Shown: positions 1 to 64,000 of the stretch, in pieces
How positions within the stretch are numbered: position 1 is the first letter of the stretch
Layout: each line of letters starts with the position of its first letter
Assembly: GCA_903891095.1 (NCBI GenBank)
Contig: CAITDI010000051.1
Location: 1 to 64,000 of the forward strand
DNA length: 64,000 nucleotides
DNA from: an uncultured bacterium
Lineage (GTDB): Bacteria; Planctomycetota; Phycisphaerae; Phycisphaerales; SM1A02
Reading direction: 5' to 3'
Position numbers and translations under genes: made by a program
The notes under the pieces: model-generated
The model's database searches: none
What the model was told of the DNA's origin: nothing
Seen by the model: only the letters and a program-made list of their open reading frames with translations

Positions 1-90
1 CTGTCCGCTCTCGAGGAGTTTCTGCGCGATCCCCTCCGCCATCGGTGAGCGGCAGGTGTTGCCAGTGCAGACGAAGAGGACGGTGCGCAT
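1..90 (-). CDS. Low-molecular-weight protein-tyrosine phosphatase (N-terminal fragment)
   Basis: Only the first 30 residues are inside the window; the gene runs off the left edge. They read MRTVLFVCTGNTCRSPMAEG and continue into a helix. The segment VCTGNTCRS is the CX5R phosphate-binding loop of low-molecular-weight phosphotyrosine phosphatases, with Cys8 the expected nucleophile and Arg14 the phosphate-binding arginine. The family removes phosphate from protein tyrosine or, in some lineages, arginine. The ATG is at 90-88, ten bases after the stop of the DUF2007-like gene, so it is probably the third gene of a leftward operon. The loop is diagnostic; the exact substrate cannot be told. Confidence 0.85.
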   Translation of the reverse strand, partial: MRTVLFVCTGNTCRSPMAEGIAQKLLESGQ

Positions 91-100
91 GCGGGGGATC

Positions 101-385
101 CTACTGGTCGCCGTCTTCGGGGGTGTCTTCACGGGGCATCTGCTCGGCTTCGTCTTCCCAGCCTTCGGGCGGAGCGCGCTCGGCGAGGATCTGCTCGGCG
201 CGCACGAGGTCGCCGCGGCGCACGAGCACCGAGACGAGCCCGGGAGCCTCGACGCGCATCTGCGCGGTCAGGCCGCCGATGGTCATTGCCTTGACGCCTT
301 CGGCCTCGAGATCGGCGACCAGGAGCAGCGCCGAAAGCTCGTCGGGAAACCGCGCGATGACGACTGTTTCGTGCGGATCGCTCAT
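101..385 (-). CDS. DUF2007-like small protein
   Basis: A 94-residue soluble protein starting MSDPHETVVIARFPDELSAL. The pattern (short beta strand, a helix LSALLLVADLEAEGVKA, then a strand and a V-x-V-x-R-R-x-D-L-x-x-A stretch near residues 53-62) is that of the DUF2007 family, annotated as a putative signal-transducing or GlnB-like fold. The last 25 residues are acidic and probably disordered. The start ATG overlaps the last base of the upstream stop codon (TGATG), so it is likely translated together with the two-TM zinc-ribbon gene. Function is unknown; family assignment is from pattern only. Confidence 0.7.
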   Translation of the reverse strand: MSDPHETVVIARFPDELSALLLVADLEAEGVKAMTIGGLTAQMRVEAPGLVSVLVRRGDLVRAEQILAERAPPEGWEDEAEQMPREDTPEDGDQ

Positions 386-786
386 CAGGCCGTCTCCCCT
401 GCCCGCTCAAAGGTCGCGGGCTTGCCCTCGTCCTCGGGGACTTCCTGCGGCACGTAGAGCTCGCCCGACTCCTGGTAGCCGCGACGGCAGCGCGGGCACT
501 CGAGGACGCGCCGCTCGCCGACGCGGAGCGCGTCGCACTTGGTCGAGCAGGCGGGGCAATTGCCCATGCCCAGCGACTCGCGCGCGAGCATGAGTTCCGC
601 GGCCTTGAGCCCGAGGTAGACCAGCCGCACGAACACCACGAGGAAGATCGACGAGATCATCAGCACGATCGGGACGAGCGGGTAGATGACCGTGAACGCG
701 AGCGCGATGAAGAACAGCGCGATGAACACGAACAGCACCGTGACGCCGTAGATCTCGTTGATGCCGCGCAAAAAGCGATAAACCAT
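385..786 (-). CDS. Two-TM membrane protein with C-terminal zinc ribbon
   Basis: 133 residues. Two hydrophobic segments are visible, about residues 14-34 (VTVLFVFIALFFIALAF) and 36-58 (PLVPIVLMISSIFLVVFV). They are followed by a cytoplasmic-looking tail with CPACSTKC and then CPRC, a likely four-cysteine zinc ribbon around residues 77-101. The tail ends in an acidic stretch. The ATG at 786-784 is chosen because the longer open frame upstream is antisense to dnaN and shows no protein-like pattern. First gene of a leftward operon with a DUF2007-like protein and a phosphatase. I do not recognise a named family; a role as a small membrane adaptor is only a guess. Confidence 0.75.
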   Translation of the reverse strand: MVYRFLRGINEIYGVTVLFVFIALFFIALAFTVIYPLVPIVLMISSIFLVVFVRLVYLGLKAAELMLARESLGMGNCPACSTKCDALRVGERRVLECPRCRRGYQESGELYVPQEVPEDEGKPATFERAGETA

Positions 787-1014
787 GGGTGGAGCGTATT
801 CGCCCGATCCGCAGCTCGGACGCAGGCCGGGCAAGGAACGCGGCAAATCTCGGCATTTGGAAGCGTGCGCCGCGCCGCCCGACCGGCACCATGGGCTGTA
901 CACTGCGCCCTCCTCGGCCCAAGCGGAAGTAGCCGCGAGGCCGGGATCCTGCGGGTACGCCAGTGTTTGGCGTTCCGCGCGGGAGCTCGGAACGGACTGC
1001 CAGAGGGGACCTCC

Positions 1015-2124
1015 ATGAAACTCGTCTGCGACCGCCTTTCGTTGTCCGACGCGCTCACCATGGCGAGCGGCGTCGTCGCCTCGCGCACGCCGACTCCCGT
1101 CCTGCTCTGCCTCAAGCTCGTCGCCAAGGGCGATGTCCTGCAGATCAGCGCGACCGACTCCGAGATCGGCCTGATCGCGACCGTCCCCAACGTCGACATC
1201 AAGGAGCAAGGCGAGGCGCTCATTCCCGCCGACAAGCTCAACCAGATCATCCGCGCCTGCGACGACTCGACGGTCACGATCTCCGTCGAGCGCAACCTCG
1301 CGACGATCTCGACCGAGAGCTCGACCTTCAAGGTCTACGGCTACGAGCCGCGCGAATTCCCCGGCGTCCGCAAGCCCGGCGACCGCTTTGACTTCGAGGT
1401 CGACGCGGGAACGCTGCGGCGCCTGATCCTCCGCACCAGCTTCGCCACCGCGCGCGACGACTCGCGCTACGCGATCAGCGGCGTGCTCGTCGACCGCAAG
1501 AAGACCGTCCTCCGCCTCGTCGCCACCGACGGCCGCCGCCTCGCGGTCGCGCGCGGCGTCTGCAAGGGCTCCGACGGCGACACGACCTTCATCGTGCCGA
1601 CCAAGGCGCTCAGCGCGCTCCTGCGCCTGATGAACGACCCCGAGAGCATGGTGCGCATCGCGCGCGACGGCAACCAGGTCGTGTTCCAGGTCGGCGACGC
1701 GCACGCGGGCGCCACGCTCGTCTCGAGCGTCGATGAGCGTGCGTTCCCGCCCTTCGAGGACGTCATTCCCAAGGAGCACGACCGCAAGGCCACCTGCGAT
1801 GCGGGTGAACTCGGCGGCGCGATCCGTCGCGCGAGCCTGCTCACCAACGAGGAATCCAAGGGCGTGCGCATGTCGTTCGCGGGCAAGCAGCTCACGCTGA
1901 CCAGCCGCGCGCCCGAGATGGGCGAGTCCGAGGTTCGCATCGACGGCATCGCGTATCAGGGCGAGCCGATCGAGATCGCGTTCAACCCGCAGTTCATCGT
2001 CGACGTGCTCAAGGTCATCGACAGCGAGCAGGTCATGATCGAGATGAAGGCCCCCAACAAGCCGGGCGTCATCAAGGTCGGCAACGACTTTACGTATGTG
2101 GTGATGCCGGTCAGCTTGGCGTGA
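1015..2124 (+). CDS. dnaN: DNA polymerase III beta subunit (sliding clamp)
   Basis: 369 residues, the usual clamp length. The protein begins MKLVCDRLSLSDALTMASGV and shows the triple-domain clamp layout with family motifs such as RYAISGVLVD, LVATDGRRLA in the middle domain and FNPQFIVDVLKVID plus the C-terminal VVMPVSLA that lines the clamp-binding groove. The homodimer encircles DNA and tethers the replicative polymerase. The start is the ATG at 1015, with GAGGGGAC at about 1002-1009 as a ribosome site; the open frame upstream to 865 has no clamp similarity. The gene stands alone. No dnaA, recF or gyrB is adjacent and I see no DnaA-box cluster, so the replication origin is not indicated here. 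Confidence 0.95.
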   Translation: MKLVCDRLSLSDALTMASGVVASRTPTPVLLCLKLVAKGDVLQISATDSEIGLIATVPNVDIKEQGEALIPADKLNQIIRACDDSTVTISVERNLATISTESSTFKVYGYEPREFPGVRKPGDRFDFEVDAGTLRRLILRTSFATARDDSRYAISGVLVDRKKTVLRLVATDGRRLAVARGVCKGSDGDTTFIVPTKALSALLRLMNDPESMVRIARDGNQVVFQVGDAHAGATLVSSVDERAFPPFEDVIPKEHDRKATCDAGELGGAIRRASLLTNEESKGVRMSFAGKQLTLTSRAPEMGESEVRIDGIAYQGEPIEIAFNPQFIVDVLKVIDSEQVMIEMKAPNKPGVIKVGNDFTYVVMPVSLA

Positions 2125-2185
2125 GTGGGTCCTGAAGGCCGAGTCGACTCGGCTTTGGAGTCCGCGTACGCCCACCCTCGATACG
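2125..2185. repeat. GTCGAC-centred palindromic intergenic repeat, copy A
   Basis: Begins at the dnaN stop. The core at 2138-2153 is the perfect 16-base palindrome GCCGAGTCGACTCGGC. It is flanked by GTGGGTCCTGAAG on the left and TGGAGTCCGCGTACGCCCACC on the right as imperfect outer arms. Related copies occur near 8371, 8529, 16290, 56912 and 57041. Confidence 0.75.
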
Positions 2186-2210
2186 GCGACGGCCAAAACG
2201 ACAAAAGCGA

Positions 2211-2239
2211 CAACCGCCCGCGCATCGCGCGGGCGGTTG
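2211..2239. terminator. Bidirectional hairpin terminator between dnaN and the redoxin gene
   Basis: Perfect 13-bp stem, CAACCGCCCGCGC at 2211-2223 and its complement at 2227-2239, with a 3-base loop. It lies between two convergent genes. The T-rich run (TCGCTTTTGTCGTTTT) follows on the minus strand, so it is strongest for the redoxin gene. Confidence 0.8.
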
Positions 2240-2274
2240 TGTTGCACGCTGGTTGTTGGCGCAGGATCAGCAGC

Positions 2275-2925
2275 TCAGTACTTGACGCCGCAGCCGAACG
2301 GCTTGGTGTCGCTCGGCGAGACGGCCTCGCCCTTCTTGAGCTGGGTCACGGCCTGCACGACGTAGTTCGTCTTGCCGTCGCCGGACTGGCTGTTGTTGAT
2401 CGCGCCGCGGTAGACGAGCACGCCCTTCGCGTCGATCACGAAGCAGTGCGGCGTCGTGCGCGCGCCGAACATCTTGCCGACCTTGCCGTCGCTGTCGATC
2501 AGGCCGGGGATGTCGATGCCGTTCTCCTTGAGGTAGCTGCCGGTCGCATCGAGGCTCGACTTCTTCGACGCGCTCGAGTTGATCGCGACATACACCACGT
2601 CGGCGAACTGCTCCTTGCAGCCCTTGATCGAAGCGGCGACGGTGCCGTCCTTCATCACGCCGTGGCACACGGGGCACTCGGGGTTGACCCACTCCAGCAC
2701 GACGACCTTGCCCTTCGCGTCGGCCAGGCTCCAGTCCTTGCCGTCGGTGGTCTTGAGCGTGAAGGCCGGCGCGGCTGCGCCGATCTTGGCACCCTCGGTC
2801 GCCGAAGCTTCGGCGCCGCGTGCGCGACGGCCAGCCGGCTTGCCGGCGCCGTCCTGTGCGAGAGTCATCGTCGAGAGGCCGGCTGCGAGGGAGGCTGCGA
2901 GAACGATGCTGAGAATGGTCTTCAT
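2275..2925 (-). CDS. Secreted thioredoxin-fold redoxin (AhpC/TSA family)
   Basis: 216 residues. A signal peptide is clear (MKTILSIVLAASLAAGLSTM, cleavage near TLAQ). The redoxin domain covers about residues 48-200, with GAAAPAFTLKTTDGKDWSL at its start, the motif NPECPVCHG carrying a CxxC pair and TTPHCFVIDAKG with the expected cis-proline region. The tail ends KPFGCGVKY, seen in related secreted thiol proteins. Likely a periplasmic thiol-disulfide or peroxide-handling protein. The ATG has AGGAG at good distance (around 2934). Its neighbour at 3011-3892 is a DsbD alpha domain, so the pair may exchange electrons in the periplasm. A peroxidase role is not proven. Confidence 0.88.
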   Translation of the reverse strand: MKTILSIVLAASLAAGLSTMTLAQDGAGKPAGRRARGAEASATEGAKIGAAAPAFTLKTTDGKDWSLADAKGKVVVLEWVNPECPVCHGVMKDGTVAASIKGCKEQFADVVYVAINSSASKKSSLDATGSYLKENGIDIPGLIDSDGKVGKMFGARTTPHCFVIDAKGVLVYRGAINNSQSGDGKTNYVVQAVTQLKKGEAVSPSDTKPFGCGVKY

Positions 2926-3010
2926 GTGGGATCTCCTGTTGAAAGCTTGTTTCGACCGTCACGCCATCGGGCAAAGCCCGCGGAAAACTTGAGGTTCGCT
3001 GCCCACCCGG

Positions 3011-3892
3011 TCACGGGGCCGGCACAGCGACACGGAACGAATACGCGGGCCCGTTCTTGCCGACAACGAGCAAACCTGCGGCTTCCAGCGGCTTGCCGAG
3101 CGCGCTCTCACGCGAGAGCGCCAGCGGAACGCTGATGACGCGCCCCTTCGCATCGGCGAGGTAGCCAGATGCAAGCAGCACGCCAGGCGTGTCGTTCGGG
3201 ATGAAACGCAGCTCGCCATCGGCGGCGGCCGACGCGGGTCCAGCGATCTCGAGCACGGCCTTGTCGGCCTCGACGCCCTTGATCGCGACCTTCCACTCGG
3301 CGGGCAACGGCTTGGGCAGTCGCGCAAGACTGTCGGCGAGCGCCTTCGCGGCCTTCGAGTCGGCTGCGACGGGCTTGGCAAGATCGACCGTGGCCTCGCT
3401 CCTGCCCTGGAGACAACTCTGCTTGCACACCAGCCACGAGGTGCGCACCTTCACGGGCAGACCTCCTGCTGGCAGGGACTCGGGCAGCTTGACCGCGACC
3501 GACAGCGTGACCGTCTTCTCGTAGCCAAACACCGTCTCGCCGTGGGTGAACACCGTCGGCACGGGGAACGCGATCGCAGGCTTGCCATCGGCGCGCTGGA
3601 CCGCGGTGCAACCCGCGGGCAGCTCGAGCGCGATCTCGGTCGGCGCGCCGGATTCGCCGGGGTTCTCCCAGTAGACGTGCCAGCCAGGAACGATGTCGAG
3701 CGTGACTGCGATGCGCACGGTTGCGCCGCCCTTCGCGTCGCCAACGACCGCGACGGTCGCGGCGACGGCCTCGTCGCCCGTCTGCGGCTCGCGCTGTGCG
3801 GCTCGGCCGGGGATGACCTGCGCCATCGCGGGGACAGCTGCAAGGAGCGGGATGCTCGCGACGGCAGCGCGAAGAATGGAACGGTTCAGCAT
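3011..3892 (-). CDS. Stand-alone DsbD N-terminal (alpha) domain protein
   Basis: 293 residues with an N-terminal signal peptide (MLNRSILRAAVASIPLLAA, cleavage near AMAQ). The conserved DsbD-alpha features are WHVYWENPGESGAPTEI near residue 75 and SWLVCKQSCLQG near residue 165, whose two cysteines match the redox pair. In DsbD this immunoglobulin-like domain hands electrons from the membrane domain to periplasmic thiol proteins. Here the membrane and thioredoxin domains are absent, so it must work with a separate partner. The start is the ATG at 3892, since a longer frame runs back to 4090 without a signal peptide. It lies upstream of the redoxin gene on the same strand, 85 bases apart. Confidence 0.85.
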   Translation of the reverse strand: MLNRSILRAAVASIPLLAAVPAMAQVIPGRAAQREPQTGDEAVAATVAVVGDAKGGATVRIAVTLDIVPGWHVYWENPGESGAPTEIALELPAGCTAVQRADGKPAIAFPVPTVFTHGETVFGYEKTVTLSVAVKLPESLPAGGLPVKVRTSWLVCKQSCLQGRSEATVDLAKPVAADSKAAKALADSLARLPKPLPAEWKVAIKGVEADKAVLEIAGPASAAADGELRFIPNDTPGVLLASGYLADAKGRVISVPLALSRESALGKPLEAAGLLVVGKNGPAYSFRVAVPAP

Positions 3893-4050
3893 GCGGTGCA
3901 CTCGGAACGGAACTGGAGAAATCAATCGGACCACGCCCCACGCGCGCCTCGGAATACGCGAAACTCGAAGGCCGCCAATCGCGCGTTTCGTCGTGACGCG
4001 AGAGGGCGCGATGGTATTCCAGACTTCGACACGCGACCATTGACTTTGCC

Positions 4051-4509
4051 ATGAACATCCGCCACGCAACCCGTTTCCTGACGTTCGCACTTCTCGCCGC
4101 GTTCATGCTCGCGCCCGGCCTCGGCTGCCAGATCTCGACGAGCGACCGCGACCTCGTCTACCGCCGGCCTGCGGAGGCCGTGGAGATGGCCAACACTCCC
4201 ACGGGTGCGTTCGGTTCAGGCGGCCTGCCGAAGGTGCTGTGGCTCGACCCGCGCACGACCAAGGAATACGACGCGGGGCACATCTCGCAGGCGATCAGCC
4301 TGCCGTTCCCCGAGATCGAGAAGACGCATGAAGTCACCTGCAAGGGCTACGACATGTTCATCGTGTACGACAACGACTACGACGACGTGATCGGCAAGGC
4401 CGCCGCCAAGCGCCTGCTCGAGCTCGGCTACAAGAACGTCTACAACATCCTCGGCGGACTCAAGGCGTGGAAGGCCGACGGCAACGCGGTGACCGCGCCG
4501 AAGAAGTGA
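4051..4509 (+). CDS. Rhodanese-like domain protein without catalytic cysteine, membrane-targeted
   Basis: 152 residues. The first 26 form a hydrophobic leader ending PGLGCQ, which may be an atypical lipobox at Cys26. A rhodanese domain follows: LWLDPRTTKEYDAGHISQA is the WxDxRxxxEYxxGHI signature, and AAKRLLELGYKNVYNILGG is the C-terminal half. At the place where active rhodaneses have the catalytic Cys (normally YCxxGxRA) the protein reads FIVYDNDYDD, so sulfur transfer is unlikely. A binding or structural role is more probable. It is divergent from the DsbD alpha gene and closed by a strong terminator. Confidence 0.85.
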   Translation: MNIRHATRFLTFALLAAFMLAPGLGCQISTSDRDLVYRRPAEAVEMANTPTGAFGSGGLPKVLWLDPRTTKEYDAGHISQAISLPFPEIEKTHEVTCKGYDMFIVYDNDYDDVIGKAAAKRLLELGYKNVYNILGGLKAWKADGNAVTAPKK

Positions 4510-4557
4510 GTCGAGCGGCGCCGTCGCGCAAAGCCGTCGAGCAGCGAATCGGAAACA

Positions 4558-4595
4558 ACAACCGCCCGCGCATTGCGCGGGCGGCTGTGTTTTTC
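4558..4595 (+). terminator. Rho-independent terminator after the rhodanese-like gene
   Basis: Stem CCGCCCGCGC at 4562-4571 with its complement at 4575-4584, extended by further pairs with one mismatch to 4558/4588, 3-base loop, then GTTTTTC. It also lies downstream of the converging atpG. Confidence 0.85.
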
Positions 4596-4621
4596 AGGAT
4601 GTTCACCAACCGTGACCGCGG

Positions 4622-5494
4622 TCACTCCAGCGCAGCGGCGCCGGCCACGATTTCCGTGAGTTCGGTGGTGATGCGCGCCTGACGGGCGCGGTTGTAGTTG
4701 CGGCGGATCGTGCGGACGAGGCCGGCGGCGTTGTCGGTCGCGGCCTTCATCGACACCATGCGCATGACGTGCTCGCTGACCGCGGCGTCGTTGAACGCCT
4801 GGAAGAGCGACACGACGACCGACTTGGGGAGGAGATCCGACAGGATCGCCGCGCCCGACGGGCTGAACTCGTAGTTGGAGCTGGCGCCAGCGCCGCCCGA
4901 CGCAGCCGGAGCCGCGAGCGGAAGGAGCTGCATCGCCTCAGGCACCTGGCGCGCGTTGGACACGAAGCGCATGTACACGATGTGCACCGCGTCGAACTTG
5001 CCAGCGCTGAAGTCGGCCATGAGGCGCTTCGCGAGCGCCTCGACCTGCGCGAACTGCGGCTTGTCGCCGAAGGTGTGGCGCTCGGCGATGTCGACCTTCG
5101 CGAAGCGGAAGAAGGCGACGGCCTTCTTGCCTGCGGTCTCGAGGTGGACTTCCTTGCCGGCAGCCTTGAGCGCCTTGACGACCTGGTTGCCCTTGCGGAG
5201 CACGTTGCCGTTGTACGCGCCGCACAGACCGCGGTCGGAGGTGATCACGAGGACGAGCTCGCGCTTGGCCGGGATGACCGGCGCGCTCATCAGCGGATGC
5301 GAGAAATCGTCGCCGGCCGCTGTCGCGACCTCACCCACCAGGCCGCGAATGCGGTCGGTGTACGGGCGAGTCGCCTTGGCGCGCGAAAGCGCCGCGGTGA
5401 ACTTCGCGGTGGCGATCATCTGCATGGTCTTGGTGATGCGCTGGATGGTGCGCACCGCCACCATGCGCTTCTTGAGCTCACGGATCTGGGCCAT
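4622..5494 (-). CDS. atpG: ATP synthase F1 gamma subunit
   Basis: 290 residues, the usual length. The N-terminal helix MAQIRELKKRMVAVRTIQRITKTMQMIATAK and the C-terminal helix ending ARQARITTELTEIVAGAAAL are the two strands of the gamma coiled-coil that turns inside the alpha3beta3 ring; LVITSDRGLCGAYNGN is the family signature. Unusually, no other ATP synthase gene is next to it; the flanking genes are a rhodanese-like protein and a PhnP-like hydrolase. It has no visible Shine-Dalgarno site, but an extended -10 element lies just upstream (see 5505-5513), so it may be leaderless. Confidence 0.96.
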   Translation of the reverse strand: MAQIRELKKRMVAVRTIQRITKTMQMIATAKFTAALSRAKATRPYTDRIRGLVGEVATAAGDDFSHPLMSAPVIPAKRELVLVITSDRGLCGAYNGNVLRKGNQVVKALKAAGKEVHLETAGKKAVAFFRFAKVDIAERHTFGDKPQFAQVEALAKRLMADFSAGKFDAVHIVYMRFVSNARQVPEAMQLLPLAAPAASGGAGASSNYEFSPSGAAILSDLLPKSVVVSLFQAFNDAAVSEHVMRMVSMKAATDNAAGLVRTIRRNYNRARQARITTELTEIVAGAAALE

Positions 5495-5504
5495 AGGGGC
5501 GGCA

Positions 5505-5513
5505 ACTATAGCA
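5505..5513 (-). promoter_or_regulatory. Extended -10 promoter element of atpG, near-leaderless
   Basis: Read on the minus strand: TGCTATAGT, an extended -10 (TGnTATAAT type). It ends 10 bases before the atpG ATG, and no ribosome-binding site lies between. Transcription would start within a few bases of the ATG. Confidence 0.5.
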
Positions 5514-5551
5514 GAGCCGCCCGTGCCGCGAAACCACTTGGGCGACCGCGT

Positions 5552-6424
5552 TCAGGCGCCGTCGACGACCAGGCCGTCGTAGCCAAGTTCGCAGCCGGGC
5601 GGGAGTTCGGCGGCGAGCGTCGCGTGGCGGATGTCGTGGGTCATGTGCACGAAGACCGTGCGCCCCGCGCCGACCTCGGCGGCGATGCCGAGCGCCTCCG
5701 ACACGGTCAGGTGCGTCGGGTGCGCCCGATAGCGGAGCATGTCGAGGACGAGCGTCTTGAGTCCGCGCAGCCGTGGCCAGGCAGCGGGCGGCATCGCGGA
5801 GAGGTCGGTGCAGTACGCGAGCGGCAACGCGGCTGGCTGGTCGCCCGCCACGCGGCCGTTGCCGTCGAGCGCCTCGATGCGAAACGCGAGGACAGGCAGC
5901 CGCCCATGCAGCACCTCGAACGGCGTGATGCGCAGGCCGCGGAAATCAACGGGCTCCCCCGCTGCGATCGTCCGCATGATCAGGTCTGCGACGAAGGAAT
6001 CGTTCACGTTCTCATGGCGGCGGAAGATGTGCCGGTACACGCGCTCGAGGAAATCGCGCGTGCGGAAGTCGGCGAAGACCTCGATCGGCGACTTCATGAG
6101 CGCGTTGTAGCGGCGCACGTCGTCGAGGCCGAACGTGTGGTCGACGTGGTCGTGCGTGAAGAAGATCGCATCGACGCGCTTGAGCCCGAGCCGCAGGCTG
6201 TGCTCGCGGTGGTCGGGCCCGCAATCGATGAGAATCACGCGCTCGACGCCGTCGGGATCGGTGAAGAACAGCGCCGCGCCCGAGCGCGTGCGGCGATCGC
6301 GCGGATCGTCGGACTTGCACACATCGCAGTCGCAGCCGATCACGGGAACGCCTGCGGAAGTGCCCGTTCCGAGCAGCACGAGGCGCACGCTGGAAACACG
6401 CTTCGACGGATGCGCGTCGCTCAT
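5552..6424 (-). CDS. MBL-fold hydrolase, PhnP-like phosphodiesterase family
   Basis: 290 residues. The N-terminus [21 protein letters not shown] and the following [10 protein letters not shown] are typical of the PhnP group of metallo-beta-lactamase-fold phosphodiesterases. The metal-binding motif [13 protein letters not shown] (HxHxDH) lies near residue 115, and [13 protein letters not shown] near the C-terminus supplies further metal ligands. The early Cys cluster (CDCDVC) is the structural zinc site of the group. PhnP opens cyclic ribose phosphates; many relatives have unknown substrates. The ATG overlaps the stop of thiE by four bases (ATGA), so the two are translationally coupled. There is no phn cluster nearby, so the substrate is open. 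Confidence 0.88.
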
Positions 6425-7482
6425 GTCGCGAGCTCCGCGATGATCGCGCGCGCCACCGCCGCGGGATCGTCGGCCGAGCAGATCGCGCTCGAGACCGCCA
6501 CGCCGCGGCAGCCCGCGCGCGCGAGCGCGGCGACGCGACCTGGCGCGATGCCGCCGATCGCGAGATGCGGAACCTGCGGAAACTCCGCGACAAACGCGCG
6601 CAGATACGCCTCGCCGCTCGGCGCGAGGCCAGGCTTGAGGCCGCTCGCGTACATCGCGCCCACGCCGCAGTTGTCGGCGCCCGCGTCGATCGCGGCGCGC
6701 GCCTCGTCGAGCGAATGCGTGCTCGCGCCGATCAGGAGCGAAGCACCCGCGATGCGGCGCGCGTCCTTGATGGGCAGATCGCCCGTCCCGAGATGCACGC
6801 CTTCGGCCTCGGCCGCGAGCGCGATGTCGAGGCGGTCGTTCACGATCGTCGCCACGCCGCGCGGCGCGCAGATCGCGCGGACTTCACGCACGTGTGCGAG
6901 GAGCGCGGCGGATTCGCCCGCGGAATCAACGCCTTTCTCGCGCACCTGGATCGCATCGGCGCCGCCGTCGATCGCGCGCGCGACGACTTCGTGCCACGGC
7001 AGCCTGGTGCAGAGCGCGCGCGTGACGAGCACGCACAACTTCCACTGCCGCGGCACGCCGAGCGACGCGCGCAGCGTGACGCGCGCGTCCAGTGCGTACG
7101 CGCGGTAGCGCACGGCCTCGACGGCCCGCGCGACTGCTGGACCAACAGCGGGATCGAGCGCCTTCGCGGCCTCCTCGACCACGCGCAGCGCCTCCGTCAG
7201 CCGCTTGCCCGCGGCGACCGCGACCGAACCCGCATCGCTCCGCGCGTATTCGTTCGCGCCCGCGATCACGGTCCCGACATCGCCCGCGACATCGCGCGCG
7301 GCGGCGAGCTTGTCGGCAGGAATCGCCGCGATCGCCGTCTGCAGCGCGTGGCGCAGCGACTTCGCGTCCTCGGCGATGCGCGCGTCGTTCCACGCAAAGC
7401 GCGCGACATCCTCGACCGTGCGAATCGCCTCGCGCGCTCGGTTCAGGTTGGCGTCGATCATGCGGAATGCCGCTGCGTGCAC
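6421..7482 (-). CDS. thiE: Thiamine-phosphate synthase with N-terminal ThiD2 domain
   Basis: 353 residues. Residues 1-130 ([22 protein letters not shown] and after) match the ThiD2-type domain found fused to ThiE in planctomycetes. Residues 145-353 form the ThiE TIM barrel: [28 protein letters not shown] and AIGGI are its substrate and pyrophosphate-binding segments. It joins the thiazole and pyrimidine parts of thiamine. I chose the GTG at 7482, because [10 protein letters not shown] aligns better with relatives than the internal ATG at 7461, and because a -10 element ends 7 bases before the GTG. Coupled by ATGA to the MBL hydrolase. No other thi gene is in view. Confidence 0.9.
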
Positions 7483-7489
7483 GCCTCAC

Positions 7490-7495
7490 AGAGTA
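7490..7495 (-). promoter_or_regulatory. -10-like element of thiE (near-leaderless)
   Basis: Minus strand TACTCT ends 7 bases before the GTG at 7482. No Shine-Dalgarno site lies between. It sits only 12 bases from the rightward -10 of the superoxide dismutase gene. Confidence 0.35.
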
Positions 7496-7507
7496 GCGTG
7501 GGACGGC

Positions 7508-7513
7508 TATCCT
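7508..7513 (+). promoter_or_regulatory. -10 element of the superoxide dismutase gene
   Basis: TATCCT, the same hexamer as in the rplM and rpsR promoters. A short leader follows, with GGAGA at 7524-7528 as ribosome site before the ATG at 7534. Confidence 0.4.
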
Positions 7514-7533
7514 CCCCGCCCACGGAGAAACGC

Positions 7534-8301
7534 ATGTCCGAACAGAACAATTGCTCCAACGACAGCAGCCGCCGAGAGTTCCTCGGCGCAGTCGCGCTCG
7601 GTGCCGTCGGCGCCGCCGCGGCCTCCGCATTCGCAGGCGCACCCAGCATCGTCCTCACGCAGGAGAAAAAGACCATGGCACACACCCTTCCCGAACTTCC
7701 GTACGCCGAGAACGCGCTCGAACCTTCCATCGACGCGCTCACGATGAACATCCACCGCACGAAGCACCACAACGCCTACGTGACCAACCTCAACAAGGCG
7801 CTCGAGGGCCACGCTGATCTCGCGGCGATGTCGATCGACGACCTCTGCAAGAACATCGCGACCGTCCCCGAGGCGATCCGCACCGCGGTCCGCAACAACG
7901 GCGGCGGTCACTGGAACCACTCGATGTTCTGGAAGTGGATGGCTCCGAAGGGCACCGGCGGCGCGCCGAGCGCCGAACTCGCGGCCGCGATCGACAAGGC
8001 GTTCGGCTCGATGGACGCCTTCAAGGAGAAGTTCGCCGCGGCCGGCGTCGGACGCTTCGGCTCCGGCTGGGCGTGGCTCTGCAAGAACGCCGACGGCAGC
8101 GTCGCGATCTGCTCGACCCCGAACCAGGACAACCCGCTCATGAAGGGCATCGTCGATGGATGCGGCACGCCGATCCTCGGCTGCGATGTCTGGGAGCACG
8201 CGTACTACCTGCACTACCAGAACCGCCGCCCCGACTACCTGAAGGCCTGGTGGGACGTGGTGAACTGGAATGAAGTGAACAAGATGTACGCGGCCAAGTG
8301 A
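7534..8301 (+). CDS. Fe/Mn superoxide dismutase with Tat signal peptide
   Basis: 255 residues. Residues 12-18 (SRREFLG) are a twin-arginine motif followed by a hydrophobic stretch and AFAGAPS, so the long form should be exported folded with its metal. From residue 48 ([17 protein letters not shown]) the sequence is a complete Fe/Mn superoxide dismutase: [16 protein letters not shown], the NQDNPL segment with a Mn-type glutamine, and [19 protein letters not shown] with the metal ligands Asp and His. It converts superoxide to peroxide and oxygen. A perfect AGGAG with 9-base spacing precedes the internal ATG at 7675, so a second, cytosolic 208-residue form is likely. A strong terminator follows. 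Confidence 0.95.
7661..7665 (+). promoter_or_regulatory. Internal Shine-Dalgarno site for a cytosolic superoxide dismutase start
   Basis: AGGAG followed by nine bases and the in-frame ATG at 7675, which is the normal start of cytosolic superoxide dismutases ([10 protein letters not shown]). The site is as good as the upstream one, arguing for two protein forms from one gene. Confidence 0.55.
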
Positions 8302-8324
8302 CGCGCGCATGAACGAACGAAGAG

Positions 8325-8354
8325 ACGGAGCCGCGAAAGCGGCTCCGTTTTTCG
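8325..8354 (+). terminator. Terminator of the superoxide dismutase gene
   Basis: Perfect 10-bp stem ACGGAGCCGC / GCGGCTCCGT with a GAAA tetraloop (8335-8338), followed by TTTTCG. Confidence 0.9.
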
Positions 8355-8370
8355 TTGGGTCCAGATGTTG

Positions 8371-8456
8371 TCGGGTGGGTTTGAGGAGATTCGACAGCCG
8401 GGCCGACTCGGCCTCCGAGTCTCCCAACGCCCCCCCCTCAGTCTCGGCCCCGACGA
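8371..8456. repeat. GTCGAC-type palindromic intergenic repeat, copy B (degenerate)
   Basis: Contains GTGGGTTTGAGGAGATTCGA, the inner GGCCGACTCGGCC and then CCTCAGTCTCGGCCCCGA, matching both arms of the family with the central GTCGAC lost. It lies between a terminator and copy C. Confidence 0.55.
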
Positions 8457-8528
8457 CGGATGTGAAACACCACACTCCCCCACTGGCCGGACCGAGGGCA
8501 CCCCCGATACGACTGTCGATTGAGATCG

Positions 8529-8570
8529 GCGGGTGGGGGTTCGGACTCTCGAAAGCCGAGTCGACTCGGC
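8529..8570. repeat. GTCGAC-centred palindromic intergenic repeat, copy C
   Basis: The left arm GGGTGGGGGTTCGGACTCTC leads to AAGCCGAGTCGACTCGGC, whose last base (8570) directly abuts the stop codon (8571-8573, minus strand) of the lipoprotein gene. This placement at a stop codon is repeated for other copies. Confidence 0.75.
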
Positions 8571-9287
8571 TCAGTTCGCCGGCATCAACCCATCGATCAT
8601 CTTCATGAACGCATCGCGGTTCGCGTCGACGGTCGCCTTCGGGCCGATCATGCGGAAGAACACGTTGCGCCCGGGCGCCTGCACGATCGCGCCGATCTGC
8701 GCGAAGTCCTTCTTCGGCGCAGGCGCTCCCATCGAGAGGTAGTCGCCCTCGAGCTCGACGAACTCGACCTTCATCGGACCGACGTCCTTCGTGCTGAGCT
8801 TTGGCTCGGGCGCCGCGTCGCCGACGCGGAACTGCCCCTTCCAGCGCGCGATGTTCGCGTCGATCGGCCCGCCGTCACCCGCGAGGAACACGCTCACCAC
8901 GAGCTCCGCGGCCTTGGTCGAGTCGGTGTCGCCCGCGACCGCGTACTGCAGCGTTCGGAACTGCACGGTCGGCTTGGTCCACACCCATGACGCGGGCTTG
9001 GGCGCACGCAGGCCGGCGACCTCGATCACCGACGCGTCGTCCGCGCTGGTCGAGGTCTTCCACTTGGACGGATCGACTCCGCCGATCGTGCCGGCGGGCA
9101 CGTTCACGGGACCTGCGACCGGCAGCGTTGCGGGCGCCTGCACACTCGGCGCTGCGGCGGGCGCGGTAGGCGCGGCAGGCGCGGGCGGCTTGGGCTCAGG
9201 CGCACGCTCGCACGCGCTCGCACAGGCAAGCGCGCACGCAGAAAGCGAGGCGATCAGGTTCATCCGGTTGCGGCGCAGTGCGTTCAT
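8571..9287 (-). CDS. Probable lipoprotein of unknown function
   Basis: 238 residues from the ATG at 9287. The N-terminus is MNALRRNRMNLIASLSACAL followed by ACASACERAPE, a signal peptide with a plausible lipobox ending at the Cys of ASAC. A proline/alanine linker covers roughly residues 30-65. The rest is a single globular domain with VFLAGDGGPIDANIARWKGQF and VEFVELEGDYLSMGAPAP. I do not recognise a named family; similar proteins are annotated as hypothetical. The start at 9287 is supported by a -10-like hexamer that ends 9 bases upstream. Alternative start: ATG at 9263. Confidence 0.72.
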   Translation of the reverse strand: MNALRRNRMNLIASLSACALACASACERAPEPKPPAPAAPTAPAAAPSVQAPATLPVAGPVNVPAGTIGGVDPSKWKTSTSADDASVIEVAGLRAPKPASWVWTKPTVQFRTLQYAVAGDTDSTKAAELVVSVFLAGDGGPIDANIARWKGQFRVGDAAPEPKLSTKDVGPMKVEFVELEGDYLSMGAPAPKKDFAQIGAIVQAPGRNVFFRMIGPKATVDANRDAFMKMIDGLMPAN

Positions 9288-9295
9288 GAGGTCCG

Positions 9296-9302
9296 TAGCA
9301 TA
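9296..9302. promoter_or_regulatory. Overlapping divergent -10 elements (lipoprotein / amidohydrolase)
   Basis: TAGCATA. On the plus strand TAGCAT (9296-9301) lies 11 bases before the amidohydrolase ATG. On the minus strand TATGCT (9302-9297) lies 9 bases before the lipoprotein ATG. The starts are only 25 bases apart, so both transcripts must be almost leaderless. Confidence 0.4.
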
Positions 9303-9312
9303 CGTCCCCACC

Positions 9313-10866
9313 ATGCGCGGCCCGTCCGACAGCTACACGATTCTCAACGCACGGATCTTCACCGCGGATCCGCGGCGGCCGCGCGCGCAGTCGATCACGG
9401 TGCGCGATGGAAAGATCGCGGCGATCGACGCGGCACGCGACGACCACAATGCGCGCGCGGGCACGATCATCGATCTCCGCGGAAAGTTCCTCTGCCCCGC
9501 GTTCATCGACGCGCACCTGCATCTCACGCTCGGCGCGGCGACGCTCGCGCAGTGCGATCTTTCGGCATGCGCGACACGCGACGAGTTCGAGCAGCGCATC
9601 GCTGCGCACGCGCGCGCGCTCGACGCCGCGGGCGAACACGACGCGTGGCTCGTCGGGTTCGGCTGGAACGAGTCCGACTGGCGCGGCGAGGCGCCGACGC
9701 GCGCATGGCTCGCGTCCGCGGGCGATCGCCCCGCGGTCGCGTGGCGCATGGACCAGCACGCGTGCGTGGTGAACGACGCGGCGCTCGCGCGGCTCGACAC
9801 GTCGCCGATCGACGGCGGCGAGATCGAGCGCGAGCGCGGCATCTTCCGCGAGCAGGCGGCGTGGAAGCGCGTGATTCCTGCCATTCCCGCGCCATCGCCC
9901 GCCGCGAAGCGCGCCAACCTTGCGAAGGCCTGCGCGCATCTCCACGCGCTCGGCATCGCGTCGGTCGGCTCGATGGAGTACCTCTGCGACATCCGCGATT
10001 TGTACGTGCCCGCGCGCGACGCGCTCACGCTGCGCGTGCACGCGACCGTGCTCGACCGCGACTGGCCGCTCGCGCAGCCGCCCGAAATCCCGCAGGAGAA
10101 CAGCGATTTCTTCCGCATCGTCGGGCTCAAGAGCTTCGCCGACGGCACGCTCGGCTCGCGCACCGCGTGGATGCTCGAGCCGTACGCCGACAAGCCCGAG
10201 ACGAGCGGCCTTGCGATGGAGCACACGCTGCGCGGAGAACTCGCGCAGTGGATGCGCACCGTGCAAGCGCTCGGCCTCTCGCCGAGCGTGCACGCGATCG
10301 GCGACCGCGCCGCGCGCGAACTCCTCGACGCGATGGACGCGTGCGTCGACGCGCCCGCGCCGCGCTTCGAGCATGCGCAGACGCTGCACGCGCACGACAT
10401 CCCGAGGCTCGCCGGACGCTACGCGAGCATGCAGCCGCTGCACAAGGCCGACGACGCGCGCCAGGCGCTCGCGCGGCTCGGGCACGCTCGCATCGAGCGG
10501 TTCTTCGCGTTCCGCACGCTGCTCGCGCACGGCGCGCGCCTCGCCTTCGGCAGCGACTGGCCGATCGTGTCGCCCGACCCGCTGCTCGGCATCAAGGCCG
10601 CGGTCACGGGCCTCGACCTCGACGGCAAGCCGTTCGCGACCGAGCACTCGATCGCCGTCCACGACGCGCTCGTCGCCTACACGCGCACCGCAGCCGAAAT
10701 GCTGGATTTGCCGAGCGGAACGCTCGTCCCCGGCCGCGCGGCCGACTTCGTCGTGCTCGACCGCTCGCCATTCGAGATCGACTGGACGCGCGAAATGCCG
10801 ATGATCGAAGCGACCGTCGTCGCGGGACGCGCGGCGTACGAACGCGGGTCTATCCTGCGCGGCTGA
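9313..10866 (+). CDS. Amidohydrolase family 3 protein (YtcJ-like)
   Basis: 517 residues. The sequence begins SYTILNARIFTADPRRPRAQ, the usual first beta sandwich strand, then CPAFIDAHLHL carries the HxH metal motif near residue 65. The family-3 signatures LKSFADGTLGSRTAWM (with the metal-bridging lysine region), HAIGDRAARELLDA, and FGSDWPIVSPDPLLGI near the end are all present, with GRAADFVVLD closing the sandwich domain. Family members hydrolyse exocyclic amides or related bonds; the true substrate of this branch is unknown. The start ATG at 9313 follows a short divergent promoter region. It is followed 12 bases later by a site-2 protease gene. Confidence 0.9.
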   Translation: MRGPSDSYTILNARIFTADPRRPRAQSITVRDGKIAAIDAARDDHNARAGTIIDLRGKFLCPAFIDAHLHLTLGAATLAQCDLSACATRDEFEQRIAAHARALDAAGEHDAWLVGFGWNESDWRGEAPTRAWLASAGDRPAVAWRMDQHACVVNDAALARLDTSPIDGGEIERERGIFREQAAWKRVIPAIPAPSPAAKRANLAKACAHLHALGIASVGSMEYLCDIRDLYVPARDALTLRVHATVLDRDWPLAQPPEIPQENSDFFRIVGLKSFADGTLGSRTAWMLEPYADKPETSGLAMEHTLRGELAQWMRTVQALGLSPSVHAIGDRAARELLDAMDACVDAPAPRFEHAQTLHAHDIPRLAGRYASMQPLHKADDARQALARLGHARIERFFAFRTLLAHGARLAFGSDWPIVSPDPLLGIKAAVTGLDLDGKPFATEHSIAVHDALVAYTRTAAEMLDLPSGTLVPGRAADFVVLDRSPFEIDWTREMPMIEATVVAGRAAYERGSILRG

Positions 10867-10878
10867 CGGGAACCAGAC

Positions 10879-11571
10879 ATGGACATCGGAATCTTCGGCA
10901 TCTACAACTCGCTCGGCCCTGCCGCCGCCGCCGCGTTCCTCTTCTGGGGGATCTTCTCGATCACCCTGCATGAGCTCGCCCACGGCTGGGCCGCGCTTTG
11001 GCAGGGCGACCAGACGCCGCGCATCTACGGGCGCATGACCGCCAACCCGATCGTGCACATGGGATGGATGTCGCTGATTCTGCTTGCGGTGACGGGCATC
11101 GCGTGGGGCGTCATGCCGACGGATCCCAGCCAGTACCGATGGGGCCGCCGCGGCAGGATCATCGTGTCCGGCGCGGGTCCCGCGATGAACGTGCTGCTGT
11201 GGGCGATCTGCTGGGCTGGTCTCGGCGCAATGGTGGCGAAGCACGCCTCCGCCGAGGATGGCTTTGCGGGCCTTCGATCGATGCCCGAGGGCACCGCGCG
11301 TCAGCTCATGGTGTTCCTGATCATCGGAGCGATGCTCAACGGCTCGCTGGCGCTGTTCAACATGCTGCCGCTGCCGCCATTCGACGGCGCGAGCGTGCTC
11401 GCGGGCTTCTCGCGCACCTACTACCGCTGGATGCACAACCCGCGCGTCGCGAACGCGGGCTTCTTCATCGTGCTCATCGCGATGTTCTCCGGCGTCGGCG
11501 GAATCATGGCGGAGTTCGCGTCGGCGCTCGGGCAGCGGCTTGCGGTCCTTGTCGCACACGCGATCGGCTGA
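10879..11571 (+). CDS. Site-2 protease family membrane metalloprotease (M50)
   Basis: 230 residues with about five or six hydrophobic segments. The zinc motif TLHELAHGWAA (HExxH) sits in the first membrane helix region near residue 30, and FNMLPLPPFDGASVL near residue 162 is the second conserved motif with the third metal ligand Asp. These place it in the short site-2 protease branch that lacks PDZ domains. Such enzymes cleave membrane helices, but the substrate cannot be named. It follows the amidohydrolase gene by 12 bases and is probably cotranscribed. Confidence 0.9.
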   Translation: MDIGIFGIYNSLGPAAAAAFLFWGIFSITLHELAHGWAALWQGDQTPRIYGRMTANPIVHMGWMSLILLAVTGIAWGVMPTDPSQYRWGRRGRIIVSGAGPAMNVLLWAICWAGLGAMVAKHASAEDGFAGLRSMPEGTARQLMVFLIIGAMLNGSLALFNMLPLPPFDGASVLAGFSRTYYRWMHNPRVANAGFFIVLIAMFSGVGGIMAEFASALGQRLAVLVAHAIG

Positions 11572-11660
11572 TCGGGTTATCGCCCGCGGCGCGCGCCCTC
11601 GACGGTCGCCCGTCACCCGCCGCGATTGCATCCCCCCGCTCTTTCCCCTAACCTCCCCGA

Positions 11661-11760
11661 CTCGCAACCGCGAGCCGAAGGCGCAGCGCACGGCGGTCAC
11701 TCCCGCTCCACACTGCGTCAGAGTCCTGATGAGTCCGTCATGCGACGGACGGGACCGAGG
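11661..11760 (+). promoter_or_regulatory. Structured rpsP leader with a hammerhead-like three-way junction
   Basis: A small hairpin CTCGC-AACC-GCGAG is at 11661-11674. Next, GGTC at 11695-11698, ACTC (11699-11702) pairing with GAGT (11721-11724), CTGATGA at 11726-11732, a perfect 7-bp stem (11733-11739 with 11744-11750) and GGGACCG form a three-way junction laid out like a hammerhead ribozyme. Two catalytic positions are changed (GGGA instead of GAAA) and one extra C precedes CTGATGA, so self-cleavage is not expected. It may be a ribosomal-protein leader instead. Confidence 0.35.
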
Positions 11761-11785
11761 TTCGCCTTTCCGAAAGTGAGACGAC

Positions 11786-12049
11786 ATGGTCGTTCTCCGT
11801 ATGAAGCGAATGGGCCGCGCCCATTCTCCGTTCTTCCGCCTGTCCGTCATGGACAAGCGCTCGCCCCGTGACGGCGCCGTCATCGAAAACCTGGGTTGGT
11901 ACAGCCCGACCGCGAAGCCGGGCGCGCAGTACCAGTTCAACACCGAGCGCGTGAAGCACTGGCTCTCGATGGGCGCTCAGCCGTCCGAGACCGCTGCCAA
12001 CCTGCTCAAGAAGGTCGGCGTCGACCCGACCCCCGGCAAGAAGGCCTAA
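11786..12049 (+). CDS. rpsP: 30S ribosomal protein bS16
   Basis: 87 residues. VVLRMKRMGRAHSPFFRLSV and RDGAVIENLGWYSP are the bS16 signature segments; NTERVKHWLSMGAQPSETAANLLKK is the conserved C-terminal helix. It binds 16S rRNA in the small subunit body. The ATG at 11786 follows GTGAG in the leader. It heads a ribosomal unit with trmD and rplS. rimM, which usually lies between rpsP and trmD, is missing here. Confidence 0.96.
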   Translation: MVVLRMKRMGRAHSPFFRLSVMDKRSPRDGAVIENLGWYSPTAKPGAQYQFNTERVKHWLSMGAQPSETAANLLKKVGVDPTPGKKA

Positions 12050-12129
12050 TCAGCAAGTGATCTGACGAACGCTGTCGCTCCTGCGGCTGCGCTGCGTTGG
12101 TGACACATCGCTCTTCCCGCGTGCGAACC

Positions 12130-12978
12130 ATGCGAATCGACGTGCTCACCATCTTTCCCGATCTCTTCACGGGCTTTCTCGCCACGAGCATCCCCGCGAT
12201 CGCGATCGAACAAGGCCGGCTTTCGTGCCACGTGCACGACATCCGCGTCCACGCAGCGAACAAGCACCGCAAGGTCGACGACAGGCCGTTCGGCGGAGGT
12301 CCAGGCATGGTGATGATGTGCCAGCCCATCTTCGACGCCGTCAAGGCCGCTGAGTCGCAGGACTCGGCTGCCGGCGATGGCAACGTGGTCCGTGTGCTCC
12401 TCACGCCGCAAGGCGAGAAGCTCACGCAGCCGCGCGTCGAATGGCTCGCGCAGCAGCCGCGCATGCTCCTCCTCTGCGGTCACTACGAAGGAATCGACGA
12501 GCGCGTGATCGAGGAGCTCAAGCCCCTCGAGATCTCGATCGGCGACTACGTCCTCTCCGGTGGCGAGCTTGGCGCGATGGTTCTCATCGACGCCGTCGCC
12601 CGCCTGCAGCCTGGCGTCCTCGGTCACGAGGATTCCGCTGCGGAGGATTCGTTCAGCGTGCGCTCCGCCGATGGCGCACATCTCCTTGATTGTCCGCACT
12701 ACACCCGTCCCCGCGAGTGGAACGGGCGCGAAGTGCCGGACATCCTGCTCTCGGGCGACCACGAAGCGGTCGCTCGCTGGCGGGATGCGCAGCGGATCGA
12801 GCGCACGCGCGAGCGTCGTCCCGATCTCCTGCAGAACTCTCCACTCGCAGAACCGCAACCCCTGCCGGCGGCCAACAACAACAAGCCCGCCGCGCAAGTT
12901 GCACGCGCCAAGCGGTCCCGGACTTCGTCAGACGAAGTCGGCGGACTGCACGGCCAAACCGCGCCTGAAAGCGCATGA
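12130..12978 (+). CDS. trmD: tRNA (guanine37-N1)-methyltransferase
   Basis: 282 residues from the ATG at 12130 (MRIDVLTIFPDLF). The deep trefoil-knot SAM site is visible as RPFGGGPGMVMM, LLCGHYEGIDERV and SIGDYVLSGGELGAMVLIDAVARL. The C-terminal domain with EDSF, HYTRPREWNGREVPDILLSG and RRPDLL is complete. TrmD methylates G37 next to the anticodon and prevents frameshifting. The protein carries about 45 extra low-complexity residues after the usual end (from PLAEPQPLPAANNN onward). It lies in the rpsP-trmD-rplS unit, 12 bases before rplS. Confidence 0.96.
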   Translation: MRIDVLTIFPDLFTGFLATSIPAIAIEQGRLSCHVHDIRVHAANKHRKVDDRPFGGGPGMVMMCQPIFDAVKAAESQDSAAGDGNVVRVLLTPQGEKLTQPRVEWLAQQPRMLLLCGHYEGIDERVIEELKPLEISIGDYVLSGGELGAMVLIDAVARLQPGVLGHEDSAAEDSFSVRSADGAHLLDCPHYTRPREWNGREVPDILLSGDHEAVARWRDAQRIERTRERRPDLLQNSPLAEPQPLPAANNNKPAAQVARAKRSRTSSDEVGGLHGQTAPESA

Positions 12979-12990
12979 GGAATCCCAACT

Positions 12991-13401
12991 ATGGCACGTT
13001 TGAACCGCACCCAGGTCCTTGAAGGCGTCGTCGCAGCGCAGATGAAGCCCGCCACCGAGCTTCCGAAGTTCTCCGTCGGCGACACCATCGACGTTCACTA
13101 CAAGATCATCGAAGGCGACAAGGAGCGCGTCCAGGTCTTCCAGGGCGTGCTGCTCGCCGACACCGGCCGCGGCATCCACCGCATGATCACCGTCCGCCGC
13201 ATCGTCGCCAACGAAGGCGTCGAGCGTTCGTTCCCGGTGAACTCGCCGCGCGTCGCGAAGATCGACGTCATCCGCCGCGGCGATGCCCGCCGCGCGAAGC
13301 TGTTCTACCTCCGCGACCGGTTCGGCAAGAGCCGCCGTCTGCGCGACCAGCGCCGCGGCCTCAAGCACGTGGAAGGCACCACGGGCACCGCGTCGGCCTG
13401 A
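12991..13401 (+). CDS. rplS: 50S ribosomal protein bL19
   Basis: 136 residues. FSVGDTIDVHYKIIEGDKER, VQVFQGVLLADTGRG and SPRVAKIDVIRRGDARRAKL followed by FYLRDRFGKSRRLRD are the bL19 signature segments. It sits at the subunit interface of the large subunit. Last gene of the unit with rpsP and trmD; a perfect 12-bp terminator follows 29 bases after the stop. The last 15 residues extend slightly beyond the core. Confidence 0.96.
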   Translation: MARLNRTQVLEGVVAAQMKPATELPKFSVGDTIDVHYKIIEGDKERVQVFQGVLLADTGRGIHRMITVRRIVANEGVERSFPVNSPRVAKIDVIRRGDARRAKLFYLRDRFGKSRRLRDQRRGLKHVEGTTGTASA

Positions 13402-13429
13402 ACTGCTGACGATAGACAGCCTGAATACC

Positions 13430-13464
13430 ACGACCGGCCGCTCACGCGGCCGGTCGTCTTTTTC
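13430..13464 (+). terminator. Terminator of the rpsP-trmD-rplS unit
   Basis: Perfect 12-bp stem ACGACCGGCCGC (13430-13441) with its complement at 13446-13457, TCAC loop, then CTTTTTC. Confidence 0.92.
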
Positions 13465-13472
13465 ATCAGGCC

Positions 13473-13525
13473 GTGCACGGCACGTGCCAGGCAGTGCCAG
13501 GCACTGCGCGGCACGTGCCGTGCAC
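13473..13525. repeat. CACGTGCC palindromic element, copy 1
   Basis: A 16-base arm GTGCACGGCACGTGCC (13473-13488) and its exact complement GGCACGTGCCGTGCAC (13510-13525) enclose AGGCAGTGCCAGGCACTGC. Lies between the rplS terminator and queD. Copy 2 follows after 56 bases. Confidence 0.8.
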
Positions 13526-13581
13526 CGCCGGAACGCAATTCGGACCACACGTTGCAGCAGGCGGCCGCGCAGGCACCGCCT

Positions 13582-13634
13582 GTGCGCGGTACGTGCCAGG
13601 CAGTGCCAGACACTGCACGGCACGTGCCGTGCAC
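13582..13634. repeat. CACGTGCC palindromic element, copy 2
   Basis: Same layout and length as copy 1; the left arm has changed (GTGCGCGGTACGTGCC, 13582-13597) while the right arm (13619-13634) is identical to that of copy 1. The pair therefore looks like a duplicated 53-base unit that has begun to diverge. Confidence 0.75.
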
Positions 13635-13660
13635 AGCCTGGATCGGCGAAGGATCGCGAC

Positions 13661-13666
13661 TACACT
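13661..13666 (+). promoter_or_regulatory. -10-like element of queD (near-leaderless)
   Basis: TACACT ends 9 bases before the queD ATG; no ribosome-binding site lies between. Confidence 0.4.
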
Positions 13667-13675
13667 GCGCGCCCG

Positions 13676-14038
13676 ATGCGCGTCACCCTCGCCAAGAGCT
13701 TCACCTTCGAAGCCGCCCACTTCCTCCCGTGCTTTCCCGACGGGCACAAGTGCCGTCGCATGCACGGCCACTCGTTCAAGGTCGAGGTCGTGGTCGAGGG
13801 CGAGATGGATCCCGCCAAGGGCTACCTCGTCGACTACGGCGACATCAAGAAGGCGATCTCGCCGGTCTACGACGCGCTCGACCACCGCTGCCTCAACGAG
13901 ATCGCGGGTCTCGAGAATCCGACCGCCGAAATGCTCGCCAAGTGGGTCTGGGACCGCCTCAAGCCGACGCTGCCGCTGCTGTCGCAGGTGATCGTGTTCG
14001 AGACCTGCACCAGCCGCTGCGTGTACGAGGGGCGCTGA
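13676..14038 (+). CDS. queD: 6-carboxytetrahydropterin synthase (QueD)
   Basis: 120 residues, the normal length. FEAAHFLPCFPDGHKCRRMHGHSF carries the catalytic Cys and the zinc-binding histidines; GYLVDYGDIKKAISPVYDALDHRCLN and NPTAEMLAKWVWD, then FETCTSRCVYEG with the catalytic Glu, complete the fold. It makes 6-carboxytetrahydropterin in the queuosine pathway. No queC, queE or queF is nearby. The ATG at 13676 follows a -10-like hexamer directly. A gene of unknown function begins 2 bases after its stop. Confidence 0.95.
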   Translation: MRVTLAKSFTFEAAHFLPCFPDGHKCRRMHGHSFKVEVVVEGEMDPAKGYLVDYGDIKKAISPVYDALDHRCLNEIAGLENPTAEMLAKWVWDRLKPTLPLLSQVIVFETCTSRCVYEGR

Positions 14039-14040
14039 CG

Positions 14041-14763
14041 GTGCGGCCCGTTCACCTTCTGCACGACGCCGCGCTGCTCGCGCGCATGCTCGGGATCGAG
14101 GCGCCCTGCTGCGCGCAGGTCGCGATGCCGACGCAGATGTCGTCGGCCGCCGCGGGTCCGCCGCAGGCATTCGCCGCGTTCGTCGACGGCAATCCGCTTT
14201 CGGGCGGCTGGATCGTCGACGTCGAGGCACCCGCGCGGCGCATCGTGTCGTGGAGCGGCACGCTGTCCGACGAAGGCCTCTTTGCCGACGAACCACGCAC
14301 CTGGATGAAGGCGGGCCACGAGCGCTTCAAGGCGTTCCTCGACGAGGTCGGGCCAGCGCTCCAGCAGCACGAGCGCACGCTCTGCTTCCGCCCGCACCAC
14401 CGCCACGTGGTCGGCGACGTGCACGCGTCGGTCAAGCTGCTGCGCGAACGCGCGGGCGGACCGTTTGAAGTGCTGCTCTCGCCAGGCGACATGCTCGCGC
14501 CGTCCATGCTGCCGCAGATCGAGGACCACCTCGTGCGGATGTTCGCGCACCTCGGCCCGGTCGCGGCGGCGGTGCTTCTTTTCGACGTCGCCGCGACGGC
14601 GGAAACCGCGGAAAGCGGGCTGCTTTCCCCATGCCGGCTCGGCGAAGGCGCGCTGCCCATGCCGCTCGTCGCGCGATTGCTCGCCGAGCATGTTCCCGCG
14701 GAAACTCCCGTGATCCTGCTCCCCGGCGCCGTCGAATCGCAGCGTGGGCTGCTCGGTCTGTAG
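14041..14763 (+). CDS. Protein of unknown function, possibly TIM-barrel-like
   Basis: 240 residues from a GTG two bases after the queD stop. Readable segments include FRPHHRHVVGDVHASVKLLRERAG and FEVLLSPGDMLAPSMLPQIEDHLVRMFAHLG, which recall the end of xylose-isomerase-like TIM barrels (a metal-site histidine region and a DP-x-x-ML-x-PSM segment), but the match is weak. No signal peptide or membrane segment is present. The close spacing to queD suggests one transcript. I call it unknown; a structure prediction would settle the fold. Confidence 0.65.
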   Translation: MRPVHLLHDAALLARMLGIEAPCCAQVAMPTQMSSAAAGPPQAFAAFVDGNPLSGGWIVDVEAPARRIVSWSGTLSDEGLFADEPRTWMKAGHERFKAFLDEVGPALQQHERTLCFRPHHRHVVGDVHASVKLLRERAGGPFEVLLSPGDMLAPSMLPQIEDHLVRMFAHLGPVAAAVLLFDVAATAETAESGLLSPCRLGEGALPMPLVARLLAEHVPAETPVILLPGAVESQRGLLGL

Positions 14764-14872
14764 CGGATGCGCGGGCTTTCCCCAACGGAATCCACACGTT
14801 CGCGTTGCGCCGACACGAGCACGGGGTAGACTTTTCAGGTCTGCGGAACGGAATCCGCGACATGGAGAGTCG

Positions 14873-15544
14873 ATGACGGCCGCAATCAATGGCTCGGCGT
14901 ACGGACTTTCAGACGGAGCGATGAGCGGCCTGGACGCCAAGGTCCTCGTCCTCAATCGCTACTACAGCGCAATTCGCGTGATCGATGCCCGTCGCGCCTT
15001 CGTGCTTCTCGCCAAGGAAATCGCGGAGGTCGTCGCCGTCGAGGACGGCTCGTATGTCTCGTACCCGTTCACAACGTGGACCGAACTCAGCGAGTTCCGC
15101 AGGGAGTTCGAGACCGCGCAGCACGACTGGGTCCGCACCGCGCGCATCTCGATCGCGGTTCCCAAGATCGTCCGCGTGCTCGGCTACGACCGGCTTCCGC
15201 GCGAACAGGTCAAGCTCAACCGCCGCAACATCTACGCGCGCGACTGCAATCGCTGCCAGTACTGCGGCAAGACGTTCGCGACCAAGGAACTCACGCTCGA
15301 CCACATCAAGCCGCGCGTGCAGGGCGGCGGCAACTCGTGGACGAATCTCGTCTGCGCCTGCGTCAAGTGCAACGCGCGCAAGGGCGGACGAACGCCCGAG
15401 CAGGCCGGCGTGCGCCTGATCCGCGAGCCGGTCAAGCCCAAGCGAAATCCCGCGATTTCACTGCGCCTTGGCTCACCCAAGTACGAGTCGTGGAAGGCTT
15501 TCCTCGACGAGGCGTACTGGACGGTCGAACTCAGCGACGACTGA
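14873..15544 (+). CDS. HNH endonuclease family protein
   Basis: 223 residues. The HNH region covers about residues 125-175: CQYCGKTF, LTLDHIKPRVQGGGNSWTNL and CVKCNARKGGRTPEQAG give the beta-beta-alpha metal motif with two CxxC zinc pairs, the catalytic His in LDH and the Asn in the N-W-T-N-L turn. An N-terminal domain of about 110 residues (LVLNRYYSAIRVIDARRAFVLL) is typical of a widespread chromosomal HNH group that is not linked to phage. Whether it cuts DNA in the cell is unknown. The ATG at 14873 has GGAGAG at 14865-14869. A strong terminator follows. Confidence 0.9.
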   Translation: MTAAINGSAYGLSDGAMSGLDAKVLVLNRYYSAIRVIDARRAFVLLAKEIAEVVAVEDGSYVSYPFTTWTELSEFRREFETAQHDWVRTARISIAVPKIVRVLGYDRLPREQVKLNRRNIYARDCNRCQYCGKTFATKELTLDHIKPRVQGGGNSWTNLVCACVKCNARKGGRTPEQAGVRLIREPVKPKRNPAISLRLGSPKYESWKAFLDEAYWTVELSDD

Positions 15545-15573
15545 TCCGCGTCCGAATCTCATGTGAAGAATCT

Positions 15574-15609
15574 CGGGCACCGCACGATTCCGCGGTGCCC
15601 GTTCTTTTG
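15574..15609 (+). terminator. Terminator of the HNH gene
   Basis: 10-bp stem CGGGCACCGC (15574-15583) with its complement at 15592-15601, 8-base loop, then TTCTTTTGC. Confidence 0.85.
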
Positions 15610-15657
15610 CACGGGTTAGCATCGCGCCCGTCCCTTCACTTCCCCACCGAGGCCACC

Positions 15658-16281
15658 ATGTCGAAGAAGCAAGACAAGCAACGTAAGAACTCCGACACGG
15701 ACACCATCGCCGCCGAGAAGGCTACGAAGAAGGCGGCCAAGCAAGCCGAGAAGCTTGCTGCGAAGGAAGCCAAGAAGGCCGCCAAGAAGGAATCCAAAGC
15801 GGAGTCCACGAAGGAATCCAAGAAGGAATCCAAGAAGGAATCCACGAAGGAATCCACGAAGGCCAGCAAGCCCAAGTCCTCCGCGCCCACCTTCAAGCAC
15901 ATCCGCAAGAAGAAGCTGAACAGCGGCAAGGGTCCGACGCCGAAGGAAATCGGCGAGTCGCTGGTCGCGCTCTTCAACGCCGGCAAGAGCGAAGAGGCCG
16001 AGTCGACCTGGTACCACCGCAAGATCGAATCGATCGAGGCCGACGGCACCGTCTTCGAGGGCTGGAAGGGCGTCGTCGAGAAGGGCAAGTGGTGGAAGGA
16101 GAACTTCACCGTGCTCTCGATGCAGGCGCAGGGACCGTTCGTGTGCTCGAATGGATTCACCGTGATCTACGGCGGGCGCGTGCGCATGGCCGACGGCGCC
16201 GAGATCGAGTCGCATGAGTGCGGCGTGTACACGGTCGAGGACGGCCGCATCGTGCGCGAGCAGTTCATGAACCGCGCTTGA
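15658..16281 (+). CDS. NTF2/SnoaL-like domain protein with lysine-rich repeat head
   Basis: 207 residues. Residues 1-85 are almost only K, A, E, S and T, built from a 12-base DNA repeat (KESK/KEST units) at about 15810-15869; this part is probably disordered and positively charged. Residues 95-207 look like a SnoaL/NTF2-like cone: LVALFNAGKSEEAESTWYH, FEGWKGVVEKGKWWKENF and the paired strands ending VYTVEDGRIVREQFM. Such domains bind small ligands or act as enzymes; here no catalytic set can be named. The ATG at 15658 begins the Lys-rich part; the longer frame upstream lies in the HNH gene. Confidence 0.78.
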   Translation: MSKKQDKQRKNSDTDTIAAEKATKKAAKQAEKLAAKEAKKAAKKESKAESTKESKKESKKESTKESTKASKPKSSAPTFKHIRKKKLNSGKGPTPKEIGESLVALFNAGKSEEAESTWYHRKIESIEADGTVFEGWKGVVEKGKWWKENFTVLSMQAQGPFVCSNGFTVIYGGRVRMADGAEIESHECGVYTVEDGRIVREQFMNRA

Positions 16282-16289
16282 GCGTTGGC

Positions 16290-16350
16290 GCAAGCCGAGT
16301 CGACTGGGCCTGCGAGAGTCCTCACCCCATCCGCCGTCTCGGCCCCGAGC
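16290..16350. repeat. GTCGAC-type palindromic intergenic repeat, copy D
   Basis: AAGCCGAGTCGACTGGGCC, then TGCGAGAGTCCTCACCCCAT and GTCTCGGCCCCGA: the full right arm of the family. It starts 8 bases after the stop of the NTF2-like gene. Confidence 0.65.
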
Positions 16351-16418
16351 TCAGGCGTCAGACATCACGACCCGTGACGGGCCGGATGAAGGACACTCGT
16401 TCCTTTCCGTTCACGCGC

Positions 16419-17828
16419 TCACGACAGCAACGTGAGGCCGATCAGCAACGTCACCGCGTTGTTGACGCCGTGCGCCACCATCGGCGCGATGAGGCTTCCG
16501 CGCACCTCGCGATAGAGGCAGAATCCGACCGCAAGCCCACCGAGCGCGGGCACGAACAACACGCCCTGCGGATGGATCACGGCAAAGACAAAGCTCGAGC
16601 CGATCGCCGCGACGATCGCGGAAACGACGCGGATCCGCGGCGCGACCACGCCGCGCAGATGCCCGTACAACAGACCGCGGAACACGATTTCCTCGACGAT
16701 CGGCGCCGTCACGCTTGCAAGCATGAACAGCATGACGATGTCGAGGCTGCTCGCACCGTGGAACATCTCGACCACCGGATGCGACGGCGACGGGGACTTG
16801 CCGAACAGCGCCTCGCTCACCGCGCTCAGCGCCGCGAACACCACGAGACCGATCGCGAGCAGCGGCACGGCGCTCACGTAGCACAGGAATCCCTGCGCAA
16901 TCTCCTTGATCACGCCCTGCCCCGTGTGCAGGCCGATGAGCGCGCGCAGCTCCGACATCGGCACGCCGCGAAGGCGCGGATACGCCAGCACCGTCAGCGA
17001 CGCGAAGAAGGCCGCGATGGAAAGCGCGAGATGCCCCGCCGTGCCCGCTGAATGCAGGAACTTCTCGCCGACGATCGACGTGACGACCGAGAGCGACAGG
17101 AACACGGTGATCCACATCGCAAAGGTCTCGCCGAGCACGATCGATGCATGCGGCGTGTGCGGCAGCTGGAATCGCGGCTTGATCGAGCCCGTGGACATCA
17201 TGACCATCAGCACCACGATCGCCACCAGCCCCAGAAGGAACACACCGACGTACCACACGACGACCACGAGGAGCACGCCGACAAGCGCCGCGCCTTCGCT
17301 CGCTCCGCTTTCGCCAAGCGCGCGCGCGAAATATCCGAGCGTCGGCTCGGTGCGCGCGATCGCGTCCTTGAGCTCGATGGAATTTTCGCTTGCAGCAAGC
17401 GCGTCGTGCTTCTCCATCGCGTTCGCGATGTCGTCACGCAGTTCGCCCGCGGCGCGCGGCGCGTCGTCCGGAATCTTGATCTCGCGCGCGGCCTTCGCGC
17501 CGGCGTCCCAGCCTTCGACAACGCCAACGAGCACGCTGTAGCCGAGGCGGTCGGCGATCTCGCCATCCTGCAGCGGCTTCGCGGTCTCGAGGATCTTCCC
17601 GCCGCCAAGCTGGGGCGCGAAGGAATGCATCGCGACGGTGATCTTGCCGAGCAATTCGTTCTGGAGCGAGATGGGCGCGAGTTCCTGCTCAACCAGCGAC
17701 GCGTGGTCCGCGCCGGCCGTCTCCTCGTCGCCTCCCTGCCGCATCCGCTGCAGCGTCACCGCCATCGCGGCCACGCTGAGGATCACTAACCACACGAGAA
17801 CGATGCGCAAGCGCTCAATTGGGAGCAT
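16419..17828 (-). CDS. CPBP family intramembrane protease (CAAX-like)
   Basis: 469 residues. One membrane helix near the N-terminus (residues 8-26), a roughly 150-residue extramembrane region, then eight or so helices. The CPBP motifs are present in the C-terminal third: VEEIVFRGLLYGHLR (EExxxR), FAVIHPQG and MVAHGVNNAV, which carry the catalytic glutamates and histidines. Families of this type cleave prenylated proteins or peptide pheromones or act in membrane stress; the substrate is unknown. The long N-terminal soluble region is unusual for the family. The ATG at 17828 starts a normal membrane anchor (MLPIERLRIVLVWLVIL). Confidence 0.88.
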   Translation of the reverse strand: MLPIERLRIVLVWLVILSVAAMAVTLQRMRQGGDEETAGADHASLVEQELAPISLQNELLGKITVAMHSFAPQLGGGKILETAKPLQDGEIADRLGYSVLVGVVEGWDAGAKAAREIKIPDDAPRAAGELRDDIANAMEKHDALAASENSIELKDAIARTEPTLGYFARALGESGASEGAALVGVLLVVVVWYVGVFLLGLVAIVVLMVMMSTGSIKPRFQLPHTPHASIVLGETFAMWITVFLSLSVVTSIVGEKFLHSAGTAGHLALSIAAFFASLTVLAYPRLRGVPMSELRALIGLHTGQGVIKEIAQGFLCYVSAVPLLAIGLVVFAALSAVSEALFGKSPSPSHPVVEMFHGASSLDIVMLFMLASVTAPIVEEIVFRGLLYGHLRGVVAPRIRVVSAIVAAIGSSFVFAVIHPQGVLFVPALGGLAVGFCLYREVRGSLIAPMVAHGVNNAVTLLIGLTLLS

Positions 17829-17963
17829 GAAATGCCTGTTATTGGACTTCAACTGCGTTGACGCGCGGCAATCGCGCGAGGGAGCGCACCATAGTCGCAG
17901 TCCGCAGCAGACGCGAAGCACGCCCAAAGAGGGAGCTCGACCCACCTCGAGCGCGCTGCGATC

Positions 17964-17991
17964 TTGACATCAACGGGGGTAGTGGTATCCT
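17964..17991 (+). promoter_or_regulatory. Sigma-70-type promoter of rplM-rpsI
   Basis: TTGACA at 17964-17969, 16-base spacer, TATCCT at 17986-17991. The predicted transcript has a leader of about 80 bases before rplM. Confidence 0.65.
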
Positions 17992-18078
17992 CGCCGATTC
18001 CCCGCACGGCGTTCCGTGCACACCTTTGACTGCACGCTCTGGCTCTTGCCGCAGCGCGCTGAACGATTTGGACAGAAC

Positions 18079-18618
18079 ATGCCCCGTCAGACCTACATTG
18101 CAAAGCCCGGTGAGATCAAGACCGTTTGGCGCCACGTCGATGCCGAAGGCAAGACGCTTGGCCGTCTCGCGACCGAAGTCGCGACGGTCCTCATGGGCAA
18201 GCACCGCCCCGAATTCACTCCCGGCGTCCTCTCGGGCGACGCGGTGATCATCACCAACGCCTCGAAGGTCCTTCTCTCGGGTCGCAAGCTCGATCAGAAG
18301 ACGCGCCGCCGTTGGTCCGGCTACCCGGGTGGCCTCAAGATCCGCTCGTACCGCCAGGAGATGGAGTCGAACCCGACCCGTCTCGTGAGCGAGGCGATCC
18401 TCCGCATGGTTCCGAAGGGCCGCTTCGGCCGCTCGCTGCACTCGCGTCTGCGCGTCTTCGCCGGCGCGTCGCACACGCACACCTCGCAGAACCCGGTCGA
18501 CTTCACCGTCGGCTCGGAAGCGCACGTGATGCCTGAGCACAACCCCACCGCGAGCACCATCAAGGCCGCTCGTCTCAAGAGCGCTCCCCGTCGCGCCAAC
18601 AAGCGCGTTGCGAAGTAA
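18079..18618 (+). CDS. rplM: 50S ribosomal protein uL13
   Basis: 179 residues, longer than the usual 140-150. The core is clear: WRHVDAEGKTLGRLATEVATVLMGKHRPEFTP, GDAVIITNASKVLLSGRKLDQK and AILRMVPKGRFGRSLHSRLRVFAG. The extra length is a basic C-terminal tail (ARLKSAPRRANKRVAK) plus a short N-terminal extension. It binds 23S rRNA early in assembly. It pairs with rpsI 74 bases downstream, the conserved rplM-rpsI order. Confidence 0.96.
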   Translation: MPRQTYIAKPGEIKTVWRHVDAEGKTLGRLATEVATVLMGKHRPEFTPGVLSGDAVIITNASKVLLSGRKLDQKTRRRWSGYPGGLKIRSYRQEMESNPTRLVSEAILRMVPKGRFGRSLHSRLRVFAGASHTHTSQNPVDFTVGSEAHVMPEHNPTASTIKAARLKSAPRRANKRVAK

Positions 18619-18692
18619 TCAAACGAACACCTCCGAACGCTAGCAAGCACCTTGCGCGCAGCGAAGCCTGCGCGAACTGAACGAAAGACGCC

Positions 18693-19145
18693 ATGACCGA
18701 AGAGACCACGACCACGACCGCAACGACCTCGACGCGCATCCTCCGCGGCCCCGATCAGAAGGGCTGGTACTGGGGCACCGGCCGCCGCAAGACGGCTGTG
18801 GCCCGCGTGCGCGTCAAGGGTGGTTCGGGCGCGATCGAAGTCAACGGCAAGGACTTTGCCGAGTACTTCGTCGAGGAGCGCGACAGGCAGATCATCCTCG
18901 CGGTGCTCGACAAGACCGGCCTCAAGGGCAAGGTCGACGTCAAGGTCAACGCCTGCGGCGGTGGCAGCACCGGCCAGTGCGGCGCGACCCTCCTCGGCCT
19001 CGGCCGTGCGGTCATGAGCTTCGACGCGACCCTCGAGCCGATCCTGCGCGAGAACGCGTTCCTCACCCGTGACGCCCGTAAGGTCGAGCGCAAGAAGTAC
19101 GGCCAGTCCGGCGCCCGTCGTCGCTACCAGTTCAGCAAGCGCTGA
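18693..19145 (+). CDS. rpsI: 30S ribosomal protein uS9
   Basis: 150 residues. GTGRRKTAVARVRVKGGSGAI, KVNACGGGSTGQCGATLLGLGRA and the C-terminal RKVERKKYGQSGARRRYQFSKR are uS9 signatures; the last residues reach the decoding site. The first 20 residues are a Thr-rich extension (TTTTTATTSTR). It follows rplM; repeats and a terminator come right after the stop. Confidence 0.96.
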   Translation: MTEETTTTTATTSTRILRGPDQKGWYWGTGRRKTAVARVRVKGGSGAIEVNGKDFAEYFVEERDRQIILAVLDKTGLKGKVDVKVNACGGGSTGQCGATLLGLGRAVMSFDATLEPILRENAFLTRDARKVERKKYGQSGARRRYQFSKR

Positions 19146-19153
19146 GCGTCTTT

Positions 19154-19194
19154 GGGCGTTCGCGACTCGCTTCGCTTTCGCTCACTGTGGTGGC
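19154..19194 (+). repeat. GTTCGCGACTCGC repeat, copy 1
   Basis: Reads GGGCGTTCGCGACTCGC, then TTCGCTTTCGCTCACTGTGG. Nine bases after the rpsI stop. Identical over about 40 bases to the copy at 19258. Confidence 0.75.
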
Positions 19195-19209
19195 AGCAAC
19201 AGCAAATAC

Positions 19210-19246
19210 CGAAGGCCAGGCGCAAGCCTGGCCTTCGTTCTTTTTG
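19210..19246 (+). terminator. Terminator of rplM-rpsI
   Basis: Perfect 12-bp stem CGAAGGCCAGGC (19210-19221) with GCAA loop and complement at 19226-19237, then TTCTTTTT. It lies between two copies of the repeat. Confidence 0.92.
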
Positions 19247-19257
19247 GCGCAAGTTCG

Positions 19258-19298
19258 GGGCGTTCGCGACTCGCTTCGCTTTCGCTCACTGTGGTGGC
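19258..19298 (+). repeat. GTTCGCGACTCGC repeat, copy 2
   Basis: Same 40-base unit as 19154-19194, placed directly after the terminator. Confidence 0.75.
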
Positions 19299-19317
19299 GG
19301 GAATAGCAAATTCCGTG

Positions 19318-19352
19318 GGCGTTCGCGACTCGCTTCGCTTTCGCTCGCGTGA
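19318..19352 (+). repeat. GTTCGCGACTCGC repeat, copy 3 (shortened)
   Basis: Shares GGCGTTCGCGACTCGCTTCG and the following CTTTCGCTC, then diverges. Confidence 0.65.
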
Positions 19353-19360
19353 GCGAATGC

Positions 19361-19394
19361 GATCCGCGAAGCAGTCCGATCCGCGAAGCAGTCC
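19361..19394 (+). repeat. 17-base tandem repeat, two units
   Basis: GATCCGCGAAGCAGTCC occurs twice without a gap (19361-19377 and 19378-19394), just downstream of the sigma-like gene's 3' end. Confidence 0.8.
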
Positions 19395-19423
19395 TGGCGT
19401 GAGCGCAAGTCCCTCGCGAACAA

Positions 19424-21088
19424 CTAGCCGCGCGCGCGTGCGGCGACGCGGATGGCGTTCTCGGCTTCGCGCAGCTTCTTCGTCATGAGGGCGACCGTCG
19501 TGCGGTCCTCGGCGGCAAGCGCCTCGACGGTGTGCGGCGCGTTGCCGCAGAAGCCGTGACGACGCGCGACCAGGCGCGCAGCGGTCGAAAGCGGCCCGCG
19601 CGGCATCGCCTCGGCGACGAAGCTCGCGTGGTGCGCGAACGGATCGACAATCCCCTGCCACTGTGCGAGCTCGCGCAGCACCGACATCGGGATCCCGACG
19701 GCATGGCGCGCCGCCGCGCGCGAGCCACGGCGCGCGGGTGTGATCTTGGCGATCGCGTAGTCCGCAGCAAGCGCAATGGCGCGGTCAAACCGCTGGCGCG
19801 CAGGATCAAAGTTGCCCACGACGTCCTTGACCGCCACCGCAAGCGCGCGAACCAGCGCGCGCAGTTCGTCGGTCGGCAGGCGCTCGGGACCACCATCGAA
19901 CGCCGCATCGGCGCGACCAAGTGCGATCACCATTCCGCGCTCGACCAGCAGCGCGCGGATGCGCAGCGCGGCGCGGAGATCGGTCTCGGCCTGGTCGATG
20001 CTCGCGCGGTCGGGCCAGCGCGACATCGCGTCGATCGCCCGCGAGGCGCGGCGCAGGACAAAGTGCATGGCGGCGGCTCGGGTTTCATCGCGTTCCGCGG
20101 CAGCACGCGCATCGCGGGCAAACAGCCTTCGCAGCGCGCGCGCCGACGCGAGCATGCCCAGCAACTCGCCGTCGGCGAGGCCAAGCGGCGCGAGCTTGCG
20201 CACCGAGGGCGCCGACAGCACGGTCTCATCCGCGCCAGGGAGATCGAATGTCGGCAACTCGACCCACGACGGCTGGACGCCGCGCAGGAGTTCGCCGCGC
20301 CGTCGATCGACGAGCGCGCGCACCAGCGACTCGCTGCGGCCGACACGCGCCGCGATGCGCGCAGGCTCGATGCCCATGCGCCATGCACGCTCTGCGAGCC
20401 GGGCCATGCGCTCGCCAGCGCCCGAGCGCGACACAGGGCGCACGCCGAGTTCGCGCAGAAGCAGCAGGCGCACGCCTTCATGCGATCGCCCGTGGCGCGC
20501 CGCGAGTTCCTTGGCCGCGAGATTGTGCGTCATGCCCGACGCGAGCAGCGCGCGAGCCTCCTCGAGCAGCGTGCTGCGCTCGTCCGCGCCAAAGCGCCGG
20601 AAGCTCTTGGCGCGCGCGAATTCGGTCGGGTGTTCGACGGCGAATCGCTCGAGGCACGCGCGATAGATCGCCACGCGAGGCCTGCCGCTGGCATCCAGCA
20701 CCCAGTGCGCGCACAGCCCGCCGCGGCGCCAACGCTGCAGGGTCTTGGACGCAACGCCGATCTCGCGGGCGAGTTCCTCGGGCGTCACCGCGCCGCCCGC
20801 ACGCTCATCCGACTGCATCGCGCAACGCGCGGAGAGATCGAGCACGAGCGTGACCAGGTCCGCGCGCAGCTCACGACCGCTCACGATCTCGCCCGCCGCC
20901 GCGGCCACCTGCGCGCCAAAGATCCGCTGCAGCGCATCGCTCAGCGCGTAGTCGGCCTTGGCATCGATGGTCGGGATGAGTTCCTCGGCTGCGTGCACCT
21001 GCCGACGGGTCGCGTCGCCTGACGCGTACATCGTCTGCGCTGGAAGCGCGCGGATCGTCGCAAGGCTGTAGGCGGCTCGTCGTGGCAT
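19424..21088 (-). CDS. Large helix-turn-helix protein resembling a divergent sigma factor
   Basis: 554 residues, no membrane segment. Several helix-turn-helix units can be read: VTPEELAREIGVASKTLQRWRRGG (residues ~103-126), NLAAKELAARHGRSHEGVRLL (~190-210) and PARIAARVGRSESLVRALV (~245-263). Near residue 425, VGNFDPARQRFDRAIALAADYAIAKI recalls sigma-70 region 2 (FDPxRGxRFxxYA), and the last 55 residues (ARLVARRHGFCGNAPHTVEALAAED then TTVALMTKKLREAENAI) have the layout of region 4. I infer a DNA-binding regulator, perhaps a degenerate sigma factor; no close named family. It is transcribed toward rpsI, alone. Confidence 0.7.
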   Translation of the reverse strand: MPRRAAYSLATIRALPAQTMYASGDATRRQVHAAEELIPTIDAKADYALSDALQRIFGAQVAAAAGEIVSGRELRADLVTLVLDLSARCAMQSDERAGGAVTPEELAREIGVASKTLQRWRRGGLCAHWVLDASGRPRVAIYRACLERFAVEHPTEFARAKSFRRFGADERSTLLEEARALLASGMTHNLAAKELAARHGRSHEGVRLLLLRELGVRPVSRSGAGERMARLAERAWRMGIEPARIAARVGRSESLVRALVDRRRGELLRGVQPSWVELPTFDLPGADETVLSAPSVRKLAPLGLADGELLGMLASARALRRLFARDARAAAERDETRAAAMHFVLRRASRAIDAMSRWPDRASIDQAETDLRAALRIRALLVERGMVIALGRADAAFDGGPERLPTDELRALVRALAVAVKDVVGNFDPARQRFDRAIALAADYAIAKITPARRGSRAAARHAVGIPMSVLRELAQWQGIVDPFAHHASFVAEAMPRGPLSTAARLVARRHGFCGNAPHTVEALAAEDRTTVALMTKKLREAENAIRVAARARG

Positions 21089-21270
21089 GCGATTCGGCTT
21101 GGGGTCAGTCTAAAGGAGATACGCAGCGCGTCGACGACGAACCGCGTGGAACTACGCCTTCGGAGCGATTTCGTTCGCGCGTCGCGCCAATCGGCTGCGG
21201 CTTGTTGCGGCGATTCGCCGGCTGCGAAGGGAGAATCCCCCTTCCACGCGGCATTTCTCGGTCTTGCGGC

Positions 21271-22539
21271 TCAGCCGACCGCGGCGTTCAGGCGCGGGGC
21301 TTCCACCGCGGCGGGACGCGTGGTCGCGACGATCTCGGTCTCGAGCACGTTTGCCGAGATCGACGTCGTGCGCGGAATGCGCGGATTGAGCCTCGTCAGC
21401 AACTCGTGCGGAATCATCCCCGACTCCGCAGCAAGCCGCGGCAGATGCGTGGGCGCGCTCACATCGCGCGACACGAGTTCCACTGCGCAGCCGATCCAGT
21501 CGTGGATGTCGCCCGCGTGAAGCCCGCTCACGTCGACCGTGATCTGGTCCATGTTGACCGCGCCGATCACCGGCGCATGCGCGATGCGGCCGTCGGGCGA
21601 CTGCAAGCGCACGCACGCGCCGCTCGAGCCCTGCGCGTTGCGCGGCATCGGGTAGCCATCCGCGTAGCCGATCGGCACGAGTGCGACGGTCGTCGGACGC
21701 TGCGCGATCCAGCGGCCGCCGTAGCCAACGGGAGTCCCCGTCGCGATCTGCTTGGCCTGCACGATGCTCGAGGTCCAACGCACCACGGGACGCAGATCCT
21801 CGCGCGCCAGCAGCGGATTCGAGGCATCGAGCTCGTCGAGACCGTAGCCAAGCCACGCAAGGCCAAAGCGCACCATCGAGCGGTGGTACCGCGCATCGCG
21901 CGCAAGCGCGTAGGTGCTCGCGACATGCTGGTACACGTCGTGCGGGATGTAGCCCTCGCTCGCCGCGATCACGTAGTCGTACGCCTCGAGCTGCCGCGCG
22001 GTGAGCGCACCATCGGTGCGCGCCTGCGAGAAGTGCGCAAACACGCCGCGCAGCCGGAGCCGTCGCGACGAAGCGATCGCACGGATGATCCGCACCGCTT
22101 CATCGGGGCTCGCGCCGCCGCGGCTCATGCCGACGTCGACCTCGACATGCACCGGAAGCTCCGCGCCAACCGCCTGCGCGCAACGCTCGAGCGCGGCGAG
22201 ATTCGCCTCGTCGTGCACGACGAGATGCAGCTGGCCCGCGTGCATCAAACGCACGAGTTCATCCTCGCGGGCAATGTCGGTCACAGGCATCAGCACGAGC
22301 ACCGGAGCGGCGCCGTTGACGGCCGCCGCGGTCTCGATCGCTTGACGCAGCGAGTACACCGCGAGCATCTCCGCACCGGCGCCAACCAGGCGGCGCGCCA
22401 CGCGGGAGACTCCCAGTCCGTAGGCATCGGCCTTCACGATCGGGCAAAGCGCGCAATTGGGACCCACGAGCCGCCGCAGGACCGACATGTTGTGGTCGAT
22501 CGCAGAGAGGTCGATGTCGATGGCGCTGGTGTCCTGCAT
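21271..22539 (-). CDS. alr: Alanine racemase
   Basis: 422 residues. The PLP lysine motif is IVKADAYGLG near residue 40, the catalytic tyrosine is in TPVGYGGRW near residue 280, and IGYADGYP and GAVNMDQITVDVS are further family signatures. It makes D-alanine for peptidoglycan. The ATG at 22539 has AGGGCAAG upstream; a GTG at 22563 in frame is an alternative. The last 40 residues form a low-complexity tail beyond the usual end. It stands apart from the other wall genes of the window (murA, murG, ftsW, murD). Confidence 0.95.
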   Translation of the reverse strand: MQDTSAIDIDLSAIDHNMSVLRRLVGPNCALCPIVKADAYGLGVSRVARRLVGAGAEMLAVYSLRQAIETAAAVNGAAPVLVLMPVTDIAREDELVRLMHAGQLHLVVHDEANLAALERCAQAVGAELPVHVEVDVGMSRGGASPDEAVRIIRAIASSRRLRLRGVFAHFSQARTDGALTARQLEAYDYVIAASEGYIPHDVYQHVASTYALARDARYHRSMVRFGLAWLGYGLDELDASNPLLAREDLRPVVRWTSSIVQAKQIATGTPVGYGGRWIAQRPTTVALVPIGYADGYPMPRNAQGSSGACVRLQSPDGRIAHAPVIGAVNMDQITVDVSGLHAGDIHDWIGCAVELVSRDVSAPTHLPRLAAESGMIPHELLTRLNPRIPRTTSISANVLETEIVATTRPAAVEAPRLNAAVG

Positions 22540-22736
22540 GGCATCTTGCCCTTCGGTTGTCACCCGGTGTCACCCGGTGGTCACCTGCCGAGCCGCGTGC
22601 GCGGCATCGTTCTGGCCCTGCGGAGCGCCATCAGCCCTCCTGGCCTAGGCGTTTCCGCGTCGGCATTTGTATCGACTTCCCAAACCCTCTACCATCAGCG
22701 CTCTACACGAAACGCGAAGACGCGAAGAAAGAGTCA

Positions 22737-24089
22737 ATGTCCCAATCTGCTCTCGATACCTTTGTCACCGACAAGACCTTCGCAGACCTCGGCCTCCGGC
22801 CGGCGCTGCTCGAGGGCCTGACCAAGCGCGGGTTCAAGCACCCGACTCGGATCCAGGCGGCCCTCATCCCGGTGGCGCTCACGGGCCGCGACGTCCTCGG
22901 CCAGGCCAAGACCGGCACCGGCAAGACCGCCGCGTTCGGCCTGCCGCTCCTCCACATGCTGGATACGACCGCCGGATTTTCCGCGCTGGTCCTCGTGCCG
23001 ACGCGTGAGCTCGCGATCCAGGTCGCCAAGGAACTCCAGGAACTCGGCAGCTTCGCCAAGGTCCAGACCGTCGCCGTCTACGGCGGCCAGCCGATCAACA
23101 CGCAGCAGAAGCTGCTCGAGAAGCGCCCCCCGATCATCGTCGGCACCCCCGGCCGCGTGATGGACCTCGCCGAGCGCGGCATCCTGCCGTTCGGCGACTT
23201 CCGCTTCGCGATCCTCGACGAAGTCGACCGCATGCTCGACATTGGCTTCCGAGACGACATCCGCAAGATCCTCGGCAGGCTCAAGAAGGTCCCGCAGACC
23301 ATGTTCGTGTCGGCGACCATCTCGCCCGACATCGAGAAGCTCGCCCGCAGCTACATGAAGGATCCCGAGAAGATCGTGACCTTCGAGAAGAGCCTCACCG
23401 TCTCGCAGGTGAAGCAGAGCTACTTCGCGGTCGAGCGCTGGGACAAGCGCCGTCTCCTCCTCCACTTGCTGCGGAAGGAGAACCCCGGCCTCGCGGTCGT
23501 GTTCTGCCGCACCAAGCGCGCCGTGGACGAGGTGACCGAGTACCTCAACAAGCACAAGATCGACGCGCAGGCGATGCACGGCGACCTCTACCAGAAGAAG
23601 CGCGACCAGGTCATGGTCAAGCTCCGCGAGGGCAGCCTCAAGGTGCTCGTCGCCAGCGATCTCGCCGCGCGCGGCCTCGATGTCGACGACATCTCGCACG
23701 TCGTGAACTACGACATGCCCGAGGATCCCGAGGTCTACATCCACCGCATCGGCCGCACCGCGCGCGCCGGCCGCGAGGGCGTGGCGTGGAGCTTCGTGAC
23801 CCCCGACCAGGGCGAGATGCTCACCAACATCGAGATGCTCGCGAACGTCGAGATCCCGACGACCGAGTACGACGACTTCAAGCCGGGTCCCGTGCCCGCC
23901 GACGTCACCGCGATGCGCGAGCACGAGGCCAAGCGCAAGGAAGACCTCCAGGTCACCCGCAGCCGCAGCGCCGGACCCGAAGTCCCCGTTGCGGAGGTCG
24001 TCGATACGTCGATGTTCCCCGATGGCATCGTTCCTGCTGCGCTGCCCGGTCGCCGTCTCGGTGGTCGCGTGCGCACGAACCGCCGCTGA
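22737..24089 (+). CDS. DEAD-box RNA helicase
   Basis: 450 residues. All core motifs are present: the Q motif (FADLGLRPALLEGLTKRGFKHPTRIQ), AKTGTGKT (motif I), PTRELAIQ (Ia), TPGRVMDL (Ib), DEVD (motif II, here with Val in place of Ala), SAT (III), VFCRTKRAVDEV (IV), ASDLAARGLDVDDISHVVNYD (V) and HRIGRTARAG (VI). The C-terminal 90 residues are a charged, low-complexity tail ending GGRVRTNRR. Such enzymes unwind RNA duplexes in ribosome assembly or decay. The start ATG at 22737 has only a weak ribosome site. Followed 9 bases later by psuG. Confidence 0.95.
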   Translation: MSQSALDTFVTDKTFADLGLRPALLEGLTKRGFKHPTRIQAALIPVALTGRDVLGQAKTGTGKTAAFGLPLLHMLDTTAGFSALVLVPTRELAIQVAKELQELGSFAKVQTVAVYGGQPINTQQKLLEKRPPIIVGTPGRVMDLAERGILPFGDFRFAILDEVDRMLDIGFRDDIRKILGRLKKVPQTMFVSATISPDIEKLARSYMKDPEKIVTFEKSLTVSQVKQSYFAVERWDKRRLLLHLLRKENPGLAVVFCRTKRAVDEVTEYLNKHKIDAQAMHGDLYQKKRDQVMVKLREGSLKVLVASDLAARGLDVDDISHVVNYDMPEDPEVYIHRIGRTARAGREGVAWSFVTPDQGEMLTNIEMLANVEIPTTEYDDFKPGPVPADVTAMREHEAKRKEDLQVTRSRSAGPEVPVAEVVDTSMFPDGIVPAALPGRRLGGRVRTNRR

Positions 24090-24098
24090 GTGCATCGC

Positions 24099-25139
24099 AT
24101 GACGGTGCACGCTGCCACGAAGTCGGGATTCGTTCGCACCTCGGCCGAGGTGGCCGATGCGCTTGCATCGGGCCGCCCCGTCGTGGCGCTCGAGACTGCC
24201 GCGGTCACGCATGGACTCCCGCGCGAGCCGCTCGCTTCGATGCCCGCGTACCTGAGCGATGAGACCACGCCCGCGCCGATCCGCGCGTGCTTTGGCGCAT
24301 CGACGCCCGTGCATCTCGCGCTCGGACTCGCGCTGGCCGCGGCCGCGCGGGCAGAAGGCGCGGTGCCCGCGGTCGTCGGCATGCTGCGCGGACAGCTCGT
24401 GATCGGCCTCACCACGGCGGAACTCGAGGAGATCGCGCACGCGCGCGACGTGCACAAGGTTTCCGCGCGCGATGCGGCGCTCGTCGCGGCGCGCGGCGGT
24501 ACCGGCGGCACCACCGTCGCAGGAACACTGCTCGCGTGCCGGCTTGCATCGCCCACGCCGATTCGCGTGTTCGCAACCGGCGGCATCGGCGGCGTGCATC
24601 GCGGCTACGCGGAACGACCCGACATTTCCGCCGACCTGATCGCGATCCGCGACACAGGCACGATGGTCATCACCGCGGGCGCGAAATCCATCCTCGACCT
24701 GCCCGCGACCGTCGAGATGCTCGACACGCTTGGCGTACCGCTGCTTGGGCTGGGAACCCCGTATTTCCCGCGGTTTCTCTCGGCGGGCAACGCGGAGCTC
24801 CTGGTCAACGCCGAAGTCTCCGACGAGCGCCACGCCGCCGCGGTGTTTGCCGCGCATCAGGCGTTCCATCCCGATCGCGGCGCGCTGCTCTGCGTGCCGC
24901 CGCTCGCAAAGCATGCGCTGCCTGCGGAGATGATGGAACGCGCCATCGCCGACGGCCTCGCCGAGTGCGCAAAGACTGGTGCGCACGGGCCTGAGGTCAC
25001 TCCCGTGCTGCTCTCGGCGGTTGCCCGCGCAACCAAGGGCGCATCGCTCGCGACCAACCTCGCCGTGCTCATCCACAACGCCCGCGTCGGCGCGCGCGTG
25101 GCGAGCGCGCTCGCTTCCCAAATGCGGGACGCGAACTGA
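24099..25139 (+). CDS. psuG: Pseudouridine-5'-phosphate glycosidase
   Basis: 346 residues. VVALETAAVTHGLPREP holds the conserved Glu, [46 protein letters not shown] and ITAGAKSILDLPATVEMLDTLGV hold the family motifs with the catalytic Lys in AGAKS. The family cleaves the C-C bond of pseudouridine phosphate to uracil and ribose phosphate. There is no psuK kinase next to it, though fusions are common elsewhere. ATG at 24099 is used; a GTG at 24090 is possible. It is probably cotranscribed with the helicase gene, a fitting context for RNA turnover. Confidence 0.93.
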   Translation: MTVHAATKSGFVRTSAEVADALASGRPVVALETAAVTHGLPREPLASMPAYLSDETTPAPIRACFGASTPVHLALGLALAAAARAEGAVPAVVGMLRGQLVIGLTTAELEEIAHARDVHKVSARDAALVAARGGTGGTTVAGTLLACRLASPTPIRVFATGGIGGVHRGYAERPDISADLIAIRDTGTMVITAGAKSILDLPATVEMLDTLGVPLLGLGTPYFPRFLSAGNAELLVNAEVSDERHAAAVFAAHQAFHPDRGALLCVPPLAKHALPAEMMERAIADGLAECAKTGAHGPEVTPVLLSAVARATKGASLATNLAVLIHNARVGARVASALASQMRDAN

Positions 25140-25140
25140 C

Positions 25141-25169
25141 TTGACACTCGCATCCCGTTCTGTTTGAGT
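25141..25169 (+). promoter_or_regulatory. Possible promoter of rho
   Basis: TTGACA at 25141-25146 begins right after the psuG stop; with a 17-base spacer the -10 would be TTGAGT (25164-25169), a poor match. If real, rho has a leader of over 200 bases, as is common for autoregulated rho genes. Confidence 0.3.
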
Positions 25170-25394
25170 ACCTTTGTCGCGGGCGAGCACTCGCCCCGAC
25201 GCCGATGACCACGCTGAGGGAGTCCGCACCGCGCGATGAGCGCAGACCGTGCACCAGACTCCTCCGTCCGGGACATCCGCGCTGAAGCCCCGCACATCCT
25301 CGATCGAACGCCGCGGCACTCCCCCGCCTCGGCCCGCGCTGCTCGTGCAGGGACATCCGTCCATCGCACCCCGCCGCGCAAAGTCGATCGGCAC

Positions 25395-27515
25395 ATGGTT
25401 CACAAGATGGCTGCCAAGAAGTCTGCATCGAAGAAGACCGTCAAGAAGACGACCACCAAGAAGGCAACGCCCGACAAGGCGGAGCCGGTGAAGAAGAAGG
25501 TCACCAAGAAGGTGGCCTCGAAGGTTGTCGCCTCGAAGGCCGTCGATGCGCCGAAGCCGGCCGCAAAGCCCGCTGCCAAGAAGGCCGCGACGAAGCCTGT
25601 TGCGAAGCCCGCGGTGGTGAAGCCCGCTGCAGCGAACACCGTGAGCGCCAAGCCCGCCGCGAAGGCACCGCGCGCGCCGAAGATTTCGGCTGCGATCGCG
25701 CCCGCGGTCCCCGCCCCTGCGCCTGTTCCCGTCGCGCGCGTCGAGCCGCCAGCTCCGCCCGCGCCGCCGTCGGCACCGATCGTGATCGAGGTCAAGGCAC
25801 CCGCGCAGCAGCACCACCATCATCAGCAGCAGCAGCAGCGGCGCGATGAGCAGCCGCGCCAGAATCACGGTCACCAGCAGCACCAAGCTCAAACACCCGA
25901 TCAACCGAACAACGGTCAACAGCCGCAGCAAGGCGGCGGTCAGGACCACGGCAACGGCATGCCCGGCGAGGGCGGCGGCAAGCGTCGTCGACGCCGTCGG
26001 CGGAGGAGGCGCGGCGGTGGTGGCGGCGACGCCAACAATCCTCAAGGTCAACAGGGCGCGCAGCACAACGGCCAGCAGCAGCAGCAGCAGCAGCAGCAAG
26101 GTGGCGGTCAGCAGCAAGGCGGCAACCAGCAGCAGCGACAGCAGCACGGTGGTGGTCAGCACAACCAGCAGCAGCGCCAGAACCAGCACCAGCAGCGGAA
26201 CCCGCAGCAGCAACAGCAGCACAACCAGCAGCGCCGCGGCCCCGCGCCCAATGCTGCCGAGGACGAAGGCGACAACTACGACGGTCCCGACGACGACTTC
26301 GACGGTGATGACGACACCGACGAGGGCGGATCTCCCAACCCTCAGAACGGGCAGCAGAACGGCCAGCAAGCTCCCGAGCCACCGCCGTTCGAGTGCCAGG
26401 GCATTCTCGAGTGGACCGGCAACGCCGAAGGCCGCATCCGTCAGTTTGGCGACGGCCTCATCGAGAACAGCAACGATCCGTGGGTTCCGCTCGCGCTCGC
26501 GCAGCAGTACACGCTGCGTCACGCGCAGCGCATCGTGGCCGAGGCGGTCCTTCGCAAGCCCAAGCGCAAGCGTCGTGGCCCGCGCCAGACGCGCGCGACG
26601 GTCACGCGCATCATCTCGATCGAAGGCATTCCGCCCGAGGAGTACGCCAAGCGCAAGTCGTTCGCCGACTTCACCGCGCTTGATCCGCAGCCGCGGCTTT
26701 CGCTTGAATACAAGGGCTGCCCGCCGTCGTGCCGCTTGATCGACCTGTTCTGCCCGATTGGATTCGGCACGCGCGGACTCATCGTCGCGCCGCCGAAGGC
26801 CGGCAAGACGATGCTCCTGCAGAACATCGCGTACGGCATCAAGCGCAACCATCCTCAGGTCGAGCTGGTGGCGCTGTTGATCGACGAGCGCCCCGAGGAA
26901 GTCACCGACTTCAAGCGCAACGTGCCCGCGCACGTGCTCGCGAGTTCGAACGACCAGGACCTCGAGCGGCATCTGTCGCTGGGAATCCTCGCGATCGAGC
27001 GCGCCAAGCGCATGGTCGAGGCCGGCAAGGACGTCGTCGTGCTGCTCGACTCGCTCACGCGACTCGGCCGCGCGTTCAACAACAGCCGCAGGTACGGCTC
27101 GTCGGGCCGCACGATGTCGGGCGGCGTCGACTCGCGCGCGCTCGAGGTGCCCAAGCAGCTGTTCGGCGCGGCGCGCAAGTGCGAGGAAGGCGGCTCGCTG
27201 ACCATCATCGCGACCTGCCTCGTCGACACGGGTTCGCGCGCGGACCAGGTCATCTTCGAGGAGTTCAAGGGCACCGGCAACATGGAGCTCATCCTCGACC
27301 GGTCGATCTCCGAGAAGCGCATCTTCCCCGCGATCAACCTCGCGGCGAGCGGCACGCGCAAGGAGCATCTGCTGATGCCCGACCGCGAGTTCAAGACGGT
27401 GACCGCGCTGCGGCGCCGGCTCATGGCGGTTCCGCCGCACGCGCAGATCGAGCAGCTGCTCGCGGCGTGCCAGCGGTTCGAGTCGAACGAGCTGATGGTC
27501 GGCGGCGCGAGCTGA
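25395..27515 (+). CDS. rho: Transcription termination factor Rho with a ~330-residue disordered N-terminal extension
   Basis: 706 residues, far longer than the usual 420. Residues 1-140 are Lys/Ala/Pro-rich (AAKKSASKKTVKKTTTKK); 140-330 are rich in Q, N, H and G, with a run of nine Gln encoded by CAG repeats (26073-26099) and an Arg block GGGKRRRRRRRRRRGGGGG-like segment near 195. The normal Rho begins near residue 332 (FECQGILEWTGNAEG), with the RNA-binding OB fold, then Walker A APPKAGKT near 466, Walker B VVVLLDSLTR and GTGNMELILDR. The hexamer threads RNA and ends transcription. The start at 25395 is chosen over 25407 only by length. SpoU gene follows by 6 bases. Confidence 0.96.
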   Translation: MVHKMAAKKSASKKTVKKTTTKKATPDKAEPVKKKVTKKVASKVVASKAVDAPKPAAKPAAKKAATKPVAKPAVVKPAAANTVSAKPAAKAPRAPKISAAIAPAVPAPAPVPVARVEPPAPPAPPSAPIVIEVKAPAQQHHHHQQQQQRRDEQPRQNHGHQQHQAQTPDQPNNGQQPQQGGGQDHGNGMPGEGGGKRRRRRRRRRRGGGGGDANNPQGQQGAQHNGQQQQQQQQQGGGQQQGGNQQQRQQHGGGQHNQQQRQNQHQQRNPQQQQQHNQQRRGPAPNAAEDEGDNYDGPDDDFDGDDDTDEGGSPNPQNGQQNGQQAPEPPPFECQGILEWTGNAEGRIRQFGDGLIENSNDPWVPLALAQQYTLRHAQRIVAEAVLRKPKRKRRGPRQTRATVTRIISIEGIPPEEYAKRKSFADFTALDPQPRLSLEYKGCPPSCRLIDLFCPIGFGTRGLIVAPPKAGKTMLLQNIAYGIKRNHPQVELVALLIDERPEEVTDFKRNVPAHVLASSNDQDLERHLSLGILAIERAKRMVEAGKDVVVLLDSLTRLGRAFNNSRRYGSSGRTMSGGVDSRALEVPKQLFGAARKCEEGGSLTIIATCLVDTGSRADQVIFEEFKGTGNMELILDRSISEKRIFPAINLAASGTRKEHLLMPDREFKTVTALRRRLMAVPPHAQIEQLLAACQRFESNELMVGGAS

Positions 27516-27521
27516 TGCACC

Positions 27522-28406
27522 ATGCAGCTCGTCGAAGTCGACGTCCACGACCCGAGGCTTGATGCGTTTCGCGGCATCCGCGACCGCGAGCTGCGCGGCA
27601 CGCTCGGGCTGCACGCGATCGAGAGCGAGCGCGTGGTGCGGCGCTTTCTCACCGCGGCGGCGCGGCGGCGCGCGCATCCGATGCCGCCCGTTCTCGAGCC
27701 GCATGCGCTGCTCGTGACGCCCGACGCGCTGGAGCGGCTCGGCGACATCCTCGCGGAGTTTCCCGCGCTTTCCGTCTACCGCTGCGCGGGCGAGCAGGCG
27801 CTCAACGACATCACGGGATACACGATGCACTCGGGCGCGGTCGCGCTCGGCGTGCGGCACGACGACGGCTCGGTCGCCGAGCTCGCCGCGTGCCTCGCGC
27901 GCATGCCCGTCGCGGGCCGCGATGTGCTCGTCGCGATGGACGGCATCACGCAGACCGACAACGTGGGCGCGATCTTTCGCAACGCCGCGAGCTTTGGCGC
28001 GCGCGGCGTGATCCTCTCTCCACGCGCGAGCGATCCGCTCCTGCGAAAGACGCTGCGCGTCTCGATGGGCCGCGCGGTCAACCTGCCGTGGGCGCGCGCG
28101 CGCAACGACGAGTGGCCGCTGTGCCTCGACTCGCTGCGCCGCGAGCACGGCTACGCGATCATCGCCGGCGAGGACACGCCGAACGCCGTGGAACTCGCGC
28201 GTTTCGCGCCACCCGCCAAGTCGATCGTCGTGTTCGGCGCCGAGCAGGACGGCGTCTCACGCGCGGTGCTCGACATGGCCGACGCCGTCGTCAAGATCCC
28301 GATGCTCGCGCCTGGCACCGAGCTCGCCGACGCGCTCGCGAGCGATCCGCCGAGCCTCAACGTGAGCATCGCGAGCGCGGTGATCCTCCACCACCTGATG
28401 GCGTGA
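27522..28406 (+). CDS. SpoU/TrmH family RNA 2'-O-methyltransferase
   Basis: 294 residues. The three SPOUT knot motifs are in the C-terminal half: DNVGAIFRNAASFGARGVIL (motif 1, residues ~146-165), VFGAEQDGVS (motif 2) and IPMLAPG...LNVSIASAVILHHL (motif 3). An N-terminal substrate-binding domain of about 110 residues precedes them. It should transfer methyl to a ribose 2'-OH of tRNA or rRNA; the position cannot be read. It starts 6 bases after the rho stop and is surely cotranscribed. Confidence 0.92.
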   Translation: MQLVEVDVHDPRLDAFRGIRDRELRGTLGLHAIESERVVRRFLTAAARRRAHPMPPVLEPHALLVTPDALERLGDILAEFPALSVYRCAGEQALNDITGYTMHSGAVALGVRHDDGSVAELAACLARMPVAGRDVLVAMDGITQTDNVGAIFRNAASFGARGVILSPRASDPLLRKTLRVSMGRAVNLPWARARNDEWPLCLDSLRREHGYAIIAGEDTPNAVELARFAPPAKSIVVFGAEQDGVSRAVLDMADAVVKIPMLAPGTELADALASDPPSLNVSIASAVILHHLMA

Positions 28407-28411
28407 CGCGC

Positions 28412-28452
28412 GTGAAAAAGTCCGCAGCCCCCGGATTTCGCCGAGGGCTGCG
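28412..28452 (-). terminator. Terminator downstream of murA
   Basis: Stem CGCAGCCC (28423-28430) with GGGCTGCG (28445-28452); on the minus strand it is followed by GACTTTTTCAC. Lies between convergent genes, so it may serve both. Confidence 0.75.
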
Positions 28453-28489
28453 TGTTCCACGTTTGAAGTCGTGAGAGATCCGCGTGCGC

Positions 28490-29833
28490 TCAGCCTTCGC
28501 TGGACGCCGCCATCTCGACCACCTGGCCGAGCGCGGGCGCAACCTCGCGCGGACGGATGCGCTCGATGCGCGCGCCGAGCGCGTTGAGCTGCTCTTCCAT
28601 CTGCGTGTAGCCACGGTCGAGGTGGTAGATGCGCGACACGTCGGTCACGCCCTCGGCCGCGAGGCCTGCGAGCACAAGGCACGCGCTCGCGCGGAGATCG
28701 CTCGCCATCACGGGTGCGCCCTTGAGCGGCGCGCCGCCGGCGACGACGCAGGTCGGACCCTGACGGTAGATCTGCGCGCCCATGCGCGAGAGTTCCGCCA
28801 CGTGCATGAAGCGCTCGGGGTAGATCTTCTCGGTGATGATCGAGTTGCCGCCCGCGAGGCAGAGCAGCGTCATGAACTGCGCCTGCAGGTCGGTCGGGAA
28901 GCCGGGGTGCGGCTGCGTGGTGATCTGCGTGGGCTTGAGGATGCGCTCGCTGGTCACGCGCACGGTTCCGTGCATCGGATCATCGTGGCCACCGATCAGC
29001 TCGACGTGCACGCCGATCTCGTTGAACCGGTCGATCACCGCCAGCATGCCGTCGTAGGGGAACTCGTCGAGCGTGACATCGCCGTTGGTCACGGCCGCGG
29101 CGACCGCGTAGGTGCCGGCGACGATGCGGTCGGGGATCACGGTGTGGTCGGCCGAGCCGAGGCTGTCGACGCCGTGGATCACGAGGCGCGGTCCGCCCGC
29201 GCCTTCAATGCGGGCGCCCATCTTGTTGAGCAGGTTGGCGAGGTCGACGACCTCGGGCTCGCACGCCGCGCACTCGATCACGGTGCGGCCCTTGGCCAGC
29301 GCCGCGGCGCACATGACGTTGGCAGTACCGAGAACCGTCGAGCCGTTCGGTCCGCCGAGGAAGATCGTCGCACCCTTCAGGCCATCCGGAGCGGTCACGA
29401 TGATGTCGCCGCCGTTGAGCTCGACCTTGGCGCCGAGCGCCTGCATGCCGCGGAGGTGGAGATCGATCGGACGCGAGCCGAACGCGCAGCCACCGGGCAT
29501 CGCGATCACCGCGCGACGGCGGCGTGCGAGCATCGGGCCGAGCACGCAGATCGACGCGCGCATGGTCTTGACGATGTCGTAGCGGGCGTGGACCTGGTTG
29601 TGGTCCATCACGCGCATCTTCACGGTGCCGCAGTCGCCGTCGACTTCAACGCCGAGCTCGCGGAGCAGGCGCGCCATGTTCGAGATGTCGGAGAGGCACG
29701 GGACGTTCCGCAACGTGATCTGGCCGTCGGTACAGAGCGCGGCAGCCATCAGCGGCAGCGTCGCGTTCTTGGAACCCTCGATCTGAATCCGCCCAGCGAG
29801 TCGGCGGCCACCCTGAATACGGAAGGAGTCCAT
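28490..29833 (-). CDS. murA: UDP-N-acetylglucosamine 1-carboxyvinyltransferase
   Basis: 447 residues. IEGSKNATLPLMAAAL has the catalytic Lys, MPGGCAFGSRPIDLHLRG holds the Cys that fosfomycin modifies, and HPGFPTDLQAQFMTLL and DLRASACLVLAGLAAEG are further signatures. It starts peptidoglycan synthesis by adding enolpyruvate to UDP-GlcNAc. ATG at 29833. Stands alone between a SpoU gene (convergent) and a secreted fibro-slime gene (divergent). The intact Cys predicts fosfomycin sensitivity at the target level. Confidence 0.96.
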   Translation of the reverse strand: MDSFRIQGGRRLAGRIQIEGSKNATLPLMAAALCTDGQITLRNVPCLSDISNMARLLRELGVEVDGDCGTVKMRVMDHNQVHARYDIVKTMRASICVLGPMLARRRRAVIAMPGGCAFGSRPIDLHLRGMQALGAKVELNGGDIIVTAPDGLKGATIFLGGPNGSTVLGTANVMCAAALAKGRTVIECAACEPEVVDLANLLNKMGARIEGAGGPRLVIHGVDSLGSADHTVIPDRIVAGTYAVAAAVTNGDVTLDEFPYDGMLAVIDRFNEIGVHVELIGGHDDPMHGTVRVTSERILKPTQITTQPHPGFPTDLQAQFMTLLCLAGGNSIITEKIYPERFMHVAELSRMGAQIYRQGPTCVVAGGAPLKGAPVMASDLRASACLVLAGLAAEGVTDVSRIYHLDRGYTQMEEQLNALGARIERIRPREVAPALGQVVEMAASSEG

Positions 29834-30151
29834 CGGTACAGCAATCCTTTGCGGGCGTTGTTGACCTCTCCGAGAAGGTCACGGCCTCATGCCTGGCGCC
29901 CATTGTGATGTCGGAACTCGGCGGTCTCAGCGACCGCGCGGATTATGACGTTTGCATCGGCTTTCGGAGGCGATTCGCAACACCTTCTGCGCGATTCTCC
30001 CAACCGCACCTGACAGCGGTCGGCGACACATCCCGCACAGGGGTCCGACCGACTGGTGAATGATGGATGCGATCGCTTGACGCAGGGCAAACTGCATTCG
30101 ACGTTTGATGGAGTGATCTGAGAGGTCGTCCCCTCTGGAAGGAACACAGCC
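29834..30151. other. Divergent intergenic region without a gene
   Basis: 318 bases between murA and the fibro-slime gene. I see no open frame with protein-like pattern and no repeat copy. A TTGACG at 30077 lacks a good -10. GGAAGGA (30137-30143) is the ribosome site of the next gene. Promoters for both genes must lie here. Confidence 0.5.
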
Positions 30152-31063
30152 ATGTCGAACCACAGCAAATTCATCGCCTGCGCCGCACTCGTTGCCGCGG
30201 CCGCACCGCTCGCCATCTCGGCGTACTCGTTGAGCACGCCATCCATGCCGGTGGACACTCCGCCGGCAACCATCACCCTCGCGGGCACCGTCCGTGACTT
30301 CAAGGAGAACGGCGTGACCGGCGGTCACCCGGACTTCGAGATCACGCCGGCCGGCGGCTTCGCGCACTACTGCGACAACGTCAACCCGGTGCTGCCCGCC
30401 GACAAGAAGCCCGTCTTCAAGGGCGGCGGCTTCAGGGTCAAGACCGAGTGGACCAACTCGGCAGGCAAGCCGATCTGCTGGCGCCTGTACAACTCGTCGC
30501 TCGGCGACCACATCGGCGCCAAGTACAGCGGCACCGACTCGGGCGGCATCCAGAACGCCGCCAGCTACGCCAAGTGGTACAAGGACACCGTCGGCACCAA
30601 CGTGTCGGGCGCCCTCAGCCTGACGCTGACCCGCCAGTCGAACGGCTCCTACATCTTCGACTCGCAGACCGACCCGGCCTGCGTCGCACTCGGTGGGTTC
30701 TTCCCGATCGAGCGCCAGCTGTTCGGCAACCCCGGCGGCTCGCCCGACCGTAACTTCCACTTCACCTACGAGTTGCACACCAAGTTCACCTACAAGGCGA
30801 GCGACAACCAGAACTTCAACTTCCGTGGCGACGACGACGTCTGGGTGTTCATCAACAACCAGCTCGTGATCGACATCGGCGGCATCCACGGTGCGGTCGA
30901 GCAGGAAGTGTCGCTCAACCGCCTCGGCCTGGTCGACGGTCAGACCTACGACCTCGACTTCTTCTTCGCCGAGCGTCACCGCACGCAGTCGAACTTCAAG
31001 ATCACCACCAACCTGCAGCTGACGACGGCGAGCGTTCCGACCGTCTCGAACACCTTCGACTGA
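30152..31063 (+). CDS. Secreted fibro-slime domain protein
   Basis: 303 residues with a signal peptide (MSNHSKFIACAALVAAAAPLA, cleavage near ISA). The fibro-slime signatures are clear: the opening TITLAGTVRDFKENGVTGGHPDFE, FNFRGDDDVWVFINNQLVIDIGGIHG near residue 228-253 (the PA14-like calcium-loop region) and GLVDGQTYDLDFFFAERHRTQSNFKI at the end. Proteins of this kind are secreted adhesive or slime components; some bind sugar polymers. It ends soon after the domain, with no sorting tail or membrane anchor. The ribosome site GGAAGGA is strong. No related gene is adjacent. Confidence 0.9.
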   Translation: MSNHSKFIACAALVAAAAPLAISAYSLSTPSMPVDTPPATITLAGTVRDFKENGVTGGHPDFEITPAGGFAHYCDNVNPVLPADKKPVFKGGGFRVKTEWTNSAGKPICWRLYNSSLGDHIGAKYSGTDSGGIQNAASYAKWYKDTVGTNVSGALSLTLTRQSNGSYIFDSQTDPACVALGGFFPIERQLFGNPGGSPDRNFHFTYELHTKFTYKASDNQNFNFRGDDDVWVFINNQLVIDIGGIHGAVEQEVSLNRLGLVDGQTYDLDFFFAERHRTQSNFKITTNLQLTTASVPTVSNTFD

Positions 31064-31227
31064 TCGGACAGCTGCTGGGACGACTCTCAGCCATGCGCGA
31101 AGGACTGGAAGTGGTCCGACGCCCCGCCCCGGGTTCACGCCCGCGGCAACGACGACATGGCACCGGCCGGCGCGAAAGCGCCGGTCGTTCGCGTTTTGGC
31201 GGGATCGACAGGATCGGCGATGCGCCC

Positions 31228-31233
31228 TACATT
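31228..31233 (+). promoter_or_regulatory. -10-like element of the ferredoxin-NADP reductase gene (near-leaderless)
   Basis: TACATT ends 6 bases before the ATG at 31240, with no ribosome site between. Confidence 0.4.
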
Positions 31234-31239
31234 CGCGGG

Positions 31240-32277
31240 ATGTCCGCCGCCGACGCCGTCCTTGATCCGACCGAGCCCGTCCTCCCCGAGGCCAAGATGC
31301 ATGTCGTGATGCCCAACGCGCCGACCGGGGCGCGGGTGCACTCGTCGCGGCTGTGCACGAAGGGCAAGAGCGCGGCGTTCATCCGCCATGTCGAGATCGA
31401 TGTCGGCGGGACGCCGCTCGAGGGGTCGTTCCGCGCGGGCCAGAGCTTTGGCGTGGTCGCGGCGGGCACCGACGCCAACGGCAAGCCGCACAAGGTTCGC
31501 CTGTACTCGCTGGCGAGCCCGAGCTGGGGCGAGGACGGCTTCGGCCGCGTGATCGCCACGACCCCCAAGCGCGTGATCGCCGAGCGCGAGCCGCAACGGG
31601 AGGGCGACGATCCAGAGGACCACTCGCTCTTTCTCGGCGTTTGCTCGAACTGGCTTTGCGACCGCAAGGCGGGCGACGCGATCGATGTGTCGGGGCCGAA
31701 CGGCAAGCGGTTCCTGCTGCCGACGGATCCGTCGAAGCATGACTACGTGTTCCTGGCGACGGGCACGGGGATCGCCCCGTTCCGCGGCTTCCTGATCGAG
31801 CTCCTGGTCGGACCGCCGGCCGGCTCCCCCGCCGCCGCGACCTGGAAGCGCTGCGAAAGCCGCATCGAGCTCATCATGGGCTCGCCGTACACCACCGACC
31901 TGCTGTACGACGACCTGCTGCGCGACCTCGCCAAGAAGCACCCGAACTTCCACTACCACCCCGTGGTGTCGCGCGAGATGCGCGCGGACGGCGCGGGCGG
32001 GCTTGCCAAGGGCGAGTACGTGCACCACTTCATCGACCGCCAGCTGGAGAAGCAGTCCGACATGATGGACCTGCTGCACTCGCCGCGCACGCTCATGTAC
32101 ATGTGCGGCCTCGCGGGCATGCAGGTCGGCGTGTTCGAGATGCTGGCGCGCCGCAACATCGGCGGATTCACCAAGATCGGCGACGAGCTCGCCGGCAAGC
32201 CGGTCGCCGAGTGGACCTCAGACGACATCAAGCGCCGCGTGCGGCCGACGCATCGGTGCATGCTTGAGGTGTACTGA
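31240..32277 (+). CDS. Plant-type ferredoxin-NADP+ reductase
   Basis: 345 residues. RLYSLASPSWGEDGFGR is the FAD-binding RxYS motif, LGVCSNWLCDRKAGDAIDVSGPNGK the family signature, ATGTGIAPFRGFL the NADP-binding loop, and the chain ends MLEVY with the terminal Tyr that stacks on the flavin. These are hallmarks of the plant/cyanobacterial reductase group, also found as the reductase parts of epoxidase systems. It moves electrons between ferredoxin and NADPH. The ATG at 31240 is used; the frame upstream has no similarity. Neighbours give no pathway hint. Confidence 0.92.
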   Translation: MSAADAVLDPTEPVLPEAKMHVVMPNAPTGARVHSSRLCTKGKSAAFIRHVEIDVGGTPLEGSFRAGQSFGVVAAGTDANGKPHKVRLYSLASPSWGEDGFGRVIATTPKRVIAEREPQREGDDPEDHSLFLGVCSNWLCDRKAGDAIDVSGPNGKRFLLPTDPSKHDYVFLATGTGIAPFRGFLIELLVGPPAGSPAAATWKRCESRIELIMGSPYTTDLLYDDLLRDLAKKHPNFHYHPVVSREMRADGAGGLAKGEYVHHFIDRQLEKQSDMMDLLHSPRTLMYMCGLAGMQVGVFEMLARRNIGGFTKIGDELAGKPVAEWTSDDIKRRVRPTHRCMLEVY

Positions 32278-32626
32278 GTTTGAGCGCTCGCGACGTAATT
32301 GAGCGCGAGCGACGTAATTGAGCGCTCGCGACTCGCTTCGCTTTCGCTCGCTGTGGTGGGGACACGCGGTGCTTGCGCGCGGATGACGCCAAAGCGAGCG
32401 CGCGCACGGCGCGAGCGCGAAAGAGCCGAGCGCGAAAGAGCCGAGCGCGAGCGTGAAAGAGTTCTCGTGAATGCCCGCAGATGTAGGCGAAGCCGAAATC
32501 TGCGGAACGGATGACGGAGGGGTCAAGGGCCTCCTCCGCCCAGCGTTCGGCAGACCAAGCTTCCGCAACTTCGCCTGCGGACACTCACCTCATCCGAACA
32601 CCCAAGCCCTCGCCGTTCCGCGCTCG
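32278..32626. repeat. Repeat-filled intergenic region after the reductase gene
   Basis: 349 bases. Directly after the stop, AGCGCTCGCGACGTAATTG-like units repeat three times; 32321-32360 is another copy of the GCGACTCGCTTCGCTTTCG repeat seen after rpsI. At 32393-32467, units such as GAGCGCGAAAGAGCC repeat in the opposite orientation to the block at 35682-35925. The remaining part up to fumC shows no gene. Confidence 0.65.
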
Positions 32627-34162
32627 TCAGCCGCCGCCGGGGCCCTTGCCGCCCGGCTTGGTCATCGACGTCGCGTCGAGCAGCTTCGCGAGTTGCTTAG
32701 GCTCGACGAGATTGTTGCGGAGCACATACTCGCGCACCGTCTCGCCGGTCTTGAAGGCTTCCTTCGCGACCTTGGCCGCGTTGTCGTAGCCGATCACCGG
32801 CGCGAGCGAGGTGCACATCATCAGGCTCTTCTCGACGGTGCCCGTGGCCTCGGCCTCGTTGAGCTGCAGGCCGTCGAGGCACTTGTCGCAGAACATCTGG
32901 CTGGCGTTCGCGAGGAGATCGATCGACTCGACCAGGCGCTCGGCGATGACAGGCATCGCGACGTTGAGCTCGAGCAGCGAGCCGACGCCGCCGAGGCCGC
33001 CCATCGTGATCGCCGCGTCGTTGCCGACGACCTGGCAGGCGACCATCATCACGCTCTCGCAGATGACGGGGTTGACCTTGCCCGGCATGATCGACGAGCC
33101 CGGCTGCGTCGCGGGGAGCGACAGCTCGAACAGGCCGCAGCGCGGACCCGAACCAAGCCAGCGGATGTCGTTGGCGATCTTGGTCAGGCTGACGGCGATC
33201 GTCTTGAGCCGCGCGTGCGCGTCGACCACGCAATCGCGCGTCGACTGCGCCTCGAAGTGGTTCGCGGCCTCGGCGAACTTGACGCCCGTTTCCTTGGTGA
33301 GCTTGGCGCACACCGTGCGGCCGAACTTAAGGTGCGCGTTGATGCCCGTGCCGACCGCGGTGCCGCCGATCGGCATGTTGAGGGCGAGGGTCGCGCAGGC
33401 TTCCTTCGCGCGCTCGACCGAGTAGTGCGCCGCGGCCGCGTAGCCGCTGAACTCCTGGCCGAGGCGGATCGGCGTCGCGTCCATCAGGTGGGTGCGGCCG
33501 ATCTTGACGACCTTGTCCCACTGCTTGGCCTTGGCGTCGAGCGCCTTCGCGAGCCGCTCGAGCGCGGGCACGAGCTTGTGCGCAATGCGCAGCGCGCCGG
33601 CGATCTGCATCGACGACGGGTAGGTGTCGTTCGAGCTCTGGCCGTAGTTCACATGGTCGTTCGGGTGGATCGGATCCTTCGAGCCGATCGCCTTGCCTGC
33701 GCGCTGGCTGGCGACGTTGGCGACGACCTCGTTCACGTTCATGTTGGTCGAGGTGCCCGAACCCGTCTGGTAGACGTCGATCGGGAAGTGGCGCATCAGC
33801 GGGTGCGGCAGGCCGAACGGCGCGGGCTGCGCGAACTCCGCGAGCAGCTGGTCGCAGGCCGCGGTGATCACGGCGGCGTGCTGCTTGCTGATCTCGCCCA
33901 GTTCGACGTTCGCCTCGGCGCAGCACTTCTTGAGGAGGATGTGCGCCTCGATCTGCGCCTGCGGCACCGTGCGGAAAGACACGGGAAAGTTGAGCACCGC
34001 GCGCTGCGTGGTCGCGCCGTAGAGCGCGTCGGCGGGGACGAACATCTCGCCCATCGAGTCGGTCTCGCGGCGAAGGGCTTCGGCCTTCGTTGCGCCCGCA
34101 TTCTTGCCCGCATGCTTGCTCGCGTTCTTGCCCGACTTCTTGCTGCCCATCGCGGTCGCCAT
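32627..34162 (-). CDS. fumC: Class II fumarate hydratase
   Basis: 511 residues, about 45 more than usual. The family signature GSSIMPGKVNPV is near residue 360, with TGSGTSTNMNVNEVVANVAS, NDHVNYGQSSNDTYPSSM and IGRTHLMDATPIRLGQEFSG as the substrate-site segments. It interconverts fumarate and malate. The N-terminal 25 residues (GSKKSGKNASKHAGKNAG) are a Lys/Gly-rich extension. The ATG at 34162 has GAGGA upstream and a TATATT -10 element at 34216-34221. A class II lyase with a different substrate is possible but the spacing fits fumarase well. Confidence 0.93.
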   Translation of the reverse strand: MATAMGSKKSGKNASKHAGKNAGATKAEALRRETDSMGEMFVPADALYGATTQRAVLNFPVSFRTVPQAQIEAHILLKKCCAEANVELGEISKQHAAVITAACDQLLAEFAQPAPFGLPHPLMRHFPIDVYQTGSGTSTNMNVNEVVANVASQRAGKAIGSKDPIHPNDHVNYGQSSNDTYPSSMQIAGALRIAHKLVPALERLAKALDAKAKQWDKVVKIGRTHLMDATPIRLGQEFSGYAAAAHYSVERAKEACATLALNMPIGGTAVGTGINAHLKFGRTVCAKLTKETGVKFAEAANHFEAQSTRDCVVDAHARLKTIAVSLTKIANDIRWLGSGPRCGLFELSLPATQPGSSIMPGKVNPVICESVMMVACQVVGNDAAITMGGLGGVGSLLELNVAMPVIAERLVESIDLLANASQMFCDKCLDGLQLNEAEATGTVEKSLMMCTSLAPVIGYDNAAKVAKEAFKTGETVREYVLRNNLVEPKQLAKLLDATSMTKPGGKGPGGG

Positions 34163-34215
34163 GATGCTTCCTCAGTTGATCGTCTGGAACTCCCACGGTG
34201 CGTGGGGAGTCGGGA

Positions 34216-34221
34216 AATATA
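34216..34221 (-). promoter_or_regulatory. -10 element of fumC
   Basis: Minus strand TATATT, five of six bases of the consensus; leader of about 45 bases with GAGGA near the start codon. Confidence 0.45.
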
Positions 34222-34349
34222 GCGGCGACGGAGTCCGCGACCGCGCGGGTTTTCGGTCCACGCTCGCGCGCGTCGTCTGAGATTCCTCCGCTTTTCCGCA
34301 GTCGTTTGCCGACGATTGGGCGTATCTTCACCAACCTCCGGGTTGCACC

Positions 34350-35681
34350 ATGGCCGAGTCGAACAAAGGCGAACAACACGCAAACCGCGCACGCGAGATG
34401 CTCCGCCAGGGCAGGCTCAAGGATGCAGAGCGCGAACTCCGCGCCGCGGTCGCCAGCGATCCGACCCGAGGCGACTGGATGCTCAATCTCGGATGGACGC
34501 TCGAAGCGATCGGCCGACAGGACGAGGCGCTCCAGCAGTACCGCCAGTCCGCCACGCTGCTCCCGACCGCGCGCGATCCGCGACTCGCCGAGGGCGTGCT
34601 CCTCGGCAAGCTCAATCGCCACGCCGAAGCCGTGACCGCGCTCGAAGCCACGCTCCGCATCGACCCCAAGTGCGAGACCGCGTCGTCTCTCCTGATCCGC
34701 GCGCTCGCGCAATCCGCGCGGCATGAAGAAGCCGAGACCGCCTACTACATGGCGCTCGACGCGATCAAGCGTCCCGCGACCGCGCACCTCGAGATCGCGC
34801 GCAGCCTGCTCGCGCGAGGCGACCTCAAGCGCGCCGAGCATTGCTATCGCCGCGCGATCGCCGAAGGCCCGACGCTCACGGGTTCGCGCATCGAGCTCGC
34901 GCGCGTGCTGCTCATGGCCGGCCGCGGCGCAGAGACCGCCCCGCTGCTCAACGAGGAGTTCCGCCGCGGAGTCGTCCCGCCGCCGCTCGCGCTCGAGGCT
35001 GCGCGCCTGCACCTTGCTTGCGGCCGCGCGAACGACGCCGTGCAGGTGCTCGAGCAACTTGCGCGCATCGAACCGTCGAACCCGCGGCTGCACCTCCTGC
35101 TCGCGCGTGCGATGCGCCGCCGCGGCGATCTCGTCCGTGCGATCCGCCACAGCGAGGTCGCGAGCCGACTCTCGGGCGAAATGCCCGGGCTGGCCACCGA
35201 AGCGGCGCTCATCGGACTTGGCCGCGGTTTCCGCGACGACGCCCGCAAGCTGCTTGAGAAGGAAATCACCGCGCGCGGCGTCCCCGTCGACCGCGTCGAT
35301 GTGATCGAGGTCATCAGCGCTCTGCTGGCGGTCGGCCTGGTCGAACTCGCGGCGAAGGGCATGAAGGAGCGCTTCGGCGACGACGTGCTCAAGAGCCACT
35401 TTGACGACGCCGAGGTGCTCCGCCTTGCTGCGCGCATCGCGCTCGAGCAAGGACAGAAGACCGGCGACTTCCGCCGCGGCCGCGCGCTCGCGCGTCGCGC
35501 GTTCCGGCTTGACCCCGCGTCGCTCGCCAACGTGCAGAACCTCGCGCTGATCGCGCTCGAGCGCAAGCGCTTCGACTGCGCTGCCGCGTGGATCGCGCGC
35601 GGCCGTCGGCTCGATCCGTCCGACCAGGGAATCCGCAAGCTGCGGACGCTTTGGTGGTGGCGCAGACTCACGCGTGTTTGA
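34350..35681 (+). CDS. TPR-repeat protein
   Basis: 443 residues made almost wholly of 34-residue helical repeats, for example GRLKDAERELRAAVASDP, GRQDEALQQYRQSATLLP, NRHAEAVTALEATLRIDP, GDLKRAEHCYRRAIAEGP and ANDAVQVLEQLARIEPSN. No signal peptide or membrane helix is seen, so it is probably cytoplasmic and binds other proteins. It is divergent from fumC. The start is the ATG at 34350 (MAESNKGEQHANRAREM). Function cannot be inferred further. Confidence 0.85.
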   Translation: MAESNKGEQHANRAREMLRQGRLKDAERELRAAVASDPTRGDWMLNLGWTLEAIGRQDEALQQYRQSATLLPTARDPRLAEGVLLGKLNRHAEAVTALEATLRIDPKCETASSLLIRALAQSARHEEAETAYYMALDAIKRPATAHLEIARSLLARGDLKRAEHCYRRAIAEGPTLTGSRIELARVLLMAGRGAETAPLLNEEFRRGVVPPPLALEAARLHLACGRANDAVQVLEQLARIEPSNPRLHLLLARAMRRRGDLVRAIRHSEVASRLSGEMPGLATEAALIGLGRGFRDDARKLLEKEITARGVPVDRVDVIEVISALLAVGLVELAAKGMKERFGDDVLKSHFDDAEVLRLAARIALEQGQKTGDFRRGRALARRAFRLDPASLANVQNLALIALERKRFDCAAAWIARGRRLDPSDQGIRKLRTLWWWRRLTRV

Positions 35682-35920
35682 GCGTTCGCGCCGTGCGCGC
35701 GCTCACTTTCTGGGCGATGGGGGTTGGCGTGAGCGTTCGCGGCGTGCGCGTGCTCCTTCTTTCGCGTTCGCGGCGTGCGCCCGCTCACTTTCTGGGCGAT
35801 GACGCCGTTGTTTGAGCGTTCGCGGCGTGCGCCCGCTCCTGCTTTCGCGTTCGCGCCGTGCGCGCGCTCACTTTCTGGGCGATGGGGGTTGGCGTGAGCG
35901 TTCGCGCCGTGCGCGTGCGC
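35682..35920. repeat. GTTCGCGSCGTGCGC repeat block
   Basis: About six copies of a unit CGTTCGCGCCGTGCGCGCGC (with CACTTTCTGGGCGATG between some), starting at the TPR gene's stop codon (GTTTGAGCGTTCGCG). GAGCG and CGCTC at the unit ends can pair. The same units occur inverted near 32393-32467, flanking fumC and the TPR gene. Confidence 0.75.
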
Positions 35921-35956
35921 GAAAAACAACCACGGACGCCGATCGGCGTCCGTGGT
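35921..35956 (-). terminator. Terminator of rpsR
   Basis: Perfect 12-bp stem ACCACGGACGCC (35929-35940) with its complement at 35945-35956, GATC loop; on the minus strand followed by TGTTTTTCG. Confidence 0.88.
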
Positions 35957-35985
35957 CAAAGTTCGTGTCAGCGTTCAGGCGCCGA

Positions 35986-36219
35986 TCACATCGTCGCCGA
36001 GGTGTACGGCAGCAGCGACATGAAGCGCGCGCGCTTGATCGCCTGGGCGACCAGGAGCTGGTGCTGGGCCGAGAGGCCGGTGCGCTTGCGCGAGTAGATC
36101 TTGCCGTTCGGCGTCATGAGACGGCGAAGGTCCTCAACCGAGCGATAGTCGACGAAGAGACGGCCTGCAGCGCCTTCCTTGAGACGGAACGCGGGAGCCT
36201 GGGTCTGGAACTGGGACAT
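35986..36219 (-). CDS. rpsR: 30S ribosomal protein bS18
   Basis: 77 residues. VDYRSVEDLRRLMTPNGKIYSRKRTGLSAQHQLLVAQAIKRARFMSLLPY is the whole bS18 core including the RKRTG basic turn. It forms a pair with bS6 on 16S rRNA. rpsF, ssb and rplI, its usual neighbours, are absent. The ATG at 36219 follows AGGAT. A leader of about 100 bases with two hairpins separates it from its promoter. Confidence 0.95.
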   Translation of the reverse strand: MSQFQTQAPAFRLKEGAAGRLFVDYRSVEDLRRLMTPNGKIYSRKRTGLSAQHQLLVAQAIKRARFMSLLPYTSATM

Positions 36220-36322
36220 GGCGGATCCTGTCTGACCCGAACGGACTCGGGTCGTAGTCTTGGATGCCTCCGGCCAACGCTGGCTGCGGAGGGTGTGCCC
36301 ACCACGAACGGTGGGCGACGGG
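36220..36322 (-). promoter_or_regulatory. Hairpin-rich leader of rpsR
   Basis: Between the predicted transcription start and the ATG, two hairpins form: GCCCACC/GGTGGGC (36297-36316) and GACCCGA/TCGGGTC near 36233-36252. A ribosomal-protein leader that binds bS18 (or bS6:bS18) is possible but not shown. Confidence 0.35.
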
Positions 36323-36328
36323 TCGCGG

Positions 36329-36357
36329 AGGATAGCAAAGACCCCGCGCCGCCACAA
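36329..36357 (-). promoter_or_regulatory. Promoter of rpsR
   Basis: Minus strand TTGTGG, 17-base spacer, TATCCT. The -10 hexamer is the same as that of the rplM promoter. Confidence 0.5.
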
Positions 36358-36466
36358 TTCCTCGCCCCGCGACGCAGCAAACAGCCCCAATTGCGCTGCC
36401 GTTTCTAGGTCGCGGCCGCTTCGCAAAAAAGCGGTGCTAGATTTGGCTTGAAGGAGCGTCCCCCGA

Positions 36467-37036
36467 GTGCCACTACCCGCGCCGAAGCCCGTCGACGCGC
36501 TGCGACACCACACCCGCGCCGTCGTCTTGACGTCGGCCGATGGTGATGTGTCGCCGCTGCTTCTCGACGCGATTCGCGATTCGGGGATCCCGTGCGAGCT
36601 TATCGGGCACCCGCTCATCGCGATGGCCGAGCTCGTCCGCCTGGAGAGTTCCGCGCCCGCCGAAGACGACGCCAACGAGCGCACCGCCTTGCTGGTCGCC
36701 GACCGCGACCGACTCGAGGACCTGTCGGCGCTCTTCCGCGCCGTGCGGCTTCGGATTCCGCAGGTCTCGATCTGGGTCGTTGCTGGCGACGACATCGCCA
36801 TCGAGGTCCAGCGCGCGCGCTTTCCGGATCCGCCGTCGCCGAGCGACACGGCTCCCTCACGCACACCGATCGCTGGCTCAGCGGCTCCCCGCCTGCGCAT
36901 CGTGTCGGAAACAACCGAAGTCAAGCCACCCACCAAGCGCGGCATGAACGATGAATCGGTCACACCGGAAGAGATCGAGATGCTGCTCGGCCTCTCCGAG
37001 GAGCAGCAGCGGGATCGCGACGGAGACCGCCGATGA
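36467..37036 (+). CDS. Protein of unknown function upstream of a GGDEF gene
   Basis: 189 residues from a GTG with AAGGAG 10 bases upstream. Residues 15-110 (AVVLTSADGDVSPLLLDAIR, then ALLVADRDRLEDLSALFRAVR) alternate strands and helices like a receiver-type fold without its phosphorylation site. The tail 120-189 is low-complexity and acidic. It overlaps the diguanylate cyclase gene by four bases (ATGA), so the two are made together and probably work together. A pseudo-receiver partner is only my inference. Confidence 0.7.
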   Translation: MPLPAPKPVDALRHHTRAVVLTSADGDVSPLLLDAIRDSGIPCELIGHPLIAMAELVRLESSAPAEDDANERTALLVADRDRLEDLSALFRAVRLRIPQVSIWVVAGDDIAIEVQRARFPDPPSPSDTAPSRTPIAGSAAPRLRIVSETTEVKPPTKRGMNDESVTPEEIEMLLGLSEEQQRDRDGDRR

Positions 37037-38679
37037 GCGAGGCCGATCCGCGTCAACGCTCGCGCACGATTCGCGCGCGACTGCTCGTCGTCGGTGGCGG
37101 CTCGCAGCTCGCGGAGCTCGCGACGGTCGCCCGCCGCAGCGTCGCGCACGTGAGCGAAGTCAGCGAGCTGTACGACGCTCTGGACGAGTGCAACAAGGCG
37201 ACCGCGCGCGAGCCGATCGCCGCAGTCATCCTCTCGCCCGACTGCGACGGATACGACGCTCGCGCGGTGGCCGACGCGTTCGCGCGCATCGATCCCGCGC
37301 TGCCGCTCATCCTCGCGGTCACCGCGGAGCAGGAAGAGCTCACCGCCGAGTCGACGCGCGAAGGCTTCGAGGACTCGCTCCTGCTGCCCGTGCGCGAGAA
37401 CGACCTCGCCGAACTGCTCGCGGATCTCGGAATCGCCGACCGCAAGCCGCCGCGCAAGGAGTCCGAACGCGAAACTCCGCCGACGACGCTGCCGCCGCAG
37501 CTGAATGTCATGGAGCTGCAGGTCGAACGCGCGCAAGAGCGTGTGCACCAGCAGCCGCCCGACGTGCAGCCAACCGTTCCACCTGTCGCACCGCAAGCTG
37601 GCGGCGCAGCAGGCGCAAAGCAGCCGGCGCCGCCCCGCAAAGATCTTGAGCGCAAAGATTTTGAGCGCAAAGATTTTGAGCGCAAGGATCTTGAGCGCAA
37701 GGATCTTGATCGGAAGGAACTCGACCCCGCCCCTCGCGAGCAATCACGCGCTCCGCGGCCTGCGTTCCAGATGCCGATCTCCGGCACGACGCAGCCCGCG
37801 CACGCCGCCGACGCGCCGCCGAGCGACCTCGATCTCGTGCGCGCCGTCACTGCCGGACATGACGTGCACAACGCGGCGCTGCGCGTGCTTCGCCATCACC
37901 TAGGCAGCACCGACGTGCGCTTTGTCGCCGAAGCACGCCCCGGCGAAGAAGACGCCGTCGAGATCGATCGACGCGGCCTGCGTCAGGTTCACGTGCGCAA
38001 CGACGCGGGGCATTCCTACGGCGTGCTCCTCTCGCGCTCGATCGACGAGACCAAGCTGCAGGCATGGGCCACCTGGCTCGCGCACTGGCTCGCGCTCGAC
38101 GAACAGCATCACGAGCTTCGCCGCCTCGCGTGGACCGATGAACTCACGGGCGCGGGCAACCGACGCGCGTTCGAGAAGCTCCTTGCCGACACGATCAAGT
38201 CCGCGCGCGCCGAGCGCCGCGAGCTGAGCCTGATGTTCTTCGACATCGACGACTTCAAGCAATACAACGACATGCATGGTCACGAGACCGGCGACGAGGT
38301 GCTGCGCGAGATCGTCGAGCTCGTGCGCTGCTGCATCCGACGCGGCGACCATGTGTTTCGCATCGGCGGCGACGAGTTCGTCGTGCTCTTCTGCGATCCC
38401 GCAGGCCCGCGCGCCGGCGGCACGCTCCTGCCTGAAAGCGTCGAATCGATCGCGCGGCGTTTCCAAAGTGCCGTCTGCAAGCTGAGCCTGCCTCAGCTCG
38501 GCCTCGACGGCCCGGGCACGGTGAGCATCTCCGCGGGCATCGCGGCGTTTCCGTGGGACGGCGACGACGCCGCAAAGTTGCTGCGGCACGCCGACAGGCT
38601 CGCGATGGAATCCAAGCGCGCGGGCAAGAATGTCATCACGTTCGGTCCCGGCATGCGCCGAAGTGAGGACCAGCCGTGA
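37033..38679 (+). CDS. Diguanylate cyclase (GGDEF) with receiver-like N-domain and repeat linker
   Basis: 548 residues. Residues 14-130 have a receiver-like layout (ARLLVVGGGSQLAELATVA, AVILSPDCDGYDARAVADAF) but lack the usual acidic pair. A proline-rich linker follows with six five-residue units (RKDLE type, residues 202-231). Residues 268-365 may form a GAF-like domain. The GGDEF domain covers ~375-540: DELTGAGNRRAFEKLL, FFDIDDFKQYND, and RIGGDEFVVLF (residues ~444-448), with RRGD five residues earlier as the inhibitory site. It should be an active c-di-GMP synthase under product control. Coupled to the gene upstream. Confidence 0.9.
   Translation: MSEADPRQRSRTIRARLLVVGGGSQLAELATVARRSVAHVSEVSELYDALDECNKATAREPIAAVILSPDCDGYDARAVADAFARIDPALPLILAVTAEQEELTAESTREGFEDSLLLPVRENDLAELLADLGIADRKPPRKESERETPPTTLPPQLNVMELQVERAQERVHQQPPDVQPTVPPVAPQAGGAAGAKQPAPPRKDLERKDFERKDFERKDLERKDLDRKELDPAPREQSRAPRPAFQMPISGTTQPAHAADAPPSDLDLVRAVTAGHDVHNAALRVLRHHLGSTDVRFVAEARPGEEDAVEIDRRGLRQVHVRNDAGHSYGVLLSRSIDETKLQAWATWLAHWLALDEQHHELRRLAWTDELTGAGNRRAFEKLLADTIKSARAERRELSLMFFDIDDFKQYNDMHGHETGDEVLREIVELVRCCIRRGDHVFRIGGDEFVVLFCDPAGPRAGGTLLPESVESIARRFQSAVCKLSLPQLGLDGPGTVSISAGIAAFPWDGDDAAKLLRHADRLAMESKRAGKNVITFGPGMRRSEDQP
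37636..37725 (+). repeat. 15-base tandem repeat within the GGDEF gene
   Basis: Six units of CGCAAAGATCTTGAG type, the first five nearly identical (37636-37710), the sixth diverged. Each encodes RKD(L/F)E, so unit number can change without a frameshift. Confidence 0.9.
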
Positions 38680-38788
38680 CTCTCGCTTGACCGCGAGGCG
38701 TCGATTCGCCGATGAAGGACGACCGATGAAGGACTAGCCGCGGCTGCCCCGCCGCGGAAACCCGTTTCGAAATCCCGTTCCGAAATTC

Positions 38789-39700
38789 ATGAGCCCCACG
38801 CGCGTCCCCAGCACCCTGATCCTGAGCGACCTGCACCTTGGCAGGCCCGGTGGTGCGACTCGCGCGGATGCCTTCGAGGCGCTCGTCTCCGACTTCGACC
38901 GCGTGATCGTGAACGGCGACATCGCCGAACTGCACCATGTGAAGTACCAGGCCGACGCCGAGCTCGAGCTCGCGCGCTTTCGCGACATCTGCGTTTCGCG
39001 CGGGATCCGGCTTGATCTCATCGCGGGCAACCACGATCCGTTCGTGAGCGACATCCGCGCGATCACGCTCGCCGATGGCGCGATCTACATCACCCATGGC
39101 GACGCGTTCCACCCCGCCGTCGCGCCGTGGTCGCCCTTCGCGGCATCGATGCGGCAGAGCTTTGAGATCGCGCTTGCGGAGAATCTCAAGCGGCTTCCCG
39201 AGGACGTCGCGCGCTTCTCCGCTGCACGCGAAGCGTCGATCGCCGAATGGCGCGTGATGGGCGCAGGCGCGCACGTCTCGACCATCGGAAGCATGGCGCT
39301 GCGGCCGGGCCGCGCGCTTGCGGTGCTCCGCTACTGGTCGGGATACCCGCGCATGGCGGCCGATTGGGTCGCCAAGCACGCGCCCACCGCGGGAACCGTG
39401 ATCGTCGGCCACAGCCACCGCGCGTTCGTGCGGCGCGTCGGCGGCAGGCACGTCGCCAACACCGGCTCGTATGGATTCCCAGGTCGCCCGCATGCGGTCG
39501 TGATCGAGGGCAACACCGTCCGCGTGCACGCGATCATCGAACGCGGACACCTCTACACGCTCGCGCAGCAGGCGAAGGCATCGTGGCCGATCGCCTACCA
39601 CAGCGCTGGAAATCAGGCTTCCGCAGCCGGCGCTGCGAGCACCGACGAGATGAAGCGCGCAGCGCCCGTGAGCGCGGCGCGGTCGATCCGCGTCTCGTAG
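38789..39700 (+). CDS. Calcineurin-like metallophosphoesterase, LpxH-like
   Basis: 303 residues. The metal motifs are in order: LILSDLHLG (DxH), VIVNGDIAELHHVKY (GDxxE), LIAGNHDPFVSD (GNHD), YITHGDAFHP and VIVGHSHRAFV (GHxH). The layout is that of the UDP-diacylglucosamine hydrolase branch, whose members act in lipid A synthesis, but other substrates are possible because the family is broad. The last 30 residues (from about 39613) overlap the 3' end of the convergent HMG-CoA lyase gene. No other lpx gene is nearby. Confidence 0.85.
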   Translation: MSPTRVPSTLILSDLHLGRPGGATRADAFEALVSDFDRVIVNGDIAELHHVKYQADAELELARFRDICVSRGIRLDLIAGNHDPFVSDIRAITLADGAIYITHGDAFHPAVAPWSPFAASMRQSFEIALAENLKRLPEDVARFSAAREASIAEWRVMGAGAHVSTIGSMALRPGRALAVLRYWSGYPRMAADWVAKHAPTAGTVIVGHSHRAFVRRVGGRHVANTGSYGFPGRPHAVVIEGNTVRVHAIIERGHLYTLAQQAKASWPIAYHSAGNQASAAGAASTDEMKRAAPVSAARSIRVS

Positions 39701-40491
39701 CCACGCGCGGCGCAGAGCGCCTCGAGCTTCTCCGTCGCGACGTTGCCTGACGCGCCTGGCGCGTACGGACAACCGCCGATTCCGCCCGTGGATCCGTCGA
39801 ACTTTCTGATGCCGAGCGCAAGTGCGCGCTCCGCGCATGCAATCGCGCGTCCGAACGTGTCGTGCAGGTGGATGACGAGCTCGCCCGCAGGGCGCACACG
39901 CGCGCAGGCCTCGATCACGCGCGCGATCTCATCGGGATGCGCGACGCCGATCGTGTCGCCGAGGTCGAGCTCGTCGACGCCGATCTCCGCGAGCCGCGCG
40001 CAGGTCTCGCGCACGGCGTCGGGCGCGATCGGCCCGTCGTACGGGCACGCGACCACGCAGCTCACGTAGCCGCGCACGACCGCGCCCGCTTCATGCGCGC
40101 GCGCCACGACGGGCTTGAAGCGCTCGATCGACTCGGCGATCGTCGCGTTGATGTTCTTGCGCGTGAATCCCTCGCTGGCGGCGGTAAACACCGAGACCTT
40201 GCGCACGCCGCAGGCCAGCGCGCGCTCGAGGCCCTTCTCGTTGGGAACGAGCGCGGAGTACACGACGCCGTCCGCGCGCGGGATGCGCGCGAGCACTTCC
40301 TCGGCATCGGCGAGCTGCGGAACCCACTTCGGGCTCACGAAGCTCGTGACCTCGATCTCGCGGAAACCCGCGGAAACCAGCAGTTCCACGAAGCGCACCT
40401 TGTCGTCGACCGACACGATGCGCTTCTCGTTCTGCAGGCCGTCGCGCGGACCGACCTCGATCAGCTCGACATGCTCGCGCGCGGCGCTCAC
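39613..40491 (-). CDS. Hydroxymethylglutaryl-CoA lyase family protein
   Basis: 292 residues from a GTG that overlaps the previous stop (GTGA). ELIEVGPRDGLQNEKRIVS is the N-terminal signature with the metal-binding Asp and catalytic Arg, ELVIHLHDTFGRAIA supplies metal-binding His residues, and DGSTGGIGGCPYAPGASGNVATE is the lyase signature with the active-site Cys. The enzyme splits HMG-CoA to acetoacetate and acetyl-CoA in leucine breakdown. It is the last gene of a three-gene operon with a small membrane protein and a YgfZ-like protein. Other leucine genes are not in view. Confidence 0.92.
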   Translation of the reverse strand: MSAAREHVELIEVGPRDGLQNEKRIVSVDDKVRFVELLVSAGFREIEVTSFVSPKWVPQLADAEEVLARIPRADGVVYSALVPNEKGLERALACGVRKVSVFTAASEGFTRKNINATIAESIERFKPVVARAHEAGAVVRGYVSCVVACPYDGPIAPDAVRETCARLAEIGVDELDLGDTIGVAHPDEIARVIEACARVRPAGELVIHLHDTFGRAIACAERALALGIRKFDGSTGGIGGCPYAPGASGNVATEKLEALCAARGYETRIDRAALTGAARFISSVLAAPAAEA

Positions 40492-40688
40492 TTCTTCGCC
40501 TCGCGCTCGCGGCGTTCGGCCTCTTCCTGCGCGTCGTGCTCGCGCGACGCGCGGCGGAACAGCCACAGCGCAAACGCAAACACCGCGACGGTGATGATCG
40601 CGCCGCCGACGAACAGCACCATCTCGGTGCCCTTGAATTCGAACACGCCGCCTTCGAGGCTCCCGTCGACGGATGCCAGGATGTTCAC
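40488..40688 (-). CDS. Small single-pass membrane protein
   Basis: 66 residues from a GTG with a strong GGAGGAGG ribosome site. One membrane helix (residues 24-45, VLFVGGAIITVAVFAFALWLF) is followed by a highly charged helix (RRASREHDAQEEAERREREAKK). GTG and stop both overlap neighbours by four bases (GTGA), so translation is chained through ygfZ, this gene and the lyase gene. No named family; a small anchor or assembly factor is possible. Confidence 0.75.
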   Translation of the reverse strand: MNILASVDGSLEGGVFEFKGTEMVLFVGGAIITVAVFAFALWLFRRASREHDAQEEAERREREAKK

Positions 40689-41887
40689 GAGCCCTCCTCC
40701 GCGAGTTCGAGGAACGCGAGCTGCGTGACGACAGCCGCGACTTGAGCGCCTTCGGCGTTCACAAGCACGCGCGTGCCGACTTCGTATGCGCTCGACGCGA
40801 CCATCGCGAAAGCGACAGGCACCGCGCCGAGCATCGGCGCGAGACCGCTCGAGGTGACGATGCCGACGGGATCGCCGATCGAGCCGCCTTCGACGAAGGC
40901 AAACACCTGCGCGTCGGCGACGGGCAGCAACTCGCCCTCGATGCGGAGGCCGACGAGCTTCTGCTTGGGCTTGCCGAGGTTGTGCATGCGGGCGACGACT
41001 TCCTGCCCGGGATAGCAGCCCTTGGTAAAGCTCACGCGCGAGGCGAGAAGCCCCGACTCGTGCGGAAGGTTGTTCGGTCCGAAATCGATGCGGAAATACG
41101 GCGTTCCCGCCTCGATGCGCGCGGTGTTGGTCGCGAACCAGCCTGCAGGTCGCGCGCCAAAGGTGACGAACGAGCGCCACACGCTGGCCGCTTGCGCGAT
41201 CGGCACGCTGAGCGCGAATCCCGGCACGCCGAACTCGTCGACGCGCCAGATCTCCGCGCGCGCGTCACCGAGCTGCGCGCTCCACGCTGCGACTCCGCCG
41301 GCTGCCGCAAGACCAAGCGCCTTGAGCGCGGACTCCGCCTTCGGTCCATGCACCGCGATGCGCGCATGCGTCGCCGCGCGCGCCTCGAACTGGACATCCT
41401 CGGAGAACACGAGCTTCTCGAGCGCCTCACGCACCGCCGCGACATCGTGCGCGAGCGTGTCGAGCACCAGCATGTCGGGCAGCCGAGCGACCACGAGATC
41501 CGCGTCGATGCGCCCCTTGCGGTTGGTGAGGAACGCGTGTGCGACGGCGCCGTCGGCGAGCTTCTTGATCTCCTGCGTGACCAGCCGGTTCACGAAGTCC
41601 ACGCGGTCCGCGCCGCGCACGACGATCGTGCCGCGCTGCGGGCAATCGACCAGCGCGACGCCACCGCGGATCGCGGCGTATTCCAGCTCGACTTCGGCAA
41701 ACGCCGCGACGACCTCGCAGCTCGGGGCCCCCGCTGCATCCGCAGGTCCGAACGGCAGATACTCGATCTCGAGGGTTGCGCGCGTCGCGACCGCACCGCG
41801 CGCCTCACGCGCGCGCTCGGCTCGGCGCGCGGCATCCTGCGCGGCAAACGCGCGGTGCTCATCGCGAAGTGGCGTGTCGAACAGCAT
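40685..41887 (-). CDS. ygfZ: YgfZ/GcvT-like folate-binding protein
   Basis: 400 residues, longer than the usual 320-330. The diagnostic motif is FTKGCYPGQEVVARMH near residue 290 (KGCxxGQE), together with VNRLVTQEIKKLADGAVAHAFLTNRKGRI in the first half and PHESGLLASRVSF. YgfZ binds tetrahydrofolate and helps maintain or repair iron-sulfur enzymes such as MiaB, whose gene lies 3.6 kb away. The N-terminal 65 residues form an extra segment. The start ATG at 41887 follows a -10-like hexamer directly and has no ribosome site. Confidence 0.9.
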   Translation of the reverse strand: MLFDTPLRDEHRAFAAQDAARRAERAREARGAVATRATLEIEYLPFGPADAAGAPSCEVVAAFAEVELEYAAIRGGVALVDCPQRGTIVVRGADRVDFVNRLVTQEIKKLADGAVAHAFLTNRKGRIDADLVVARLPDMLVLDTLAHDVAAVREALEKLVFSEDVQFEARAATHARIAVHGPKAESALKALGLAAAGGVAAWSAQLGDARAEIWRVDEFGVPGFALSVPIAQAASVWRSFVTFGARPAGWFATNTARIEAGTPYFRIDFGPNNLPHESGLLASRVSFTKGCYPGQEVVARMHNLGKPKQKLVGLRIEGELLPVADAQVFAFVEGGSIGDPVGIVTSSGLAPMLGAVPVAFAMVASSAYEVGTRVLVNAEGAQVAAVVTQLAFLELAEEGS

Positions 41888-41896
41888 GGGCGCGAT

Positions 41897-41906
41897 CCTA
41901 TACCAT
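41897..41906. promoter_or_regulatory. Overlapping divergent -10 elements (ygfZ / M42 peptidase)
   Basis: CCTATACCAT: on the minus strand TATAGG ends 9 bases before the ygfZ ATG; on the plus strand TATACC (41899-41904) or TACCAT serves the peptidase gene, which has AAGGA at 41930-41934. Confidence 0.4.
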
Positions 41907-41945
41907 CGCCCGCCCCTGTAACGGGCCCCAAAGGAACCAACGACC

Positions 41946-42995
41946 ATGGACATCGATCTCTTCCGCCGTCTCTGCGAAACCCCTGGCATCCCCGGCCGCG
42001 AGGAGCGCGTGCGCGCGCTGATCACCAAGGAAACGAAGGGCCTCTTCGATTCCTGCGAGACCGACGCGATGGGCTCGTACGTGTGCATCCGCAAGCCGAC
42101 GCGCAAGGCGAAGGGCAAGACCGTCCGCGTCATGCTCGCCGCGCACATGGACGAGATCGGCTTCTTCGTGCGCCACGTCGACGAGAACGGCATGATCTGG
42201 GTCAATCCCGCAGGTGGCTTCGACACGCGCAACCTCTTCGCGACGCGCGTGCTGGTCTGCACGCCGAATGGCGATTTCAAGGGCGTCATGAACCCGGGCG
42301 GCAAGCCGATCCACATCTCGAGCGAGGCCGAGCGCACCAAGGTGCCCGGCGTCGAGGAGTTCTTCATCGACCTCGGACGCGACGCGAAGGATGTGCAGAA
42401 GAACGTCGAAGTCGGCGACTTTGTCGTGCTCGACACGCCGTTCCTCGAGACGCCGAAGAAGCTCGTGTCGAAGGCAGTCGACAACCGCCTCGCGTGCTTT
42501 GTCGCGATCGAGGCGTGCCGCATGCTCGCCAAGCGCAAGGGCGGACACGCGTGCGAGATCGTGTGCGCGTTCACCACGCAGGAGGAAGTCGGCCTGCGAG
42601 GCGCGCAGACCGCGGCATACGCGGCGAAGGCGGACATCGGCGTCGGCCTCGACGTGACGCTTGCGTGCGACACGCCTGGCGTGCCCGACACGCAGCGCGT
42701 GACCAAGCAGGGTCTCGGCGCGGGCATCCTGATCCAGGACAGCTCGATGATCTCCGACTACAAGCTCGTCGAGGACGTCGTCAACGTCGCGAAAAAGCAC
42801 AAGATCGCGTACCAGAAGTCGATTCTCCCGCGCGGCGGCCAGGATGGCGCGGCGATCCAGCGCGCAGGCGTCGGCGCGCGCTGCGTGGCGATCGTCACCG
42901 GCACGCGCTACATCCACACGACGACCGAGATGGTCGACAAGGGCGACCTCGAGGCGACGATCGAATTGCTCGGAACGTGGCTGGCCGAGATCTGA
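41946..42995 (+). CDS. M42 family metallo-aminopeptidase
   Basis: 349 residues. The metal ligands and motifs of the family are visible: LAAHMDEIGFFVR near residue 63 (His and Asp), SKAVDNRLACFVAIEA (Asp bridging two metals), TTQEEVGLRGAQTAAY (catalytic Glu pair) and GVGLDVTLACDTPG. These enzymes form large hollow shells that trim peptides from the N-terminus. The start ATG has AAGGA 11 bases upstream. It is divergent from the ygfZ operon and convergent with murG. Confidence 0.92.
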   Translation: MDIDLFRRLCETPGIPGREERVRALITKETKGLFDSCETDAMGSYVCIRKPTRKAKGKTVRVMLAAHMDEIGFFVRHVDENGMIWVNPAGGFDTRNLFATRVLVCTPNGDFKGVMNPGGKPIHISSEAERTKVPGVEEFFIDLGRDAKDVQKNVEVGDFVVLDTPFLETPKKLVSKAVDNRLACFVAIEACRMLAKRKGGHACEIVCAFTTQEEVGLRGAQTAAYAAKADIGVGLDVTLACDTPGVPDTQRVTKQGLGAGILIQDSSMISDYKLVEDVVNVAKKHKIAYQKSILPRGGQDGAAIQRAGVGARCVAIVTGTRYIHTTTEMVDKGDLEATIELLGTWLAEI

Positions 42996-43007
42996 GATCA
43001 CGCGCGT

Positions 43008-44111
43008 TCAGCGCGCGAGTTCGACCGCGAGTTTCGCGATCTCCAACGCAGCATCTTCACGCGGGCGCGCCGAAAGGCGCGCCCGCATTGCTTCGCGCTT
43101 CGCGTGATCGCCCATGAGCGACACCAACGCAGCACCGAGCGTGGCGCGATTCTTCTCAGCGTCGATCAGGTCCTCGCACAGCACCGCAGTGCCTTCGTCG
43201 TGGTACGGCTTGGCGTTCCACTTCTGGTGCTGGTCGGCGTGGTACGGGTACGGCGCGAACACCGTGGGAACCGTGTTGAGGATCGCCTCGGCCACGGAGT
43301 TCGCGCCCGCGCGCGACAGCGCGAGATCCGCGGCGCCCCACGCGAGGCCCATCTCGTGCATGAACGGCACGACGCTCGCGCGCACGCCGGCCTCGCGGTA
43401 CGCGCGCTCGATCTGCGCGCGATCCGCGTTGCCGACGAGGTGCAGCACCTGCCACCCGCCAAACACGGGGCGATCGGTGCGTAGCAGCGTCTGCATGAGA
43501 TCGTTGAGACTCGCGGCGCCTTGCGACGCGCCGGTCACGAACAGCGTGTGGAATCCGCGCTCGAGCCCGAGCTTGGCGCGGCATTCCTCGCGCGACATCG
43601 TGGAGAGCGCGATGCGGCGCACGGGCATGCCGACGATCTTCTCGGCGAATTGCGGCATTTCCGGCGTCGCGCAGGCGGTGAGCACGCGCGAGGCGCGCTT
43701 GGCGACCCAGCGGTTCGCCTTGCCAGGTGTCGCGTCGAGATTCACGAGCAGGATCGGGATGTCCATCGCACGCGCAGCCGCGACGACGGGACCCGTCACG
43801 TAGCCGCCGAGCGCGATCACCACGCGCGCGTTGCGCTTGAGCAGCAGTTCGCGCGCGGCCGCGCGGCCCGCGAGAAACGACCGCGCGAAGCTCAGCAGTT
43901 TCGCGGGCTTGAGCGAGAGGCCTTCGGCCTGGATGGGCGTGAAGTCCGCGCCCACGTTCGTGAGCATGTTCGCGTCGACCGGCCGGCTCGAGCACGCGAA
44001 GACGCGACCGAGTTCCGGCGCGACCTCGGCGATGCGCTCGGCGATCGCGATGCCTGGAGAGATGTGACCGCCGGTTCCGCCTCCGGCAAGGACGATGCTT
44101 CCCGAGCTCAT
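43008..44111 (-). CDS. murG: Undecaprenyl-PP-MurNAc-pentapeptide GlcNAc transferase
   Basis: 367 residues. IVLAGGGTGGHISPGIAIAERI is the first glycine-rich loop, ARVVIALGGYVTGPVVAAARA and GASQGAASLNDLM the later loops, and LALSRAGANSVAEAILNTVPTVFAPYPYHADQHQKWNAKPY the UDP-GlcNAc site. It completes lipid II at the inner face of the membrane. The ATG overlaps the ftsW stop by four bases (ATGA), so the two are translated together as in classic wall clusters, but murC, ddl and ftsQ are missing here. Confidence 0.95.
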   Translation of the reverse strand: MSSGSIVLAGGGTGGHISPGIAIAERIAEVAPELGRVFACSSRPVDANMLTNVGADFTPIQAEGLSLKPAKLLSFARSFLAGRAAARELLLKRNARVVIALGGYVTGPVVAAARAMDIPILLVNLDATPGKANRWVAKRASRVLTACATPEMPQFAEKIVGMPVRRIALSTMSREECRAKLGLERGFHTLFVTGASQGAASLNDLMQTLLRTDRPVFGGWQVLHLVGNADRAQIERAYREAGVRASVVPFMHEMGLAWGAADLALSRAGANSVAEAILNTVPTVFAPYPYHADQHQKWNAKPYHDEGTAVLCEDLIDAEKNRATLGAALVSLMGDHAKREAMRARLSARPREDAALEIAKLAVELAR

Positions 44112-45394
44112 GCCGTCGCGACGCCTTCGCGGGTTGGTTCGGTTGCGGTCGCGGCTTCGCCGTCGTCGGCGCCTTCAACGATGCCGAGTTCGCGCTCGCG
44201 ACGGAGCGCCGCGCGCTCGATCGACACGAGCAGGCCGACCGCGATGCCCGTCGTGACCCAGCCCGAGCCGCCCGACGAGATGAACGGCAGCGCGATGCCC
44301 TTGGTCGGCGCGAGGCCGGTGACGACGAGCAGGTTGATGAGCACCTGGATGCCGATCGTGAGCAGCACGCCCGTGCCGAAGATGCGCGAGAACGGCGGCA
44401 CGATCGTGTCGGCCTCGCGGTGCTTTGCCGCGCGGATGACGATCGAAAGCCCACAGAGGAGCAGCGTCGCGAAGAGCATGACGACGAACATCGCGCCCAT
44501 CACGCCGAGCTCCTCGCAGATGATCGCAAAGACGAAGTCGGTGGTGTCCTCGGGCAGGTAGCCGAACTTCTGCAGGCTGTTGCCGATGCCGCGGCCGAAG
44601 AAGCCGCCGCCCGAGATCGCCGAAAGCGACTGGATGATGTGGTAGCCGATGCCCTGCGGATCGGCCCACGGATCCATGTACGCGGTGAGGCGCTTCATGC
44701 GGTACGGCTCGAGCTTGACCGCGAGCGCGGCGCCCGCGAGGCCGATCGGGACGAGGCCCGCGACATACCACCAGCGCATGCCGCCGATCATCAAGAGCGC
44801 GGAGCAGCTGGCGAACACGAGCGCCGCGGTGCCGAGGTCTTCCTTGGCGATCACGGCGCACACGACGGAGATCACGCCCAGCGCAGGCAGGAAGCCGCGC
44901 TTGAACGACTGCAGGCGATCGCGATGACGCACGCAGAACCACGCGACGACGATCAGCATCGCCCACTTGGCGAGCTCGCTCGGCTGGAAGCCAAGCCACG
45001 GCGGACCGATCCAGCGCGCGCTGCCGTTGACCTTGCGGCCGATGCCCGGAACCTGCGTCATCAGGAGCAGCAGCACCGTGCCGCCGAGAATCCACGGAAT
45101 CGGCGAACGCGAGCCGCGCCCCGTCAGGAACCACTCGACGTTGAAGCGCGACGCGGCGAACAGCGCCCCCATCGCGACGCACGCGAGGATCGCGGGCCGG
45201 CCGAAGAACACCGTCGAGAAGTCGATCGGCTGATGGCGCGCGACAGCCGTGTCGAACGCGGCCTGCGACATCGCGCCCGATTCGACGAGCGCGTGGTCGG
45301 GCTGCACCTCGAGACCAGCTGAGTTGACCATCACGATGCCGATCACGAGGAGTGCGAGCATCGACAGGATCACGCCATGAGACATCCGGAGCAT
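44108..45394 (-). CDS. ftsW: FtsW/RodA family lipid II glycosyltransferase
   Basis: 428 residues with about ten membrane helices. Signatures are NGSARWIGPPWLGFQPSELAKWAML, FGRGIGNSLQKFGYLPEDTTDFVFAIICEELG and PTKGIALPFISSGGSGW. The family polymerises glycan strands with a partner PBP; linkage to murG points to the divisome paralogue FtsW more than to RodA. The loop between helices 1 and 2 (residues ~25-55) is longer than usual. I use the ATG at 45394 (alternative 45385); the longer frame beyond it is antisense to miaB. Confidence 0.93.
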   Translation of the reverse strand: MLRMSHGVILSMLALLVIGIVMVNSAGLEVQPDHALVESGAMSQAAFDTAVARHQPIDFSTVFFGRPAILACVAMGALFAASRFNVEWFLTGRGSRSPIPWILGGTVLLLLMTQVPGIGRKVNGSARWIGPPWLGFQPSELAKWAMLIVVAWFCVRHRDRLQSFKRGFLPALGVISVVCAVIAKEDLGTAALVFASCSALLMIGGMRWWYVAGLVPIGLAGAALAVKLEPYRMKRLTAYMDPWADPQGIGYHIIQSLSAISGGGFFGRGIGNSLQKFGYLPEDTTDFVFAIICEELGVMGAMFVVMLFATLLLCGLSIVIRAAKHREADTIVPPFSRIFGTGVLLTIGIQVLINLLVVTGLAPTKGIALPFISSGGSGWVTTGIAVGLLVSIERAALRRERELGIVEGADDGEAATATEPTREGVATA

Positions 45395-45401
45395 GGCGCG
45401 A

Positions 45402-45407
45402 TTTATC
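45402..45407 (-). promoter_or_regulatory. -10-like element of ftsW-murG (near-leaderless)
   Basis: Minus strand GATAAA ends 7 bases before the ftsW ATG at 45394. Confidence 0.35.
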
Positions 45408-45475
45408 GGCAAGCAGGCCGCGCGCGATGGAGAAGTCGGACGACCGATTTGCGCGTGACCGACGCGTCGATCCGC

Positions 45476-45481
45476 TACGCT
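45476..45481 (+). promoter_or_regulatory. -10-like element of miaB (near-leaderless)
   Basis: TACGCT ends 9 bases before the miaB ATG at 45491; no ribosome site between. Confidence 0.35.
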
Positions 45482-45490
45482 GTCGATCCG

Positions 45491-47140
45491 ATGTCCACCG
45501 GCCCATCCGTCTATCTCGAGACCTTCGGCTGCCAGATGAACGAACTCGACAGCGAGCTCGTCCGCGGGCACCTTCGGTCGCTCGGCTACCGGTTTACCGA
45601 GGACTTCACGACCGCCGACGTCGTGCTCTACAACACGTGTTCGGTGCGCGAGCAGGCTGAAAACAAGGCGTATTCGCGGCTCGGCCTGGTGGGTCTCCGC
45701 AAGAAGGCGGGCGAGCAGGTCATCCTCGGCGTCCTCGGCTGCATGGCCGAGCGCGACGGCGCGGACATGCTGCGGCGCTTCCCGCAGGTGGATTTGCTGT
45801 GCGGTCCGGGCGAACTCGACCGCCTGCCGGCGTTGATCGACAACGTGCGTCGCACCGAAGGCGCCGCCCGCGAGGAGCGCATCGCGCTCGCCGGCAACAA
45901 GAGCCGTCGCAGCACCACGCTGGCCGCGGCCGACGACCACCTCGAGTTGCTCGACCTGTCGCGCGCGTTCGATCCCGTCGAGCCAGGCTCGGACCGACGC
46001 TCGGCCTACGTGCGCATCACCCGCGGCTGCAACAAGTTCTGCACGTACTGCGTGGTTCCCAATACCCGCGGCGCAGAGGTGCACCGACCGCCCGACTCGA
46101 TCATCGACGAGTGCAAGCGCCTGGTCGACGCGGGCGTGATCGAAATCACCCTGCTCGGACAGACGGTCAACCACTACCGCTACACGCACGGACTCGCGGT
46201 CGATACCGATGGACGCGAGCAACCGCAGGTTGGACCTGGCCTTGCGGCGTTCCGCGCGCCGATCGCGGCGGGCGATCGCGTCACCACGTTCGCGCGATTG
46301 CTTGAGCGCATCCACAACGAGGTGCCCGATCTCAAGCGCCTGCGCTTCGTGACCAGCTACCCGCGCGACTTCGGTGACGACATCCTCGATGTGATGGCGG
46401 CGTGCCCGCGCATCTGCCGCTACATCCATGCGCCGGCCCAATCGGGCTCGAACCGCATCCTCAAGGCGATGAACCGCGGCTACACCCGCGAGGAGTATCT
46501 CGAGTTCATTGCACGAGTTACCGACCGACTTCCGGATTGCACGATCGCGGGCGACATCATCGTGGGCTTCCCGACCGAGACCGACGCGGAGTTCGAGGAG
46601 ACGGTTTCGCTGGTGCGCGCGGTGCCGTTCAAGAACAACTTCATCTTCAAGTACTCGCCGCGGCCGGGAACGGTCGCGATCGATCGCTTTGAGGATGATG
46701 TCCCCACCGAGGTCAAGAAGCTGCGGAACAACCTGCTGCTCGACATCCAGAGCGAAGTAAGTCGCAAGGCGCACAGTGCTTGGGTTGGACGGACGGTGGA
46801 CGTGCTGGTCGAGGAGATTCGGTCCGAGCGCGGTCAAGCGCAGCCCGAGTCGACGGGATCAAGCCTCTCGCTGGACCTCGCGCACCCGGACTCGCGCAAG
46901 ATCGAGCTGCGCTGGAACCGCCGACAGGGCGGGCAGCGCGTCGGTACGCAGGCTGTCGGCCGAACGGCTGGCGACCTCATTACTGCGATCGATCTGCCTG
47001 AGTCGCTTGCCAACGATGCTCCGTCGCTCGTTGGATCGATCGTCGCCGTCGAGATCACGGAAAGCGCGCCGCTTCTTCTGCGAGCTCGACTTCTTTCTTC
47101 GACTTCGAAAACCGCGCTGGCTGCGTCAGAATCGCGATGA
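45491..47140 (+). CDS. miaB: tRNA-2-methylthio-N6-dimethylallyladenosine synthase
   Basis: 549 residues, about 80 more than usual. The N-terminal cluster domain has Cys at FGCQMNELDSE, YNTCSVREQAENKAYSRLG and LGCMAER; the radical-SAM motif is RGCNKFCTYCVVPNTRG (Cys180, 184, 187). A C-terminal TRAM domain begins near residue 440. Two insertions account for the extra length: about 30 residues after NHYRYTHG (residues ~235-265) and about 45 within the TRAM part (GQAQPESTGSSLSL region). It adds the methylthio group to A37. It is divergent from ftsW. Confidence 0.93.
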   Translation: MSTGPSVYLETFGCQMNELDSELVRGHLRSLGYRFTEDFTTADVVLYNTCSVREQAENKAYSRLGLVGLRKKAGEQVILGVLGCMAERDGADMLRRFPQVDLLCGPGELDRLPALIDNVRRTEGAAREERIALAGNKSRRSTTLAAADDHLELLDLSRAFDPVEPGSDRRSAYVRITRGCNKFCTYCVVPNTRGAEVHRPPDSIIDECKRLVDAGVIEITLLGQTVNHYRYTHGLAVDTDGREQPQVGPGLAAFRAPIAAGDRVTTFARLLERIHNEVPDLKRLRFVTSYPRDFGDDILDVMAACPRICRYIHAPAQSGSNRILKAMNRGYTREEYLEFIARVTDRLPDCTIAGDIIVGFPTETDAEFEETVSLVRAVPFKNNFIFKYSPRPGTVAIDRFEDDVPTEVKKLRNNLLLDIQSEVSRKAHSAWVGRTVDVLVEEIRSERGQAQPESTGSSLSLDLAHPDSRKIELRWNRRQGGQRVGTQAVGRTAGDLITAIDLPESLANDAPSLVGSIVAVEITESAPLLLRARLLSSTSKTALAASESR

Positions 47141-47207
47141 GTTCCATCTGTGACGACCGAGAACGGCTTCGGGCTCAACAGTGCGTCAGAACTTCGCATC
47201 GACTTTC

Positions 47208-47235
47208 TTGACAGCCTCTGTTCCTGAACTATGTT
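47208..47235 (+). promoter_or_regulatory. Promoter of the first PAPG-tailed gene
   Basis: TTGACA (47208-47213), 16-base spacer, TATGTT (47230-47235). A leader of about 95 bases precedes the ATG at 47337. Confidence 0.6.
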
Positions 47236-47336
47236 TGGCGTGAGGGAGGGACACAGCGCAAAGGGGCGCTGAGTCTTTAAGGGAGAGTGCTGAGCCTACC
47301 TCAAGGCTCGCGCAAAAAGGAATTGGGAGACATTCA

Positions 47337-48050
47337 ATGAAGACTGGAATGATTGCGGCCCTCGCTGGCCTCACTGTTACTGGCATGGCTTCGGCCTCGT
47401 TCGTCGGTTACGTCGTCACCTCGGCGAACGTTTCGAACAGCGGTCAGAACCTGACCGTGTACACCGTCGCTGCGCGCTTCAACGGCGCGACCGACACCCT
47501 GCTCAACGCCTTCAACCTCGGCTCGACGTCCGGCGCTGGCGCGCTCAGCGGCTTCTGGCACAAGGACAACGACGAGTTCAGCAGCGGCGTGCTCACCCAG
47601 TCGGGCGGCTCCTGGAACCCAACGCTCACGGGCTCGGCTACTGCCAACCGTCCGTACGACTCGTACCTGACCATCGGTGGCCAGGCTGCTGCGACCAACA
47701 CGTCCACGGCTGACCCGTCGTGGAACACCGGCGGCAACACCTCCGCCGCTGGTTGGAACCGCCCCGACCTGCCGAACAACGGCACCCTCGGCTGGTTCAA
47801 CTCGTCGCCCCCGACCCTCCAGGGTCGCGTCGGCAACTCGCCGGGCCTCCCGACGACCGACGTCCGCGTCGCTCAGTTCGTGCTCTCGGCCAACGACTCG
47901 GTCGCTCGCACCTACCACCTCGAGGTCGGCTACAACAACGGCGTCGCGGGTTCCGCGGTGCAGTTCGGTACGGGTAGCTTCAGCCTCCCGGCTCCGGGCG
48001 CGGTTGCGGTCCTCGGTCTCGCCGGCCTCGCTGGCCGCCGTCGCCGCTGA
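47337..48050 (+). CDS. Secreted protein with PAPG-type sorting tail, paralogue 1
   Basis: 237 residues. A signal peptide (MKTGMIAALAGLTVTGMASA) is followed by a Thr/Asn/Ser-rich beta-type domain with FVGYVVTSANVSNSGQNLTVY, TDTLLNAFNL, FWHKDNDEFSSGVLTQSGGSW and RPYDSYLTIGGQ. The tail LPAPGAVAVLGLAGLAGRRRR is a proline motif, a hydrophobic helix and a terminal Arg block, the layout of PEP-CTERM sorting signals. I infer export, processing by an exosortase-like enzyme, and surface display. Two paralogues follow. Its own promoter and terminator (48081-48120) flank it. Confidence 0.85.
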   Translation: MKTGMIAALAGLTVTGMASASFVGYVVTSANVSNSGQNLTVYTVAARFNGATDTLLNAFNLGSTSGAGALSGFWHKDNDEFSSGVLTQSGGSWNPTLTGSATANRPYDSYLTIGGQAAATNTSTADPSWNTGGNTSAAGWNRPDLPNNGTLGWFNSSPPTLQGRVGNSPGLPTTDVRVAQFVLSANDSVARTYHLEVGYNNGVAGSAVQFGTGSFSLPAPGAVAVLGLAGLAGRRRR

Positions 48051-48080
48051 TCCGAAGCCAGCTTCGATTTAGCACTCTTC

Positions 48081-48120
48081 ACCCCGGTCGCGGTTCAATA
48101 CCGCGACCGGGGTTGTTTTT
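48081..48120 (+). terminator. Terminator of paralogue 1
   Basis: 13-bp stem CCCCGGTCGCGGT (48082-48094) with its complement at 48100-48112, TCAAT loop, then TTGTTTTT. Confidence 0.92.
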
Positions 48121-48570
48121 GTCCCAACCGAATACCCAACCGACTACCCAGCCACGTCCCCCATCGAATCCTTCGGCGGCCGCTTGCGGCGGCTGTTTCG
48201 CTCCCTCGCCGCACTCCTAGGGCAGCGATTCGTCGGTCTAAGCCGTTCTAGGACTGCGCCCCAGGAACAGCTGGATCGCGCGGCCAGTCGCCCTGAACAC
48301 CACCAAGTCCTTGGCCCGTCAATCTCTAGCCTGCATTGGCTTGATTCTGGGGCAGGTGCGGTAATTCAAAACTGCTCCGAAATCGCTCCGTCTGCGCAAA
48401 GTTTGGCTCGTGAGGTCTATTCCCCTGTGCTCGATGACTTCGCGCGCCTACCCAACGTGGGTTGGGTCCTCGCGAGAAGGCATCGAGAACCCGTTTGGTT
48501 TCCCGTTCGCTTCCCCCCAAAACGCCTTGGCAAGCTTCCCCGCCAAGGAATCCCCCCGTAGGAGAGACCC
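48121..48570 (+). other. Long leader region upstream of paralogue 2
   Basis: 450 bases without a recognisable gene. Hairpins: CCCAAC/GTTGGG (48451-48466) and CCTTGGC/GCCAAGG (48525-48548), the latter just before the ribosome site AGGAG (48560-48564). The region may carry an upstream promoter and a regulated leader. Confidence 0.45.
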
Positions 48571-49314
48571 ATGAAGACTGCAATGATCGCTTCCCTCGCC
48601 GGCCTCGCTCTCGCTGGTTCGGCCTCCGCAACCTTCGTTTCGTACCAGGTCGTCAAGACCTCGGCCACGAACAGCGGCATCGCGCTGGACGTCTACGTCC
48701 TCTACGCCCGCTTCGACGGCGCGACCGATACCGTTCTCAACGCTTACAACCTCGCCCTGACCGCGGGCAGCGCTGGTAGCAACGACGCCTACGGCGCCTT
48801 CTACCACAAGGACAACGCGACCTCGAACTCCGGAGTCCTCCAGAAGTCCTTCGGCACGTGGAGCCCGGGCGCGACTGGTTCGGCCACTGCCAACCGTCCG
48901 TTCGACTCGTACCTCACCATCGGTGGTCTCCCGACCGCGACCAACTCGTCGTCGGCTGACCCGTCGTGGAACTCCGGCGGCACCGGCGCTCACGCTGGTG
49001 GCGCCGCTGGCTGGACCCGCCCCGACCTCCTCAACAACGGCGTGATCGGTTGGTTCAACGGCTCCCCGCCGAACAACCAGGGCCGCGTTGGTCTCGCTGG
49101 CAACACCGCGACTGACGTCCGCCTCGGACAGTTCGTCGTCGACGCTGGCGCGAACGCCGGCACCTGGACCCTCACGACTGCCTACAACAACGGCGTCGCT
49201 GGCTCTGCGGTTCAGTTCGCCAACGGCAGCTTCAGCCTCGGTGGCGCCGTCCCGGCTCCGGGCGCGCTCGCCCTCCTCGGCCTCGCTGGCTTCGCCGGCC
49301 GTCGCCGCCGCTGA
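48571..49314 (+). CDS. Secreted protein with PAPG-type sorting tail, paralogue 2
   Basis: 247 residues, closely related to its neighbours. Signal peptide MKTAMIASLAGLALAGSASA, then TFVSYQVVKTSATNSGIALD, VLYARFDGATDTVLNAYNL, YHKDNATSNSGVLQKSFGTWS, NRPFDSYLTIGGLPTATNSS and QGRVGLAGNTATDVRLGQFV. It ends AVPAPGALALLGLAGFAGRRRR. It differs from paralogue 1 mainly in loop insertions (GTGAHAGGAAG). AGGAGAG gives a strong ribosome site, and a separate terminator follows, so each copy is its own transcription unit. Confidence 0.85.
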   Translation: MKTAMIASLAGLALAGSASATFVSYQVVKTSATNSGIALDVYVLYARFDGATDTVLNAYNLALTAGSAGSNDAYGAFYHKDNATSNSGVLQKSFGTWSPGATGSATANRPFDSYLTIGGLPTATNSSSADPSWNSGGTGAHAGGAAGWTRPDLLNNGVIGWFNGSPPNNQGRVGLAGNTATDVRLGQFVVDAGANAGTWTLTTAYNNGVAGSAVQFANGSFSLGGAVPAPGALALLGLAGFAGRRRR

Positions 49315-49354
49315 TTCAGACAACTGAATCAACGAGATTCTCTGAGAATCAAAT

Positions 49355-49392
49355 CCACCGCCGCGGCTCGTCCGCGGCGGTGGTCTTTTTAC
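49355..49392 (+). terminator. Terminator of paralogue 2
   Basis: Perfect 12-bp stem CCACCGCCGCGG (49355-49366) with complement at 49372-49383, CTCGT loop, then TCTTTTTAC. Confidence 0.92.
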
Positions 49393-49813
49393 TTCATGCG
49401 CCAGTGCGCATCAGCCGCAAGCCCTTCGAAGCACAAGAGTTGCCCAAGTCCTTTTCGCAAAAGCACTTGCACGCCGAGCCCGCCGCGAGCGGGACTTCCG
49501 CAGATTTCTCCGCCAACTCTCTGCGCAAAGCCTCGGTAATTTTGCCGAAATCGCCGCCGAGGCTGCTTGACTGCTTTAGGAATGGGGACATCTTCAACAG
49601 TGAGGGTTGTTCGTGCGTCGCAAGGCGCACCCGGCTCCGAGCAATCGGAACTGGATGAGTTCGCAATAAAGGGCGAACTCTTCGACGGGACATAGGGACT
49701 TGAGTTGGTGTCCACCAGCTCGGGTGTAGATGGAATCGTGACTCGCCGTCCAAGCGAGTCTTTTGTCCCCTGTGTGTCCCTGTCCCCTGTTCCCCATTGC
49801 AAGGAGTGAGTTT
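49393..49813 (+). other. Long leader region upstream of paralogue 3
   Basis: About 420 bases without a convincing gene. A hairpin GACTCG/CGAGTC (49740-49760) followed by TTTTGTCCCC looks like an attenuator 54 bases before the ATG. C-rich TGTCCC repeats lie between it and the ribosome site AAGGAG (49801-49806). Confidence 0.4.
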
Positions 49814-50512
49814 ATGAAGCTTATGGCTCTGGCCCTCGCCGCCGCTGTGTCTAGCGCGGCCTCCGCGACCTTTGTTGAGTACGTCACGGTCAAGACCTCG
49901 GCGACCAACAGCGGCGTCGCCCTCGACGTCTACGTCCTCTACGCGCGCTTCAACGGCGCGACCGACACCGTCCTCAACGCGTTCAACTTCAACGCTGTTG
50001 GCGGCGCCACGACGAACGGCTTCTACCACAAGGACAACGCGACCTCGAACTCCGGCGTCCTCCAGAAGACCTTTGGCACCTGGAATCCGGCCGCGACCGG
50101 TTCGGCCGCTGCCAACCGTCCGTTCGACTCGTACCTCACCATCGGCGGTCTCCCGAGCGGCACGAACACCAGCTCGGCTGACCCGTCGTGGAACGCTGCT
50201 GGCAGCGCTGGCTGGAACCGCCCCGACGTGCCGAGCGGCTACAACGTCGGTTGGTTCAACGGCTCCCCGCCGAACTTCCAGGGTCGCGTTGGCGGCGCTG
50301 GCAACACGGCCACCGACGTTCGCCTCGGCCAGTTCGTGGTTGACGCGGGCGCCAACATCGGCACCTTCAACCTGAAGATCGGCTACAACGACGGCGTCGC
50401 GGGTTCCGCGGTGCAGTTCGCTGAGACGACCTTCTCCCTCGGCGCCGTTCCGGCTCCGGGCGCGGTTGCCCTCCTCGGTCTCGCTGGCCTCGCTGGCCGT
50501 CGTCGCCGCTGA
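49814..50512 (+). CDS. Secreted protein with PAPG-type sorting tail, paralogue 3
   Basis: 232 residues from the ATG at 49814 (AAGGAG 7 bases upstream); the frame extends to 49763 but that part is not signal-like. Signal peptide MKLMALALAAAVSSAASA, then TFVEYVTVKTSATNSGVALD and the same domain as paralogue 2, ending AVPAPGAVALLGLAGLAGRRRR. The signal peptide is unlike those of the other two copies, while the mature part and tail are closest to paralogue 2, suggesting later duplication of these two. Confidence 0.85.
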   Translation: MKLMALALAAAVSSAASATFVEYVTVKTSATNSGVALDVYVLYARFNGATDTVLNAFNFNAVGGATTNGFYHKDNATSNSGVLQKTFGTWNPAATGSAAANRPFDSYLTIGGLPSGTNTSSADPSWNAAGSAGWNRPDVPSGYNVGWFNGSPPNFQGRVGGAGNTATDVRLGQFVVDAGANIGTFNLKIGYNDGVAGSAVQFAETTFSLGAVPAPGAVALLGLAGLAGRRRR

Positions 50513-50580
50513 GTTGAGCAATGACAGACGGTCGAGGTCGGGTTTCACCCGCCCGACACCGACCCCTCTAGGGGACCAAT

Positions 50581-50617
50581 CACCCGCCGCAGCTTGCCTG
50601 CGGCGGGTGTCTTTTTG
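50581..50617 (+). terminator. Terminator of paralogue 3
   Basis: Perfect 12-bp stem CACCCGCCGCAG (50581-50592) with complement at 50598-50609, CTTGC loop, then TCTTTTTGC. Confidence 0.92.
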
Positions 50618-50798
50618 CATTCGAACGCGGGCTCGATGGTGTATGGGACTCGGCTTCAGCCCACTCCTGGGCGCGCCGGGAAGTTTCTGAAAATCCGCAG
50701 AAAGAAGTCGTCCCCCTGCAGGATGCATATATCTTGAATCGGTACTCGACCGGGGCCGGCGAGTTGTTGGACATCCATTTCAGATCAGGAGAATCATT

Positions 50799-52232
50799 GT
50801 GAAAACGAGTCTGACTCTCGGCGGCTTGCTGCTCACCGGCACCGCGATCTTTGTTGGCCAGTTCCAGGCGACGGCCGTTCCCGGCACCGGCGGCGACGGC
50901 GGCACTGCTGCTGTTGGCCCTGACGTCATCGTCGGAGGTCTTCCCGACAACTCTCGCTACGCGCCCGGCACGTACAACGGCGTTGAGTACGCCGCGATGG
51001 CCTTCGGCACGACGAGCTGCAACATCGGCACCCAGCAGCTGCAGTGGCAGCCGAACCCGAGCAACCTTCACCCGACCATCCCGCAGAACGCGTACCGCAT
51101 CAAGAACGGCGCGATCGAACAGATCGGCCTCGGCTGGTGCAAGCATGGTTTCTGCGCGCTGCAGGAAACGCTTTGCGGAACTTGCACGCCGGCTGGCGCG
51201 GGCTGCCCGACGGTGCTTGGCATCGGTTGCTCCGATCCCTACACCTCGAGCCTGAACGGCGCGCAGTCTGACCTCAAGGGCCGTGGCCCGATCAACCCGT
51301 CGACGGGTGTGTTCTCCGGAACCTACACCGATCCGACTGCGCCGGCCACGCTTCCCGCGTCGCTCCGTGAGCGCGTCATGATCGCGCGCTCCGACCTCGA
51401 CCCCGCGCAGAATGCCGGCGCGATCTACATCGCTGAAGGCATGTACATCCACCAGCAGGACGCTGCCGCTGGCAACGACGACAACAACGCTTCCTATCGC
51501 GCGTTTACCGTCGGCGCCACGTGGTCGACCACGCTCGGCTACCCGATCACGCTCACCGGCGCGACCTTCCAGCAGCTGCCCGCGATCTTCGCGTGGCAGG
51601 CTTCGAATCCGACCGAAGTCAGCGTCAAGAGCTACGACGTGGCTGGCGACGGCCGCTTCATCATCGGCTTCCGCGTGTCGAACAACGGCAACGGCACCTG
51701 GCACTACGAGTACGCAGTGCACAACCTGAACTCGGATCGCGCCGGCGGTTCGTTCTCCGTGCCGATTCCGGCCGGCGTGAACGTGACCAACATCGGGTTC
51801 AAGTCGCCGAAGTACTTCAACGGCGAGGGTTACTCCAACGCGGCCTGGACTGCGACGCTGGCCAACGGCTCGCTGACCTGGGCTTGCGAGCCGAACACCA
51901 ACGCAAACGCCAACGCGCTCCGCTGGGCGACGCTCTACAACTTCCGCTTCGATGCCGATGTCGCTCCGCAGGCGAGCCTTGGCACCGCGACCCTTGGTCT
52001 GTGGAAGGACCCGACCGCGACCAGCACCGCCACCACGGCCACGCTGGGCGCGCAGGTCCCGGGCGTTCCGCCGCCGCCGCCGATCGTTGGCGACTACAAC
52101 CATGACGGTCTCGTGAACGCGACTGACCTCGCGACCCTGCTCAACGCGTGGGGTACTGCGGGTGGCGACCTGAACAGCGACGGCACGACCGATGCCTCCG
52201 ACCTCTCGACGCTGCTCAACAACTGGTCGTGA
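50799..52232 (+). CDS. Secreted protein with dockerin-like C-terminal repeats
   Basis: 477 residues from a GTG with AGGAG upstream. Signal-like start MKTSLTLGGLLLTGTAIFVG. The main part (residues 40-410) is a beta-rich domain with a Cys-rich patch (GWCKHGFCALQETLCGTCTP) and YHYEYAVHNLNSDRAGGSFSV-like strands; no family recognised. After a proline hinge (VPPPPPIVG) come two dockerin-like calcium loops: DYNHDGLVNATDLATLLNAW and DLNSDGTTDASDLSTLLNNW, which end the protein. In planctomycetes such tails mark exported proteins; whether they bind cohesins is unknown. A strong terminator follows. Confidence 0.82.
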   Translation: MKTSLTLGGLLLTGTAIFVGQFQATAVPGTGGDGGTAAVGPDVIVGGLPDNSRYAPGTYNGVEYAAMAFGTTSCNIGTQQLQWQPNPSNLHPTIPQNAYRIKNGAIEQIGLGWCKHGFCALQETLCGTCTPAGAGCPTVLGIGCSDPYTSSLNGAQSDLKGRGPINPSTGVFSGTYTDPTAPATLPASLRERVMIARSDLDPAQNAGAIYIAEGMYIHQQDAAAGNDDNNASYRAFTVGATWSTTLGYPITLTGATFQQLPAIFAWQASNPTEVSVKSYDVAGDGRFIIGFRVSNNGNGTWHYEYAVHNLNSDRAGGSFSVPIPAGVNVTNIGFKSPKYFNGEGYSNAAWTATLANGSLTWACEPNTNANANALRWATLYNFRFDADVAPQASLGTATLGLWKDPTATSTATTATLGAQVPGVPPPPPIVGDYNHDGLVNATDLATLLNAWGTAGGDLNSDGTTDASDLSTLLNNWS

Positions 52233-52254
52233 GACTGGTGAATCAAGATGATCA

Positions 52255-52287
52255 GGGAGGGGCCCTCGGGCCCCTCCCTTCTTTTTG
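52255..52287 (+). terminator. Terminator of the dockerin-tailed gene
   Basis: 10-bp stem GGGAGGGGCC (52255-52264) with complement at 52269-52278, CTCG loop, then TTCTTTTTG. Confidence 0.92.
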
Positions 52288-52292
52288 CCTGG

Positions 52293-54602
52293 ATGGCCGC
52301 CAACATGCTCTCGCCTTGCATCACGTTGCTGTGCTCGCTGCTGCTTTCGGCCTCGCCGAGCGCGCCGTCGCCACAACGCGTTGAGGGACTGCGGTCGTAC
52401 GTACTGCAGCCGATCGCGGTGCCCGCGGGGCTGCCCGAGCGCACCAACATCGCACTCGCGATCGACGGACGGACCGAGACACTGCGCCTCTTTCGCACGT
52501 CGATGCGATCGCCGACGGCGAAGCTGCTGCTCGACAAGGGCTCGGGCAAACTCGAGGAAGCACCGCTCCCGCCCGCGCACACCTATCGCGGAACGGTCGC
52601 GTCCAGCGGTGCGCGCGTGGCGGCGACGATCATCGACGGCAAGCTGTGGGCGATGATCGACGGTGCGGACGGCACCGTGTTCGTGCAGCCGGCGAGCGAG
52701 CTCCTCGCGGCGCGCGGCGTGACTGAGCACGTGGTGTATCGCCACTCCGACACGGTCCCCGCCGGCGACCACCATTGCGGCAACGACGAGATCAAGCTCG
52801 CGGAGCCCGACTGGATGCATGGAGTCCCGACCGACCCGCTGGCCGCGGGCGCTTCAGGCGTGCGACATGGCGGAGTCGCTGGCGGCGAAGGAGATGGAGG
52901 CGAGGGAGATGGCGGCGTCGCTGGCACGAGTCCGTTTGTCGCGGAGATCGCCTTCGACGCCGACTACGAGTTCTTCGTGCAGAACGGCTCGCTACCGAGC
53001 AGCACCGTGCTGGACATCGAGACGGTCATGAACAACGTCTCGCTCGTGTACGACCGCGACGCGAACATCTCGTATGAATACACCACGTTCGTCGTGCGCA
53101 CGACGGCGGCCGACCCGTACACGTCCACCGACATGAACACGCAGCTGTGCGAGTTCCGCACGCAGTGGAATGCCGCGCCGGAGAACCAGATCCAGCGTGA
53201 CGTAGCGCAGCTCTTCACCGGCAAGTCGATGAACGGCAGCGTGATCGGGCTCGCGTGGCTCGGCGTCGTGTGCAACCAGTCGGGAACAGCGTGCACGACA
53301 GCGGGCAACCTGGCGTACTCGTGCGTCGAGAGCCGCTTTACCACCATCGCGGACTACCGCACCGGACTGTCGGCGCATGAGATCGGACACAACTGGCAGG
53401 CGCAGCACTGCGATGCGGGCAACCCGTGCAACATCATGTGCTCGGTGATCAACGGGTGCCAAGGCACGACAGGCGCGAACCTCAAGTTCTCGACGTCGGA
53501 ACAGGCGCAGATCATCAACTATCGCAACACGGTGAGCTGCGACGCCGCGCTGCCGCCACCGATCGCGCTGCCGTTCGTCGACGGGTTCGACGCGAGCATC
53601 GCGGTGAACACGAACAACTGGACCTATGTGAAGGGCGCGGTGGTCACGACCGCCGCGGTCGGCGAGCCGAGCCCGACGCGGTCGCTCAATCTCGATGCGC
53701 TTGGCGCGCTTGAGTATGGCGACGACGAGGTGCGATCGAACTTCATGCTGCTCGGCGGGCTGGCGACGGCCACGGCGAGCTACGCGACCGAGCACATCGG
53801 CGTCGAGGCGGGCAAGCAGCTCGTCGTCGAGTACCTCAATGCATCGCTCGAGTGGGCGCCGCTCAACACCATCACGTCCAACGGGATCAACCAGTCGGGC
53901 TTTCAGCAGTGGTCGCACACGCTGCCTGCGGACGCGCTGCACAACAAGTTCAGGCTGCGATTCCGCGCGGCCGTCGACGCGCAGGATGACGACTGGTACA
54001 TCGACGACGTGCGCGTGGTCACCGTCGTGATCCCCGCCAACGACGAGTGCAGCGCCGCACCGATCGTGGGCGAGGGCGCGCATGTGTTCGACTCGACCAC
54101 CGCGACCGACAGCGCGACCGCGCTGCCTGCCAGTTGCGACGAGGGCGCGGGAACGGCGATGAAGCACGACCTCTGGTACCTCTATGTCCCGACCTGCTCG
54201 GGCAACGCCACGGCGTCGACTTGCGGAACTGCGGCGTTCGACACGCGCCTGTCGGCGTACCGATTGACATGTCCGCCGACAGGCTCGCTGATCGCGTGCA
54301 GCGACAACGCGTCGGGCTGCACCGCGGGAACGTCGAGCATGACGTTTCCCGTAGCCGCCGGCGCCGGCGTCCTGATCCGCGTCGGCGGCGCGACGACGGG
54401 CGGCTTTGGCGTGCTCAACCTGAGCTGCGTCGCTGTCGTGCCGTGCGATGCCGACCTCAACAGCGATCATGTGGTGAACTCGACGGACCTCTCCGAAATC
54501 CTCAACGCGTGGGACACGCCCAACGCCGACATCAACGGCGACGGCAACACCGACTCGGCGGATCTCGCCTTGTTGCTGAACGCGTGGGGCGCTTGCCCGT
54601 GA
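52293..54602 (+). CDS. Secreted metzincin-type metalloprotease with dockerin-like tail
   Basis: 769 residues. Signal peptide MLSPCITLLCSLLLSASPS (from the ATG at 52293 or 52305). A prodomain of about 180 residues precedes a catalytic domain with HEIGHNWQAQHC near residue 375 (HExxHxxxxxH) and CNIMCS as the Met-turn, both typical of reprolysin-like metzincins. Then a jelly-roll region (LPFVDGFDASIAVNTNNWTY), a Cys-rich domain, and a pair of dockerin-like loops (DADLNSDHVVNSTDLSEILN and DINGDGNTDSADLALLLNAW). It probably digests extracellular protein. The ATG lies 61 bases after the previous stop and just past the terminator. Confidence 0.88.
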   Translation: MAANMLSPCITLLCSLLLSASPSAPSPQRVEGLRSYVLQPIAVPAGLPERTNIALAIDGRTETLRLFRTSMRSPTAKLLLDKGSGKLEEAPLPPAHTYRGTVASSGARVAATIIDGKLWAMIDGADGTVFVQPASELLAARGVTEHVVYRHSDTVPAGDHHCGNDEIKLAEPDWMHGVPTDPLAAGASGVRHGGVAGGEGDGGEGDGGVAGTSPFVAEIAFDADYEFFVQNGSLPSSTVLDIETVMNNVSLVYDRDANISYEYTTFVVRTTAADPYTSTDMNTQLCEFRTQWNAAPENQIQRDVAQLFTGKSMNGSVIGLAWLGVVCNQSGTACTTAGNLAYSCVESRFTTIADYRTGLSAHEIGHNWQAQHCDAGNPCNIMCSVINGCQGTTGANLKFSTSEQAQIINYRNTVSCDAALPPPIALPFVDGFDASIAVNTNNWTYVKGAVVTTAAVGEPSPTRSLNLDALGALEYGDDEVRSNFMLLGGLATATASYATEHIGVEAGKQLVVEYLNASLEWAPLNTITSNGINQSGFQQWSHTLPADALHNKFRLRFRAAVDAQDDDWYIDDVRVVTVVIPANDECSAAPIVGEGAHVFDSTTATDSATALPASCDEGAGTAMKHDLWYLYVPTCSGNATASTCGTAAFDTRLSAYRLTCPPTGSLIACSDNASGCTAGTSSMTFPVAAGAGVLIRVGGATTGGFGVLNLSCVAVVPCDADLNSDHVVNSTDLSEILNAWDTPNADINGDGNTDSADLALLLNAWGACP

Positions 54603-54656
54603 GCGGGCGCAGCGGCAATTCTCGCTGGCGTGCACGCACGCGGGGCGCGTGCGAGA

Positions 54657-54662
54657 TATAAA
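54657..54662 (+). promoter_or_regulatory. -10 element of the DUF4190-like gene (near-leaderless)
   Basis: TATAAA ends 8 bases before the ATG at 54671; no ribosome site and no clear -35. Confidence 0.45.
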
Positions 54663-54670
54663 CCTTCGCG

Positions 54671-55471
54671 ATGGAGATCGACCCCGCGGACCCACCGCCG
54701 TTTCCCGTTCGACCTGCGAAGAGCAGGCTCGCGATGGCGTCGGCGGCGATGGGGCTTGCCGCACTGCCGCTCGTGTGCTGCGGCGCGGGGCTGTCGGGCG
54801 CGCTTGCCGTGCTGCTCGGCATGATGGCGCTCGAACGGATCCGCGCGTCGGGCGGAACACTGCGCGGCCGCGGATGGGCGTGGACGGGCATCGGCTCGGG
54901 CACCGTGACCGTGGCGCTTTCCATCGCTTGGATCTCCGCGGTCTCGCACCTGTGGGACACGTGGCTCCTGCAGCTCGACCGCGGCGTGCGCACGACGCTT
55001 GCCGCGACGGACGCAACCAGCGGCCAGACCGCGCTTTCGCTGTGGGGGCCGTCGCCGGGTGTCGTCGTCTCGGCCGGCGATGTGCTCGCCTACGCCAACG
55101 ACATCCGCGCGCGCTACGGCGAGTTCGAGTCGGTCAGCCTGCTCTCGCGCGACATCTCGCCGAGCCTGACGGGCGAACACATGCTGAGCTTCGTCGTGAA
55201 CTTTGACTTTGCGAACGGACGGCGTTCGGGCGTGGTCAACGCGCGCCTGAGGCAGACGCCGCTGACGACGGAGGAGCCACAGCTGACGTCGATGGCTTCG
55301 TGGGCGCCGTCGCTTGAGATCGCGTCGATCCTGATCAACGAACCTGACGTGGAGCGCGGGATGATCGTGTTCCCGAAGGCGACGCCCAAAACTACGCCAG
55401 CGGCAACGCCGGCGACAACGCCGGCGACCGCCGAAACGCCGATGAACAGCGCGGAGACGCAACAGCCATGA
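54671..55471 (+). CDS. DUF4190-like membrane protein
   Basis: 266 residues. Two membrane helices (about 22-50 and 70-95) with [35 protein letters not shown] between, the pattern of DUF4190 proteins. The outer part (100-240) is a soluble domain of unknown type; the end ([19 protein letters not shown]) is a Thr/Pro-rich linker. Its stop overlaps the murD ATG by four bases (ATGA), so it is cotranslated with a wall-synthesis enzyme. No function can be assigned. Confidence 0.75.
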
Positions 55472-56868
55472 CGACCGAAGCAACGATGTTCGCAGGCGCC
55501 CTACCCGACCTCCGCGGTCGCCGCGTGACGGTGATGGGCCTCGGCCAGTTCGGTGGCGGCGTCGGCGTGACCAAGTACCTCGTGTCGCGCGGCGCGCGCG
55601 TGACGCTCACCGACATCGAGCCAACGAAGAAGCTCGAGAAGCCGCTCGCGGAGCTCGTGTGCGAGATCGTCGACGGACAGGTGCAGTGCGTGCTCGGCGG
55701 GCATCGCCTGAGCGACTTCACCGACACGGACTTTGTCGTCGCCAATCCCGCGGTGCCGAAGCCGTGGGACAACAGGTTTCTCCAGGCCGCGCGCGATGCG
55801 GGCGTGCCGTTGCTGACGGAGATCGGGCTCACGATCGCGGAGCTGACCGCGCGCGGCGTGACCAACTTCGTGGGCGTGACGGGCAGCGCGGGCAAGAGCA
55901 CGACGAGCGCGATGCTTCGTGCGGCGCTCGATGACTCCGACACGGGCGGCCGCCGCGCGCACCTTGGCGGCAACATCGGCGGCTCGCTGCTGAACTGCCT
56001 GGATGAGGTCAAGCGTGATGATTTCGTCGTGCTCGAGCTCTCGAGCGCGATGCTGTATTGGCTCGGCGAGACGCTGCGCTGGTCGCCGCGGGTCGCGGTG
56101 CTGACGAACCTGCTTGCGAACCACATCGACTGGCATGGTTCGTTCGAGCACTACGCGCACTCGAAGTCGCTGCTCCGCGCGTTCGCGCCCGCGGATGCGC
56201 GATTCGTGACGGCGTTCGACGGCAGCCCTGCTGCGGAGCGCGCGATCGCGCTCGGCGCGCAGAACTGGTGGCGCAACCCGACCGCGCCAGCGTGCGCGCT
56301 GCCCGCGGTCGAGGAGATGACGACGCCGATCCCCGGCCGGCACAACAAGGCCAACGCTCGGCTCGCGCTTGAGGCGGCGGCTGCGGCGCACGCGGCCGCG
56401 GGGCTTGATCCCGCGAGGTCGCTCGCTGCGATGCGGGCGCGGATCGAGCGCTTTCCCGGGCTGCCGCATCGGCTGGCGTTTGTGCTTGAGGACGGCAACG
56501 GCGTGCGCTTCTACAACGACTCGAAGTCGACGACGCCTGAGGCGACGCTGCTGGCGATCGAGAGCTTCGAGGATCCCACGCGGATCCATCTCATCGCGGG
56601 CGGTTACGACAAGAAGGCGGATCTGACGCCGGTGAAGGCGCTCGCCGACACGCTCGCGGGCTTGTACGCGATTGGCGTAACGGAGCCGAAGCTCGTCGGC
56701 GGCGCACGGAGCGTCGGGTGCGGCGACCTCGCATCGGCGATGCGCGCGATTCGCGAGAAGGCGCGGCCTGGCGATGTCGTGCTGCTGTCGCCGGCGTGCG
56801 CGAGCTGGGACCAGTTCACCAACTACGAGCAACGCGGCGAGCTGTTTGCGAAGCTTGCGCGGGTTTGA
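55468..56868 (+). CDS. murD: UDP-N-acetylmuramoylalanine-D-glutamate ligase
   Basis: 466 residues. [19 protein letters not shown] is the N-terminal UDP-binding fold, [15 protein letters not shown] the ATP loop (Ala where most have Asn), [19 protein letters not shown] the metal/carbamylated-lysine region, and [20 protein letters not shown] and [11 protein letters not shown] the C-terminal ligase motifs. It adds D-glutamate to UDP-MurNAc-Ala. ATG overlaps the upstream stop (ATGA). It is separate from murG/ftsW by 10 kb. Confidence 0.93.
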
Positions 56869-56911
56869 TGGCGGTGGGTGAGGCGAAGGACGCGGCGTTC
56901 CGGATCACCAG

Positions 56912-57000
56912 CCGTCGGGGCCGAAGACTGAGGGTGGGTGTGAGGAGGCTCGAAGGCCGAGTCGACTTGGTTGTCGAGAGTCCGTACCCCCACCCGTTCA
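56912..57000. repeat. GTCGAC-type palindromic intergenic repeat, copy E
   Basis: The longest left arm: TCGGGGCCGAAGACTGAGGG, then TGGGTGTGAGGAGGCTCGAA, GGCCGAGTCGACTTGG and GAGAGTCCGTACCCCCACCC. It shows that one complete element is a long inverted repeat of about 90-100 bases. Confidence 0.75.
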
Positions 57001-57040
57001 GGTGGTCGAGGACCGTTGCCACATCAACCGACAGGGCTGA

Positions 57041-57085
57041 GGACTGAGGGTGGGCGTGAGGAGACTCGAAGGTCGAGTCGGAACC
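57041..57085. repeat. GTCGAC-type palindromic intergenic repeat, half copy F
   Basis: GGACTGAGGGTGGGCGTGAG then GAGACTCGAAGGTCGAGTCG: only the left arm is present, directly after copy E. Confidence 0.65.
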
Positions 57086-57098
57086 TCGCGCTTTCGGC

Positions 57099-57590
57099 TT
57101 ACTCGTAGAACTTCGTGCGCTTCGGGAGCTCGCCGCCTTGCGGCGTCCACCACGCGGGGTGCTGCGCGCCGGTGTCGACGCGATCCTCGTAGCTCGCGGG
57201 CGCTTCGCGCCATTCGGGCGACGCGCGCACGGTGTAGTCGATGCGGCGGCAACCGACCGGCGGAACGGTGAGCATGTTGGTCAGGCGACCGGTGCTCGTG
57301 CCGTTGTCCCAGATCGAGTAGACCATGCGGTCCGGGCGCTCGACCGGGTCGTCGCCCTCGCCTTCGAGGAAGTTCATCGTGAGCTGCTTGCCCGCGGGGA
57401 TCTCGAGCTTGAAGAACGGCTGCTCGGTGCGGGTATCGATTAGGGTGATCGTGACCGGCTTCATCTCGGTCGACTCATAGGTGTAGCCGTTGCCCGTGTA
57501 GGGCGACCAGGCGCCGCGGGGGCCGTAGCAGCCGGCGAGGGCGATGGTCGAGGCGACGATGAGCGAGAGCGAAGAGATGGTGCGCTTCAT
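57099..57590 (-). CDS. Lipoprotein of unknown function
   Basis: 163 residues. Signal peptide SSLSLIVASTIALAGCYG with a clear lipobox LAGC (Cys at about residue 21). The mature part has VTITLIDTRTEQPFFKLEIPAGKQLTMNF and DPVERPDRMVYSIWDNGTSTGRL, consistent with a small beta sandwich, and ends with a charged tail. No family recognised. It is divergent from ispF; the start is the ATG at 57590. Confidence 0.78.
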   Translation of the reverse strand: MKRTISSLSLIVASTIALAGCYGPRGAWSPYTGNGYTYESTEMKPVTITLIDTRTEQPFFKLEIPAGKQLTMNFLEGEGDDPVERPDRMVYSIWDNGTSTGRLTNMLTVPPVGCRRIDYTVRASPEWREAPASYEDRVDTGAQHPAWWTPQGGELPKRTKFYE

Positions 57591-57693
57591 GATGGGAGTT
57601 CTTTCGTGCGCTCCGTTTAGGGAGGTGGGGTGGTATCGGCCGAGTTGGGGGCAGGCCTTCGGGATTTCGTAGGCAGCGGACCCGTGTTTTGGC

Positions 57694-57699
57694 GACAAT
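57694..57699 (+). promoter_or_regulatory. -10-like element of ispF (near-leaderless)
   Basis: GACAAT ends 8 bases before the ATG at 57708; no ribosome site between. Weak on its own, but the position matches other genes in the window. Confidence 0.3.
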
Positions 57700-57707
57700 G
57701 TTCGACC

Positions 57708-58223
57708 ATGCCTGCCCCTCAGACCGCCGCCATGCGCATCGGACACGGCTACGACCTGCATCGACTTGAGCCTTTGGCTCCCGCGGGTCGAGGTCGGCCA
57801 TTCATCCTCGGCGGCGTGCGATTCGACCATCCGGTCGGGCCAGTCGGGCACTCGGATGGCGATGCGGTCTACCACGCGGTGGTCGATGCGCTCCTCGGGG
57901 CGGTCGGGCTGCCGGATATCGGACAGGCGTTTCCCGACACCGACCCAAAGTGGGACGGGCAGGACTCGGCACACTTTGTAGTGGCTGCCCGCGAGGCGAT
58001 CGCGCGCGCGGGCTACGCCGTGGTCAACATCGATGTGACCGTGATCTGCGAGCGGCCCAAGCTGGCGGAGCGCAAGGGCGAGATGATCGCCAACATCGCG
58101 CGGCTGCTCGGGATCGATGCCGCGACGGTCAACCTCAAGGGAAAGACCCATGAGAAGGTCGACGCGGTCGGCGAAGGCCGCGCGGTCGAGGTGCATGTCG
58201 TGGCGCTGCTGGCGGGTGCCTGA
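57708..58223 (+). CDS. ispF: 2-C-methyl-D-erythritol 2,4-cyclodiphosphate synthase
   Basis: 171 residues. RIGHGYDLHRLEP holds the metal-binding Asp and His, GPVGHSDGDAVYHAVVDALLGAVGLPDIGQAFPDTDPKW is the family signature, and INIDVTVICERPKL-like and NLKGKTHEKVDAVGEGRAVEVHVVALL close the trimer fold. It makes the cyclic diphosphate of the MEP isoprenoid route. ispD, often adjacent or fused, is absent. An ATG at 57732 is an alternative. An 11-base tandem repeat begins at the base after its stop codon. Confidence 0.94.
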   Translation: MPAPQTAAMRIGHGYDLHRLEPLAPAGRGRPFILGGVRFDHPVGPVGHSDGDAVYHAVVDALLGAVGLPDIGQAFPDTDPKWDGQDSAHFVVAAREAIARAGYAVVNIDVTVICERPKLAERKGEMIANIARLLGIDAATVNLKGKTHEKVDAVGEGRAVEVHVVALLAGA

Positions 58224-58274
58224 CACGTGCCTGTCACGTACCCGGCACGTACCCGTCACGTGCCCGACACGGGC
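58224..58274 (+). repeat. 11-base CACGTGCCTGT-type tandem repeat
   Basis: CACGTGCCTGT, CACGTACCCGG, CACGTACCCGT, CACGTGCCCGA and a partial CACGGGC follow one another from 58224, the base after the ispF stop. The CACGTGCC core is shared with the palindromes at 13473-13634. Confidence 0.85.
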
Positions 58275-58342
58275 GCGGGATTTCGCGCGTCTCCTGTTAC
58301 GCTCTTCCTCCCCCGCCACTTGGCCGGGCTTGGAGCAAAAGC

Positions 58343-59473
58343 ATGCGCGCAATCGTGACCGGACAGATCGGCGTCGACAAGAAGCCCTACCTCAAGGCGG
58401 TCAAGGACGCCGGCGAGCTCCGTGGCGAGCCGATCGAGCTGTTCAACCTTGGCGACCTGATGTACGCGGAGGCGCCCGATGTGCGCCCCGGACGCATCCT
58501 CGACCTGCCGATCTCGCGCCTGGCCACGCTGCGCCGCGCGGCGTTCAAGGACGTGATCTCGTCGACGCTGCCCGCGAAGGAGCACCGCAACGCGATCGTC
58601 AACACGCACGCGACCTTCCGCTGGCGGCACGGGCTGTTCTCGGCGTTCGACTTCGACCAGATCGCCAAGTTCGAGCCGAACATGTTCATCTGCCTCGTCG
58701 ACAACGTCGAGGTCGTGCACCAGCGGCTGCACGCGGAGCATGAGATCGACGCGACGCTCAAGGACTGCATGGTGTGGCGCGAGGAGGAGATCCTCGCGAC
58801 CGAGCTGCTCGCGCAGGCGATGGGCTGCCAGAACAACTTCTACATCCTGTCGCGCGGGCGCATGCAGGACACCGTCGAGACGGCGACGCGGCTGATCACG
58901 CGGCCGGAGATGCGCAAGGTGTATCCGAGCTTCCCGATGAGCCATGTCGTCGACATGCCCGATGTGCTCGCGGAGATCGATCATTTCCGCGCGGAGCTCG
59001 CGAAGCACTTCATCACCTTCGATCCGGGCGATGTGGACGAGAAGCTGCTGCTCGACCGCGCGCTCGCGGCGGCGCGCGACGGCAAGGACTTCATCGAGAC
59101 GGCGGCGCACTCGTTCGGCGGGCGCGCGGGTCGCAACATCCGCGTCAAGGTGCGCGAGGTGCTCGACATCGCGGGCGACATCGACGGGCAGATCTACATG
59201 CGCGACTTCAAGCTGGTCGACCAGAGCGACATGATCGTGTCGCTCGTGCCCGAGCTGCCCAACGGCACGCCGGGCCTGTCGAGCGGCGTCGAGCGCGAAC
59301 TGCACCACGCGTGGGAGCACACGAAAGAGGTGTACGTCGTGTGGAAGCCGCGCAAGGCGCCGAGCCCGTTCATCACCGAGACGGCGACGAAGATCTTCCG
59401 CTCGGTCGACGAGGCGCTGGCGTACTTCGAGTCGAAGGGCATGTTCCACCCGGGCGATCTCTTCGGCCGCTGA
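58343..59473 (+). CDS. P-loop-like protein with a deoxyribosyltransferase-like C-terminal part
   Basis: 376 residues, soluble. It starts MRAIVTGQIGVDKKPYLKAV, in which GQIGVDKKPYL sits where a kinase P-loop (GxxGxGKS/T) would be but lacks the usual GK(S/T). Segments such as LVDNVEVVHQRL recall nucleoside-monophosphate kinases. The last 100 residues (GDIDGQIYMRDFKLVDQSDM, SLVPELPNGTPGLSSGVERE, LHHAWEHTKEVYVVW) resemble the substrate-site layout of nucleoside 2-deoxyribosyltransferases. I infer a nucleotide-handling protein; no named family. GGAG 7 bases before the ATG. It is followed by truA. Confidence 0.7.
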   Translation: MRAIVTGQIGVDKKPYLKAVKDAGELRGEPIELFNLGDLMYAEAPDVRPGRILDLPISRLATLRRAAFKDVISSTLPAKEHRNAIVNTHATFRWRHGLFSAFDFDQIAKFEPNMFICLVDNVEVVHQRLHAEHEIDATLKDCMVWREEEILATELLAQAMGCQNNFYILSRGRMQDTVETATRLITRPEMRKVYPSFPMSHVVDMPDVLAEIDHFRAELAKHFITFDPGDVDEKLLLDRALAAARDGKDFIETAAHSFGGRAGRNIRVKVREVLDIAGDIDGQIYMRDFKLVDQSDMIVSLVPELPNGTPGLSSGVERELHHAWEHTKEVYVVWKPRKAPSPFITETATKIFRSVDEALAYFESKGMFHPGDLFGR

Positions 59474-59497
59474 ACGCGCGCCGCGCGCGAATCCACC

Positions 59498-60316
59498 ATG
59501 CCGCGCTACAAGCTGACCATCGCCTACGACGGGACCGACTTCCACGGCTGGCAGCGGCAGGAACCGGCGGATGCGCCGCCGCTGCGCACGGTGCAAGGCG
59601 TGCTGCAGGAGGCGGTCTGCGAGCTGCTGCGGCAGAAGGTCGATGTCGTGGGCGCGAGCCGCACGGATTCGGGCGTGCATGCGGTCGGGCAGGTCGCGGC
59701 GTTTACCGCGGATGTGCGCATTCCACTTGAGCGGCTGGCGCTCGCGATCAACGGCCGCTTGCCGCGCGATGTGCAGGTGCGGCGCGCGGAGCTTGCCGAC
59801 GATGCGTTCAATCCGATCGGCGGCGCCAAGAGCAAGTGCTACCGCTACACGATCGAGCACACGAGCCATCCGCACCATCCGCCGCCGCTGTTCGACCGGA
59901 ACCTGGTGTTCGCGACGCCGTACGCCGCCGATCCCGCGCTGATGCAGGAAGCGGCGGCGAAGCTGATCGGCACCTACGACTGCGTGTGCTTTGCGCAGAT
60001 CAATCATGGGCGCACGACGACGGTGCGCACGATCTACGACTGCACGGTGCGGCGCGTGACGCCGACGCGCGTCGACATCGAGATCGCGGGCAGCGGGTTT
60101 CTCTACAACATGGTGCGGATCGTGGCGGGAACGCTGCTTGAGGTCGGGCGCGGACGGATCGCGCCGGCGGACATTCCGCGGATCATCGCGTCGCGCGACC
60201 GCACGCAGGCGGGGCCGACGCTTCCGCCGCAGGGACTTTGCCTGCGTTGGATCTGGTACGGAACCGGCCGCGCGCCGGCCGCGGACAGTGACGCATGCGA
60301 TGGAGAGCAGGCGTGA
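59498..60316 (+). CDS. truA: tRNA pseudouridine(38-40) synthase
   Basis: 272 residues. YDGTDFHGWQRQ, ASRTDSGVHAVGQVA with the catalytic Asp, FNPIGGAKSKCYRYTI and GSGFLYNMVRIVAGTLLEVGRG are TruA signatures. It modifies the anticodon stem of many tRNAs. The stretch HTSHPHHPPPLFDRN is normal for the group. It starts 24 bases after the previous gene; its 3' end overlaps the next gene by 22 bases in another frame. Confidence 0.95.
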   Translation: MPRYKLTIAYDGTDFHGWQRQEPADAPPLRTVQGVLQEAVCELLRQKVDVVGASRTDSGVHAVGQVAAFTADVRIPLERLALAINGRLPRDVQVRRAELADDAFNPIGGAKSKCYRYTIEHTSHPHHPPPLFDRNLVFATPYAADPALMQEAAAKLIGTYDCVCFAQINHGRTTTVRTIYDCTVRRVTPTRVDIEIAGSGFLYNMVRIVAGTLLEVGRGRIAPADIPRIIASRDRTQAGPTLPPQGLCLRWIWYGTGRAPAADSDACDGEQA

Positions 60317-62718
60317 TCTTGCGTGCGCGGCGGCTGGCGGCGGTTGGCATCGCCGCAGCTGCGCTCGTCGCGACATGGCCGGCGGCGCGCGGCGCGTGCG
60401 CGCAGACGCTTGATCTCGGCGGCGTGCGCGCGGGACCGACGATCGGCGAGCGCAACGGCGCGGTGGATCTCGCGGACTCGCTCGAGGCCGAGGCGCGCGA
60501 ACTCACCGCGCAGGCCGCGGAACTCACGGGTGAAGCCAAGCTCGCGCGCGAGGCGGGTGTACGCGTGCGCACGCTGGCGGCGTATCTCCTGCGCGCAGGC
60601 GCGACGCGGCCGTGGAACGAGAGCGCGCTCACCGTCGATGGAGCGCGGCTCGCGATGCTCGTCGGGCGCACGGACGCGATGATCGACACGGTGCTCACGC
60701 GCGGCGTGGATTGGTCGGGACGAAAGCTGTCGAGCGACGAGATGGCGCGCGCGATGCAGCTGGTCGACGCGTTTGCCAAGTCGCCGCTTGATGCCGTGCG
60801 CAAGGCCAACGGCGCGGCGTCGGACCGATTGGCGGCCGAGCTCGCGCAGGCGCTGCGCGTCGTGCTCGCGCCGCTGGTTGAGCTTGCGCGGATGGTCGAA
60901 GGCGCGCAGAACGACGACCCGTGGCCGGTACTCGCCGATTCGCGCGGCGACGCGCGCGCGGGTGACGCGCTGCGTGCACGCGCGACGGACGATGCGCGCA
61001 GCGTGCTTGCGCGCATCGGCGCGATGCCAGACATGCCCGAGAAGGCCGCGCTGCAGAAGGCCATCGAGCTGCTGCTCGCGCGGCCGATCGCGGCGCTTCA
61101 TGACGATGCTCGGCTGATCGGCGACGCAGCCGACGGCGTGGCGTGGCTGGGCGCGATGCGCGCGGCGGGTGCACCGCTGGCGATGCCGGCGCCCGCGATC
61201 GAGGCGGCGATGCAGCGGATCGTGTCGGCGGTGACGGTCGTCGCCGGCGCGCCCGAGTCGGATGTGGACGCGCGGCGCACGCTCGAGTCGCTCGACATGA
61301 CGCTTGCTGCCGCGCGGGCGATGCTTGCGATGCGCAACGACGAGTTCAGCGGCAACGATGCGGCACGCGCGGCGCTGTCGGATGCGGCGGCGTCGCTGCT
61401 TGCGGCGGATGCTGCCGGCGCGACGGCGGAGCGCGATCGCGTCCGCGCGGCGCGGCGGATCAGCGATGCGTGCGCGACCGCGCAGGCGCTGCTCGACGAC
61501 GACAAGTCGGCGCAAGCACCAGGCAAGGCGGCGAAGCCCGGCAAGCCCGCAGATTCGCCCGCGACCTCGCGCGAACTCAAGCGCGACCTGAACGACGCGC
61601 TGCGGCAGTTCGATCGCGATGCGCGGTTCGCGGTGCGCGCGTTGCCCAGCGCGTTCAAGGCGATCGCGGCGGATCCGTCGGCGGGCGCGATGCCCGCGAA
61701 TCTCTCGGCGCTCGAGCGCGTGCGCTCGCTCGAGGCGGATCGGCGGCGGCTGCGCGCGCTGCAGGGCTTCATCGATCAGATCGGCTCGGTGCGGCCGGCG
61801 TCGGCGCGCGCGTTTGCGGGTGTCGCGCGGCGCATGGCGCGGATGATGCTCGATCCGCTCAAGCGCGACGACGCGCAGAACGCGTTCCGCGCGATCGAAT
61901 CGCAGTTTGCGCTGGCGTTCCCGCTGCCGTTCGAGGACGAACTCAAGCGCGGCACGCCGCGCGCGCGAGAGCTCACGGGCGGCGAGGCGATCAAGGTCTG
62001 GGAGCGCGCGTCCGCGCTGCGCGGCGCGTGGTGCGATGCGCTCGGCCGCGGAGATTTCGGCGGACCCGAGGCGCAGGCGATGGATGCAGCCGCGCGGCTG
62101 TGCGCGTGCCTGCGCGCGATCGACACGGTGGGCCAGCCGATCGACCGCGCGGGCGGCGACCGGCTTTCGATGTGGGGCGGATGGGCGACGCGACGCGCGA
62201 TGCTCGCGCCCGCGGCGCAGGATCTGGTCGCGCTGGCGGCGCTCGCGTCGCGATCGTTCGTGCAGGCGCAGTCGGTGGAAGGCGCGCGGATGTTCGAGCG
62301 CGACCTCGCTGCGCTGGAGTCGGCGGTGCCGCTCGTGCGGCTCACCGCGGCGCTCGACGCGCGGCTCGCGCCGATCGTGCGCGGGACACCCGAGACGCTC
62401 GGCGCGCAGCTCGCGCCGCTGGTCGTGGTGCCTGCGGGCAACGCGTATCTCGCGGCGGAATGGCCGCGGCTGCTGGCGATGCATCGGGCGATGTTCGAGC
62501 TGGAGTTCGCGCGGCGCACGGCCGACGGCGATGCGCGCAAGGCGCTCTCGGCGTACCTCGCGGAGGTCGCACGCGACCTCGAGCGCGCGGCGTTTGGCGA
62601 CGCGCGGCAGGTGGCGCGCGTGCCGGGATTCGACGGCTCCGCCGCGGGCACCGACGACGACCGCGCGCCGAACTCGCAGACGCCGCGCAAGCGCGAGCCG
62701 CTACCATCCGCGCCGTGA
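60295..62718 (+). CDS. Large Ala/Arg-rich secreted protein of unknown function
   Basis: 807 residues. The N-terminus has a twin-arginine-like start and hydrophobic stretch (LRARRLAAVGIAAAALVATW) ending near RGACAQT, a likely export signal. The rest is almost entirely helical by composition (ELTAQAAELTGEAKLAREAG, DMTLAAARAMLAMRNDEF), with a flexible insert near residue 395 (SAQAPGKAAKPGKPADSP). No catalytic motif is seen. The ATG at 60295 lies within truA; a later start is possible. It is followed by a PIG-L deacetylase with a GTGA overlap. Confidence 0.68.
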   Translation: MRWRAGVILRARRLAAVGIAAAALVATWPAARGACAQTLDLGGVRAGPTIGERNGAVDLADSLEAEARELTAQAAELTGEAKLAREAGVRVRTLAAYLLRAGATRPWNESALTVDGARLAMLVGRTDAMIDTVLTRGVDWSGRKLSSDEMARAMQLVDAFAKSPLDAVRKANGAASDRLAAELAQALRVVLAPLVELARMVEGAQNDDPWPVLADSRGDARAGDALRARATDDARSVLARIGAMPDMPEKAALQKAIELLLARPIAALHDDARLIGDAADGVAWLGAMRAAGAPLAMPAPAIEAAMQRIVSAVTVVAGAPESDVDARRTLESLDMTLAAARAMLAMRNDEFSGNDAARAALSDAAASLLAADAAGATAERDRVRAARRISDACATAQALLDDDKSAQAPGKAAKPGKPADSPATSRELKRDLNDALRQFDRDARFAVRALPSAFKAIAADPSAGAMPANLSALERVRSLEADRRRLRALQGFIDQIGSVRPASARAFAGVARRMARMMLDPLKRDDAQNAFRAIESQFALAFPLPFEDELKRGTPRARELTGGEAIKVWERASALRGAWCDALGRGDFGGPEAQAMDAAARLCACLRAIDTVGQPIDRAGGDRLSMWGGWATRRAMLAPAAQDLVALAALASRSFVQAQSVEGARMFERDLAALESAVPLVRLTAALDARLAPIVRGTPETLGAQLAPLVVVPAGNAYLAAEWPRLLAMHRAMFELEFARRTADGDARKALSAYLAEVARDLERAAFGDARQVARVPGFDGSAAGTDDDRAPNSQTPRKREPLPSAP
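62702..62707 (+). promoter_or_regulatory. -10-like element of the PIG-L deacetylase gene
   Basis: TACCAT ends 7 bases before the GTG at 62715, inside the end of the upstream gene. It would give a separate leaderless transcript. Confidence 0.35.
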
Positions 62719-63392
62719 ACATCGTTGTCGTCGCACCTCACCCGGATGATGCCGAGCTCGGCATGGGCGGAACCATCGCGCGCCTGATCGCGGAGGGTCA
62801 CGACGTGCTCGTGGTCGACCTCACGAGCGGCGAACCGACGCCGCAAGGCACGCCCGAGCGGCGCATCGCCGAGGCGGCGGCGGCCGACGCGATCCTCGGC
62901 TGCAAGCGGATCAACCTCGGCATGCCGAACCGCACGCTCGAGCATTCGGTCGCGAGTCGCCACGCGCTCGCGGGCGTGCTGCGTCGGCATCGATGCGAGA
63001 TCCTGTTCGTCCCGCATCCCGAGGACGTGCATCCCGACCACCTCGCGGCCACGCGCATCGCCGAGGACGCACGCTTTGACGCGAAGTTGACGAAGTGCGA
63101 CCTGCCTGGCGAGCCGATCTATCCGCGCAAGCTCGTCTACTACTACTGCACGCACCTCAAGGCGATGCCTGACCCGACGTTCGCCCTGGACATCAGCGCG
63201 TACCGCGCGGCCAAGCGCGACGCGATCCTGGCGTACCGCTCGCAGGTGGTCGACCACGTACCGAATCGTTCCCTGCCCGAGCAGATCGATGCGCGCGACC
63301 GCTTTGTCGGCGATCGGATCGGCGTTGCCGCCGCGGAGCCGTTCTGGTGCCGCGAGTTGCCCGGGCTTCGGTCGCTTGACGCGCTTGCGTAA
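62715..63392 (+). CDS. bshB1: PIG-L family deacetylase, BshB1-like
   Basis: 225 residues from a GTG overlapping the upstream stop (GTGA). VVAPHPDDAELGMGGTIARL is the zinc and catalytic Asp motif (HPDD), TSGEPTPQGTPERRIAEAAAA and HPEDVHPDHLAATRI the other family segments. This branch includes the enzyme that removes acetyl from GlcNAc-malate in bacillithiol synthesis. bshA and bshC are not in view, so a different deacetylation substrate is possible. Confidence 0.88.
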   Translation: MNIVVVAPHPDDAELGMGGTIARLIAEGHDVLVVDLTSGEPTPQGTPERRIAEAAAADAILGCKRINLGMPNRTLEHSVASRHALAGVLRRHRCEILFVPHPEDVHPDHLAATRIAEDARFDAKLTKCDLPGEPIYPRKLVYYYCTHLKAMPDPTFALDISAYRAAKRDAILAYRSQVVDHVPNRSLPEQIDARDRFVGDRIGVAAAEPFWCRELPGLRSLDALA

Positions 63393-63431
63393 GGCGCGGC
63401 CGATCCCGATGCCGAGTGTGGGCTGCGTTGC

Positions 63432-63437
63432 TACATT
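63432..63437 (+). promoter_or_regulatory. -10-like element of the DedA gene
   Basis: TACATT ends 11 bases before the ATG at 63449; no clear ribosome site. Confidence 0.3.
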
Positions 63438-63448
63438 GCTGCCCCTTC

Positions 63449-64000
63449 ATGGAGTCGCTGTTCCACCAGATCCCCGCGCTGCTTGCACAGGCTGCCGATG
63501 CAGCCCAAGCCGCGGCGCCTGCGGCCGGTGACGGAGGCTGGATGGACTGGATCCATCAGCACGCGCCAGCCCTCATCGAGCAGTACGGAGCGTGGTTCAT
63601 CTTCGTGGCGTTCGTCGTCTGCGGGATTGGACTGCACATCTCCGAGGACTTCCTGCTTATTCCTGCGGGCGCGGCGATCTTTCACGGACACCTGTCGTGG
63701 TCCGAGACGATTGTGGCCGCCTACTTCGGGCTCGTGATCGGCGACAGCGGCTGGATCTGGGTGTGCCGGCACTTCGGCACGCGTCTGGTGCACAGCAAGC
63801 GCTTCCTCCGCATGATGGGGCCACGGCGGCTGCTCGAGGCCAAGTACTCGATGGAGCACCGCGGCGTGATCGTGCTGATCCTCGCGCGGTTCATCCCGGG
63901 CACGCGCACGCCCGTGCTCACCATGACGGGCATCCTGCACATGCCGTGGTGGAAGTTCCTCGCCGTCGAGTTCTCGACGGTGGCGATCACCGTGCCGGTG
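63449..64000 (+). CDS. DedA/VTT family membrane protein (truncated by window edge)
   Basis: 184 residues are visible before the window ends, so this gene is incomplete. After an Ala-rich start, helices include WFIFVAFVVCGIGLHISEDF, and the DedA signature ARFIPGTRTPVLTMTG followed by HMPWWKFL is near residue 145-168, with GLVIGDSGWIWVCRHFG before it. DedA proteins flip or move phospholipids and undecaprenyl phosphate and support proton-gradient balance. It follows the PIG-L deacetylase gene by 56 bases. Confidence 0.88.
   Translation, partial: MESLFHQIPALLAQAADAAQAAAPAAGDGGWMDWIHQHAPALIEQYGAWFIFVAFVVCGIGLHISEDFLLIPAGAAIFHGHLSWSETIVAAYFGLVIGDSGWIWVCRHFGTRLVHSKRFLRMMGPRRLLEAKYSMEHRGVIVLILARFIPGTRTPVLTMTGILHMPWWKFLAVEFSTVAITVPV

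Follow-up and report, generated by a model that had tools for sequence, protein, structure and literature searches.

A predicted lineage-specific variant of the PEP-CTERM signal at the ends of three paralogous exported-type proteins in the Phycisphaerales

Introduction

Among described systems, PEP-CTERM sorting (TIGR02595 and PF07589; EpsH, PF09721; PMC1569441) is the closest to the locus analysed here, an array of three genes in a 64,000-nucleotide stretch of DNA (hereafter the window) from an uncultured bacterium of the Phycisphaerales. The PEP-CTERM layout is tripartite, with a motif, a hydrophobic stretch and an Arg cluster (PMC3237569). The tails of the array share with it the place at the C-terminus, over about 24 residues, and the succession of motif, hydrophobic stretch and Arg cluster at the extreme end. 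Likewise, their bearers have an N-terminal signal and are numerous and unrelated within one genome, and an exosortase is found next to exopolysaccharide-type genes and DUF3485. The two differ in the motif, where the central Glu is replaced here by Ala and Gly usually follows the second Pro.

Other systems resemble the locus in part. The exosortase variants named in NCBIfam (XrtC/VPDSG, XrtD/VPLPA, XrtW and others) also pair a lineage-specific motif with a distinct exosortase, but the candidate enzyme described below, on contig C82, falls under every subfamily cut-off, the best being XrtW with 139 bits against 425. MYXO-CTERM (TIGR03901) and GlyGly-CTERM (TIGR03501) have the same tripartite layout, whereas the window tails carry neither a Cys nor a glycine-rich motif before the helix. 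Finally, the dockerin type I module (PF00404), with 73 matches in the whole genome, is an alternative C-terminal module on the same ectodomain (contig C28) and ends both genes downstream of the array; unlike the PAPG tail, it is globular and built of repeats, and it lacks both the hydrophobic stretch and the Arg cluster.

Judged by its sequence, the tail is a lineage-specific variant of the known PEP-CTERM signal, and a separate, novel sorting system is not implied. We file it as a variant because the Pro-Glu-Pro signature is absent, the three window tails having PAP and the other listed tails P-[AST]-P. An earlier mention of the PAP variant was not found in the literature searched; the main exosortase/archaeosortase paper lay outside that search, so one may exist.

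Results and Discussion

Three paralogues with a common tail

A first, sequence-only reading of the window had described three paralogous exported-type proteins with a PAPG...GRRRR tail. This description is correct: three intact paralogous ORFs lie head to tail, each with a ribosome site and a hydrophobic signal-like N-terminal stretch ending in ASA. The features of the region are the following.

47208..47235, plus strand: promoter-like site of copy 1 (TTGACA, 16 nt, TATGTT; 10/12 in a consensus scan)
47242..47325, plus strand: likely structured RNA leader of copy 1, two hairpins (conservation in four relatives; single-sequence fold z -2.2)
47337..48050, plus strand: copy 1, class A, 237 aa (signal peptide, ectodomain, PAPG tail)
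47988..48047, plus strand: PAPG...GRRRR tail of copy 1 (tail-profile match 47982-48047, E 1.6e-10)
48081..48113, plus strand: terminator-like hairpin after copy 1 (14 pairs, 11 of them G-C)
48571..49314, plus strand: copy 2, 247 aa (class-A-like signal peptide, class-B-like core, PAPG tail)
49243..49311, plus strand: tail of copy 2 (tail-profile match, E 2.2e-11)
49355..49383, plus strand: terminator-like hairpin after copy 2
49814..50512, plus strand: copy 3, class B, 232 aa (signal peptide, ectodomain, PAPG tail)
50441..50509, plus strand: tail of copy 3 (tail-profile match, E 5.2e-11)
50581..50609, plus strand: terminator-like hairpin after copy 3
50799..52232, plus strand: neighbour, exported protein with a C-terminal dockerin type I module (PF00404, E 6e-8; 75% identical in the related locus L034)
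52248..54602, plus strand: neighbour, reprolysin-type metalloprotease with a dockerin at its end (PF13688 and PF00404; 66% identical in L034)

The start of copy 3 is most likely the ATG at 49814, preceded by AAGGAG; the TTG at 49763, which gives the longest ORF, is disfavoured. At the protein level, identity to copy 1 is 64% for copy 2 and 62% for copy 3. Copies 2 and 3 are the closest pair, as had been stated, with 79% nucleotide identity against 71% and 70% for the other two pairs, and the strong terminator attributed to each copy is borne out by a hairpin followed by a T-run 3' of every gene. The tail PAPGA[VL]A[VL]LGLAG[LF]AGRRRR is common to all three. A search of a plasmid collection returned no relative.

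TIGR02595 and PF07589 miss most of these tails. The three window proteins stay below the curated cut-offs (at best 13.9 bits for TIGR02595, cut-off 16, and 16.8 bits for PF07589, cut-off 20.7), and no NCBIfam model searched against them rose above its cut-off. A tail on contig C31, VPAPSAIALLGLAGVGMSRRRRA, is over the curated PEP-CTERM cut-offs of both Pfam and NCBIfam, and one on contig C40, IPAPGSLALLGLAGIVGRRRRR, is over that of NCBIfam (TIGR02595).

The tail as a genome-wide tag

Searching with a profile built from the three proteins brought in some 25 more, many of them via their last 25-50 residues alone. Tails in the genome were then counted through searches with a profile of 23 columns built from 19 tails. 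The 3.6-Mb genome has 40 matching places at E<=1 and 32 at E<=1e-4, two of these 32 being mirror-image halves of contig C112. Matches, with E down to 1e-12, stand at the extreme ends of dozens of ORFs, a recurrence far above chance. The motif is thus much wider than the three genes; a restriction to them would have refuted the sequence-only reading by its own terms. Most bearers have no mutual similarity outside the tail, their N-termini resemble signal peptides (by eye), and the motif that precedes the helix hardly varies across these unrelated proteins (19 tails).

More tandem groups of tail bearers are found on contigs C40, C18, C91 and C122. The one on C40 (L049, 2758-5175) is a second three-gene tandem array with PAPG tails and a different ectodomain. 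The mirror matches of contig C112 (L044 and L045, 6494-7129 and 22960-23595), seen for dockerin as well, belong by appearance to a perfect inverted duplication, probably an assembly artefact.

Among 101 sampled genomes of the order, 88 have tail-profile matches and all have an exosortase. The spelling of the tail changes with the family: VPEPASLALLGLGGL..RRRK in f5 and f6 (VPEPASLALLGLGGLAMLRRRK and similar), VPAPSSLALLGLAGF..RRRR in f2 and f3 (for example VPAPSSLALLGLAGFAARRRR, VPAPASLALLGLGGLAAARRRR and VPAPGTLALLGLAGFVSRRRR), and VPAPGAVALLGLAGL.GRRRR in the window's family (for example VPAPGAVALLGLAGLAGRRRR), where the PAPG spelling is present in 30/30 genomes. In the window's family, each genome has 5-44 matches to the PAPG profile and 0-4 to PF07589, and most f5/f6 genomes have PF07589 matches in tens and few or weak PAPG matches; the two profiles cross-hit, both of the weak f5/f6 PAPG matches that were read being VPEP tails, and the 15-35 weak PAPG matches of three f6 genomes (G026, G058 and G076) are counted by profile score alone. 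In a sample of 148 genomes of the phylum, a tail match was found in 11 and an exosortase match in 65, all 11 falling within the 65; the Fisher p of 7e-5 for this co-occurrence is uncorrected for kinship. Most of the co-occurrence comes from a single clade, and outside the order p is 0.15.

These observations bear on a simpler reading, according to which the tails are plain C-terminal membrane anchors that no sorting enzyme uses. A hydrophobic stretch followed by four arginines has the look of an anchor, even a very short tail of small residues could in principle suffice for this role, and the processing of the tails is itself a prediction. However, a mere anchor would have no need of a motif that is near-invariant across unrelated proteins, that shifts by lineage from PEP to PAP and that co-occurs with exosortases. 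We regard this explanation as very unlikely.

The exosortases and their probable pairing with the tail

No exosortase lies on the window's contig, as had been noted at the outset, and the suggested search of the rest of the genome brought out two of them on other contigs. Little can be read into the lack of a neighbouring exosortase, since the substrates are scattered genome-wide and the enzyme genes stand apart from them. Both enzymes, at C82:34697-35491 (type I) and C61:114871-115629 (type II), are intact. With PF09721 (cut-off 25.7) one scores 162 and the other 152 bits, and both pass the general model TIGR02602 of NCBIfam and none of its named subfamilies. The conserved Cys, Arg and His are present in both (C282, R327 and H347 in the C82 protein). 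Both loci are of the exopolysaccharide type with a DUF3485 neighbour, to which are added a Poly_export protein and a 1576-aa TPR protein near the C82 gene, and a large protein with a CobQ/ParA-type domain near the C61 gene.

In trees of 41, then of 58 exosortases, the enzymes fell into two ancient sets of orthologues: type I, with the C82 enzyme, and type II, with the C61 enzyme. We examined 17 tail-bearing genomes that have a single exosortase, 13 from the window's family and 4 from f2, this status being drawn from mostly draft genomes. Type I is the one present in 17/17, and these enzymes fall within a fully supported clade. The window's lineage differs from the related families that write VPEP in the central Glu, which is Ala, and in the usual Gly after the second Pro, and it has kept the orthologous enzyme. 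The retention of type I in all 17 genomes is the strongest evidence for the pairing, and we take the C82-type enzyme as the best candidate processor of PAPG tails.

The type II exosortase, alone or together with type I, could instead act on the PAPG tails, and its intact gene does stand in a similar locus. Against this, the same 17 genomes have PAP tails and no type II match, and one of them has 44 tail matches; a part for type II is therefore unlikely. An own substrate for this enzyme is conceivable, since an ORF near its gene (L047, contig C61, 16001-16732, minus strand) ends in VPIGAPAVLAGLGLIGVGLMRRRVK, possibly as a dedicated type II substrate with a different motif.

Rhombosortase, the GlyGly-CTERM enzyme, and myxosortase, the MYXO-CTERM one, were also considered as users of the tails, and bare tails do match TIGR03901, TIGR03382 and TIGR03501 weakly. 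Yet no rhombosortase of the genome is above cut-off (35 bits against 84), and an equal weak level was reached in 14/14 control genomes. The MYXO-CTERM motif is described, in PMC11980579, as carrying an invariant Cys, a residue absent from 19/19 tails. With no rhombosortase above cut-off and no Cys in the tails, we rejected both as processors, a role for either being extremely improbable.

The reading that we prefer, and hold to be quite probable, is that the three genes are paralogues of a family-specific secreted domain carrying the lineage's own PEP-CTERM signal, processed by the type I exosortase. By analogy with the PEP-CTERM model (PMC1569441, PMC3237569), from which we infer export, cleavage, final location and enzyme-substrate pairing, the protein would be exported by Sec via its N-terminal signal until the hydrophobic stretch halts it in the inner membrane, with the RRRR cluster facing the cytosol. 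The type I exosortase of contig C82 would then recognise the VPAPG motif on the outer side of the membrane and remove the tail through its Cys-Arg-His site, and the released protein would end up on the cell surface or in the exopolysaccharide matrix.

How could one orthologous enzyme serve both spellings? Among type I enzymes, those of PEP-users (f5, f6) stand apart from all others. Residue 226 (numbered as in the C82 protein) is basic, Lys or Arg, in 12/12 PEP-users, whereas in 28/31 others it is Thr, Ser, Tyr or Val; the exceptions are G096 (f1, Arg), G003 (f3, Lys) and G004 (f4, Arg), and both tails read in G003 are PAP despite its Lys. The type I exosortase may have switched its substrate code jointly with its substrates, from PEP (f5, f6) to PAP/PAPG (f1, f2), losing this membrane-proximal basic residue as the substrate Glu became Ala. 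We put this forward tentatively, and rather doubt it, because other columns separate the groups equally or better (Gln118 and Thr236, for example) and because the split is essentially one event. If true, such a change of specificity would give a natural starting point for working out how exosortases recognise their motif.

More generally, the series from PEP to PAP to PAPG, together with one orthologous and often sole exosortase, makes exosortase recognition testable through residue swaps. The curated models leave most tails unlabelled, and therefore much of the sorted surface proteome of the window's family (30/30 genomes sampled) goes unlabelled. Furthermore, an ectodomain followed in the same genome by the tail or by a dockerin provides a natural comparison of two C-terminal modules.

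The ectodomain and its genomic context

The ectodomain was found only in the window's family (19 of the 101 genomes of the order at E<=1e-12, with 1 to 10 matches each), and had no match in Pfam, NCBIfam or the PDB sequences. Its AlphaFold model is of low confidence (mean pLDDT 57), with a best Z of 5.5 to unrelated proteins; at most, it hints at an Ig-like beta-sandwich. The named relatives come from metagenome assemblies, including 'Phycisphaera sp.' and 'Planctomycetota bacterium'.

Relatives of the ectodomain on contig C28 end in dockerin modules, one after RCC1 repeats and another after MopE-type metal-binding motifs; they lie in a cluster of long exported proteins with ectodomain and dockerin and no PAPG tail (L042, 1546-16474, minus strand). 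Over 577 nt, the domain of copy 1 shares 92.5% identity with that of a dockerin-ended C28 protein of 2291 aa. Such closeness suggests that one domain was recently copied from a protein with one kind of C-terminus to a protein with the other.

The gene order of the window recurs in L034, with murG, ftsW and miaB upstream and the dockerin protein and metalloprotease downstream; four copies are enclosed there, and the flanking genes show 66-85% protein identity. In the ectodomain tree, class B (copy 3 and its relatives) forms one cross-species group; copy 2 sits at the base of this group, and copy 1 falls among the class-A relatives. Elsewhere, the ectodomain stands, by eye, in frame with a SUMF1-like (formylglycine-generating enzyme) C-terminus (L113, G054:C15, 2402-3382, minus strand), and contig C37 has two more tandem copies, the second frame-split and degraded-looking (L043, 2449-4442, minus strand).

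Switching and the leader of copy 1

The sequence-only reading had suggested that such arrays may produce switchable surface coats. The coat would then be phase- or antigen-variable, through alternate expression of the copies or recombination between them. Copy number does vary (three in the window, four in L034, three adjacent in G054), and in copy 2 the signal peptide is class-A-like and the core clusters with class B. However, we found no paired inverted repeats of the DNA-flipping kind and, between 43000 and 55000, no homopolymers of at least 7 nt; each gene has its separate terminator; classes A and B are old and common to several species; and the promoter and leader of copy 1 are conserved between species. 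The proposal finds no support in these results, and we consider a variable coat highly improbable. Copy 2 was also considered as a recent gene-conversion product and rejected as such, since sliding identities favour copy 3 over most of the core with no sharp breakpoint; by its sequence it looks mosaic-like. A nine-C run upstream of copy 2 is present in L034 only (6133), the window having six-C runs there.

L034, L035 and G002 all keep the promoter hexamer region in front of the orthologous gene. The leader of about 100 nt is conserved in the same three, and is also found in G075 and L114. When the arms of its two hairpins were aligned by hand in five sequences, every tabulated pair was kept, with both-side changes at four base pairs, so that the two-hairpin structure is likely real. 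Rfam gave nothing above threshold in the window, with chance-level matches only in the region, and the leader is without a family; it is possibly a new cis-regulatory RNA of a surface-protein gene. Upstream of class-A genes, its sites are at 47242-47325 in the window, 4965-5045 in L034 and about 7900-7985 in L035, and further sites lie at about 920-1005 in L102 (minus strand) and at 3778-3855 in L114.
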